From positions 1 through 36,322 of the forward strand of contig JALEMS010000076.1 in the NCBI GenBank assembly GCA_022768185.1: DNA of 36,322 bases, in the 5' to 3' direction. This document shows positions 1-36,322 of the stretch, one piece after another. Below the pieces are notes generated by a model that saw only the letters and a program-made list of their open reading frames with translations, searched no databases and was not told the DNA's origin. The stretch is from Clostridiales bacterium (GTDB taxonomy: Bacteria; Bacillota; Clostridia; Oscillospirales; Oscillospiraceae). Each line of letters begins with the position of its first letter. Position 1 is the stretch's first letter. A program made the position numbers and the translations under genes.

Positions 1-1
1 C

Positions 2-304
2 GTCAACCGCGGCAGCGACAAGCGCATGCACATCAGCGTCGACGCGGAAAACTACCGTGCCAAGCGGGAGGAAAGCCTGGTACGTCTGGCGGAAAAAATG
101 GCGGCCAAGGTGCTCAAATATAAGCGGAGCATGGCGCTGGAGCCCATGAATTCCTATGAGCGACATGTGATCCACACCGCCCTCCAGAATTATGAAGGAG
201 TGTCCACGAGCTCCACGGGTGTCGAGCCCAACCGGCGCGTGGTCGTTACCTATGAAAAGCCTCAGGTAAAATCGACCAGACCCGAAAGCAGGGAATGGAG
301 TTAA
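2..304 (+). CDS. khpB: Jag/KhpB RNA-binding protein, C-terminal part (5' end outside window)
   Basis: The reading frame is open from the left edge, so only the last 100 residues or so are present. They match the end of the KH domain and the R3H domain of Jag/KhpB/EloR: a 'RMHISVDAENYR' stretch, then 'LALEPM'-like and 'NSYERHVIHTALQ' segments typical of the R3H helix, ending in the family's 'PNRRVVVTYE'. In Firmicutes this protein binds RNA together with KhpA and influences cell elongation and division. The stop codon is followed 13 bases later by acpP, whose ribosome binding site abuts this stop. The N-terminal Jag domain cannot be checked here. Confidence 0.88.
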   Translation, partial: VNRGSDKRMHISVDAENYRAKREESLVRLAEKMAAKVLKYKRSMALEPMNSYERHVIHTALQNYEGVSTSSTGVEPNRRVVVTYEKPQVKSTRPESREWS

Positions 305-317
305 GGAGAAGAAGAGC

Positions 318-548
318 ATGTTTTTCGAAAAGGTCAGAGAGCTTCTTTCCAAGCAGTTTGAGATCAGCGAAGACCAGATCACCATGGACACCAGCATCAT
401 CGACGACCTCGGCGCAGATTCTCTTGACGTTGTGGAGTTGATTATGTCCCTCGAGGAGGAGTTCAACATTGTCATCTCAGAGGAAGCGGCCGCCGGTATC
501 ACAACCGTCCGCGAGGTCGTGGAGTTTTTGGAGAAGAACGTCGATTGA
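318..548 (+). CDS. acpP: Acyl carrier protein
   Basis: A 76-residue acidic helical protein of the usual ACP length. The phosphopantetheine attachment motif 'GADSLDVVEL' is present, with Ser35 as the modified residue, and the helix III region is intact. It carries growing acyl chains for type II fatty acid synthesis in the cytoplasm. The start is fixed by AAGGAG at 303-308, nine bases upstream of ATG. A strong terminator follows immediately, so acpP is probably the last gene of the transcript that includes jag. The usual fab neighbours are not in this window. Confidence 0.97.
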   Translation: MFFEKVRELLSKQFEISEDQITMDTSIIDDLGADSLDVVELIMSLEEEFNIVISEEAAAGITTVREVVEFLEKNVD

Positions 549-556
549 TCCGCAGC

Positions 557-588
557 GGGGCCGGCAGAAAGCCGGCCCCTTTTCTTTT
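557..588 (+). terminator. Intrinsic terminator after acpP
   Basis: A perfect 9-bp GC stem (557-565 with 571-579) and a 5-base loop are followed by a run of T broken by one C. It lies 8 bases after the acpP stop and separates it from the holB promoter. Confidence 0.9.
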
Positions 589-602
589 CCCGATCGGTGA
601 AA

Positions 603-631
603 TTGACTTGCCGGAAAGAAGATGATATGAT
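603..631 (+). promoter_or_regulatory. Predicted sigma-A promoter for holB-ricT
   Basis: TTGACT (603-608), a 17-base spacer and TATGAT (626-631) lie between the acpP terminator and the holB ribosome binding site. The placement and spacing are good; it has been read by eye only. Confidence 0.6.
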
Positions 632-669
632 AAAATTTACAGGATGTCGCGCGGAAGGGAGGGAATGCT

Positions 670-1440
670 GTGGCGCATCTGTCACATGCATGGATTGTCG
701 TCTCGTCCGCACCGGAAGAACGGGAGCTGCAGGCCGCTGCGCTGGCTGCGGCAATCGTCTGTCGGCAGCAGAACGGGGCGTCCTGCGGCCAGTGCCGGGA
801 CTGCCGCAAGGCGCTGGCGGGTATCCATCCGGACATCATCCGCATGGAGCGTGAGACCGGGGAAGACGGAAAGCCGCGCCGCGAGCTGTATGTCAATCAG
901 ATCCGCGCGCTGTGTGTGGACGCTTATGTGCTGCCCAATGAGGCGGCGCGCAAGGTGTATATCATTCCCGAGGCGGACAAAATGAATGAGGCGGCGCAGA
1001 ATGCGCTGCTCAAGCTGCTGGAGGAGCCGCCGGCGTATGCCGCATTCATCCTGTGCACCGGAAATCCGGAAGGCCTGCTGCCAACCGTGCGTTCCCGCTG
1101 TGCCGTGCGTCAGTATGCCGGGCTGCAGGCGGCGTTTTCCGATGAGGCCGAGGCCGGTGCGCAACAGCTGCTGCAGGCAGTTGCTGCGGGCAGCCGGTCG
1201 GAGCTGTTTGCCTGCTGTATGGAGCTGGCCGGCTGCACGACACAGCAGGCGCTCGAGTTGGTGGAATGTGCCGAATGCCGGTGTGCGCAGATGCTCTGCG
1301 CGCAGCGCGATGCGATGGGACTGCCGGCAGAGCGGCTGGCCGCTCTCCACCGACTGCTTGTGCAGAGCGCAGACCGGCTGCACGTCAACGCAAATGTGAA
1401 ACAATTGTTCGGCATGGTTGCCGTAATTGCTTTGAAATGA
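670..1440 (+). CDS. holB: DNA polymerase III subunit delta'
   Basis: A 256-residue clamp-loader subunit of the delta' family. The N-terminal AAA+ fold carries the zinc module (Cys31, Cys39, Cys42, Cys45) typical of delta'/DnaX proteins. Further on come 'NALLKLLEEPP' and the 'VRSRC' sensor motif. No Walker A loop is visible, as expected for the non-ATPase delta' subunit. It works in the replisome to load the beta clamp. The start is GTG at 670, chosen because AGGGAGGG ends a few bases upstream. It sits 10 bases ahead of ricT, the same pairing as holB-yaaT in other Firmicutes, and has its own predicted promoter. Confidence 0.92.
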   Translation: MAHLSHAWIVVSSAPEERELQAAALAAAIVCRQQNGASCGQCRDCRKALAGIHPDIIRMERETGEDGKPRRELYVNQIRALCVDAYVLPNEAARKVYIIPEADKMNEAAQNALLKLLEEPPAYAAFILCTGNPEGLLPTVRSRCAVRQYAGLQAAFSDEAEAGAQQLLQAVAAGSRSELFACCMELAGCTTQQALELVECAECRCAQMLCAQRDAMGLPAERLAALHRLLVQSADRLHVNANVKQLFGMVAVIALK

Positions 1441-1450
1441 GGATACGCAC

Positions 1451-2965
1451 TTGATTGAGGTTATTGGCGTCCGGTTCAAAAACCGGGGCAAGGTATATTA
1501 TTTTTCTCCCAATGGTTTGAAGGTCGAGGAGGGACAGAAGGTCGTCGTCGAGACGGCGAAGGGGCTGGAGCTGGCAGACTGCGCGCAGGGCAACCATTAT
1601 GTGCTGGAAGGCCGCGTGGTGGAGCCGCTGCGGCCGTTGGTGCGCCTGGCGACGGCGGATGATCTCCGAGTGGCCGAGATCAATAAGGCCCGCGAGAAGG
1701 AAGCATTTGATATTTGCCTGAAGAAAATCGCCGCTCACAAGCTGGAGATGAAGCTGGTGGACGTCGAATGCAGCTTTGAAGGCAACAAAATCCTGTTCTT
1801 TTTTACGGCAGACGGGAGGGTAGACTTCCGCGAGCTGGTGAAGGATCTGGCTTCTGTTTTTCGCAGCCGCATTGAGCTGCGGCAAATCGGCGTGCGCGAC
1901 GAGGCGAAAATGCTCGGCGGCATTGGCATCTGCGGCCGTCCGTTTTGCTGCAGCCAGTTTTTGGACGAGTTTCAGCCGGTTTCCACAAAGATGGCAAAGC
2001 TCCAGTCCATGTCGCTCAACCCGGCAAAAATTTCCGGCAGCTGCGGCAGACTGATGTGCTGCCTGCGCTATGAGCAGGAGGCCTATGAGGAGCTGACAAA
2101 GAATGTGCCGAAAAACGGCGCGTTCGTGGAAACAAGGGACGGCTTCGGCAGTGTGGCGCAGGTGAACCTGCTGCGGCAGACGGTGAGTGTGCGCCTCGAC
2201 AACGACCGGGACAACGCGGTACACACCTATCCTGCTTCCGAGGTGGTCACCGTACCGGGCGGTCGCCCGAAGGACGGCTCCGAGCCGGTGTCCACGCTGG
2301 TGCTGCCGCCCGAGCCGGAGCGGAAGGACGAGGAGCCTGCCAACCTTTTCTCCAGCTGGATCATGCCGGACATGCTGCCGGAAATGCCGCAGGAGACCGA
2401 GAGCCGGCCTGCAAAGCCTGCGCCGGAGCATCCGGCGGAGGCCGGGGCAGGCTCCGGCGGAGGAAGCGGGCGGCGCCGCTCGTCCCGCCGCGGCCGCAGC
2501 GGCGGCCGCCCGGATGGCGGCGAGCATCCGGCAAGGGCAGAGCAGGCCGAGCGTGAACGGGGCGAGGCATCTGCCGCGCCGCGCCGAACCGGCCAGAAGC
2601 GCCCGCAGAGCGAAAAGCAGGACGGCGGAAGAGGCGGCCGCGGCAAGCCCCAGGAGAAAAAGGCTGCTGTGCGTCCGGCGGGCGAAAAGCGCCACACGGC
2701 AAAGCCGCAGGGCGAGAAGAGCACGGAAAAAAAGCCGCAGAATGAGCGATCGGCTCAGCCGCGCCGCGCACAGGAGGAGAAGAACCGTCTGCCGCAGCCG
2801 CGTCGTACGGAACCCCGGCCCGAGCAGTCTCAGACTGCCGCGCCCGCAGCAGAGGGCAAGACCGGCGAGGCAAAGAAATCCGGGTCCGGCCGCCGCCGGC
2901 ACTATTACGGACGCTCTCGCGGAGGGCGGGACGGCGGCCCGAAGACGCCGCCGGCCGCAACCTGA
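1451..2965 (+). CDS. ricT: RicT/YaaT (PSP1 domain) with long disordered basic C-terminal tail
   Basis: Residues 1-275 match RicT/YaaT, part of the RicAFT complex that carries iron-sulfur clusters and works with RNase Y in mRNA maturation, sporulation and competence. The conserved cysteines are seen at 161, 166 and 167 ('CGRPFCC') and at 198, 203 and 204 ('CGRLMCC'). The start is TTG at 1451, with a GAGG element overlapping the holB stop, so translation is probably coupled. The family is usually about 275 residues; this protein is 504. The extra 230 residues are low-complexity and rich in Arg, Gly, Lys, Glu, Pro and Gln, with RGG-like patches. They look disordered and nucleic-acid-binding by composition, which is an inference. 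Base usage of the tail is not foreign to the neighbours. Confidence 0.92.
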   Translation: MIEVIGVRFKNRGKVYYFSPNGLKVEEGQKVVVETAKGLELADCAQGNHYVLEGRVVEPLRPLVRLATADDLRVAEINKAREKEAFDICLKKIAAHKLEMKLVDVECSFEGNKILFFFTADGRVDFRELVKDLASVFRSRIELRQIGVRDEAKMLGGIGICGRPFCCSQFLDEFQPVSTKMAKLQSMSLNPAKISGSCGRLMCCLRYEQEAYEELTKNVPKNGAFVETRDGFGSVAQVNLLRQTVSVRLDNDRDNAVHTYPASEVVTVPGGRPKDGSEPVSTLVLPPEPERKDEEPANLFSSWIMPDMLPEMPQETESRPAKPAPEHPAEAGAGSGGGSGRRRSSRRGRSGGRPDGGEHPARAEQAERERGEASAAPRRTGQKRPQSEKQDGGRGGRGKPQEKKAAVRPAGEKRHTAKPQGEKSTEKKPQNERSAQPRRAQEEKNRLPQPRRTEPRPEQSQTAAPAAEGKTGEAKKSGSGRRRHYYGRSRGGRDGGPKTPPAAT

Positions 2966-2999
2966 TGCGGGATTGCCACGCAGCTGAAAAGCATAAACA

Positions 3000-3053
3000 A
3001 AAGCGTCTGACGGCGCTGCCCGGATTGACAGGGCAGCGCCGTCAGGCGCTTTT
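3000..3053. terminator. Bidirectional terminator between ricT and the SDR gene
   Basis: A stem of about 22 bp (3000-3020 with 32-52 of the same block) has only one or two G-T pairs. It ends in TTTT on the plus strand and CTTTTGTTTA on the minus strand, and lies between two convergent genes. Confidence 0.9.
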
Positions 3054-3096
3054 GGCGCAGATGGCCGCAGAACGGCCGGCTGGCGCATTTGAAGAA

Positions 3097-3801
3097 TCAG
3101 ACGGCAAATCCACCGTCGACGCCGATGACCTGCCCCGTGATGAACGAGGCGCGGTCTGAGGCGAGAAAGGCCACCAGTTCCGCCACGTCCTCCGGCTGCC
3201 CGAGACGGCACAGCGGCGTGTCGTCGGCGAGGGCGGCGCGGTCGTCTGCCGTGAGCGGGGCAAGCATATCCGTGTCAATGACGCCGGGGGCCACGCAGTT
3301 TGCACGGATCCCGGACGGGCCCAGCTCCTTTGCAAGCGATTTGGTCAGACCGATGACGGCGGCCTTCGTAGCGGAATAGGCGGCCTCGCACGATGCCCCG
3401 CGCAGACCCCAGATGGAGGTGAGGTTGATGATGCAGCCGGCCTTTTCGTGCACCATGTATCCGATGGCAGCACGGCAGCAGCGGAACATGCCGTCGATAT
3501 TGACGGAGAAAATGGCGCGCCAGTCGGCCTCCGTGAGGTCGGTGAGCAGGCCGTAGGAGGCCACGCCGGCGTTGTTCACCAGGAGATCGACCCCGCCGAT
3601 CCTGTCGAAGAGCGCATCGACCGATTCCGGATCGGATACGTCGCAGGAGACGGCGCGGATGCCCTCGGCGGCCAGCGCGGCAGCCTGCGCTTCCGCACTG
3701 CGGCTGGCAGCCCAGACCTGCCAGCCCTCGCGTGTCAGCACCCGTGCGATGGCCAGCCCGATGCCGCGGGATGCGCCGGTGACCAGAGCGGTCTTATTCA
3801 T
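3097..3801 (-). CDS. SDR family oxidoreductase (FabG-like)
   Basis: A 234-residue classical short-chain dehydrogenase/reductase. It has the NAD(P)-binding 'TGASRGIG' at 8-15, 'NNAG' at 76-79, and the catalytic set Asn101, Ser129, Tyr142 and Lys146 ('YSATK'). The C-terminal 'ITGQVIGVDGGF' is typical of 3-oxoacyl-ACP reductases. It may be FabG or a related sugar or alcohol dehydrogenase. The gene stands alone, far from any fab cluster, so the substrate is uncertain. The start is the ATG at 3801, preceded by AAGGAG; the much longer upstream extension of the frame has no family similarity. It is convergent with ricT and divergent from the small-gene cassette at 3883. Confidence 0.9.
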   Translation of the reverse strand: MNKTALVTGASRGIGLAIARVLTREGWQVWAASRSAEAQAAALAAEGIRAVSCDVSDPESVDALFDRIGGVDLLVNNAGVASYGLLTDLTEADWRAIFSVNIDGMFRCCRAAIGYMVHEKAGCIINLTSIWGLRGASCEAAYSATKAAVIGLTKSLAKELGPSGIRANCVAPGVIDTDMLAPLTADDRAALADDTPLCRLGQPEDVAELVAFLASDRASFITGQVIGVDGGFAV

Positions 3802-3882
3802 GGAAGTGCTCCTTTCAGGGCTGTGCCGGGTAACATCCCGGCGCAGGGAGAATATACTGTTAGTGCGAGAGGAGGGGATCGG

Positions 3883-4122
3883 ATGCAGGACGTGCAGAAA
3901 ACGGCCCGCGCGCTCGAGCAGAGCGGTAAGGCCGACCAGCTCAGGCGGCTTGCGGAATCGGACGCCGGGCGTGAGATCAGCCGGATGGTGGACGCTGCTG
4001 CGGTGGAGCAGGCGGCAAAGTCCGGCGACCAGGCGGCGCTGCGCAAAATTTTGACGCAGGTGCTGAGCACGGACGCCGGGCGGCGTCTGGCGCAGCAGCT
4101 CAACGAGACCATGAAGGACTGA
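3883..4122 (+). CDS. Small helical protein of unknown function (cassette gene 1)
   Basis: A 79-residue protein predicted to be all helix, rich in Ala, Gln, Arg and Asp. I do not recognise a family. It contains what looks like an internal repeat: 'ESDAGREISRMVD' near residue 28 and 'STDAGRRLAQQLN' near residue 62. There is no signal peptide or membrane segment. The start is supported by GAGAGGAGGGG just upstream of ATG. It is 18 bases ahead of the next small gene and probably co-transcribed with both following genes. Confidence 0.75.
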   Translation: MQDVQKTARALEQSGKADQLRRLAESDAGREISRMVDAAAVEQAAKSGDQAALRKILTQVLSTDAGRRLAQQLNETMKD

Positions 4123-4140
4123 CGGAAGGGAGGCGCGCGC

Positions 4141-4518
4141 ATGAGCGGGCTGGAAGAACAGATCAGCCGTCTGCTTGGGGATCCCGCGGAAATGGAAAAG
4201 CTGACAAAGCTGGCGTCCTCGCTCATGGAGAGCGGGACATTTCCGACCGGGGGCGGGCAGCCGCCGTCCGCAGCGCTGCCGCAGCCGGCAGCGGAGGACG
4301 GCGGGCCGGATGTGCATATGCTGGCCTCCATGGGCCGGCTGATCGGGCAGGCCAATCAGGCTCCGGGGCGGGGCAGTGCCTTGATGGAGGCGCTCAAGCC
4401 CTATATGGCCGAAAAGCGGCAGGCGAAAATGGACAAGGCGATCCGCATTGCGCGCATGGCGAAGCTGGCAAAGCTGGCAATGGACGAATTTGGAGGAGAT
4501 GGCAATGGCGGCATATAA
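4141..4518 (+). CDS. Small protein of unknown function (cassette gene 2)
   Basis: A 125-residue protein. An N-terminal helix ('LEEQISRLLGDPAEMEKLTKLASSL') is followed by a Gly/Pro-rich linker at about 38-58. A basic helical end follows, with 'MAEKRQAKMDKAIRIARMAKLAKLA' as its core. There is no signal peptide or membrane segment, and I recognise no family. A GGAAGGGAGG ribosome binding site precedes ATG 4141. The next gene's start lies inside the last codons of this one, so translation is probably coupled. The basic amphipathic end could contact membrane or nucleic acid; that is only an inference. Confidence 0.75.
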   Translation: MSGLEEQISRLLGDPAEMEKLTKLASSLMESGTFPTGGGQPPSAALPQPAAEDGGPDVHMLASMGRLIGQANQAPGRGSALMEALKPYMAEKRQAKMDKAIRIARMAKLAKLAMDEFGGDGNGGI

Positions 4519-4927
4519 CCGGTATCAGGGCAACAGCGGACGGGTGATCCGCGTGCAGGAGGAGCCGGAGCGGCAGGCCTCGCGGTCCGGCAAGCACCTG
4601 TCCCAGCCGCATACGCTGCCGGAGCCTCCCGCTCCGTCAAAGCCCGCAGCGCAGGCACAGCGGGTACAGCCGCACGCTGCAGGCACACAACGAAAACAGG
4701 CACAGGCGCCGCCGCCTGTGCCTGCCGGAAATGCGCTGGGACGACGTCTGCCGCTGACACAGCCGTCCGGACGGCTGCCGGAGCTGTTCGGCGGCTTGCT
4801 GGAGCGGCTCTCTCCGCAACAGATGGAAACCGAGGATCTGATCCTGCTGCTGATTTTATACCTGCTCTACCGCGACAGCGGGGACAGCGAGCTGCTGATC
4901 ATGATGGGCGCGATGTTTCTGCTTTAG
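4505..4927 (+). CDS. Pro/Gln-rich protein with hydrophobic C-terminus, unknown function (cassette gene 3)
   Basis: A 140-residue protein. Residues 1-90 are low-complexity and rich in Pro, Gln, Ala and Arg. Residues 90-108 form a helix ('LPELFGGLLERL'). The end carries two short hydrophobic stretches: 111-122 ('DLILLLILYLLY') and 130-140 ('LLIMMGAMFLL'), split by charged 'RDSGDSE'. ATG 4505 is preferred over ATG 4499 because GGAGGA at 4492-4497 is correctly spaced only for the former. It overlaps the previous gene by 14 bases. Similar acidic-hydrophobic tails occur in small Clostridia proteins of unknown role; I do not assign a function. A terminator begins inside its stop codon. Confidence 0.75.
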   Translation: MAAYNRYQGNSGRVIRVQEEPERQASRSGKHLSQPHTLPEPPAPSKPAAQAQRVQPHAAGTQRKQAQAPPPVPAGNALGRRLPLTQPSGRLPELFGGLLERLSPQQMETEDLILLLILYLLYRDSGDSELLIMMGAMFLL

Positions 4928-4956
4928 CCTGCGCGGCTGCAGCCGTGCGGGCTTTT
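4926..4956 (+). terminator. Terminator of the small-gene cassette
   Basis: A 12-bp stem with two G-T pairs and a TGCA loop (4926-4937 with 4942-4953) is followed by TTTT. It overlaps the last base of the preceding stop codon. Confidence 0.7.
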
Positions 4957-4967
4957 GCGGCGTCTGC

Positions 4968-5690
4968 TCACGCGGGCGGCGCAAACAGCGCCTCGTCCGG
5001 CGGGGTCAGCGTGGGCGCGTCGGAGGTCATGCTGTAAACGAGCGTGTCGCCGTCGTAGGTCTCGCAGCCCATCAGCAGGCCGGTGGAAGCCGAGACGTAC
5101 ACACGGTTGAGGTAGCCCAGCTCGCCGTCGGTGTATTCGGCGTAGATACAGGATGTATCCTGAAAGAGCTTATAGCCCGCGCCGGTGATGGCGCGTGTCG
5201 GAAGCGCAAGCATGTCCTCGTAGGTGAGACAGCGCAGCCAGACGTCCGCCTGTGCATAGCCTGCATCGTCTGCACGGCAGTGGTATACGCCGTCGGCGTT
5301 GTCATACCAGATCCACAGCCCGTCCGGACGAATGAGGAGATTGCGCTTGCCGGTGTGCAGGAGCGTGCAGCCGTCGGAGGTCTGCTCTGTGATGCTTTCG
5401 ATGCTGCTGCTGTCCTGCCAGAAGGTGCGCACGGTGACGGTGCGGGAATAGGCCGTTTCGCGCTGCAGGCTGGCTATGACGGCCTGTACGGTCTCCGGTG
5501 TGACGTCCGCCTTACGGAAGGGGCTGCTGCCGGCTGGGTCGGTGTTTTCCTCTCCGGCGACGGCGTCCGGCAGAATGACGGGCGTCGTTTCCAGGCGCAG
5601 CCAGGGGCAGACGAAAAACAGCACGGCAACGAGCACAATGGCTGCCAGCACGACAAGCGCCGGCGCAAGCAGGCCGTGCGGCCGCTTCAC
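4968..5690 (-). CDS. Membrane-anchored extracytoplasmic protein, unknown function
   Basis: A 240-residue protein with a single N-terminal membrane segment (about 8-30) after a short basic start ('MKRPHG'), so most of it should lie outside the membrane. The rest is a mixed beta-rich domain without a motif I can name. It resembles in outline the outer-membrane-lipoprotein-carrier-like or sigma-regulator-like domains that read 'TVTVRTFW... GKRNLLIRPDGLWIWYD', but I would not assign a family. The start is GTG at 5690, preceded by GGAGGA. It overlaps the end of the epimerase gene by 4 bases (GTGA) and is therefore translationally coupled to it. It is the last gene of the leftward run. Confidence 0.8.
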   Translation of the reverse strand: MKRPHGLLAPALVVLAAIVLVAVLFFVCPWLRLETTPVILPDAVAGEENTDPAGSSPFRKADVTPETVQAVIASLQRETAYSRTVTVRTFWQDSSSIESITEQTSDGCTLLHTGKRNLLIRPDGLWIWYDNADGVYHCRADDAGYAQADVWLRCLTYEDMLALPTRAITGAGYKLFQDTSCIYAEYTDGELGYLNRVYVSASTGLLMGCETYDGDTLVYSMTSDAPTLTPPDEALFAPPA

Positions 5691-6826
5691 AGGAATTCCT
5701 CCGGCGGCGTGCTGCTTTTTCCGAAGTGCCAGGCGATGGCGTCCGCGATGCGAGCGCAGGCATGCCCGTCACCGTAGGGATTGACGGCGTGCGCCATGCC
5801 GGCGTAAAGCGCCTCATCCGTCAGCAGCTGTGCTGCCAGATGCAGCACCTCGTCCCGATCAACGCCGGCCAGGCGCACGGTGCCTGCTTCGACGGCCTCG
5901 GGCCGCTCGGTCTCGCGGCGCAGGACAAGCACAGGCTTGCCGAGGGCGGGGGCCTCCTCCTGAAGGCCGCCGGAATCGGTCATGATAAAATAGGAGCGGG
6001 CCATCAGTCGGTGCATATCGAAGACATCCAGCGGCTCGATGAGGTGGATGTTCGGCCTGCCGTCCAGCTCCTCGTGCGCCGCCTGGCGCACCGTGGGGCT
6101 GAGGTGCACGGGATAGACGACCTCCACATTCGGGAATGCCTCGGACAGCGCGCGCACGGCAGAGAAAATGCTGTGCATCGGCGCACCGTAGTTCTCGCGG
6201 CGATGGCACGTCATGGTAATGACGCGGCGGGTAAAATCGATCTGCTGCAGCTCCGGGCTGGAAAACGTCCCGTCGCCGATGGTGTAGGCCATCGCGTCAA
6301 TGACGGTGTTGCCGGTGACGTACACGTTTTCGGTCACGCCCTCACGGCGCAGGTTGTCCGCGTTGCGCCGGGTGGGCGCAAAATGCAGCTCGGCCAGCCG
6401 GGCCACAAGCAGACGGTTCATTTCCTCCGGGAAGGGGGAGCGGATATCGCCCGTGCGCAGACCGGCCTCGACGTGCCCGACGGGTACGCCTGCATAGAAG
6501 GCGGACAGCGCCGCCGAGAAGGTGGTGGTGGTGTCGCCGTGGACGAGCACAAGGTCGGGCTGTGCTGTGCGCAGCACGTCCTCCATGCCGTGCAGCACAC
6601 GGGCGGTGACGTCCGAGAGCGTCTGCCTCTGCTGCATGATGTCCAGATCGTAGTCCGCCGTAATGCCGAAGCACTGCATGACGCTGTCGAGCATCTCACG
6701 GTGCTGCGCCGTCAGGCAGACCTGACAGTTCAGCTCAGGCCGGCGGTTCAGCTCCAGCACGAGCGGAGCCATTTTGATCGCTTCCGGCCGTGTGCCGAAC
6801 ACGGCCATGACGTTAAGCTTTTGCAT
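5687..6826 (-). CDS. mnaA: UDP-N-acetylglucosamine 2-epimerase (non-hydrolysing)
   Basis: A protein of about 380 residues, the usual length of the WecB/MnaA family. 'FGTRPEAIKMAPL' is at the start, 'VHGDTTTTFSAAL' and 'HVEAGLRTGDI' follow, then the active-site region 'TCHRRENYG' and the UDP-binding 'SGGLQEEAP'. It converts UDP-GlcNAc to UDP-ManNAc, a precursor for the wall teichoic acid linkage unit or other surface glycans. Two adjacent ATGs are possible. The second (6826) is six bases from GGAGG and is preferred; ATG 6829 is only three away. Its 5' end overlaps the upstream phosphotransferase gene by 14 bases, which fits a single operon for one pathway. Confidence 0.95.
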   Translation of the reverse strand: MQKLNVMAVFGTRPEAIKMAPLVLELNRRPELNCQVCLTAQHREMLDSVMQCFGITADYDLDIMQQRQTLSDVTARVLHGMEDVLRTAQPDLVLVHGDTTTTFSAALSAFYAGVPVGHVEAGLRTGDIRSPFPEEMNRLLVARLAELHFAPTRRNADNLRREGVTENVYVTGNTVIDAMAYTIGDGTFSSPELQQIDFTRRVITMTCHRRENYGAPMHSIFSAVRALSEAFPNVEVVYPVHLSPTVRQAAHEELDGRPNIHLIEPLDVFDMHRLMARSYFIMTDSGGLQEEAPALGKPVLVLRRETERPEAVEAGTVRLAGVDRDEVLHLAAQLLTDEALYAGMAHAVNPYGDGHACARIADAIAWHFGKSSTPPEEFL

Positions 6827-7928
6827 CATGATCCTCCGAGGACCCGCCGGGGGCCTGCTTGTCCGGGTGATGGTGATGGTGGTCGTGTGCGCGCAGGGTG
6901 CGTGTGATGAATATGCCGACGACCACGGCGATGACGATCGCCAGCGCCAGCAGCCATATGCGCAGCCGTCCTGCCGCCGTGATGACCACGGCGTACAGGC
7001 CGAGCACGGCGCTGACGGAGTAGAGAATGGCGACGGCCTGCTTCTGGCTCAGCCCCATGTCGATGAGGCGGTGGTGGAAATGTCCGCGATCGGGCCGCAT
7101 GGGGTTCTGCCCGTGCAGCAGACGGCGGAAGAAGGCAAACAGCGTGTCGCACAGGGGGACGGCCAGCGCCATGATGGGCACGACAAAGGTGACCACGGCA
7201 TAGAATTTGAACATGCCGATGACCGAAACCGTCGAGAGCACATAGCCGAGCAGCAGCGCGCCGGTGTCGCCCATGAAAATTTTCGCGGGGTTGAAATTGT
7301 ACGGGATGAAGCCGAGGCATGCGCCCATGAGTGCGGCCAGAATCAGCGCGACATTGACCTCGCTGACCAGCAGCGCCACGACGAACATCGTCAGCGAAGC
7401 AATGGTCGACACGCCGCAGGCCAGCCCGTCCAGTCCGTCAATGAGGTTGACGGAGTTGGTGATGCCGACAATCCACAAAATGGTGAGCGGGACGGCAAGA
7501 AAGCCGAGGTTCACGCCCTCGACGGGACGAAATACATTGGGATTTGCGATGACCTGGATGACAACCCCGTGCAGCACGGCGACGACCGCCGCCACGATCT
7601 GCACCAGGAACTTCTGCCAGGCGCGCAGCGAGACGATGTCGTCGATAATGCCGACGATCACCATGATGACGGTGCCCAGCAGGATGCCGCGGACCTGCCG
7701 GCTGATGTCGACAAACAGCACCACGCTGATGAGAAAGCCGATGAAGATGGCAAGTCCGCCCATACGGGGGATGGGGTGATCGTGGACGCGGCGCGCCTCG
7801 CCGGGCACGTCAATGGCGCCGACGTTGATGGCAAAGGATTTTGCGATCGGTGTGGCGGCAAAGCTGATGACAAAGGCAATGACGATCGCCAGCAGCAGCC
7901 GGATCCACAGCGCGGTATGAGAAAGCAT
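6813..7928 (-). CDS. tagO: MraY/WecA/TagO-type undecaprenyl-phosphate sugar-1-phosphate transferase
   Basis: A 371-residue polytopic membrane protein with about ten hydrophobic segments. The family motifs are present in order: Asp96-Asp97 ('IIDDI'), 'NLIDGLDG' at 161-168, 'FMGDTG' at 218-223 and the cytoplasmic 'HFHHR' at 283-287. It moves GlcNAc-1-phosphate, most likely, from UDP-GlcNAc to undecaprenyl phosphate and so starts wall teichoic acid or surface polysaccharide synthesis. The adjacent epimerase supports this. MraY itself is less likely because of the WecA-type HHR loop. The last residues form a His-rich tail (His348, 350-354), which is unusual. The ribosome binding site is AGGGAG upstream of ATG 7928. 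Confidence 0.92.
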   Translation of the reverse strand: MLSHTALWIRLLLAIVIAFVISFAATPIAKSFAINVGAIDVPGEARRVHDHPIPRMGGLAIFIGFLISVVLFVDISRQVRGILLGTVIMVIVGIIDDIVSLRAWQKFLVQIVAAVVAVLHGVVIQVIANPNVFRPVEGVNLGFLAVPLTILWIVGITNSVNLIDGLDGLACGVSTIASLTMFVVALLVSEVNVALILAALMGACLGFIPYNFNPAKIFMGDTGALLLGYVLSTVSVIGMFKFYAVVTFVVPIMALAVPLCDTLFAFFRRLLHGQNPMRPDRGHFHHRLIDMGLSQKQAVAILYSVSAVLGLYAVVITAAGRLRIWLLALAIVIAVVVGIFITRTLRAHDHHHHHPDKQAPGGSSEDHDAKA

Positions 7929-7945
7929 GGCAGACGTCTCCCTGT

Positions 7946-8953
7946 TTATCTTGCAACGAAGCCGATCTTTTTATAGACCTTGCGCATGGTGCGCATGGCC
8001 ACGGCCTCCGCCTTTTCCGCGCCGGCGCGGTAGATGGATTCCAGGTAGGCCTTGTCCTTCATGATGCGCTCGGCCTCCTCGCGTACGGGACGGAGCATTT
8101 CGATGACGGCCTCGCCCACGGCGGGCTTGAACACGCCGTAGCCCTTGCCCTCAAACTCGGCCTCGATCTCGTCCATGGTCCTGCCCGTGGCGCAGGAGTA
8201 GATCTGCATCAGGTTGGACACGCCCGGCTTTTCCGCCGGATCGAAGCGGACGCAGCGCTCGGTGTCGCAGTCGGTGACGGCGCGCTTGAAGCTGCGCATG
8301 ATCTCGTCGGGCTGCTGCATGATATAGATGCAGCCGCCGGGGTCCTTATCGGACTTGGACATCTTGTTTTCCGGCGAGGTGAGGCTCATGATGCGTGCGC
8401 CGGTGCTGGGAATGAACGGCTCGGGGATGGTGAACACATCGCCGTAGATGTTGTTAAAGCGCATGGCGATGTCCCGGCAGATCTCCACATGCTGCTTCTG
8501 GTCGCTGCCGACGGGGACAAGGTCTGCCTGATACAGCAGGATATCGGCAGCCATCAGCGCAGGATAGGTGAACAGACCGGCGTTGATGTTGTCGGCGTTC
8601 TTGGCGCTCTTGTCCTTAAACTGGGTCATGCGGGACAGCTCGCCAAACATGGTGTAGCAGTCGAGCACCCAGCCGAGCTGCGCATGTGCGGCAACGTGGC
8701 TCTGGATGAACAGTACGTTCTTTTCCGGATCCAGGCCGCAGGCGACGTACTGTGCCAGCTGTGCCAGCGTGCGGCGGCGCAGGTCGGCCGGAACCTGGCG
8801 GACGGTGATGGCATGCTCGTCCACGATGCAGTAGAAGCAATTGTACTCGTCCGACAGGGCTACCCAGTTTTTGATCGCGCCCAGGTAGGAGCCGAGCGTC
8901 AGGTCGCCGGAGGGCTGGATGCCGGAAAATATCGTCTTTTTCTTTTCGTCCAT
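7946..8953 (-). CDS. trpS: Tryptophan--tRNA ligase
   Basis: A 335-residue class I synthetase of the usual length. The N-terminal 'FSGIQPSGDLTLGSYLG' is the HIGH-region variant of TrpS, and 'KMSKS' is at 197-201. It charges tRNA-Trp in the cytoplasm. The start is the ATG at 8953, preceded by AAAGGA; the frame extends farther upstream without family similarity. It lies 55 bases downstream of the aminotransferase gene with no terminator seen between them, and 17 bases ahead of the tagO-like gene, so all may share a transcript. No T-box leader is visible. Confidence 0.96.
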   Translation of the reverse strand: MDEKKKTIFSGIQPSGDLTLGSYLGAIKNWVALSDEYNCFYCIVDEHAITVRQVPADLRRRTLAQLAQYVACGLDPEKNVLFIQSHVAAHAQLGWVLDCYTMFGELSRMTQFKDKSAKNADNINAGLFTYPALMAADILLYQADLVPVGSDQKQHVEICRDIAMRFNNIYGDVFTIPEPFIPSTGARIMSLTSPENKMSKSDKDPGGCIYIMQQPDEIMRSFKRAVTDCDTERCVRFDPAEKPGVSNLMQIYSCATGRTMDEIEAEFEGKGYGVFKPAVGEAVIEMLRPVREEAERIMKDKAYLESIYRAGAEKAEAVAMRTMRKVYKKIGFVAR

Positions 8954-9008
8954 GATTTTTGTCCTTTGTAAAAATATTGTGATCCGGATCGTGCACCGGA
9001 GCGGGAAA

Positions 9009-10199
9009 TCACTTGCCGAGGCCGAATTCGCGTGCCAGCTGTGCAAAGGCGGGCATGGAGCGGGCGATGCGGTCGGGGGAGACGCAGTAGGCCAGGCGTG
9101 CGTACCCCGGCATGGCGAAGGAGGAGCCGGGCACCAGCAGCAGGCAGTGCCGCTTGGCGGCTTCGATGAAGGCCTTTTCATCGCCGGGTGTTTTCATCCA
9201 CAGGTAGAACGCGCCGCGCGGGTAGACGCATTCAAAGCCCAGCGCGGTCAGCCCGTTGTAGAGAGCCTGACGGTTGCGGTCGTAGGCGCTGATGTCGGTT
9301 TTTTCGTTCAGGCAGCGCGCCACGGCCAGCTGCAGCAGCGACGGCGCATTGACGAAGCCGAGAATGCGGTTGGAGGTGCAGGCCGCGTCCCAGATGAGAC
9401 CGTAGTCGTCGATCTCCGAGGGGATGACGAGATAGCCGATGCGCTCGCCGGGCAGCGACATGGACTTCGACCAGGAATAGCCCACGATGGTGTTGCGGTA
9501 GAAGCAGGGGATGTACGGCACGTCGGCCCCGTCGTAGGCCAGCTCGCGGTACGGCTCGTCCGACAGCAGGTAGATGGACGTGCCCAGCTCCTGCTGGCGG
9601 GCCTCCAGCGCCTCGGCCAGCGCGCGGATGGTTTCGGCCGGGTAGATGACGCCGGTGGGGTTGTTGGGGTTGTTGACGATGACGGCCTTGGTCTTTTCAT
9701 TGCAGGCGGCCGCAACGGCGGCCGGGTCGATCTGGAAGGTGCCCTCCTCGGCCTGCACGACGCGCAGAACGCCGCCGAAATTCCGGATGTAGTTGCCGTA
9801 CTCCAGAAAGTAGGGCGCAATGACCACGACCTCGTCTCCAGGGTTGAGCAGCACGTTGAGGATGACGTTGAGTCCGCCGGCTGCGCCCACGGTCATGAGA
9901 ATGTTTTCCGCGGTAAAGGCGGTGCCGAAGCGGGCGTTGAGGTTTTCTGCCACGGCGGTGCGCACGGCAGGGAAGCCGGCGTTGGGCATATAGCCGTGTA
10001 CCACGGTGGGATCGGTGTCCTCCAGCACCTGCGCGATGGCCCGGTTGAGGGCGGCGGGAGCGGGGAAGTTGGGGTTGCCCAGGGAAAAATCAAACACGTT
10101 TTCGCTGCCGTGGATGGCAGCCAGACGCATACCTTCTTCAAACATGGCGCGGATGGCGCTGCTGCTTTTTGTCATGGCGATCATTCTCTCGGAAATCAT
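9009..10199 (-). CDS. PLP-dependent aminotransferase, class I/II
   Basis: A 396-residue fold-type I aminotransferase of the aspartate aminotransferase superfamily. Visible features are 'NNPNNPTG' at 176-183, the 'SDEPYRELAYDG' aspartate that holds the pyridine nitrogen, and the PLP lysine at 245 in 'SWSKSMSLPGERIGY'. The C-terminal 'LRLAYC'-like segment (here 'ARLAYCVS') normally carries the arginine that binds the substrate carboxylate. The exact substrate is not evident. A GGGAGGG site precedes ATG 10199, and a divergent promoter region separates it from gltX. It is first in the leftward run. Confidence 0.9.
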   Translation of the reverse strand: MISERMIAMTKSSSAIRAMFEEGMRLAAIHGSENVFDFSLGNPNFPAPAALNRAIAQVLEDTDPTVVHGYMPNAGFPAVRTAVAENLNARFGTAFTAENILMTVGAAGGLNVILNVLLNPGDEVVVIAPYFLEYGNYIRNFGGVLRVVQAEEGTFQIDPAAVAAACNEKTKAVIVNNPNNPTGVIYPAETIRALAEALEARQQELGTSIYLLSDEPYRELAYDGADVPYIPCFYRNTIVGYSWSKSMSLPGERIGYLVIPSEIDDYGLIWDAACTSNRILGFVNAPSLLQLAVARCLNEKTDISAYDRNRQALYNGLTALGFECVYPRGAFYLWMKTPGDEKAFIEAAKRHCLLLVPGSSFAMPGYARLAYCVSPDRIARSMPAFAQLAREFGLGK

Positions 10200-10236
10200 G
10201 AAGACCCTCCCAAATTACATGGTATATCAACTTAGT

Positions 10237-10265
10237 ACTATAGCACGAAAGGCTTTGTTTTACAA
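10237..10265 (-). promoter_or_regulatory. Predicted promoter for the leftward aminotransferase run
   Basis: On the minus strand TTGTAA (10265-10260), a 17-base spacer and TATAGT (10242-10237) lie about 40 bases upstream of the start codon. Confidence 0.6.
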
Positions 10266-10273
10266 CAAATAAT

Positions 10274-10288
10274 TACCCCGCGGGGGCT
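10274..10288. promoter_or_regulatory. GC palindrome between divergent promoters, possible operator
   Basis: The sequence TACCCCGCGGGGG lies between the two divergent -35 elements, 6 bases upstream of the gltX -35. It differs in only a few positions from the copper-repressor-type operator at 24976. The role is unproven. Confidence 0.3.
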
Positions 10289-10293
10289 TTTTC

Positions 10294-10322
10294 TTGACAG
10301 TGCGCGGTTTGTGCAATAATAT
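10294..10322 (+). promoter_or_regulatory. Predicted sigma-A promoter for gltX
   Basis: TTGACA (10294-10299), a 17-base spacer and TAATAT (10317-10322), close to consensus, leave a leader of about 90 bases before gltX. Confidence 0.75.
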
Positions 10323-10419
10323 ACCAAAGTGGAGCCGGCACGGGCCGGGACGGGCATCTGCCGCGACCGGCTGCCGGAATTTCCGGCTGCAAACGATTTC
10401 CGGGAGGATCGAAACAGAA

Positions 10420-11889
10420 ATGGATAGGAAGTTTTTTGAGGATATGGAAGCGCGCATCCCCAGGGGCAAGGTGCGCACGCGCTTTGCGCCCAGCCCCACG
10501 GGCTATATGCACGTCGGCAACCTGAGAACGGCATTGTATACCTGGTGCATTGCCCGCCATGCCGGCGGCACCTTCATTCTGCGCATCGAGGACACCGATC
10601 AGAACCGGCTGGTCGAGGGTGCGGTGGACGTGATCTACAAGACCCTGCGCGAATGCGGTCTCGATCACGACGAAGGCCCGGACGTCGGCGGCCCCGTGGC
10701 TCCGTATGTCCAGTCTGAGCGCCGCAATACCTACCTGCCGTATGCGCAGCTGCTCGTCGAGCGCGGCCATGCGTATTACTGCTTCTGTGAGAAGAGCGGG
10801 AGCGAAGAGGACGCCGGCTTTGAGCACATCGAGGATCCCTGCCGCAGCCTGCCGCCCGAGGAGGTGCAGCGCCGCCTCGACGCCGGTGAGCCCTACGTCA
10901 TCCGCCAGAAGATTCCCCGCGAGGGCACGACCACGTTCCATGACGAGATCTTCGGCGACATCACCGCGCCGAACGCCGACCTGGACGATCAGGTGCTCAT
11001 CAAGCGCGACGGCCTGCCGACCTACAACTTTGCCAACGTCATCGACGATCACCTCATGGGCATCACGCACGTTGTGCGCGGCACCGAATATCTTGCCTCC
11101 GCGCCGAAGTATAACCTGCTGTATGAGGGACTGGGCTGGGAGATTCCCCGGTACGTCCACTGCTCGCCGGTCATGCGCGATGCGCACAACAAGATGTCCA
11201 AGCGGCACGGAGATCCGTCCTATGAAGATTTGATCGCTGAGGGCTACCTCACCGAGGCGGTCGTCAACTATGTGGCGCTGCTCGGCTGGTCGCCGAAGGG
11301 CGAACGGGAAATTTTCAGCCTGCCGGAGCTGGCCGAGGCCTTTGACCTGAGCGGTATTTCCAAATCCCCTGCCATTTTTGACAAGGAAAAGCTGACGTAT
11401 TTCAACGCCGAATACATCAAGGCCATGGAGCCGGCGGCCTTTGCCAAGGCGGCGGAGCCGTGGATCCGTCAGGCTGTGAAAAATCCGGCCTACAGCACGG
11501 CTGCCATCGCCGCCATTCTGCAGCAGCGCACCGAACGGCTCTCCGATATCCCGGAGAAGCTGGACTTTTTCGACACGCTGCCGGAATACGACACGGCGTT
11601 GTTCGTCCATAAGAAGTCCAAGAGCACGCTCGAGACCTCCCGGGATATGCTCAGGGCCGCCATCGACACGCTGGAGGCGCTGCCTGAATGGACGGAGACG
11701 ACCGTTCACGACAGCCTCGTCACGCTGGCGGAGGCGCGCGGGGTGAAGAATGCGCTGCTGATGTGGCCGGTGCGCATCGCCGCAGCCGGCAAGCTGGTCA
11801 CGCCCGGCGGTGCAGTCGAAATCTGCGCCATCCTCGGCCGGGAGGAGACGCTGCGCCGTCTGCGCCTCGGACTGGAAAAGCTGAACTGA
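10420..11889 (+). CDS. gltX: Glutamate--tRNA ligase
   Basis: A 489-residue class I synthetase with 'FAPSPTGYMHVGNLRTAL' (HIGH variant, HVGN at 31-34), the 'RIEDTDQNRL' segment and 'KMSKR' at 258-262, all typical of GluRS. It charges tRNA-Glu; in many Firmicutes the enzyme is non-discriminating and also loads tRNA-Gln, which cannot be decided here. The start is the ATG at 10420 after GGGAGGA; the upstream in-frame extension lies in the promoter region. It is monocistronic by appearance, and its 3' side faces a six-hairpin repeat element. Confidence 0.96.
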   Translation: MDRKFFEDMEARIPRGKVRTRFAPSPTGYMHVGNLRTALYTWCIARHAGGTFILRIEDTDQNRLVEGAVDVIYKTLRECGLDHDEGPDVGGPVAPYVQSERRNTYLPYAQLLVERGHAYYCFCEKSGSEEDAGFEHIEDPCRSLPPEEVQRRLDAGEPYVIRQKIPREGTTTFHDEIFGDITAPNADLDDQVLIKRDGLPTYNFANVIDDHLMGITHVVRGTEYLASAPKYNLLYEGLGWEIPRYVHCSPVMRDAHNKMSKRHGDPSYEDLIAEGYLTEAVVNYVALLGWSPKGEREIFSLPELAEAFDLSGISKSPAIFDKEKLTYFNAEYIKAMEPAAFAKAAEPWIRQAVKNPAYSTAAIAAILQQRTERLSDIPEKLDFFDTLPEYDTALFVHKKSKSTLETSRDMLRAAIDTLEALPEWTETTVHDSLVTLAEARGVKNALLMWPVRIAAAGKLVTPGGAVEICAILGREETLRRLRLGLEKLN

Positions 11890-11922
11890 CGGAAGAGACC
11901 GGCGAAGAAAAAACAGAAACGG

Positions 11923-11947
11923 AAAAAGACGGTGCGGCCGCACCGTC
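11923..11947 (-). terminator. Palindrome with minus-strand T-run
   Basis: A perfect 20-bp palindrome at 11928-11947 is followed on the minus strand by TTTTT. It could end leftward transcripts from the gene at 12299-12889. On the plus strand it lacks a T-run but could still fold at the 3' end of gltX mRNA. Confidence 0.5.
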
Positions 11948-12028
11948 TGCAGCTGTGCGCGCATCGCCGATCTCATCGACCGTCGGCGTGCTGCAGGGCG
12001 GAAGCGCTCTGACCCAATGCCATAAGGA

Positions 12029-12289
12029 AAGCCCGGATGCAAACGCATCCGGGCTTCAGACTGTCCGAAATGCCTCGCAGAGTTCGCGGCGCGCACGCCG
12101 CGAAGCAAATCCGATCCATTTTCCGCGGCGGCGTGTACGTCGCGGAAAATACTTTGCGCGGAGAGAGTGTGCTTTTGTTCGCTGCAGGCGGACAAAAGCG
12201 CGCGGGTCGGAGCGAAGTCCTTTTGTCAAAGAAGCCCGCAAGGGCTTCTTCTGACAAGCTCAAGCCCGGATGCGTTTGCATCCGGGCTT
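12029..12289. repeat. Six-hairpin palindromic element with inverted 28-bp ends
   Basis: A 261-bp intergenic element is built almost entirely of hairpins: 12029-12056 (12-bp stem, AAAC loop), 12083-12104 (9 bp), 12118-12150 (13 bp), 12171-12199 (12 bp), 12223-12257 (15 bp with one bulged C and a GCAA tetraloop) and 12262-12289 (12 bp, GTTT loop). The last hairpin is the exact reverse complement of the first, so the element has 28-bp terminal inverted repeats. Both strands translate into short open frames with matching ends, an effect of the palindromes and not evidence of a protein. It sits between convergent genes, where REP/BIME or MITE-like elements are usual. No flanking target duplication is obvious. 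Its family is unknown to me. Confidence 0.85.
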
Positions 12290-12298
12290 TCACAGTCT

Positions 12299-12889
12299 TC
12301 AGGGTTCGGAGCGATCGGATGTGCCGTACAGCTGCCTGCCGCAGTTGCGGCAGAAGCGACCGCCGACAGTTTGTGTGCCGCAGCCCGGACAGAATTTGAA
12401 GGGACGCGGCGGCTCGACGGGCTGTGCCGGCTGCAACGGCGTTTGTGCGGCGTCTGCCGGCTGCGGCGCGGCTGCGGGGGCGGGGAAGGGAGGCATTTTG
12501 CCGGGAATACCGTGATAGGTCGAACGGTCAAAGGCGAGAATCGGCATGAAAATGCCCGGGAGGAGCAGCAGACCGAGGCCAAAGCCCGGTTCGCGCCCGA
12601 ACACCTTGGCCAGCTTGAAGGGAGAGCGGATGTGAACATAAAGGTTGGCGATGGGCACGAACAGCAGCAGAAACCACAGCGCGTTGCCCCAGGTGATCTC
12701 AAAATAGGTGCACTGGCTGTAAATGGGGACGATGGCGGCCCAGCCCGTCTGACCGGCCTTGGAATAGAGATTCCAGTTTGCAGTGATCTGGACGATGATG
12801 AAGAACAGCGCAGGGAATACTCTGAGGCATGCGGCGGTTCCGGCGTCGCTTATGTAGTAGGAGAGGTAGTAAAGCGCCAGTGTGATCAT
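12299..12889 (-). CDS. DUF5684-like membrane protein with C-terminal zinc ribbon
   Basis: A 196-residue protein. The first 125 or so residues form four to five hydrophobic segments containing 'GQTGWAAIVPIYSQ', 'WFLLLFVPIANLYVHI' and 'FGREPGFGLGLLLLPGIFMPIL'. This is the pattern of the DUF5684 family, often mislabelled signal peptidase I. A Pro/Ala linker follows, then a zinc ribbon made of two CxxC pairs ('CPGCG' and 'CRNCG'). The function is unknown. The start is the ATG at 12889, after GGAGG; the earlier ATG lies in the promoter and is rejected. Its stop is 10 bases from the six-hairpin element. It is divergent from ypeB. Confidence 0.82.
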   Translation of the reverse strand: MITLALYYLSYYISDAGTAACLRVFPALFFIIVQITANWNLYSKAGQTGWAAIVPIYSQCTYFEITWGNALWFLLLFVPIANLYVHIRSPFKLAKVFGREPGFGLGLLLLPGIFMPILAFDRSTYHGIPGKMPPFPAPAAAPQPADAAQTPLQPAQPVEPPRPFKFCPGCGTQTVGGRFCRNCGRQLYGTSDRSEP

Positions 12890-12963
12890 GGAAAAGCCTC
12901 CGTTCGTGGTGCAGCGGCGCTTTCTGCCTGCGCTTTGAGCAGCCACTCTCATGATTCTTTTTG

Positions 12964-12991
12964 ATTATAACAAAATTGCCAGAATATGCAA
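12964..12991 (-). promoter_or_regulatory. Predicted promoter for the DUF5684-like gene
   Basis: On the minus strand TTGCAT (12991-12986), a 16-base spacer and TATAAT (12969-12964) are preceded by TG, which makes an extended -10. Confidence 0.65.
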
Positions 12992-13083
12992 GAGAAAACG
13001 CGGATTTGATTGGTAAAAATACCGGCTTCCGATCGGCGCTTTTTCGGACGAAATATGAGAAAAAGCCAGTTTTTTCATAAATC

Positions 13084-13126
13084 AAATCACCCTTTTTCGG
13101 AGACAATAGCCCAAAAGGGGTGATTT
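13084..13126 (+). promoter_or_regulatory. Inverted repeat covering the ypeB ribosome binding site
   Basis: AAATCACCCTTTT (13084-13096) pairs with AAAAGGGGTGATTT (13113-13126), with one extra G in the right arm and a 16-base loop. The right arm contains the AAGGGG Shine-Dalgarno sequence and runs into TTTTT just before the ATG. The fold would hide the ribosome binding site, or it could act as a weak attenuator. I see no clear sigma-A promoter upstream. Confidence 0.5.
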
Positions 13127-13128
13127 TT

Positions 13129-14499
13129 ATGAAAAAAAAGACCGCGACGCTTGTGATCGCGTATCTGTCCTGCGCCGTCGTCATTCTGGGTGCGGCGACA
13201 TTGGTGCAGCATGGACGCACCGAGCGCTATCGCCGCGCGCTGCAGGCCAACTATCAGCACGCCTTCAGCGAGCTGGTGACGGGTATGGGCGCGCTGGACA
13301 CGGCGCTGCAGAAAAGCGTCTATGCCGCCTCACCGGCCATGGCCGGCCCGCTGTGCACCGAGGTGTTCGGCAAGGCACAGGTGTGCCAGATGGCGCTGGG
13401 CGTGCTGCCGTTTTCCACGCAGGAGCTGGAGCAGACCTCCGGCTTCATTTCCCGGGTTGGCGACTATGCCAGCGTGCTCTCGCGCTCGGCGGCGGCCGGC
13501 ACGGGGCTGGACGAGCAGCAGGTGAAAAATCTCAAATCCCTGGCCTCCACGGCGGGGCTGCTGGCCGAGAACCTGCGCGCGCTGCAGCAGGAGCTGTCGG
13601 ACGGCTACCTCACCATGGACGAGGCAGCCGCAGGAGAGCGGCGGCTGCGCAACGTGGCCGCGTCCGTCGCCGACAGCAGCGGAACCGGCACGCTCGGCGG
13701 CAGCATGAAGCTGGTGGAGCAGGAATTCCCGGAAATTCCCTCGCTGATCTACGACGGCCCGTTCTCCGAGCATCTGACCAACGCTGCGCCGAAGCTGATC
13801 GAAAACGACCCGGACGTTTCCGAGGCCGACGCCCGTCAGCTGGCCGCGCGCTTTTTGGGTGTGCAGCCCGACACGCTGACCATGACCGCCCGCAGCGAGG
13901 GACAGCTGCCGTGCTGGTGGTTCAGCGCGCCGGACGGAAAGGATACCATGTCGCTGGCACTGACGGTTGCCGGCGGCCAGCCGCTCAATCTGCTCTCGTC
14001 CCGACAGCCGGCTGCGTCCGCGCTGAGCGCAGAGGATGCGACAGGCATCGCAAAGCGCTTTCTGTCCAGCCGCGGCTACCGGAACATGCGCGAGACCTAC
14101 CACATGACGCAGGGCAATATCGTCACCGTCAACTTTGCCGCGGAGCAGGACGGCGTGCTGTGCTATTCCGACCTCATCAAGGTGGGCGTGGCCTGCGACA
14201 CGGGGGCAATTTGCTCGTTTGAGGCGCGCGGGTATATCAATTCCCACACCGCCCGCGACCTGCCGGAGCCGTCCGTGACGGCAGACGAGGCGCGCACGCA
14301 GGTGACGCAGGATCTGGAGATCCTCTCCGAGCAGCTGACGCTCATCCCGACCGCGGGACAGGACGAGCGCCTGTGCTGGGAATTCAAGTGCCGGACGGAT
14401 GACGAGCGGCATGTGCTGGTCTATGTCAACGCCGTCACGGGCCAGCAGGAGAAGATTCTGCTGCTGCTTGAGGACGAAAACGGCACGCTGACGCTGTAA
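13129..14499 (+). CDS. ypeB: Germination protein YpeB
   Basis: A 456-residue protein with an uncleaved N-terminal membrane segment (about 6-26). A long helical region runs to about residue 200, and repeated PepSY-like modules fill the C-terminal half ('ARQLAARFLG', 'ATGIAKRFLSSRG', 'ARTQVTQDLEIL'). The order and length match YpeB, which is needed for assembly and stability of the cortex-lytic enzyme SleB in the spore. It implies that the organism sporulates. The start is the ATG at 13129, eight bases from AAGGGG; a GTG nine bases upstream is also open. sleB is not adjacent; a SleB/CwlJ-type hydrolase lies about 15 kb away at 29566. Confidence 0.9.
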   Translation: MKKKTATLVIAYLSCAVVILGAATLVQHGRTERYRRALQANYQHAFSELVTGMGALDTALQKSVYAASPAMAGPLCTEVFGKAQVCQMALGVLPFSTQELEQTSGFISRVGDYASVLSRSAAAGTGLDEQQVKNLKSLASTAGLLAENLRALQQELSDGYLTMDEAAAGERRLRNVAASVADSSGTGTLGGSMKLVEQEFPEIPSLIYDGPFSEHLTNAAPKLIENDPDVSEADARQLAARFLGVQPDTLTMTARSEGQLPCWWFSAPDGKDTMSLALTVAGGQPLNLLSSRQPAASALSAEDATGIAKRFLSSRGYRNMRETYHMTQGNIVTVNFAAEQDGVLCYSDLIKVGVACDTGAICSFEARGYINSHTARDLPEPSVTADEARTQVTQDLEILSEQLTLIPTAGQDERLCWEFKCRTDDERHVLVYVNAVTGQQEKILLLLEDENGTLTL

Positions 14500-14590
14500 G
14501 CGGTGTGCGCTTGTGCGCGGAGGGAAAAGCAATTCCAATCGCGCGCGAGGGCCTGACGTGTGCAGAGCTGTGATCCGAAGGCGGCACGCG

Positions 14591-14630
14591 ATGCCGCCCT
14601 GCCGATATCTGTCGGCAGGGCGGCATTTTT
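14591..14630 (+). terminator. Terminator after ypeB
   Basis: A perfect 15-bp GC-rich stem (14591-14605 with 14612-14626) and a 6-base loop are followed by TTTTT, about 90 bases after the ypeB stop. Confidence 0.9.
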
Positions 14631-14826
14631 CTGCGTCCAAAGCAGGGAGAAGGGAAAGCCGGACAGAAGCGGTCGTCTTTACAGCAGCGAGGTATCAGCA
14701 GGCCGTTTGTTCCGGAGCCGTGCAGTCGGGCGCCGGCGGTCGGAAGCGCTGTGTTTCTGACGGCGCGGCAGAGGCAGGAAAACGGAAAATTTAACAAAAC
14801 ATTCATTTTCTTTCACAAACAGAGCG

Positions 14827-14854
14827 TTGAAATTTCGCGGATGTGTGTTAAAAT
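14827..14854 (+). promoter_or_regulatory. Predicted htpG promoter
   Basis: TTGAAA (14827-14832), a 16-base spacer and TAAAAT (14849-14854). A TGTGT...ACACA inverted repeat overlaps the -10 and start region. No CIRCE or CtsR heat-shock operator is seen. Confidence 0.5.
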
Positions 14855-14868
14855 ATACTTTACACATT

Positions 14869-14957
14869 TGTACAGCGTTTTTTCTGACAGCTCCCCGGCG
14901 TGACCGCCTGTGTGCCGTTGTGCGCCCGCCGCAGAGCTCGCTGTACACAGTGTTTTT
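14869..14957 (+). promoter_or_regulatory. Structured htpG leader with terminator-like end
   Basis: TGTACAGCG (14869-14877) pairs with CGCTGTACA (14939-14947). Further pairing of AGCTC with GAGCT occurs inside, and a T-run follows at about 14951. It could be an attenuator or a stability element in the roughly 135-base leader. Confidence 0.4.
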
Positions 14958-14995
14958 TCTTTTGTATTTTATTTTATATGGAGGAACGTATCATT

Positions 14996-16903
14996 ATGGC
15001 AAAGAAGCAATTCAAGGCAGAATCCAAGCGGCTGCTCGATCTCATGATCAACTCCATTTACACGCATAAGGAAATTTTCCTCAGAGAGATCATCTCCAAC
15101 GCTTCGGATGCAATCGACAAGCTGTGCTATGCCTCGCTGACCGACGACAGCATCGGTATGAACCGTGAGGATTTCCGCATCCGCATCATTGCGGACAAGC
15201 AGGCCGGCACGCTCACCGTCTCCGATAACGGCATCGGCATGACGGCCGAGGAGATGGAGCAGAACCTCGGCGTCATCGCCAAGAGCGGCACGCTGCAGTT
15301 CCGCGACAGCATGGACGCCAAGACGGTCGGCGAGGACAACATGAACGTCATCGGTCAGTTCGGCGTGGGCTTTTATTCGGCCTTCATGGTTTCCGACAAG
15401 GTAACGGTCATCTCCCGTGCCTGGGGCCAGGAGGAGGGCAGCTGCTGGGAGTCCTCCGGCGTGGACGGCTACACCATCACCCCCTGCCAGAAGGATACCG
15501 TCGGCACCGACGTCATCATGCACATCAAGACCGGCGAGGGCGAGGACAGCTGCGCCCGCTATCTGGAAAGCTGGCAGCTGACCCAGCTCATCAAGAAGTA
15601 TTCCGACTACATCCGCTGGCCCATCATCATGGACGTGGAGCACACCGAATACCGCGATACCGACGAGCTGGACGAGGACGGCAAGCCCAAGCAGGAAGCC
15701 TACACCGTCACCAGGGAAGAGACCATCAACACCATGACGCCGATCTGGCAGCGCAGCAAGAGCGAGGTCAGCGACGAGGAATGCATCGCTTTCTATAAGG
15801 AAAAGTATCACGAGACCGAGGATCCGCTGGCCGTCATTCGCGTCAATGCCGAGGGCCAGGTGGCCTACCGCGCGCTGCTGTTCATCCCGGCCAAGGCGCC
15901 CGGCGACTACTTCACGGTCAACTTTAAGAAGAAGATCCAGCTCTACAGCAACGGCGTGATGATCATGGACAACTGCGAGGATCTGCTGCCCGACTGCTTC
16001 GCGTTCGTGCGCGGCGTCGTCGATTCGTCCGACCTGTCGCTGAACATCTCCCGCGAGATGCTGCAGCACGACCGTCAGCTGCGCATCATCGCCAACAGCA
16101 TCGAACGCCGCGTCAAGAACGAGCTGCTCAAGATGATGACGACCGATCGTGAGAAATACTGCACCTTCTTCGACAACTTCGGCCAGCGCCTGAAGGCCGG
16201 CGTCATCTCCAGCTTCGGCGAGAAGCGCGAGCTGGTGCTGGATCTGCTGCTGTACCGCAATGCCGAAAACAAGTATGTCACCATCGCCGACTACACCGCA
16301 TCCATGCCCGAGGGCCAGCCGTATATTTACTATGCCTGCGCGCCCACGGTTGAAAAAATGCTGCAGATGCCGAAGGCCGGCTTCATCCGCAGCAAGGGCT
16401 ACGATCTGCTGTGCGCCAGCGAGGAATTCGACGAGCTGGTGTTCCTGTCGATGGCGGAGTTTATGGAGAAAAAGTTCTGCAACATCTCCAAGAGCGACCT
16501 CGGCTTCGGCGAGGATGAGAAGAAGGAAAACGACACCGAGGCAGAGGCGCACAAGGACGTGGTGGATTTCGTCCAGAAGCAGCTGGAGGGCCGCGTCAAG
16601 ACCGTGCGCCTGACCAACGAGCTGGGCGACTATCCTGCCTGCCTGACCTCCGAGGGCCAGTTCACCCTCGAGATGGAGCGCCGCCTGCGCCGCACCGGCA
16701 TGGGCGATATGCCGCTGGCCGAGCGTGTGCTGGAGCTGAACACGGAGCACAGGGCCTTCGGGGCGCTGTGCAAGGCCGTGCAGGACGATCCGGAGCGCGC
16801 GCGCGACCTGGTCGAGCTTCTGCATACCCAGGCTCTGATGCTGGCCGGCGAGCCTGTGGCCGATCCCCTTGCCTTCAGCCAGCAGATCTGCAGCCTGTTC
16901 TGA
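14996..16903 (+). CDS. htpG: Chaperone protein HtpG (Hsp90)
   Basis: A 635-residue Hsp90 of normal bacterial length. The GHKL ATP-binding site is visible as 'NASDAIDK' at 35-42, 'DNGIGM' at 77-82 and 'GQFGVGFYSAF'; the middle domain has 'NISREMLQ'. It acts as an ATP-driven chaperone dimer in the cytoplasm. ATG 14996 is 10 bases from GGAGGA; an in-frame ATG at 14978 would need a different ribosome binding site and is less likely. A structured leader precedes the gene. No terminator lies between its stop and the next promoter, but a terminator-like hairpin follows at 17011. Confidence 0.96.
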   Translation: MAKKQFKAESKRLLDLMINSIYTHKEIFLREIISNASDAIDKLCYASLTDDSIGMNREDFRIRIIADKQAGTLTVSDNGIGMTAEEMEQNLGVIAKSGTLQFRDSMDAKTVGEDNMNVIGQFGVGFYSAFMVSDKVTVISRAWGQEEGSCWESSGVDGYTITPCQKDTVGTDVIMHIKTGEGEDSCARYLESWQLTQLIKKYSDYIRWPIIMDVEHTEYRDTDELDEDGKPKQEAYTVTREETINTMTPIWQRSKSEVSDEECIAFYKEKYHETEDPLAVIRVNAEGQVAYRALLFIPAKAPGDYFTVNFKKKIQLYSNGVMIMDNCEDLLPDCFAFVRGVVDSSDLSLNISREMLQHDRQLRIIANSIERRVKNELLKMMTTDREKYCTFFDNFGQRLKAGVISSFGEKRELVLDLLLYRNAENKYVTIADYTASMPEGQPYIYYACAPTVEKMLQMPKAGFIRSKGYDLLCASEEFDELVFLSMAEFMEKKFCNISKSDLGFGEDEKKENDTEAEAHKDVVDFVQKQLEGRVKTVRLTNELGDYPACLTSEGQFTLEMERRLRRTGMGDMPLAERVLELNTEHRAFGALCKAVQDDPERARDLVELLHTQALMLAGEPVADPLAFSQQICSLF

Positions 16904-16955
16904 TCGAAGCAGCGCTTTCGGAGAAAACAGGAAGCGGACGCCGGGAAAAAACTGA

Positions 16956-16984
16956 TTGACTTAACCGGTCGGATACGATAGTAT
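16956..16984 (+). promoter_or_regulatory. Predicted promoter for hemW-vanW-metG
   Basis: TTGACT (16956-16961), a 17-base spacer and TAGTAT (16979-16984). An inverted repeat AGTATA (16980-16985) / TATACT (16998-17003) spans the -10 and start point and could be an operator. Confidence 0.6.
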
Positions 16985-17010
16985 ATTGGATTGACCGTAT
17001 ACTTTTGTGT

Positions 17011-17055
17011 GTCCGCCCCGGTGGGGCAGCCCATCGGGGCGGACGTTATTTTTTC
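17011..17055 (+). terminator. Terminator or attenuator between the promoter and hemW
   Basis: A perfect 10-bp GC stem (17011-17020 with 17035-17044) encloses a loop that can itself pair (TGGG/CCCA). It is followed by GTTATTTTTTC. It lies after the predicted promoter and 15 bases before the hemW start, so it may attenuate the operon as well as end htpG transcripts. Confidence 0.7.
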
Positions 17056-17069
17056 ACCCGGAGAACACC

Positions 17070-18329
17070 ATGGAACGAACCCTTGGCCTATATATCCATA
17101 TCCCGTTCTGCGCCTCCAAGTGCGGGTACTGCGATTTTTATTCGCTGGCCGGGCAGGAGCGCCGGATGCCGGACTATGAAGAAGCGCTGTGCGCGCATAT
17201 CGAGGAGTCTGCCGGCGCGCTGGCGCCCTATGTGATCGACACCGTGTACTTCGGCGGCGGCACGCCCAGCTTCTTCGGCGCAAAGCGCCTGTGCAGCGTG
17301 TTCAACACGCTCAAGCGGACGGCCCGCGTGAAGAAAAGCGCGGAGGTCACCATAGAGATGAATCCGGACAGCGTCGACCTCAAGTCGCTGCGCCTGCTGC
17401 GCCGCGAGGGGGTCAACCGCATTTCGCTTGGCGCGCAGTCGGCAAACGACGATATTCTGCGCCTGATCGGACGGCGGCACAGCTGGCGTCAGGTGGAGCA
17501 GGCCGTTGGGCTCATCCGGCAGGCGGGCTTTGACAACCTCAGCCTCGATCTGATCTACGGTCTGCCCAGTCAGACCAAGCGCGACTGGACCGACACGCTC
17601 GGCCGCGCCATGGCCCTGCAGCCGGAGCATATCTCCTGCTACGGGCTGAAGCTGGAGGAGGGTACGCCGCTCTACCGCTATCACGATTCACCGGCCCTGC
17701 CGGACGACGATGAGCAGGCGGATATGTATCTTTACACGGTGGAGGAGCTGGAGCGCTGTAATTATCATCAGTATGAGATTTCCAATTTCAGCCTGCCGGG
17801 AAAGGAATCGCGGCACAACCTGAAATACTGGCGCAGGCAGGAGTACATGGGCTTTGGCCCGGGGGCGCACTCGTTCGTCGGCTCCGTGCGCTACAGCTAT
17901 GTCCGCGATCTGTGCGGTTATCTTGACGGCGTTGCCGGCAAGCGGGACATTCTGGATGAATACTCCCGCATTGAGGGCATGGAATGCGGCTCGGAATACA
18001 TCATGCTGGGGCTGCGCACCACGCATGGCATCTCGGAGCAGGAGTATTGCCGTGCCTACCGCAGCAGCTTTGCACCCATCGAGGAGGAGCTGAAATCCTT
18101 CGTGCGAAAGGGCTGGGCGGTGCGGCAGGGCGACCGGTGGCGCTTCACCTCGTCGGGTTTTCTGCTGTCAAATCTGCTGATCGGCCGCCTTCTGGCGGCG
18201 CAGGCGGAGGAAAAGCGCATTGCGGTCCCCTGGGTCCGTCAGGACCCGGCGGAGGTTTTCGGCGAGAAGACGGAGCTGCCGCCCGGCGATGACGTGTTTT
18301 ACCGTGCGGCTGATATGGAAAGGCGATAG
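17070..18329 (+). CDS. hemW: Radical SAM family heme chaperone HemW
   Basis: A 419-residue radical SAM protein of the HemN/HemW group. The [4Fe-4S]-SAM cysteines are Cys14, Cys18 and Cys21 in 'HIPFCASKCGYCDF', followed by the 'YFGGGTPS' glycine motif and the C-terminal HemN-type domain. The N-terminus begins directly at the radical SAM motif, without the longer N-terminal arm of true HemN oxidases, so HemW, a heme-handling protein, is the better call. The start is the ATG at 17070, with GGAGA five bases upstream; earlier ATGs fall in the terminator-like leader. It is first in an operon with vanW (3-base gap) and metG. Confidence 0.9.
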   Translation: MERTLGLYIHIPFCASKCGYCDFYSLAGQERRMPDYEEALCAHIEESAGALAPYVIDTVYFGGGTPSFFGAKRLCSVFNTLKRTARVKKSAEVTIEMNPDSVDLKSLRLLRREGVNRISLGAQSANDDILRLIGRRHSWRQVEQAVGLIRQAGFDNLSLDLIYGLPSQTKRDWTDTLGRAMALQPEHISCYGLKLEEGTPLYRYHDSPALPDDDEQADMYLYTVEELERCNYHQYEISNFSLPGKESRHNLKYWRRQEYMGFGPGAHSFVGSVRYSYVRDLCGYLDGVAGKRDILDEYSRIEGMECGSEYIMLGLRTTHGISEQEYCRAYRSSFAPIEEELKSFVRKGWAVRQGDRWRFTSSGFLLSNLLIGRLLAAQAEEKRIAVPWVRQDPAEVFGEKTELPPGDDVFYRAADMERR

Positions 18330-18332
18330 ATT

Positions 18333-20201
18333 ATGAAATTATTTTCGGAAAAGAGACGTCCTTCCCGCGGACAGGATACCAAGGAGCTGCCCCGCCTGAC
18401 GCCGGAAGCCATTGCAAAGGCCGAGCAGAGTGCACGCGAGGCCCGCTCGCGGGCCTCATCCGGCCGCGGCGGCGCGCATGCGGCCCCGTCCCATGCCGCC
18501 CCGCGCACGGCGTCTGCCCGCGCTGCCGTCGGCGTATCCGCTGAGCCGCGGCCGCGCCGCGGCGGACGCATGGCGCTGCTGGTCGTTGTGATCGTACTGG
18601 CGGTGCTGTGCCTTGCATGTGCCGGCCTCGGTATCTGGGCCGGCGGGGGAGAGACCATTCTGCCCGGCGTGAGCGCCGGCGGCGTCAATCTGGGCGGACT
18701 GACGCCCGGTCAGGCCATCGAAAAGCTCAATGCGGCCGGCTGGAACAGCGAGGATGACGCGGCGGTGCACGTTTCGCTGCCGGCGGACGTCAGCTTCACG
18801 GTGACGGCCCGCGAGGCCGGCGTACAGCTGGACGTGGCGGATGTGGTGGTGAAGGCCTATGCCTACGGCCACGACGGCGGCGCATTCAAAAACGGCTTTC
18901 ACTACCTGCGCTGTCTCATCGCCGGCAGAGAGCTGAGCCTGTATGACGCCGACGCGCTTGACCGGGAGCTGATCGCCTCAAAGGTCTCGGCGGCGGCCAG
19001 AGAGGTCGTTTCTGCCATGATGAGCGAATCGCTGACGGTGGATGAGGAATACATCTCCATCGTAAAGGGCGCCGACGGCGTTTCGGTGGATGAACAGAAG
19101 CTCTGCAATGAGGTGGCCGACGCGCTGCTGGCGCACAACTACACCACCATCGACTGCGGCGTCGACGTGGAGACAGGCACAAATCTGGATATCCGGAAGC
19201 TGTACGACACCGTTGCCTGCGAGCCGGAGAACGCCGTGTACGATCCGGAGACCGAAGCGGCCACGGAGCATGTCAACGGCATCGACTTTGACATGGACGA
19301 GGCAAAGCGCCTGTGGGAGGAGGCCGACTACGGCGACGTGGTGCGCATCCCCATCATCGTGACCGAGCCGGAGATCACCACCGAGAAGCTCAATTCCATG
19401 CTGTTTGCCGACTGCCTGGGCCAGAAAAGCACCAGCCTGGCCGGCAGCAGCAGCAATCGTATCAACAACGTCAGGCGTGCGGCTGCTGCCATCAACGGCA
19501 TCGTGCTCAACCCCGGCGACAGCTTTTCCTATAACACGGCCCTCGGCCAGCGCACGACGGCCTCGGGCTATCTGCCTGCCGGCGCGTATTCCGGCGGCGA
19601 GGTGGTGCAGGAGGTCGGCGGCGGCATCTGTCAGGTCAGCTCCACATTGTATTACAGCGCGCTGCTGGCAAATCTCAAAATCACCGACCGGCTGTGCCAC
19701 TATTTCGGCGTCAGCTACGTTCCGCCCGGACTCGATGCCACGGTCAGCTGGCCGTCTCCGGATTTTCGCTTTGTCAACAACCGGGATTACCCAATCCGTA
19801 TTGAGGCCGCCGTGGAAAACGGCAGCGTCTATGTCAAGCTCTGGGGCACCGACGTCGACGGTTCGTATGTCCAGATGACCTACAGCACCTATGAAACCGA
19901 GGGCGGCTTCGGCGCGATCACCTATCGCAATGTTTACAGCGCCGCCGGCGCGCTGCTCAGCTCCAACGTGGAGAGCCGCAGCCTTTATCACTATCACGAG
20001 CAGAAGCCGGAAGAGCCGGAAGAGCCGGAAGAGCCGGAAGAGCCGACCGAACCGACCGAACCGACGGAGCCGACGGAGCCGACGGAGCCGACCGAGCCGA
20101 CCGAACCGACCGAACCGACCGAGCCGACCGAACCCACCGAGCCCACCGAACCCACCGAGCCGGTCGCCCCGCAGCCTGAACCGACGGAGCCTGCGGTCTG
20201 A
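18333..20201 (+). CDS. VanW family protein with peptidoglycan-binding region and Thr-Glu-Pro repeat tail
   Basis: A 622-residue protein. A basic, Ala/Arg-rich cytoplasmic part (1-79) is followed by one membrane helix (about 80-103). A 'GVNLGGLTPGQAIEKLN' segment follows, typical of the PG_binding_4-like region of these proteins. The VanW domain covers about 365-500, with 'INGIVLNPGDSFSYN' and 'GGGICQVSSTLYY'. The C-terminus is an (EEP)4(TEP)13 repeat of a kind seen in wall-spanning stalks. VanW-domain proteins are linked to cell-wall biology and sporulation or vancomycin clusters, but their biochemistry is unknown. There is no van cluster here. It starts 3 bases after hemW. Confidence 0.88.
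   Translation: MKLFSEKRRPSRGQDTKELPRLTPEAIAKAEQSAREARSRASSGRGGAHAAPSHAAPRTASARAAVGVSAEPRPRRGGRMALLVVVIVLAVLCLACAGLGIWAGGGETILPGVSAGGVNLGGLTPGQAIEKLNAAGWNSEDDAAVHVSLPADVSFTVTAREAGVQLDVADVVVKAYAYGHDGGAFKNGFHYLRCLIAGRELSLYDADALDRELIASKVSAAAREVVSAMMSESLTVDEEYISIVKGADGVSVDEQKLCNEVADALLAHNYTTIDCGVDVETGTNLDIRKLYDTVACEPENAVYDPETEAATEHVNGIDFDMDEAKRLWEEADYGDVVRIPIIVTEPEITTEKLNSMLFADCLGQKSTSLAGSSSNRINNVRRAAAAINGIVLNPGDSFSYNTALGQRTTASGYLPAGAYSGGEVVQEVGGGICQVSSTLYYSALLANLKITDRLCHYFGVSYVPPGLDATVSWPSPDFRFVNNRDYPIRIEAAVENGSVYVKLWGTDVDGSYVQMTYSTYETEGGFGAITYRNVYSAAGALLSSNVESRSLYHYHEQKPEEPEEPEEPEEPTEPTEPTEPTEPTEPTEPTEPTEPTEPTEPTEPTEPTEPVAPQPEPTEPAV
20010..20162 (+). repeat. 9-bp tandem repeat coding (EEP)4(TEP)13
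   Basis: Seventeen consecutive 9-bp units at the end of the vanW-family gene: four GAAGAGCCG units, then thirteen units that vary at third positions (ACC/ACG, GAA/GAG, CCG/CCC). The repeat number can be expected to vary between strains through slippage. Confidence 0.95.
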
Positions 20202-20253
20202 CCGAACCAGAAACCGGGCCGGACGCCCGGACAATACAGGAGGAAGAAGCATC

Positions 20254-22194
20254 ATGAACAAGGAGACATTCTACATCACAACGCCCATTTATTATCCCTC
20301 GGATAAGCTCCACATCGGCCACACCTATTGCACCGTGGCCACGGACGCGATTGCCCGGTATAAGCGAATGTGCGGCTATGATGTGATGTTTCTGACCGGT
20401 ACGGACGAGCATGGCCAGAAGATCGAGGAAAAGGCCAGGGCTGCCGGCATCACGCCCAAGCAGTTTGTGGACAACATCGTCGCCGGTCCGGGCGGCATCC
20501 AGGATCTCTGGAAGCTGATGAACATCTCCAATGACCGCTTCATCCGCACCACAGACGAGTATCACGTGCAGAGCATCCAGCGTATTTTCCGCCGCATGTA
20601 CGAAAACGGCGATATCTACAAGGGCGCCTACAAGGGCCTGTACTGCACGCCGTGCGAGAGCTTCTGGACCGAGAGCCAGCTGGTCGACGGCAAGTGTCCC
20701 GACTGCGGGCGCGAGGTGAAGTATGCCGAGGAGGAGGCGTATTTCTTCCGCCTTTCCAAGTATGCCGACCGGGTGCGTGCGCTGCTGGAGACACCGGGCT
20801 TTCTCGAGCCGGCCTCCCGTGTCAACGAAATGATCAAAAACTTCCTCGACCCCGGTCTGGAGGATCTGTGCGTCTCGCGCACCAGCTTCTCCTGGGGCGT
20901 GCCGGTGGACTTCGATCCGGGCCACGTCGTGTATGTCTGGATCGACGCGCTGTCCAACTATATCACCGCCCTCGGCTATGAAAACGACCGGTATCACGAT
21001 TATCAGAAATACTGGCCCGGCGTCAACATCGTCGGCAAGGAGATCGTGCGCTTTCATTCCATCATCTGGCCGGCCATGCTGATGAGTCTGGGCGAGCCGC
21101 TGCCGAAGAAGGTCTTCGGCCACGGCTGGCTGCTGCTCGGCGGCGGCAAGATGTCCAAGTCGAAGGGCAATGTGGTCGATCCCTATCTGCTGGCCAACCG
21201 CTACGGCGCAGACGCGCTGCGTTACTTCCTGCTGCGCGAGTTCCCGTTCGGCAGCGACGGAAACTTCTCGAACGAGGCGCTGATCGCGCGCATCAACGCG
21301 GATTTGGCGAACGATCTGGGCAACCTGCTCTCCCGAACGGTGGCCATGGTCCTCAAGTATTTCGACGGGCAGCTGCCGGCTGAGCGCGAGGCGCAGCCGC
21401 TCGACGACGAACTGACCGGTATGGCGTCCGCCCTGCGCGGCGCGTATGAGAAGGAAATGGAGTCCTTCGCGCTGCAGTCTGCGCTGGTCGAGGTGTTTCA
21501 GGTCGTCTCCCGCGCCAACAAGTATATCGACGAAACCATGCCCTGGGCGCTGGCCAAGGATCCGGCGCAGCGCGCGCGGCTGGCCACGGTGCTGTATAAC
21601 CTGCTGGAGACGCTGCGCATCACCGTGACGCTGCTTCAGCCCTTCATTCCCGTTTCCTGTGAGAAGGCCTTTGCGCAGATCGGCGCGGATGAAGAGAATA
21701 CCACCTGGGAAAAGGCCGGCGTTTGGGGCTGCCTGCCCGCCGACGTGCGCGTGCAGAAGGGCGAGACGCTCTTCCCGCGCATCGACCTGGCCAAAGAGCT
21801 GGAGGAGTTGGAAAAGCTGACTGCGCCCGCTGCGCCCAAGGCCAAACCCGTGCTGCCGGAGATCGTGTTTGACGACTTTGCAAAGTGCGATTTCCGCGTA
21901 TGCAAGGTGCTCTCCTGCGAGCCGGTGAAGAAGTCCGAAAAGCTGCTGAAGTTCCAGCTGGACGACGGCAGCGGCACGCCGCGCCAGATCCTCTCCGGCA
22001 TTGCCAAATTCTACAAGCCCGAGGAACTGGTGGGCAAGACGGTGGTGGCGATCGTGAATCTGCCGCCGAGAAAGATGATGGGCCAGGAGTCCTGCGGTAT
22101 GCTCATCTCGGCGGCAAGCGAGGTCGACGGCAAGGAGAAGATTACGCTGCTGACGCTCGATGACGCCATCCCTGCCGGCGCACAGCTTTGCTGA
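20254..22194 (+). CDS. metG: Methionine--tRNA ligase
   Basis: A 646-residue class I synthetase. 'HIGH' is at 20-23, the zinc knuckle is Cys131/134 and Cys148/151, and 'KMSKS' is at 299-303. The anticodon-binding helices follow, and a C-terminal EMAP/Trbp-like tRNA-binding domain starts near residue 535 ('DFRVCKVLSCEPV'), as in dimeric bacterial MetRS. It charges tRNA-Met for initiation and elongation. AGGAGGAA upstream of ATG 20254 fixes the start. It lies 52 bases after the vanW-family gene and ends in a clear terminator. No T-box is seen. Confidence 0.97.
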   Translation: MNKETFYITTPIYYPSDKLHIGHTYCTVATDAIARYKRMCGYDVMFLTGTDEHGQKIEEKARAAGITPKQFVDNIVAGPGGIQDLWKLMNISNDRFIRTTDEYHVQSIQRIFRRMYENGDIYKGAYKGLYCTPCESFWTESQLVDGKCPDCGREVKYAEEEAYFFRLSKYADRVRALLETPGFLEPASRVNEMIKNFLDPGLEDLCVSRTSFSWGVPVDFDPGHVVYVWIDALSNYITALGYENDRYHDYQKYWPGVNIVGKEIVRFHSIIWPAMLMSLGEPLPKKVFGHGWLLLGGGKMSKSKGNVVDPYLLANRYGADALRYFLLREFPFGSDGNFSNEALIARINADLANDLGNLLSRTVAMVLKYFDGQLPAEREAQPLDDELTGMASALRGAYEKEMESFALQSALVEVFQVVSRANKYIDETMPWALAKDPAQRARLATVLYNLLETLRITVTLLQPFIPVSCEKAFAQIGADEENTTWEKAGVWGCLPADVRVQKGETLFPRIDLAKELEELEKLTAPAAPKAKPVLPEIVFDDFAKCDFRVCKVLSCEPVKKSEKLLKFQLDDGSGTPRQILSGIAKFYKPEELVGKTVVAIVNLPPRKMMGQESCGMLISAASEVDGKEKITLLTLDDAIPAGAQLC

Positions 22195-22219
22195 ATGCAA
22201 ATTGACGATTCCAAACAGG

Positions 22220-22254
22220 TTGCGGCCTGCCGTCTCCGGCAGGCCGCAATTTTC
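22220..22254 (+). terminator. Terminator after metG
   Basis: A perfect 13-bp stem (22220-22232 with 22237-22249) and a TCTC loop are followed by TTTT, 25 bases beyond the metG stop. Confidence 0.9.
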
Positions 22255-22335
22255 GTATGGCTGCAGGCCGCGTCGCTTCCGCGCCTGCACCAGCTCGACC
22301 TATACCCGACAGGCGTTCAGGCTGCCCGGCGGAAA

Positions 22336-22536
22336 TCAATGGCCGTCGAGATGAGACACGCCGCGCCGGCCTTCGCCGCGCGGCACGGTGTATGCCTGGC
22401 CCCGGCAGTCCTGCTGTCGGCAGAATACCGCTGCGCCACGGCACTCAAGCACCTTCGGGATGCGGCCCCAGTGGACCGGCCGGCGCAGATCGCGAAGGCC
22501 CGTGCCGTGCACGAGCAGGATGGGATAGCGCGTGCT
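22336..22536 (-). pseudogene. Remnant of a triacylglycerol lipase/alpha-beta hydrolase N-terminus
   Basis: The minus strand encodes 'YPILLVHGTGLRD', a short gap, then 'HWGRIPKVLE' and 'AVFCRQQDCRG'. This is the order seen at the N-terminus of bacterial lipases of the 'YPIvLVHG.G.rD...yWGrIP..L...Ga.vf...qd..G' type (22396-22527). The frame stops at 22336, before the catalytic 'GHSxGG' serine motif. No ribosome binding site or matching start precedes it, and the downstream half is gone. It is best read as a decayed fragment. The rest of the 22255-22664 gap holds only the promoter of the next gene. Confidence 0.6.
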
Positions 22537-22595
22537 GCAGCTGCCGTCCGTGCAGCTGCCTCTTCTCGCTGCGCGGTTTCCTGCTTGGTAGCAGG

Positions 22596-22624
22596 TTGCT
22601 GCGCGCAGCGCAATGTGGTACAAT
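22596..22624 (+). promoter_or_regulatory. Predicted promoter for the U32 gene
   Basis: TTGCTG (22596-22601), a 17-base spacer and TACAAT (22619-22624), about 40 bases before the start codon. Confidence 0.6.
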
Positions 22625-22664
22625 CAAACCGCTTTTCAATCATCTGGCATACGGAGGAACGCAT

Positions 22665-23864
22665 ATGAACAAACCGGAACTGCTCGCCCCTGCCGGCGAC
22701 CTTGAACGATTGCAGACAGCCATCCGCTTCGGGGCGGACGCAGTGTACGTCGGCGGGCCGGTGCTGCAGCTGCGGGCGGACGCGGCGTCCTTTTCCATGG
22801 AGCAGCTGGCGCAGGCCGTGGAGCTGACGCACGCGGCGGGACGGCGGCTGTACGTCACAGTCAACTGCTTTGTGCGCAACGGCGAGGTGCGACAGGTGGG
22901 CGAGTATGCCCGTGCGCTGCATGAGCTGGGCGTGGACGCGGTCATTGTCTCCGACCTCGGGGCCATCTGCGCGGTCAAGGCGGCGGCTCCCGACCTGGAG
23001 GTGCACATCAGTACGCAGGCAAATTGCCTCAACTGGGCCGCGGCCTGCCACTATTATGATATGGGCGCGTCCCGTGTGGTTCTCGCGCGCGAGGCCACGC
23101 TCGACGAGATCGTCGAGCTGCGCGCGCAGACGCCGAAGGCGCTGGAGCTGGAGTGCTTTGTGCACGGGGCCATGTGCATGGCCTATTCCGGCCGCTGCCT
23201 GCTCAGCGCCTATCTGCATGGCCGCAGCGGCAACCGCGGCGACTGCGCACAGCCCTGCCGCTACCGCTATGCCCTGTGCGAGGAGGGGAAGGACGGCGAA
23301 TATTTTCCGATTCTTGAGAATGAGCGCGGCACAATGCTGCTCAGCTCGCGCGATCTCAACGCCATGCCGTTTCTTAACCGCTTGACGGAGGCGGGCGTCA
23401 ACTCCCTGAAGATCGAGGGACGCATGAAGTCCACTTATTATGTTGCCACCGTCGTCAACGCCTATCGGCACCGGCTTGACGGCACGGCTCCGGCGGAGTG
23501 CTGTCTGGCCGAGCTGGACTGCGCCAGCCACCGGGAATACACCTCCGGCTTTTATTTCGGCCCGAAGCCCGACATGCCGCCCGCCGGCGCGTCCTACCGG
23601 CAGGAATGCACCTTCATTGCGCTGGTGCTGGGCCGGCAGGAGAATGGGCGCTATCTCATCGAGCAGCGCAACCGCTTCTGTGTCGGCGACCGGCTGGAGC
23701 TGCTTTCGCCCAACTCGATGGGGGAGCACTTCGTGGTGGAGGATCTGCAGACGGAGGACGGCGAGCCGGTTCAAGCTGCGCCGCACCCCCAGCAGCGGCT
23801 GTCGATCGCATGCCCGCTGGAGCTGGCCCCCGGCGATCTGCTGCGGCGGCGCGTGAGCGGCTGA
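22665..23864 (+). CDS. U32 family peptidase-like protein, probable tRNA U34 hydroxylase (TrhP type)
   Basis: A 399-residue protein of the U32 family. It has 'ELLAPAGDLERLQTAIRFGADAVYVG' at the N-terminus (in part), and the family signature 'FVHGAMC' plus 'SGRC' with Cys171 and Cys178, followed by 'GDCAQPCR'. These cysteines are the likely iron-sulfur ligands. Members described as TrhP (prephenate-dependent) hydroxylate U34 of tRNAs, while RlhA and UbiU/V are relatives. The Gram-positive context and length favour a TrhP-type role, and 'peptidase' is a historical label. GGAGGA precedes ATG 22665. The gene stands alone and is convergent with a lipoprotein gene. Confidence 0.85.
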   Translation: MNKPELLAPAGDLERLQTAIRFGADAVYVGGPVLQLRADAASFSMEQLAQAVELTHAAGRRLYVTVNCFVRNGEVRQVGEYARALHELGVDAVIVSDLGAICAVKAAAPDLEVHISTQANCLNWAAACHYYDMGASRVVLAREATLDEIVELRAQTPKALELECFVHGAMCMAYSGRCLLSAYLHGRSGNRGDCAQPCRYRYALCEEGKDGEYFPILENERGTMLLSSRDLNAMPFLNRLTEAGVNSLKIEGRMKSTYYVATVVNAYRHRLDGTAPAECCLAELDCASHREYTSGFYFGPKPDMPPAGASYRQECTFIALVLGRQENGRYLIEQRNRFCVGDRLELLSPNSMGEHFVVEDLQTEDGEPVQAAPHPQQRLSIACPLELAPGDLLRRRVSG

Positions 23865-23873
23865 GCGCCTGCT

Positions 23874-24374
23874 TCATACAGAAGCGGCCCCGTCCGGGCG
23901 CAGTGCGGAAAGCACGGCGTCCGGCGGGGCCGCTTTGTCTGCCGGGAGCTTCAGCCACACCGCGCCGTGCTCCGGAAGCGGCAGCAGGCCGTCTGTTTGC
24001 AGCGGTGGGTCGAGCCGCTGCAGCCCGGCAGCCAGCGCGGCGGCTGCATGCAGCGGCGGGTGCAACCGAACGATGAGTACGGACGGCGCGAGATATTGCG
24101 TACCGTCTGTCCCGATGCAGATCACGGGCAGCGGCGTTTGCCGTGCCGGGAGGGCGCTTCGCGCCTCCTGCGTGCTCAGGCGGACGAACAGACCGGTTAA
24201 TTGCGGATAAACGTCCATATAATAACAGTCGGCCGGTGTCCCGGCCAGGCAGCACACGCCTGCCGGAGTCCGGTTGACCGTACCGGCATGTGCGCTCCTC
24301 TGCGGCGCACAGCCGCTCGTCAACAGCAATGCCGGGAGGAATACAGTCAACAGCAAACGGCGGAGATGATGCAT
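23874..24374 (-). CDS. Lipoprotein of unknown function, divergent from an XRE regulator
   Basis: A 166-residue protein with a lipoprotein signal: basic start, hydrophobic run, then 'LLTSGC' with Cys22 as the lipid-bearing residue. The rest is a small domain with several further cysteines ('GVCCLAGTPADCYYMDVYP') and no motif I can name. The ribosome binding site is AAAGGGA upstream of ATG 24374. Its predicted promoter carries a 15-bp operator at the start point that matches another in the promoter of the neighbouring XRE regulator. Its last codons lie inside a hairpin that acts as terminator for the convergent U32 gene. Confidence 0.75.
   Translation of the reverse strand: MHHLRRLLLTVFLPALLLTSGCAPQRSAHAGTVNRTPAGVCCLAGTPADCYYMDVYPQLTGLFVRLSTQEARSALPARQTPLPVICIGTDGTQYLAPSVLIVRLHPPLHAAAALAAGLQRLDPPLQTDGLLPLPEHGAVWLKLPADKAAPPDAVLSALRPDGAASV
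23882..23940 (+). terminator. Terminator for the U32 gene inside the lipoprotein 3' end
   Basis: An 11-bp GC stem (23882-23892 with 23925-23935) has a long, partly paired loop and is followed by TTTGTCT. It overlaps the coding end of the opposite-strand lipoprotein gene. Confidence 0.55.
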
Positions 24375-24435
24375 GGCGTCCCTTTCTGCGCAGGAATGCG
24401 GCTTGGTCGCGAAATTTACAACAGCGTCAGGTTTG

Positions 24436-24450
24436 TAGATAATTTATCTA
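24436..24450. promoter_or_regulatory. Operator O1 (lipoprotein side)
   Basis: A perfect 15-bp palindrome TAGATAA-T-TTATCTA just downstream of the lipoprotein -10 element (24457-24452, minus strand, TAATTT with TG extension; -35 TTGACA at 24480-24475, 17-base spacer). Binding here would block that promoter. Confidence 0.65.
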
Positions 24451-24494
24451 TAAATTAGCATAAAAGGTTTATTTTGTCAATATTTTAAAATTGG

Positions 24495-24509
24495 TAGATG
24501 ATTTATCTA
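24495..24509. promoter_or_regulatory. Operator O2 (XRE side)
   Basis: A 15-bp site TAGATGA-T-TTATCTA, one base different from O1 and centred 59 bp from it. It overlaps TATAAT (24508-24513), the likely -10 of the XRE gene; no good -35 is seen. A 9-bp hairpin (24518-24540) follows in the leader. Confidence 0.65.
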
Positions 24510-24576
24510 TAATAACCCTGCGGAAGCTTGTCTTCCGCAGCCGGGATGCCCGGCCACAAGCGAAGGGGGCGAGGTC

Positions 24577-24900
24577 TTGATTGGCGAGCGGCTTTTGGAT
24601 CTGCGCAAGGATGCGGGACTGACACAGGACGCGCTTGCGGCCATCCTCAACATCAACAAGCATTCCATTTCTGCCTATGAGCGGGAAAAGAGCGAGCCGC
24701 CTGATGCCATCAAGGTGGCCATCGCAAGCTATTTCGGCGTGTCGGTGGACTATCTGCTGGGCGTGACGGACGATCCGGGCGCACACGCGGCGCACTGCGA
24801 CGTGCTGTGCCTGCCGAAGGGCTTTCCCGAGGAAGCAAAGGGCAGTCTGCGTGACTATGCGGAGTTTCTCTGCAGAAAATACGGGCAGGCGGAGCGCTGA
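24577..24900 (+). CDS. XRE-family HTH transcriptional regulator
   Basis: A 107-residue protein with an N-terminal Cro/C1-type helix-turn-helix (about residues 4-60: 'LLDLRKDAGLTQDALAAIL', 'ISAYEREKSEPP', 'FGVSVDYLLG'), the usual XRE fold. A short C-terminal helix may mediate dimerisation. The start is TTG at 24577, seven bases after AGGGGG. Two near-identical 15-bp palindromes lie in the divergent promoter region, which suggests that it represses itself and the lipoprotein gene at 23874. The effector is unknown. A strong terminator follows. Confidence 0.88.
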   Translation: MIGERLLDLRKDAGLTQDALAAILNINKHSISAYEREKSEPPDAIKVAIASYFGVSVDYLLGVTDDPGAHAAHCDVLCLPKGFPEEAKGSLRDYAEFLCRKYGQAER

Positions 24901-24934
24901 AGTGCCCGACACGCTTCGGGCGGTGCTGTTGGTG

Positions 24935-24965
24935 AAAATGCGGGCGGCTTCCGCCCGCATTTTTT
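24935..24965 (+). terminator. Terminator after the XRE gene
   Basis: A 13-bp stem with a 3-base loop ends in TTTTT. It abuts the csoR promoter, whose -35 begins three bases later. Confidence 0.85.
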
Positions 24966-24967
24966 AC

Positions 24968-24996
24968 TTGCGAAATACCCCGTGGGGGTATATAAT
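24968..24996 (+). promoter_or_regulatory. csoR-copA promoter with embedded CsoR-type operator
   Basis: TTGCGA (24968-24973), a 17-base spacer and TATAAT (24991-24996). The spacer holds ATACCCCGTGGGGGTAT (24975-24991), the pseudo-palindromic G-tract type of site bound by CsoR repressors. This fits autoregulation: apo-CsoR blocks the promoter and copper releases it. Confidence 0.8.
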
Positions 24997-25029
24997 GTGA
25001 ACAAAATAAATGAAAGGGAGCGAACTGCC

Positions 25030-25332
25030 ATGCCGGATGAATGTCCCTGCGCACAGCGGAGAAAGGAGCGCCCCGCTGCGGAGTATACCGACCTGATCCA
25101 CCGGCTCAACCGCATCGAGGGCCAGATCCGCGGCATCCGCGGGATGGTCGAGCGCAGTGCCTACTGCACGGACATCCTCACGCAGGTGGCCGCGGCCAAC
25201 GCGGCGTTGTCGGCCTTCAGCCGCGTGCTGCTGGCCGAGCACATCCGCTCCTGTGTGGCTGCCGACATCCGTGCCGGGAAGGACGAGACGGTCGACGAGC
25301 TGATCGTCACACTGCAGCGGCTGATGAAATGA
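25030..25332 (+). CDS. csoR: Copper-sensing repressor CsoR
   Basis: A 100-residue all-helical protein of the CsoR/RcnR/FrmR family. The Cu(I) ligands are Cys46, His71 and Cys75, with the same spacing as the Cys-His-Cys set of known CsoR proteins, and 'HRLNRIEGQIRGI' is the family helix. Two extra cysteines lie near the N-terminus (Cys5, Cys7). In the absence of copper it should bind the operator in its own promoter and silence copA. The start is ATG 25030 after AGGGAG; upstream in-frame codons fall in the promoter. copA follows after about 90 bases that include two small GC hairpins. Confidence 0.93.
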   Translation: MPDECPCAQRRKERPAAEYTDLIHRLNRIEGQIRGIRGMVERSAYCTDILTQVAAANAALSAFSRVLLAEHIRSCVAADIRAGKDETVDELIVTLQRLMK

Positions 25333-25420
25333 TGCATAGCCGGCTCAGGCCGGCGCAAACTGAAGCAGGAAACGGAAAAAAGCCACCGCTCCGGGCGTGC
25401 GCCCGGTAAGGGAGGAAGCT

Positions 25421-27955
<2,535 letters not shown>

Positions 27956-27969
27956 CGCCGGAAAAAGAG

Positions 27970-28010
27970 AAGCCGCCCGGGAAGGCTCTGTGCCTTCCCG
28001 GGCGGCTTTT
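27970..28010. terminator. Terminator between convergent copA and coaX
   Basis: A perfect 17-bp stem (27970-27986 with 27992-28008) and a 5-base loop are followed by TTTT on the plus side. The minus side ends in CTTCTCTTTTTC, so it may serve both genes. Confidence 0.9.
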
Positions 28011-28024
28011 GTCGGGATATGCGT

Positions 28025-28816
28025 TCAGCGGCTGCGACGGTGGGCGGCGTCGCGGCGGTTTTTTTCATAGATCTTGCCAAGACCGCGCAGCAGCAGCGTG
28101 TCGTCCAGCTTGATTTCATGCCGGCAATACGGTATCACCGAGCCGGACAGTCCGCCCGTGGCGATGATGGACGCGGGGCGGCCCAGCTCATCCTCGATGC
28201 GGTCGATCATCCCGTCGAGCATGGAGGCTGCGCCGAACACTGCGCCGCTCTGCATGCAGGCGATGGTGTTGGTGCCGATGACGTGCTTCGGCGCTTCGAT
28301 GGGGATGCGCGGCAGCTGCGAGGTGTTGCTGGCCAGCGCGGTGAGCGATACGGAAAGGCCCGGAATGATGGCGCCTCCCAGAAAATCGCCTGCACCGTCG
28401 AGCACGGTGATGGTGGTGGCAGTGCCCATGTCGATGATGACGGCAGGGGTGGGGTAGTCTGCGGCGGCGGCCACGGCAGTGGCCACCAGGTCGCTGCCGA
28501 GCTGGGCCGGATTGTCGATGCGGATATTCAGCCCCGTCTTGACGCCTGCGCCCACCACCAGCGGCGTGTGCCCGGTGAGCATGCGGATGGCCTCACACAG
28601 TACATAGGTGAGCGGCGGCACGACGGAGCTGACGATGGCGCCGTCGAAATCGGTATAGAACTGGTCGGAAAAATCAAAGACCTGGCGGATGAAGGCGGCA
28701 TATTCGTGCTCGGTGCGGCGCGGAGCCGTGGCCAGGCGTGCGGTGCCGCAGACGGTGTTCCCATCCAGGCAACCGAGGACGATGTTCGTGTTGCCGATGT
28801 CGACGGCGAGGATCAT
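28025..28816 (-). CDS. coaX: Type III pantothenate kinase
   Basis: A 263-residue ASKHA-fold kinase of the CoaX family. It shows 'VDIGNTN' at 5-11, 'NPAQLGSDL' with the catalytic Asp109, 'DMGTATT' at 129-135 and 'IATGGL' near the C-terminus. It phosphorylates pantothenate at the first step of CoA synthesis and is not inhibited by CoA in known cases. The start is ATG 28816 after AAGGAG; the longer upstream frame overlaps the S-component gene and is rejected. It overlaps the preceding ECF S-component gene by 4 bases (ATGA), which suggests a coupled uptake-and-activation unit for pantothenate. Confidence 0.95.
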   Translation of the reverse strand: MILAVDIGNTNIVLGCLDGNTVCGTARLATAPRRTEHEYAAFIRQVFDFSDQFYTDFDGAIVSSVVPPLTYVLCEAIRMLTGHTPLVVGAGVKTGLNIRIDNPAQLGSDLVATAVAAAADYPTPAVIIDMGTATTITVLDGAGDFLGGAIIPGLSVSLTALASNTSQLPRIPIEAPKHVIGTNTIACMQSGAVFGAASMLDGMIDRIEDELGRPASIIATGGLSGSVIPYCRHEIKLDDTLLLRGLGKIYEKNRRDAAHRRSR

Positions 28817-29448
28817 GAGGCTTCTCCTTTCTTGCTGCCGAGCGCGCCCAGCGCCCTGCAGATGGCGGCGGTGAGCACGCACGAGAGCACGGCCTCCAGC
28901 AGACCGTTGGTTGTCGCCACGCTCAGCACCATCGCGCCGACCGCGCCGACGTCAATGTGGTAGAGAGAGGCGAGCAGATCGCGGATGAGCAGATACAGCG
29001 CGCCGAGATACAGCACCGTGTTGCACAGCGAGCCGACCGCGCCCGTGACGGCGTAGGCCAGCGTGCCTTTTCCGCGGCAGATGCGCTTCATGCCACGGCA
29101 CACCAGACCGGACAGCAGTCCGCACAGCAGCCGCGGGAAGAACGCGATGCAGAAATACAGCAGCGGGCTTTGCTGCACGGTGGCCAGTGCGACGATGTCC
29201 GTGGTCTGCCCGGACAGCGCCAGCCAGAAACAGAAGACGCCCCACGCGCCGCCCAGAATGCAGCCGGCTCCGACGCCAAGCAGCGCAGCGCCGATGACGA
29301 CCGGAACCTGATATACGGTGGCGACGATGGGGCCAATGGGGATGTTGCCGATGTTGAGCGCCGTCATCACGATGACAACGGCCAGAAGGATCGCCAGACG
29401 GGCGAGCCATGCCGTGCGCGCACGCACGTTTTCGGGATGCTTTGCCAT
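28813..29448 (-). CDS. ECF transporter S component, probably pantothenate (PanT-like)
   Basis: A 211-residue membrane protein with about six hydrophobic segments. The N-terminal helix and the 'IGNIPIGPIVATVYQVPVVIGA' region are typical of ECF S components, the substrate-binding subunits that share an energising module encoded elsewhere. Its stop overlaps the coaX start, so pantothenate is the most likely cargo; this is inferred from context, not seen in the sequence. AGGAGG precedes ATG 29448, and a predicted promoter lies about 55 bases upstream. Confidence 0.85.
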   Translation of the reverse strand: MAKHPENVRARTAWLARLAILLAVVIVMTALNIGNIPIGPIVATVYQVPVVIGAALLGVGAGCILGGAWGVFCFWLALSGQTTDIVALATVQQSPLLYFCIAFFPRLLCGLLSGLVCRGMKRICRGKGTLAYAVTGAVGSLCNTVLYLGALYLLIRDLLASLYHIDVGAVGAMVLSVATTNGLLEAVLSCVLTAAICRALGALGSKKGEAS

Positions 29449-29501
29449 AAAAAAAACCTCCTGCTGTCGCCCCCGTCAGGCGGGGTGCGGCGCATGGTGG
29501 T

Positions 29502-29530
29502 ATTATAGCCGATTGGCCTGCAGGATGCAA
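29502..29530 (-). promoter_or_regulatory. Predicted promoter for the ECF S component and coaX
   Basis: On the minus strand TTGCAT (29530-29525), a 17-base spacer and a consensus TATAAT (29507-29502). Confidence 0.7.
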
Positions 29531-29565
29531 CCCCTTGTTTGTCTGTCTTTATCTTTTGTACCGCA

Positions 29566-30162
29566 TCAGGCGGCGTATAGCTCCGGATGTGCGCTGTAGC
29601 ACAGATAGGTCGAGCCGAGCTGGCTGTCGATCAGGTGCAGGAACACGCCCCCGCCCAGCGGGAAATTGGCCTGAAAGACCACAGACGGCTCATTGAGCAC
29701 GCGCTCGCCCTCCAGCAGCCGCTGGGCCAGACGCGCAGCCTCCTCCGACGGACGGAGATTGCGGAAGAAGGTGCTGGACGGACCGTAATACTGGCCGGGC
29801 TGCTCGATCACCTCGCGCACGGTGTTGGGGAACTCCGGCGAGGCCACGCGGTTGAGCACCACCTCGCCCACGCTCATCTTCCATTGCTCGCTCAGCCACG
29901 CGCTGCCGGCCTCCGCCTGGATGATCTTGGCCAGCAGCAGCAGGTCCTCGAAGGCGACAGGGGCCACCTCCAGATCCTGCTGCGCGATCTTCTCGGCACG
30001 GCAGGCCTCTGCCTGCCTGCCGGCCTGCAGATCGTTGGCGCAGGCGGCCCGGATCATGTCCTCCATGAAGTTGCTCTCATCGGGCGCGACGGCCTGCGCC
30101 GAAACAGCGCAGGACAGCAGACACAGCGCTGCGCAGAGCGCAGAGAGAAACAGGTTTTTCAA
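29566..30162 (-). CDS. Cell wall hydrolase, SleB/CwlJ type (Hydrolase_2)
   Basis: A 198-residue secreted protein. It has a signal peptide (about 1-25, 'SAQA' cleavage region) and a Hydrolase_2 domain from about 73. Within it, 'IIQAEAGS' carries the likely catalytic Glu84, followed by 'MSVGEVVLNRV' and 'FPNTVREVIEQPGQY'. This family contains the spore-cortex lytic enzymes SleB and CwlJ and related vegetative or mother-cell hydrolases. There is no peptidoglycan-binding domain, unlike full SleB. The start is TTG at 30162, six bases from AGGAGGA. With ypeB elsewhere in the window it could act in germination or mother-cell lysis, but that is inference. Confidence 0.87.
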   Translation of the reverse strand: MKNLFLSALCAALCLLSCAVSAQAVAPDESNFMEDMIRAACANDLQAGRQAEACRAEKIAQQDLEVAPVAFEDLLLLAKIIQAEAGSAWLSEQWKMSVGEVVLNRVASPEFPNTVREVIEQPGQYYGPSSTFFRNLRPSEEAARLAQRLLEGERVLNEPSVVFQANFPLGGGVFLHLIDSQLGSTYLCYSAHPELYAA

Positions 30163-30267
30163 GCTGGATCCTCCTGTTCAGATTTGGCCGCGGGAACGGC
30201 CTGGCCGTATTATAGCCTGGCTGCGCTCAGAAAAATGTCAAAGCCCGCGCTGTGTCCGGCTGGGGGA

Positions 30268-30296
30268 TTGCAGAAGCCGAAAAACTGTGTTAAAAT
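30268..30296 (+). promoter_or_regulatory. Predicted promoter for the beta-CASP gene
   Basis: TTGCAG (30268-30273), a 17-base spacer and TAAAAT (30291-30296). The leader of about 150 bases can form a 9-bp hairpin (30337-30345 with 30372-30380). Confidence 0.55.
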
Positions 30297-30452
30297 CAAT
30301 AAAAAATACAGCGCAGCACAGCGTCGGCGGCAAAAGCGGCACGCCTTTTTCCCCGTGCGAGCGGGCGAAACGGCGTGCCGGCGGGCCCTGTATGCGGATC
30401 TGTGCGCTGTCTGCCGGCGGCCCTTCGGCGTCCGGGGAAGGAGAACGACCAT

Positions 30453-32045
30453 ATGAAGCTGACCTTTATCGGCGCGGCCCACGAGGTGACCGGCAGCTGC
30501 ACGCTCATCGAGTGCGGCGGCGTGCGCGGCCTGGTGGACTGCGGCATGGAGCAGGGCAAGGATATCTTTGAAAATCAGGAGCTGCCCGTCAACGCGGGCG
30601 AGATCGATTTCGTCCTGCTGACCCACGCGCATATCGATCATTCCGGCAACCTGCCGCTTCTGTATAAAAACGGCTTCCGCGGCGGCATCTGGGCCACAGA
30701 GGCCACCTGTAACCTGTGTAACATCATGCTGCGCGATTGCGCGCATATCCAGGAGTCGGAGGCGGAATTTCAAAACCGCAAGGGCCGGCGTGCCGGCCGG
30801 CCGCAGGCGGATCCGGTATACACCATGGACGACGCGCTCGGCGCCATCGGCCGGCTTGTTCCGTGCCGGTACGGGCAGATTGTCGAGGTCGCGCCCGGCG
30901 TGCGCGCGCGCATGACCGATGTGGGCCATCTGCTCGGTTCGGCGGCCATCGAGGTGTTTCTCACGGAGGGAGACGAGACGCGCACCGTCGTCTTCTCCGG
31001 CGACGTGGGCAACTCCGACCAGCCCATCCTGCGCGACCCGCAGCCTGTGCGAGCGGCGGACTTTCTGGTTGTGGAGTCCACCTACGGCGACCGGCTGCAC
31101 AGCGCCGAGCGGCCGGATTATCTGGCAAGTCTGGCCGGATATATCCAGCGCACGCTCGACCGCGGGGGCAACGTGGTGATCCCATCGTTTGCCGTGGGCC
31201 GTACGCAGGAGATTCTGTATTTTATCCGCGAGATCAAGGAGCGCGGCCTGGTGCACGGGCATCCGGACTTCCCCGTCTGGGTGGACAGCCCGCTGGCTGC
31301 AGAGGCCACCGCCATCTTCCAGGCGACCGACGTGGATTATCTGGACGAAGAGGCGGCTGCCTACGTCCGCGCCGGTATCAATCCGCTGAAGTTCAGCGGC
31401 CTGCATATTTCCCAGAGCGTGGAGGAATCCCGCTGCATCAACATGGACCGCACGCCCAAGGTCATTCTCTCGGCCTCCGGCATGTGTGACGCCGGCCGCA
31501 TCCGCCACCACCTCAAGCACAACCTGTGGGATGCGCGCAATCTCATCCTGTTTGTCGGCTTCCAGGCGCTCGGCACGCTGGGCCGCACCATCCACGACGG
31601 AGCCAAAAAGGTCCGACTTTTCGGCGAGGATATCGCCGTCAAGGCGGAGATCGGCGTGCTGCCCGGCGTGAGCGGTCATGCCGACCGCGACGGGCTGACC
31701 GACTGGGTCGCGCAGTTTGAAAAGCGGCCGGTACAGGTGTTCGTCAATCACGGCGAGGATACGGTGACCGACGCTTTTGCCGCGCACCTCCGCTCCACGC
31801 TCGGGCTGCGGGCCGACGCGCCGTACAGCGGCGCGGTGTATAATCTCCTCACCGAGCAGTTTGAGCAGTTTCCGCAGGGGCGCCGCATCCGGAAAAAGAC
31901 GCAGGCCCATTCGCCGGCGTTTGCACGGCTGCTGGCTGCGCTTGAGAAGCTCACGGAGCTGGTTTCCAGCTGCGAGGGCCGCGCAAACCGCGATCTGACG
32001 AAATTTGCCGACCAGATCGAGGCGCTGACGGAAAAGTGGCGCTGA
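30453..32045 (+). CDS. MBL-fold protein with beta-CASP and RNA-specificity domains (CPSF73-like ribonuclease)
   Basis: A 530-residue protein. The N-terminal metallo-beta-lactamase fold has the metal motif 'HAHIDH' at 58-63 and the 'GHLLGSAAIEV' and 'SGDVG' segments. A beta-CASP insert follows ('SFAVGRTQEILY', 'DSPLA', 'SASGMCDAGRIRHHL'), then the C-terminal 'GVSGHADRDGL' motif. This is the bacterial CPSF73-like family, some of whose members act as RNA endo/exonucleases. It is distinct from RNase J in length and motifs. AAGGAG upstream of ATG 30453 fixes the start. It is probably co-transcribed with hemZ, 23 bases downstream. Confidence 0.9.
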   Translation: MKLTFIGAAHEVTGSCTLIECGGVRGLVDCGMEQGKDIFENQELPVNAGEIDFVLLTHAHIDHSGNLPLLYKNGFRGGIWATEATCNLCNIMLRDCAHIQESEAEFQNRKGRRAGRPQADPVYTMDDALGAIGRLVPCRYGQIVEVAPGVRARMTDVGHLLGSAAIEVFLTEGDETRTVVFSGDVGNSDQPILRDPQPVRAADFLVVESTYGDRLHSAERPDYLASLAGYIQRTLDRGGNVVIPSFAVGRTQEILYFIREIKERGLVHGHPDFPVWVDSPLAAEATAIFQATDVDYLDEEAAAYVRAGINPLKFSGLHISQSVEESRCINMDRTPKVILSASGMCDAGRIRHHLKHNLWDARNLILFVGFQALGTLGRTIHDGAKKVRLFGEDIAVKAEIGVLPGVSGHADRDGLTDWVAQFEKRPVQVFVNHGEDTVTDAFAAHLRSTLGLRADAPYSGAVYNLLTEQFEQFPQGRRIRKKTQAHSPAFARLLAALEKLTELVSSCEGRANRDLTKFADQIEALTEKWR

Positions 32046-32068
32046 GACGGGGTGCGGCTTAAATCGGT

Positions 32069-33541
32069 ATGGAGCTGTTTTTTGAGGGACACGATCTGCG
32101 TTATGCAGTCGAACAGATGCTGCTGACGCTTTATCCAAACGAGCGGCCGGTTTACCCGGAGCAGCCGGGCGGCGCGCTGCCCCGCGCCCGTATCTCTCTG
32201 CGTGAGGGGAAAACGTACGTTACCTCTGTCTGCCGTCTGGAAACGGAGCAGGGCGTCTTTTACGGCCGCGCCGCCGTGCTGCGCGCGGCGAGGACGGACG
32301 AGGTCGTCGCCAAACGCCTGCACAGTCAGGCCGTGAAGCTGGCGCTTTACCGGGCGGCGCTTGCCTCCGGGCTGCCGAAGCCGGTATGGGGCGCACTGGG
32401 CGGCGTGCGTCCCGCCAAGCTGATGGCGCGGCTGCTCGACGAGGGCGTCAGCCCCCGCGCGGCATGCGCGCGCTTCCGCGCGGATTATGACGTCTCGCCC
32501 GGCAAGGCAAGGCTTTGCCTGGACGCGGCGCTGGCCGGTCGGGCGGCGGCAGAGAGCCTGCAGGCGCGCGACGTGTGCCTGTATATCGGCATCCCGTTTT
32601 GTCCGACGCGCTGCGCCTACTGCAGCTTTGTCTCCAGCGCCGTCGGGAAATCGGCGGGACTGACCGAACCGTTTCTGCAGGCGCTGTTTCAGGAGATCGA
32701 CGCGACGGCCCGCGCCGTGCGCGAGAGCGGACTGCGTCCGGTGGCGCTGTATGTCGGAGGCGGCACGCCGACGACGCTCAGCGCCGCACAGCTTGACGCG
32801 CTGTGCGCGCACACGGCGGGCGCGTTCGATCTGCGTGCGCTGCGCGAGTATACCGTAGAAGCGGGACGGCCGGACACGATCACGGAGGAAAAGCTTCGCG
32901 TGCTGCGCGGTCACGGCGTCGATCGACTGAGCGTCAATCCCCAGACGATGCGCGACGACATTCTGCAGGCCATCGGCCGCCGGCACTCGGCGGCCGATGT
33001 GGAGCGTGCGATGGAAACGGCTGCGCGGGTGGGCGGCTTTACGGTGAACATGGATCTCATAGCCGGTCTGCCGGGGGACGATGCGCCCGGCTTCGCCGGA
33101 ACGCTGGAGCGGGTGATGGCCTTCGCACCGCAAAACATCACGGTGCATACGCTCTGTCTGAAAAAGGGCGCGCGCCTGATGACGGAGGAAACAAAGCTGC
33201 CGCCGGCGGAGACGGTGGGACAGATGCTGGAGCAGGCCGAGTCGGTGCTGCGCGGCGCGCAGTACGTTCCGTATTACCTGTACCGGCAGAAGTATATGTC
33301 CGGCGGCTTTGAAAACGTCGGCTGGGCAAAGGGGAATACACAGAATCTGTATAACATATGCATTATGGAAGAACTGTGCACCGTTCTGGCCATGGGCGGC
33401 GGCGCGTCCACCAAGCTGACCGCGCCCACCGGGCGGATCGTGCGCGCATTTGCCCCAAAGTATCCGCAGGAATATATCGAGCGGATTGCGGATACCTGCG
33501 CAGAAAAAGCGAAGATAAAGGAGTTTTACCATGGCGTCTGA
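32069..33541 (+). CDS. hemZ: Coproporphyrinogen dehydrogenase-like radical SAM protein HemZ
   Basis: A 490-residue radical SAM protein. An N-terminal domain of about 165 residues precedes the cluster motif Cys178, Cys182, Cys185 in 'GIPFCPTRCAYCSF' and the 'YVGGGTPTTL' segment. The long N-terminal arm and the 'VRPAKL' region distinguish HemZ from HemN/HemW. HemZ is annotated as oxygen-independent coproporphyrinogen III dehydrogenase, though its role is less certain than that of HemN. The ribosome binding site at ATG 32069 is poor, so translation is probably coupled to the upstream gene. The end overlaps the next gene by 11 bases. Confidence 0.92.
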   Translation: MELFFEGHDLRYAVEQMLLTLYPNERPVYPEQPGGALPRARISLREGKTYVTSVCRLETEQGVFYGRAAVLRAARTDEVVAKRLHSQAVKLALYRAALASGLPKPVWGALGGVRPAKLMARLLDEGVSPRAACARFRADYDVSPGKARLCLDAALAGRAAAESLQARDVCLYIGIPFCPTRCAYCSFVSSAVGKSAGLTEPFLQALFQEIDATARAVRESGLRPVALYVGGGTPTTLSAAQLDALCAHTAGAFDLRALREYTVEAGRPDTITEEKLRVLRGHGVDRLSVNPQTMRDDILQAIGRRHSAADVERAMETAARVGGFTVNMDLIAGLPGDDAPGFAGTLERVMAFAPQNITVHTLCLKKGARLMTEETKLPPAETVGQMLEQAESVLRGAQYVPYYLYRQKYMSGGFENVGWAKGNTQNLYNICIMEELCTVLAMGGGASTKLTAPTGRIVRAFAPKYPQEYIERIADTCAEKAKIKEFYHGV

Positions 33542-34481
33542 ATCCGAAACCTTTGACCTGCAGGAAATCAACCTTCGAACCGTGACGGATCCGGCGGAGT
33601 TCGTCGCTGCATGCGACGCCGATTACAACGCGCGGGTGGACGCTGCAGCCGATGCGATTGCCGCGCACCGTGCGCAAAGCCCGATCGTGCTGCTGAGCGG
33701 ACCGTCCGGCAGCGGAAAGACCACCACGGCGCAGAAGGTGAAGGACGCGCTGGAGAAGAAAGGCGTGCGTGCCTGGAGCGTTTCGATGGATAATTATTAC
33801 TGCACGCTCGATCCGGCCACTGTCCCCCGTACGGAGGACGGCGATATGGATCTGGAAAGCCCGCTGTGTCTGGATATCCCGCTGCTCAACGAGCAGTTCA
33901 GCGCCATCAGCCGCGGCGAGCATGTGTTTGTGCCGAAGTTTGAGTTTGCCCGCCACATCCGCAGCACCGGCTATTCGATGGAGCTGAAGGCCGGAAAGGA
34001 CGAGGTGGTGATCTTCGAGGGCATCCACGCCTTCAACCGGGAGATCACAAGCAAGCACCCCGAGGCCTTCAAGCTGTATATCTCCGCACGCTCGGATGTG
34101 GTATTTGACGGCAGGGTGGTCTTCACCGGGCCGTGGACGCGCCTGATGCGCCGCACGGTGCGCGATTATCAGTTCCGTTCCTGGAATCCGTCGGATACCA
34201 TCCGAATGTGGGCCAACGTCCGCCGCGGGGAGAAGCTGTATATCTCGCCCTACAAGCAGCAGGCGGACTGGACGATCAACACCTCCTTCCAGTATGAATT
34301 TGCGGCGATGAACCGGCTGGCGACGCGGCTGTTTACCTCCATCCCGGAGGGCGTCGAGCGGTATGAGGAGCTGCGCGCCATTTTGCCGGCCATCCAGCTG
34401 TTCGGCGAGATCGACGAGAAGTATATCGCGCCGGACGCCATGATCCGCGAGTTCATCGGCGGCGGCATTTACGAGCGGTGA
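33531..34481 (+). CDS. Uridine kinase-like nucleoside kinase
   Basis: A 316-residue P-loop kinase. Walker A 'GPSGSGKTT' is at 57-65, followed by 'VSMDNYYCTLD' and 'VVIFEGIHAFNREI', the pattern of the uridine kinase/phosphoribulokinase family. It is longer than typical Udk and carries an extra N-terminal helical region of about 50 residues. The related standalone family in Clostridia is annotated as nucleoside kinase; the substrate is not shown. AAAGGAG precedes ATG 33531. It overlaps hemZ by 11 bases and is translationally coupled. No plus-strand terminator is clear; the hairpin at 34501 has its T-run on the other strand. Confidence 0.88.
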   Translation: MASESETFDLQEINLRTVTDPAEFVAACDADYNARVDAAADAIAAHRAQSPIVLLSGPSGSGKTTTAQKVKDALEKKGVRAWSVSMDNYYCTLDPATVPRTEDGDMDLESPLCLDIPLLNEQFSAISRGEHVFVPKFEFARHIRSTGYSMELKAGKDEVVIFEGIHAFNREITSKHPEAFKLYISARSDVVFDGRVVFTGPWTRLMRRTVRDYQFRSWNPSDTIRMWANVRRGEKLYISPYKQQADWTINTSFQYEFAAMNRLATRLFTSIPEGVERYEELRAILPAIQLFGEIDEKYIAPDAMIREFIGGGIYER

Positions 34482-34490
34482 GACCGTTGT

Positions 34491-34537
34491 AAAAACAAAG
34501 AGGCCCGGGCATCCCCTGTGTGGGAATGCCCGGGCCT
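34491..34537 (-). terminator. Terminator after the DMT-like gene
   Basis: A GC stem of at least 12 bp (34501-34512 with 34526-34537) is followed on the minus strand by CTTTGTTTTT. It starts 10 bases past the stop codon of the leftward gene. Confidence 0.8.
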
Positions 34538-34547
34538 GCCTGTGTGC

Positions 34548-34979
34548 CTATGCATTGCGTTTGAGCAGCAGCATGCCCCCGATCATCAGGGCCAGCCCTG
34601 CAAAGACCTGCCAGCAAAGCTTTGTCTTCTCCGCGCCCATCAGGCCCAGCGCGTCGATGACGGCGGCGGTGAGCAGCTGCGCGATCAGAATGGCGGAAAT
34701 GGCCACTGTGGGACTGAGACTCTTGATGCCGAGCATGACCGTCACGGTGATGACCGGCGCGAGCAGTCCGCCAAACCAGTACAGTACCGGCACCTCGCCG
34801 AGCCTGGCAAAGCTGCCGTTGTGATGAAACAGCAGCGCCGCCAGACAGAACACCAGCGCCGTGCCCTGCACAAACACGGTGGCCTCCATATTGCCGATGC
34901 CCTCGCCCAGACGGGTGTTCATCACGCCCTGCACACTCATGGCTGCGCCGGCAAGAATACAGAAGAGAAAACCGGCCAG
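34548..34979 (-). CDS. DMT family (DUF606/YdcZ-type) half-size transporter, probable CTG start
   Basis: A 143-residue membrane protein with five hydrophobic segments. 'MSVQGVMNTRLGE' and 'SLSPTVAISAILIAQLLTAAVIDALG' (in part) match the YdcZ/DUF606 group of small drug/metabolite transporters, which are usually about 140 residues and often paired. The ribosome binding site AGGAGG (34992-34987) is seven bases from CTG 34979, which would restore a complete first helix. No ATG, GTG or TTG fits; the next ATG at 34928 region cuts the helix. The start is therefore inferred to be CTG. The gene follows ruvX by about 50 bases and is probably co-transcribed. The substrate is unknown. Confidence 0.75.
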   Translation of the reverse strand: MAGFLFCILAGAAMSVQGVMNTRLGEGIGNMEATVFVQGTALVFCLAALLFHHNGSFARLGEVPVLYWFGGLLAPVITVTVMLGIKSLSPTVAISAILIAQLLTAAVIDALGLMGAEKTKLCWQVFAGLALMIGGMLLLKRNA

Positions 34980-35032
34980 AAAAACGCCTCCTTTCGGATG
35001 GCTTCGGGCGCATCGCGCGCCCGGCTCCGGCC

Positions 35033-35467
35033 TTATTCTGCCCGACAGGCGCGCAAATAATCCGGACTGCCCAGATATCCTTCCAGAATCAGGGAGGCGG
35101 CCACGGCGTCCACCTGCTTTTTGTGCGCCTTCATCCGTTTGCCGGAGGCGTGCAGAATGGCGTGCGCCTCTACGGAGGTGCGCCGCTCGTCCCACATCAC
35201 AACGGGCAGCGTCGTCTGCGACTGCAGCAGCGCGGCGAAGGCCCGGCAGGTCTCGGCGCGGGGGCCTTCGGTGCCGTCCATGTTCTTCGGCAGGCCGAGC
35301 ACCAGCCGTTCCACGCCGCGTGCAGCGGCCTCGCGGACGATGGTGGCGGCCATTCGCTCGGCATTCCGTTCCGGGACGGTCCATGCTTCACCCGTCAGCG
35401 TCCCGGTGCGGTCGGAGACGGCCAGACCCGTTCTTGCGTCGCCGTAATCAATCGCCATAATGCGCAT
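35033..35467 (-). CDS. ruvX: Holliday junction resolvase RuvX/YqgF
   Basis: A 144-residue RNase H-fold protein of the YqgF family. The N-terminal 'IMAIDYGDARTGLAVSD' contains the first catalytic Asp, followed by 'LVLGLPKNMDGTEG' and 'WDERRTSVEA'. It is linked to Holliday junction resolution and to processing of pre-16S rRNA. The start is ATG 35467 after AAGGAG. It is divergent from the DUF1700-like gene at 35690 and first in a two-gene leftward unit with the DMT transporter. Confidence 0.94.
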   Translation of the reverse strand: MRIMAIDYGDARTGLAVSDRTGTLTGEAWTVPERNAERMAATIVREAAARGVERLVLGLPKNMDGTEGPRAETCRAFAALLQSQTTLPVVMWDERRTSVEAHAILHASGKRMKAHKKQVDAVAASLILEGYLGSPDYLRACRAE

Positions 35468-35526
35468 AAATCGTATGCTCCTTTGTGTGTTTGCCGCGCG
35501 GAGCGGCTGAGGTGCGGTTTTCTGTT

Positions 35527-35555
35527 ATGATAGCATGTTTTGCCCGGGCAGGCAA
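35527..35555 (-). promoter_or_regulatory. Predicted promoter for ruvX
   Basis: On the minus strand TTGCCT (35555-35550), a 17-base spacer and TATCAT (35532-35527). Confidence 0.55.
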
Positions 35556-35599
35556 GCCGGCGGATTTGGCTGTGCGGCGGCGAATTCACAGAAAATTTG

Positions 35600-35628
35600 T
35601 TGCACAATGCGGTAAACCGGCGTATAAT
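35600..35628 (+). promoter_or_regulatory. Predicted promoter for the DUF1700-like gene
   Basis: TTGCAC (35600-35605), a 17-base spacer and a consensus TATAAT (35623-35628), about 60 bases before the start codon. Confidence 0.7.
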
Positions 35629-35689
35629 ATCTTCGATTGTTTTCAGGCAGGCGTGCGCAAAGCCGACCGGGACCCGGGAGGAGGACTCC

Positions 35690-36322
35690 ATGAACAAACA
35701 GAAATTTCTCAGCGAGCTGCGTTCCATGCTGACGTTTATGACGGAGCGGGACCGCGACGCGGCCGTTGCAGAATATGAAGCAATGCTTGACGCGGCAGAG
35801 GATGAGCAGGCGCTGCTCAAGTCGCTGGGGACGCCGCTGCGTGTGGCGGTGCAGCTCTCGCGCGGCTATGAGCGGCCGGAGGGCGAGGAAATGTGGGAGG
35901 AGCAGGAGCTGGTCTCCCTCGATGTGCCCGGTACGCCGCAGCGGCCCGTACACCTGACGGCTGAGCGCACTGCGGGGCACAGGGTCCGCCGGAAAAGGCC
36001 GGTAAAGCCGCCGAAGCCTGCCGATCCGGACGCCGGAAAACAGTTCCGGCTGCGTCCGGCTGCGCTGATCGTCTATCTGCTCGGCTGTCTCGTGATCGGG
36101 CTGCCGGTGGCCGTTTTGCTGGCTGTGGTGTTTTTGGCCGTGGCCGGGTGCGGCGCAGGCGTCATTGCAGCGGGCGTCGTCGTGCTGAAGGTCTCGCTGT
36201 GGGGCCTTGCCGTCATTGCCGACCTGATGCTGCTGTGGGGCAGCGCGCTGTTGCTGTTTGCCGTCGGTCTGCTGCTTCTGTGGCTGGGCATCTGGCTGCT
36301 GGCCGAGGCGCTGGGCGGATAC
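35690..36322 (+). CDS. DUF1700/HAAS-type membrane protein, 3' end outside window
   Basis: The frame is open from ATG 35690 (after GGGAGGAGG) to the right edge, 211 codons. The first 60 residues or so form the acidic helical N-terminus of the DUF1700/HAAS group ('MNKQKFLSELRSML', 'AAVAEYEAMLD', 'LLKSLGTPLRVAVQL'). A basic linker (about 90-120) and at least three hydrophobic helices follow. Such proteins usually sit next to a PadR regulator and act as membrane partners or anti-sigma-like factors; no PadR gene lies upstream here. The missing 3' end limits the call. Confidence 0.75.
   Translation, partial: MNKQKFLSELRSMLTFMTERDRDAAVAEYEAMLDAAEDEQALLKSLGTPLRVAVQLSRGYERPEGEEMWEEQELVSLDVPGTPQRPVHLTAERTAGHRVRRKRPVKPPKPADPDAGKQFRLRPAALIVYLLGCLVIGLPVAVLLAVVFLAVAGCGAGVIAAGVVVLKVSLWGLAVIADLMLLWGSALLLFAVGLLLLWLGIWLLAEALGGY

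Follow-up and report, generated by a model that had tools for sequence, protein, structure and literature searches.

The block of hairpins between gltX and its convergent neighbor very probably arose by transposition: positions 12057 to 12261 are best explained as a MITE with IS1182-type terminal repeats that was inserted in trans at the intrinsic gltX/DUF5684 terminator, duplicating the whole terminator hairpin. Within the window, the whole 36,322-nt stretch of Clostridiales DNA, the element lies on the + strand, is 205 nt long with an AG...CT core at 12058 to 12260, and has ends matching those of its repeat family and of IS1182 elements. To its left is gltX (glutamyl-tRNA synthetase, 10294 to 11889, + strand, PF00749 and PF19269), whose annotated start is that of the open reading frame and whose true start may lie further inside. 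To its right is a DUF5684 gene (12299 to 12952, − strand). Both genes point at the element, in agreement with the convergent arrangement given in the earlier note on this DNA.

Two 28-nt terminator hairpins stand directly outside the element, at 12029 to 12056 and 12262 to 12289. The left copy reads AAGCCCGGATGC-AAAC-GCATCCGGGCTT, with a 12-bp stem and the loop AAAC, while the loop of the right copy is GTTT, flipped relative to the left. The two 28-mers are exact reverse complements, letter for letter as the earlier note had it, with four more stem-loops between them. A repeat search extended the inverted arms to 12027 to 12069 and 12249 to 12291, 91% complementary over 43 nt. All of the stems that had been described were found at their positions, and RNA folding of 12010 to 12310 (301 nt) gave −175.4 kcal/mol on the + strand versus −111.8 ± 6.1 for shuffles (z of −10.5), with a z of −9.6 on the − strand; no shuffle reached the native folding energy.

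These exact inverted ends had been taken for the termini of the element, a view that did not hold up. They lie outside the repeated unit because other copies have different hairpins at those places; they are read instead as the duplicated target terminator, which forms direct repeats in most copies. For example, a second copy in the same genome (G000:C61:4558-4759) is 89% identical only over positions 49 to 251 of the query, between the outer hairpins. Its left side carries a different, perfect terminator ending in TTTTTTCAGAGACTGTC, and a search for a terminator hairpin on its right side found none there.

The MITE itself has terminal repeats of the form CAGNCTGTCRAAAA with four hairpins inside. 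The left terminal inverted repeat (12058 to 12072, + strand) is AGACTGTCCGAAATG, compared to a family consensus of AGNCTGTCRAAAA, and the right one (12246 to 12260) reads AGCTTGTCAGAAGAA on the − strand. All four internal hairpins are placed on the + strand. The first (12083 to 12104, TTCGCGGC...GCCGCGAA) shows compensatory changes among relatives (helix 2), and the second (12118 to 12150) has an almost invariant apex, GGCGTGTACGTC, and double changes in 8 of 13 pairs (helix 3). The third (12155 to 12215) consists of an inner stem at 12171 to 12199 and outer arms with internal loops (helices 4 to 6). The fourth (12223 to 12257) contains the GCAA tetraloop noticed earlier, at 12238 to 12241, and forms where the right end of the MITE pairs with a copy of the terminal repeat located inside the element.

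Other inverted or repeated structures also occur in the window. A further terminator-like site on the − strand lies just past the gltX stop (11927 to 11948, AGACGGTGCGGCCGCACCGTCT followed by TTTTCCG) and would stop − strand transcripts reading through the whole element. A 24-bp inverted repeat with a 9-nt spacer at 2998 to 3054 (CAAAAGCGTCTGACGGCGCTGCCC / GGGCAGCGCCGTCAGGCGCTTTTG) is probably a strong bidirectional terminator. Positions 19987 to 20171, within a coding region, hold an in-phase array of 9-nt repeats of the GAGCCGACC / GAGCCGGAA type, which if translated would be a Glu-Pro-Thr-rich stretch.

Searches for the hairpin region in its own genome and in Oscillospiraceae, one of the checks proposed in the earlier note, found copies of the core in both. 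The core is a dispersed repeat of about 200 nt, lacking a transposase gene, found across many Oscillospiraceae. Among 60 relatives, 21 had matches at an E value of 0.01 or below, some of them only short. First-look candidates numbered up to 123 per genome (the maximum being in G042), a pattern scan of named genomes returned at least 120 stretches, and one genome (G032) holds about 20 copies. Among the matches listed, carriers include Papillibacter cinnamivorans, Pseudoflavonifractor gallinarum, Flavonifractor sp. An112, Evtepia, Limivicinus, Pelethomonas, and Dysosmobacter, as well as many uncultured Oscillospiraceae and Clostridia and one record labeled Bacilli. The sequence is thus neither single copy nor without homologs, and its stems do carry compensatory changes; the proposal of a non-autonomous mobile element is borne out by multiple copies, homologs, terminal repeats, and insertion with target duplication. 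Copies L043 to L054 come from G042, a genome of another family in the same order; their right half is different and longer, built of additional large hairpins, and they lack evident terminal repeats. They may form a separate subfamily or be composite elements. No description of this MITE was found in the open-access literature searched.

In the interior of the element, a conserved fold emerged from an alignment of 33 diverse copies. The consensus structure has 45 pairs, 25 of them with double changes, and 95.5% of alignment cells are paired. Double-changed cells number 198 versus 63.6 ± 6.1 in shuffles, none of 500 shuffles reached 198, and shifting the pairing partners abolished the covariation signal. 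The motifs GCCTCGCAGAGTT and GGCGTGTACGTC are almost invariant in this alignment. When G-U pairs were disallowed in the structure prediction, 28 cells proved to be G-U and 9 A-C; this excess mildly favors folding of the + strand as RNA, although the counts come from related sequences that are not independent. (A count of 149 G-U versus 15 A-C cells on the + strand RNAalifold structure was discarded as circular and replaced by the G-U-free prediction.) Structured RNA, raised in the earlier note, is a possible reading of this internal part. A stronger form of the idea holds that the interior is primarily a + strand structured RNA, either a 3′ untranslated region element or a small RNA, kept by selection, with mobility either incidental or serving to spread it. 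The extent of pairing, the excess of double changes, the nearly invariant apical motifs, and the G-U excess all speak for it. Against it, the element is dispensable at a given locus, as empty sites and variable positions show, selection on a DNA palindrome for cruciform formation or transposase binding would also yield compensatory changes, and Rfam at a permissive threshold gave only spurious matches far below gathering scores, while no part of the window reached the gathering score of any family. On balance this stronger form is rather unlikely, and it is compatible with the MITE interpretation, not an exclusive alternative to it.

The hairpins flanking the family vary from locus to locus, yet agree across the element. 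About 50 of the 92 copies in which both ends were found score at least 15 for flank match, which is the 99th percentile when flank partners are shuffled. After deduplication, 56 of 60 full-length copies had a hairpin of at least 8 pairs no more than 6 nt from an end, compared to 32 of 600 random positions. Hairpins were present at both ends in 42 of the 60 and missing from one or both ends in 18, and exact direct repeats of 22 to 40 nt flank 25. Orientation of the flanking copies was judged from their loops alone: in 32 copies with exactly comparable loops, 29 pairs were direct and 3 inverted, and another 14 copies had diverged. The three inverted pairs include that of the window copy, so the inverted outer hairpins that first drew attention represent the rarer variant. 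A reversed short loop between otherwise identical flanking terminators was seen in the window copy (L001), in L161 and L190, and in one insertion sequence (L128, AAGATT versus AATCTT), or about one of ten informative pairs. High inverted-alignment scores, such as those of L170 and L272, were discarded as a sign of inverted copies, because palindromic surroundings inflate them. Likewise set aside was a count of how the genes beside the copies are oriented, since simple ORF calling gave results with too much noise to reveal a bias.

Comparison of filled and empty sites, also proposed in the earlier note, showed one hairpin becoming two. The MITE sites compared are those of a different copy, from the genus of G022, since the genus of the window copy is represented by one genome (as is that of the Papillibacter copy L066). 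G022 and G254 both carry the MITE at the same locus, between two copies of the 31-nt terminator AAAAAAGGAGCGGTCTGACCGCTCCTTTTTT, with the loop altered in one of the two terminator copies in G254. In four relatives (G140, G324, G204, and G328), these flanks enclose a single 31-nt hairpin and no MITE; in three others (G293, G337, and G326) the MITE is likewise absent and the hairpin or flank has diverged. This is direct evidence of an insertion in which the entire hairpin, A and T tracts included, was duplicated. An IS1182-type insertion (L127/L328) behaved in the same way, with one 31-nt hairpin at the empty site in G354 versus two in the filled site. A comparison for the insertion sequence at L327 was set aside, its relatives being only about 70% identical.

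The empty sites bear directly on a simpler account of the window, in which the outer hairpins are the native terminators of two convergent genes, alike through terminator reuse, and nothing was duplicated here. A closely similar terminator does exist at G000:C26:20630-20658, and the inverted rather than direct loop orientation in the window would fit. This account is nonetheless improbable, given that unrelated terminators pair up across the element in dozens of copies, beyond the 99th percentile of shuffled partners, and that one hairpin becomes two. A palindromic element of the REP/BIME type, mobilized by a REP-associated HUH (tyrosine) transposase, shares the intergenic position, palindromes, and high copy number, but is scarcely credible for a MITE with the inverted terminal repeats common to DDE transposons (IS1182) and with long target duplications, since REPs have neither and HUH enzymes are not known to make long target duplications.

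Because IS1272 and TnSha1 target stem-loops, an IS1182-family transposase was sought as the partner of the MITE. A match in G011 lies in a 1,718-bp element whose ends, AGTCTGTCAAAGAA and AGTCTGTCGAAAAA, agree with those of the MITE, and a protein search of 300 Oscillospiraceae genomes found more. Three of the proteins examined pass the NCBIfam IS1182 model NF033551 (385 to 401 bits versus a cutoff of 270), and the domains of these IS1182-type enzymes are PF13751 and PF05598. Four elements of 1.5 to 1.6 kb (L127, L128, L129, and L131) have MITE-type ends and a duplicated terminator on either side, and the insertion sequence at L324/L327 is also flanked by a duplicated terminator; terminator targets were recorded at L127, L128, L129, L131, and L324. 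Two further copies (L130 and L133) have unlike hairpins on the left and right. In G333, 13 of 13 IS ends adjoin a terminator hairpin, although these are contig ends and the opposite side is mostly unseen.

The AGNCTGTCRAAAA ends are identical over 14 to 16 bp between the MITE and the IS1182 elements, and similarity is restricted to the terminal 14 to 24 bp. The MITE is therefore not a simple internal deletion of these insertion sequences. It was most likely mobilized in trans by IS1182-type transposases. A terminal-repeat pattern search for long elements returned mostly MITEs. The window's own genome, 90.6% complete in 77 contigs, gave neither a PF13751 match nor a protein match to an IS1182 transposase. 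This absence weighs against the proposed account, as do the copies that lack a hairpin at an end and the insertion sequences with unlike flanking hairpins. That genome does contain two other IS1182-type right ends, each adjoining a terminator hairpin and unattached to this MITE family (L118:2389-2401, i.e., G000:C37:3588-3600, and L119:2444-2456, i.e., G000:C52:24943-24955); they are perhaps other MITEs or IS remnants. Two insertions at a single terminator hairpin are seen at the end of G333:C65 (L315), where the hairpin separates the right end of one IS1182-type element from an end of another. A malK-I RNA (RF03069) is found at L328:467-641 and L332:1267-1442, upstream of an ABC transporter ATPase gene whose own terminator was entered by an IS1182 element.

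The best-studied relative of the proposed partner is IS1272. In staphylococci, the targets of IS1272 and of the composite TnSha1, both of the IS1182 family, are hairpins without a fixed sequence, several of them confirmed transcription terminators, and these elements remove the stem-loop wholly or partly without target duplication (PMC5678879, PMC4923244). The transposase family and the hairpin or terminator targets of variable sequence are thus the same, whereas the stem-loop is deleted there and the whole hairpin is duplicated here; IS1272 is also autonomous, and the element here is a MITE. An IS1272-type insertion, with the stem-loop deleted or replaced, is excluded by the whole-hairpin duplication and the empty sites. 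Duplication of a whole hairpin appears as the hypothetical "pathway b" in the model of PMC5678879. In the open-access literature searched, such duplication by IS1182 elements was found only in hypothetical form; ISfinder or the subscription literature may list long palindromic direct repeats for other IS1182 members.

Other bacterial MITEs are likewise short, lack a transposase gene, share terminal repeats with insertion sequences, and form many intergenic copies with secondary structure, but their target duplications are a few bases rather than a whole terminator of 24 to 40 bp, and the interior here is a conserved fold rather than an IS remnant (review, PMC10969869). REP-targeting insertion sequences (PMC1525189) similarly enter palindromic intergenic targets and spare genes; those are associated with a repeated REP sequence, in contrast to any terminator hairpin, whatever its sequence, here.

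In the mechanism we propose, an IS1182-type transposase supplied in trans would bind the CAGNCTGTC ends and recognize its target as a hairpin, cruciform, or exposed single strand, not as a sequence. Strand transfer would then link each 3′ end of the element to one foot of the stem, on opposite strands, and gap repair would copy the whole hairpin (about 24 to 40 bp), leaving a terminator on each side, so that gltX and the convergent DUF5684 gene could each retain one. The gene-proximal hairpin would lose part of its T tract upon insertion and the distal copy would retain it; transcripts would therefore tend to read into the element and terminate at the far hairpin. The transcription barrier suggested in the earlier note survives only in the sense that the host terminator now flanks both sides. 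In the window copy, one loop was probably flipped later within the palindrome, for example by template switching, which would have produced the exact inverted ends. More tentatively, the whole may be a structure-guided system in which terminators are read by shape, the hairpin is duplicated, and termination is spared, with the + strand RNA fold of the MITE functional in transposition or at transcript 3′ ends; this extended version is possible but somewhat doubtful.

As the empty sites show, an entire stem-loop target can end up duplicated upon insertion of IS1182-type elements; IS1272 does the opposite. Targeting terminators by shape places insertions between genes with a terminator on both sides, and would help explain why copies are so numerous in gut Oscillospiraceae. 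With its conserved fold, this MITE is a test case for RNA-level selection on a MITE interior. For annotation, terminators that match on either side of a 200-nt block of hairpins mark a transposon scar, not a riboswitch or REP element.
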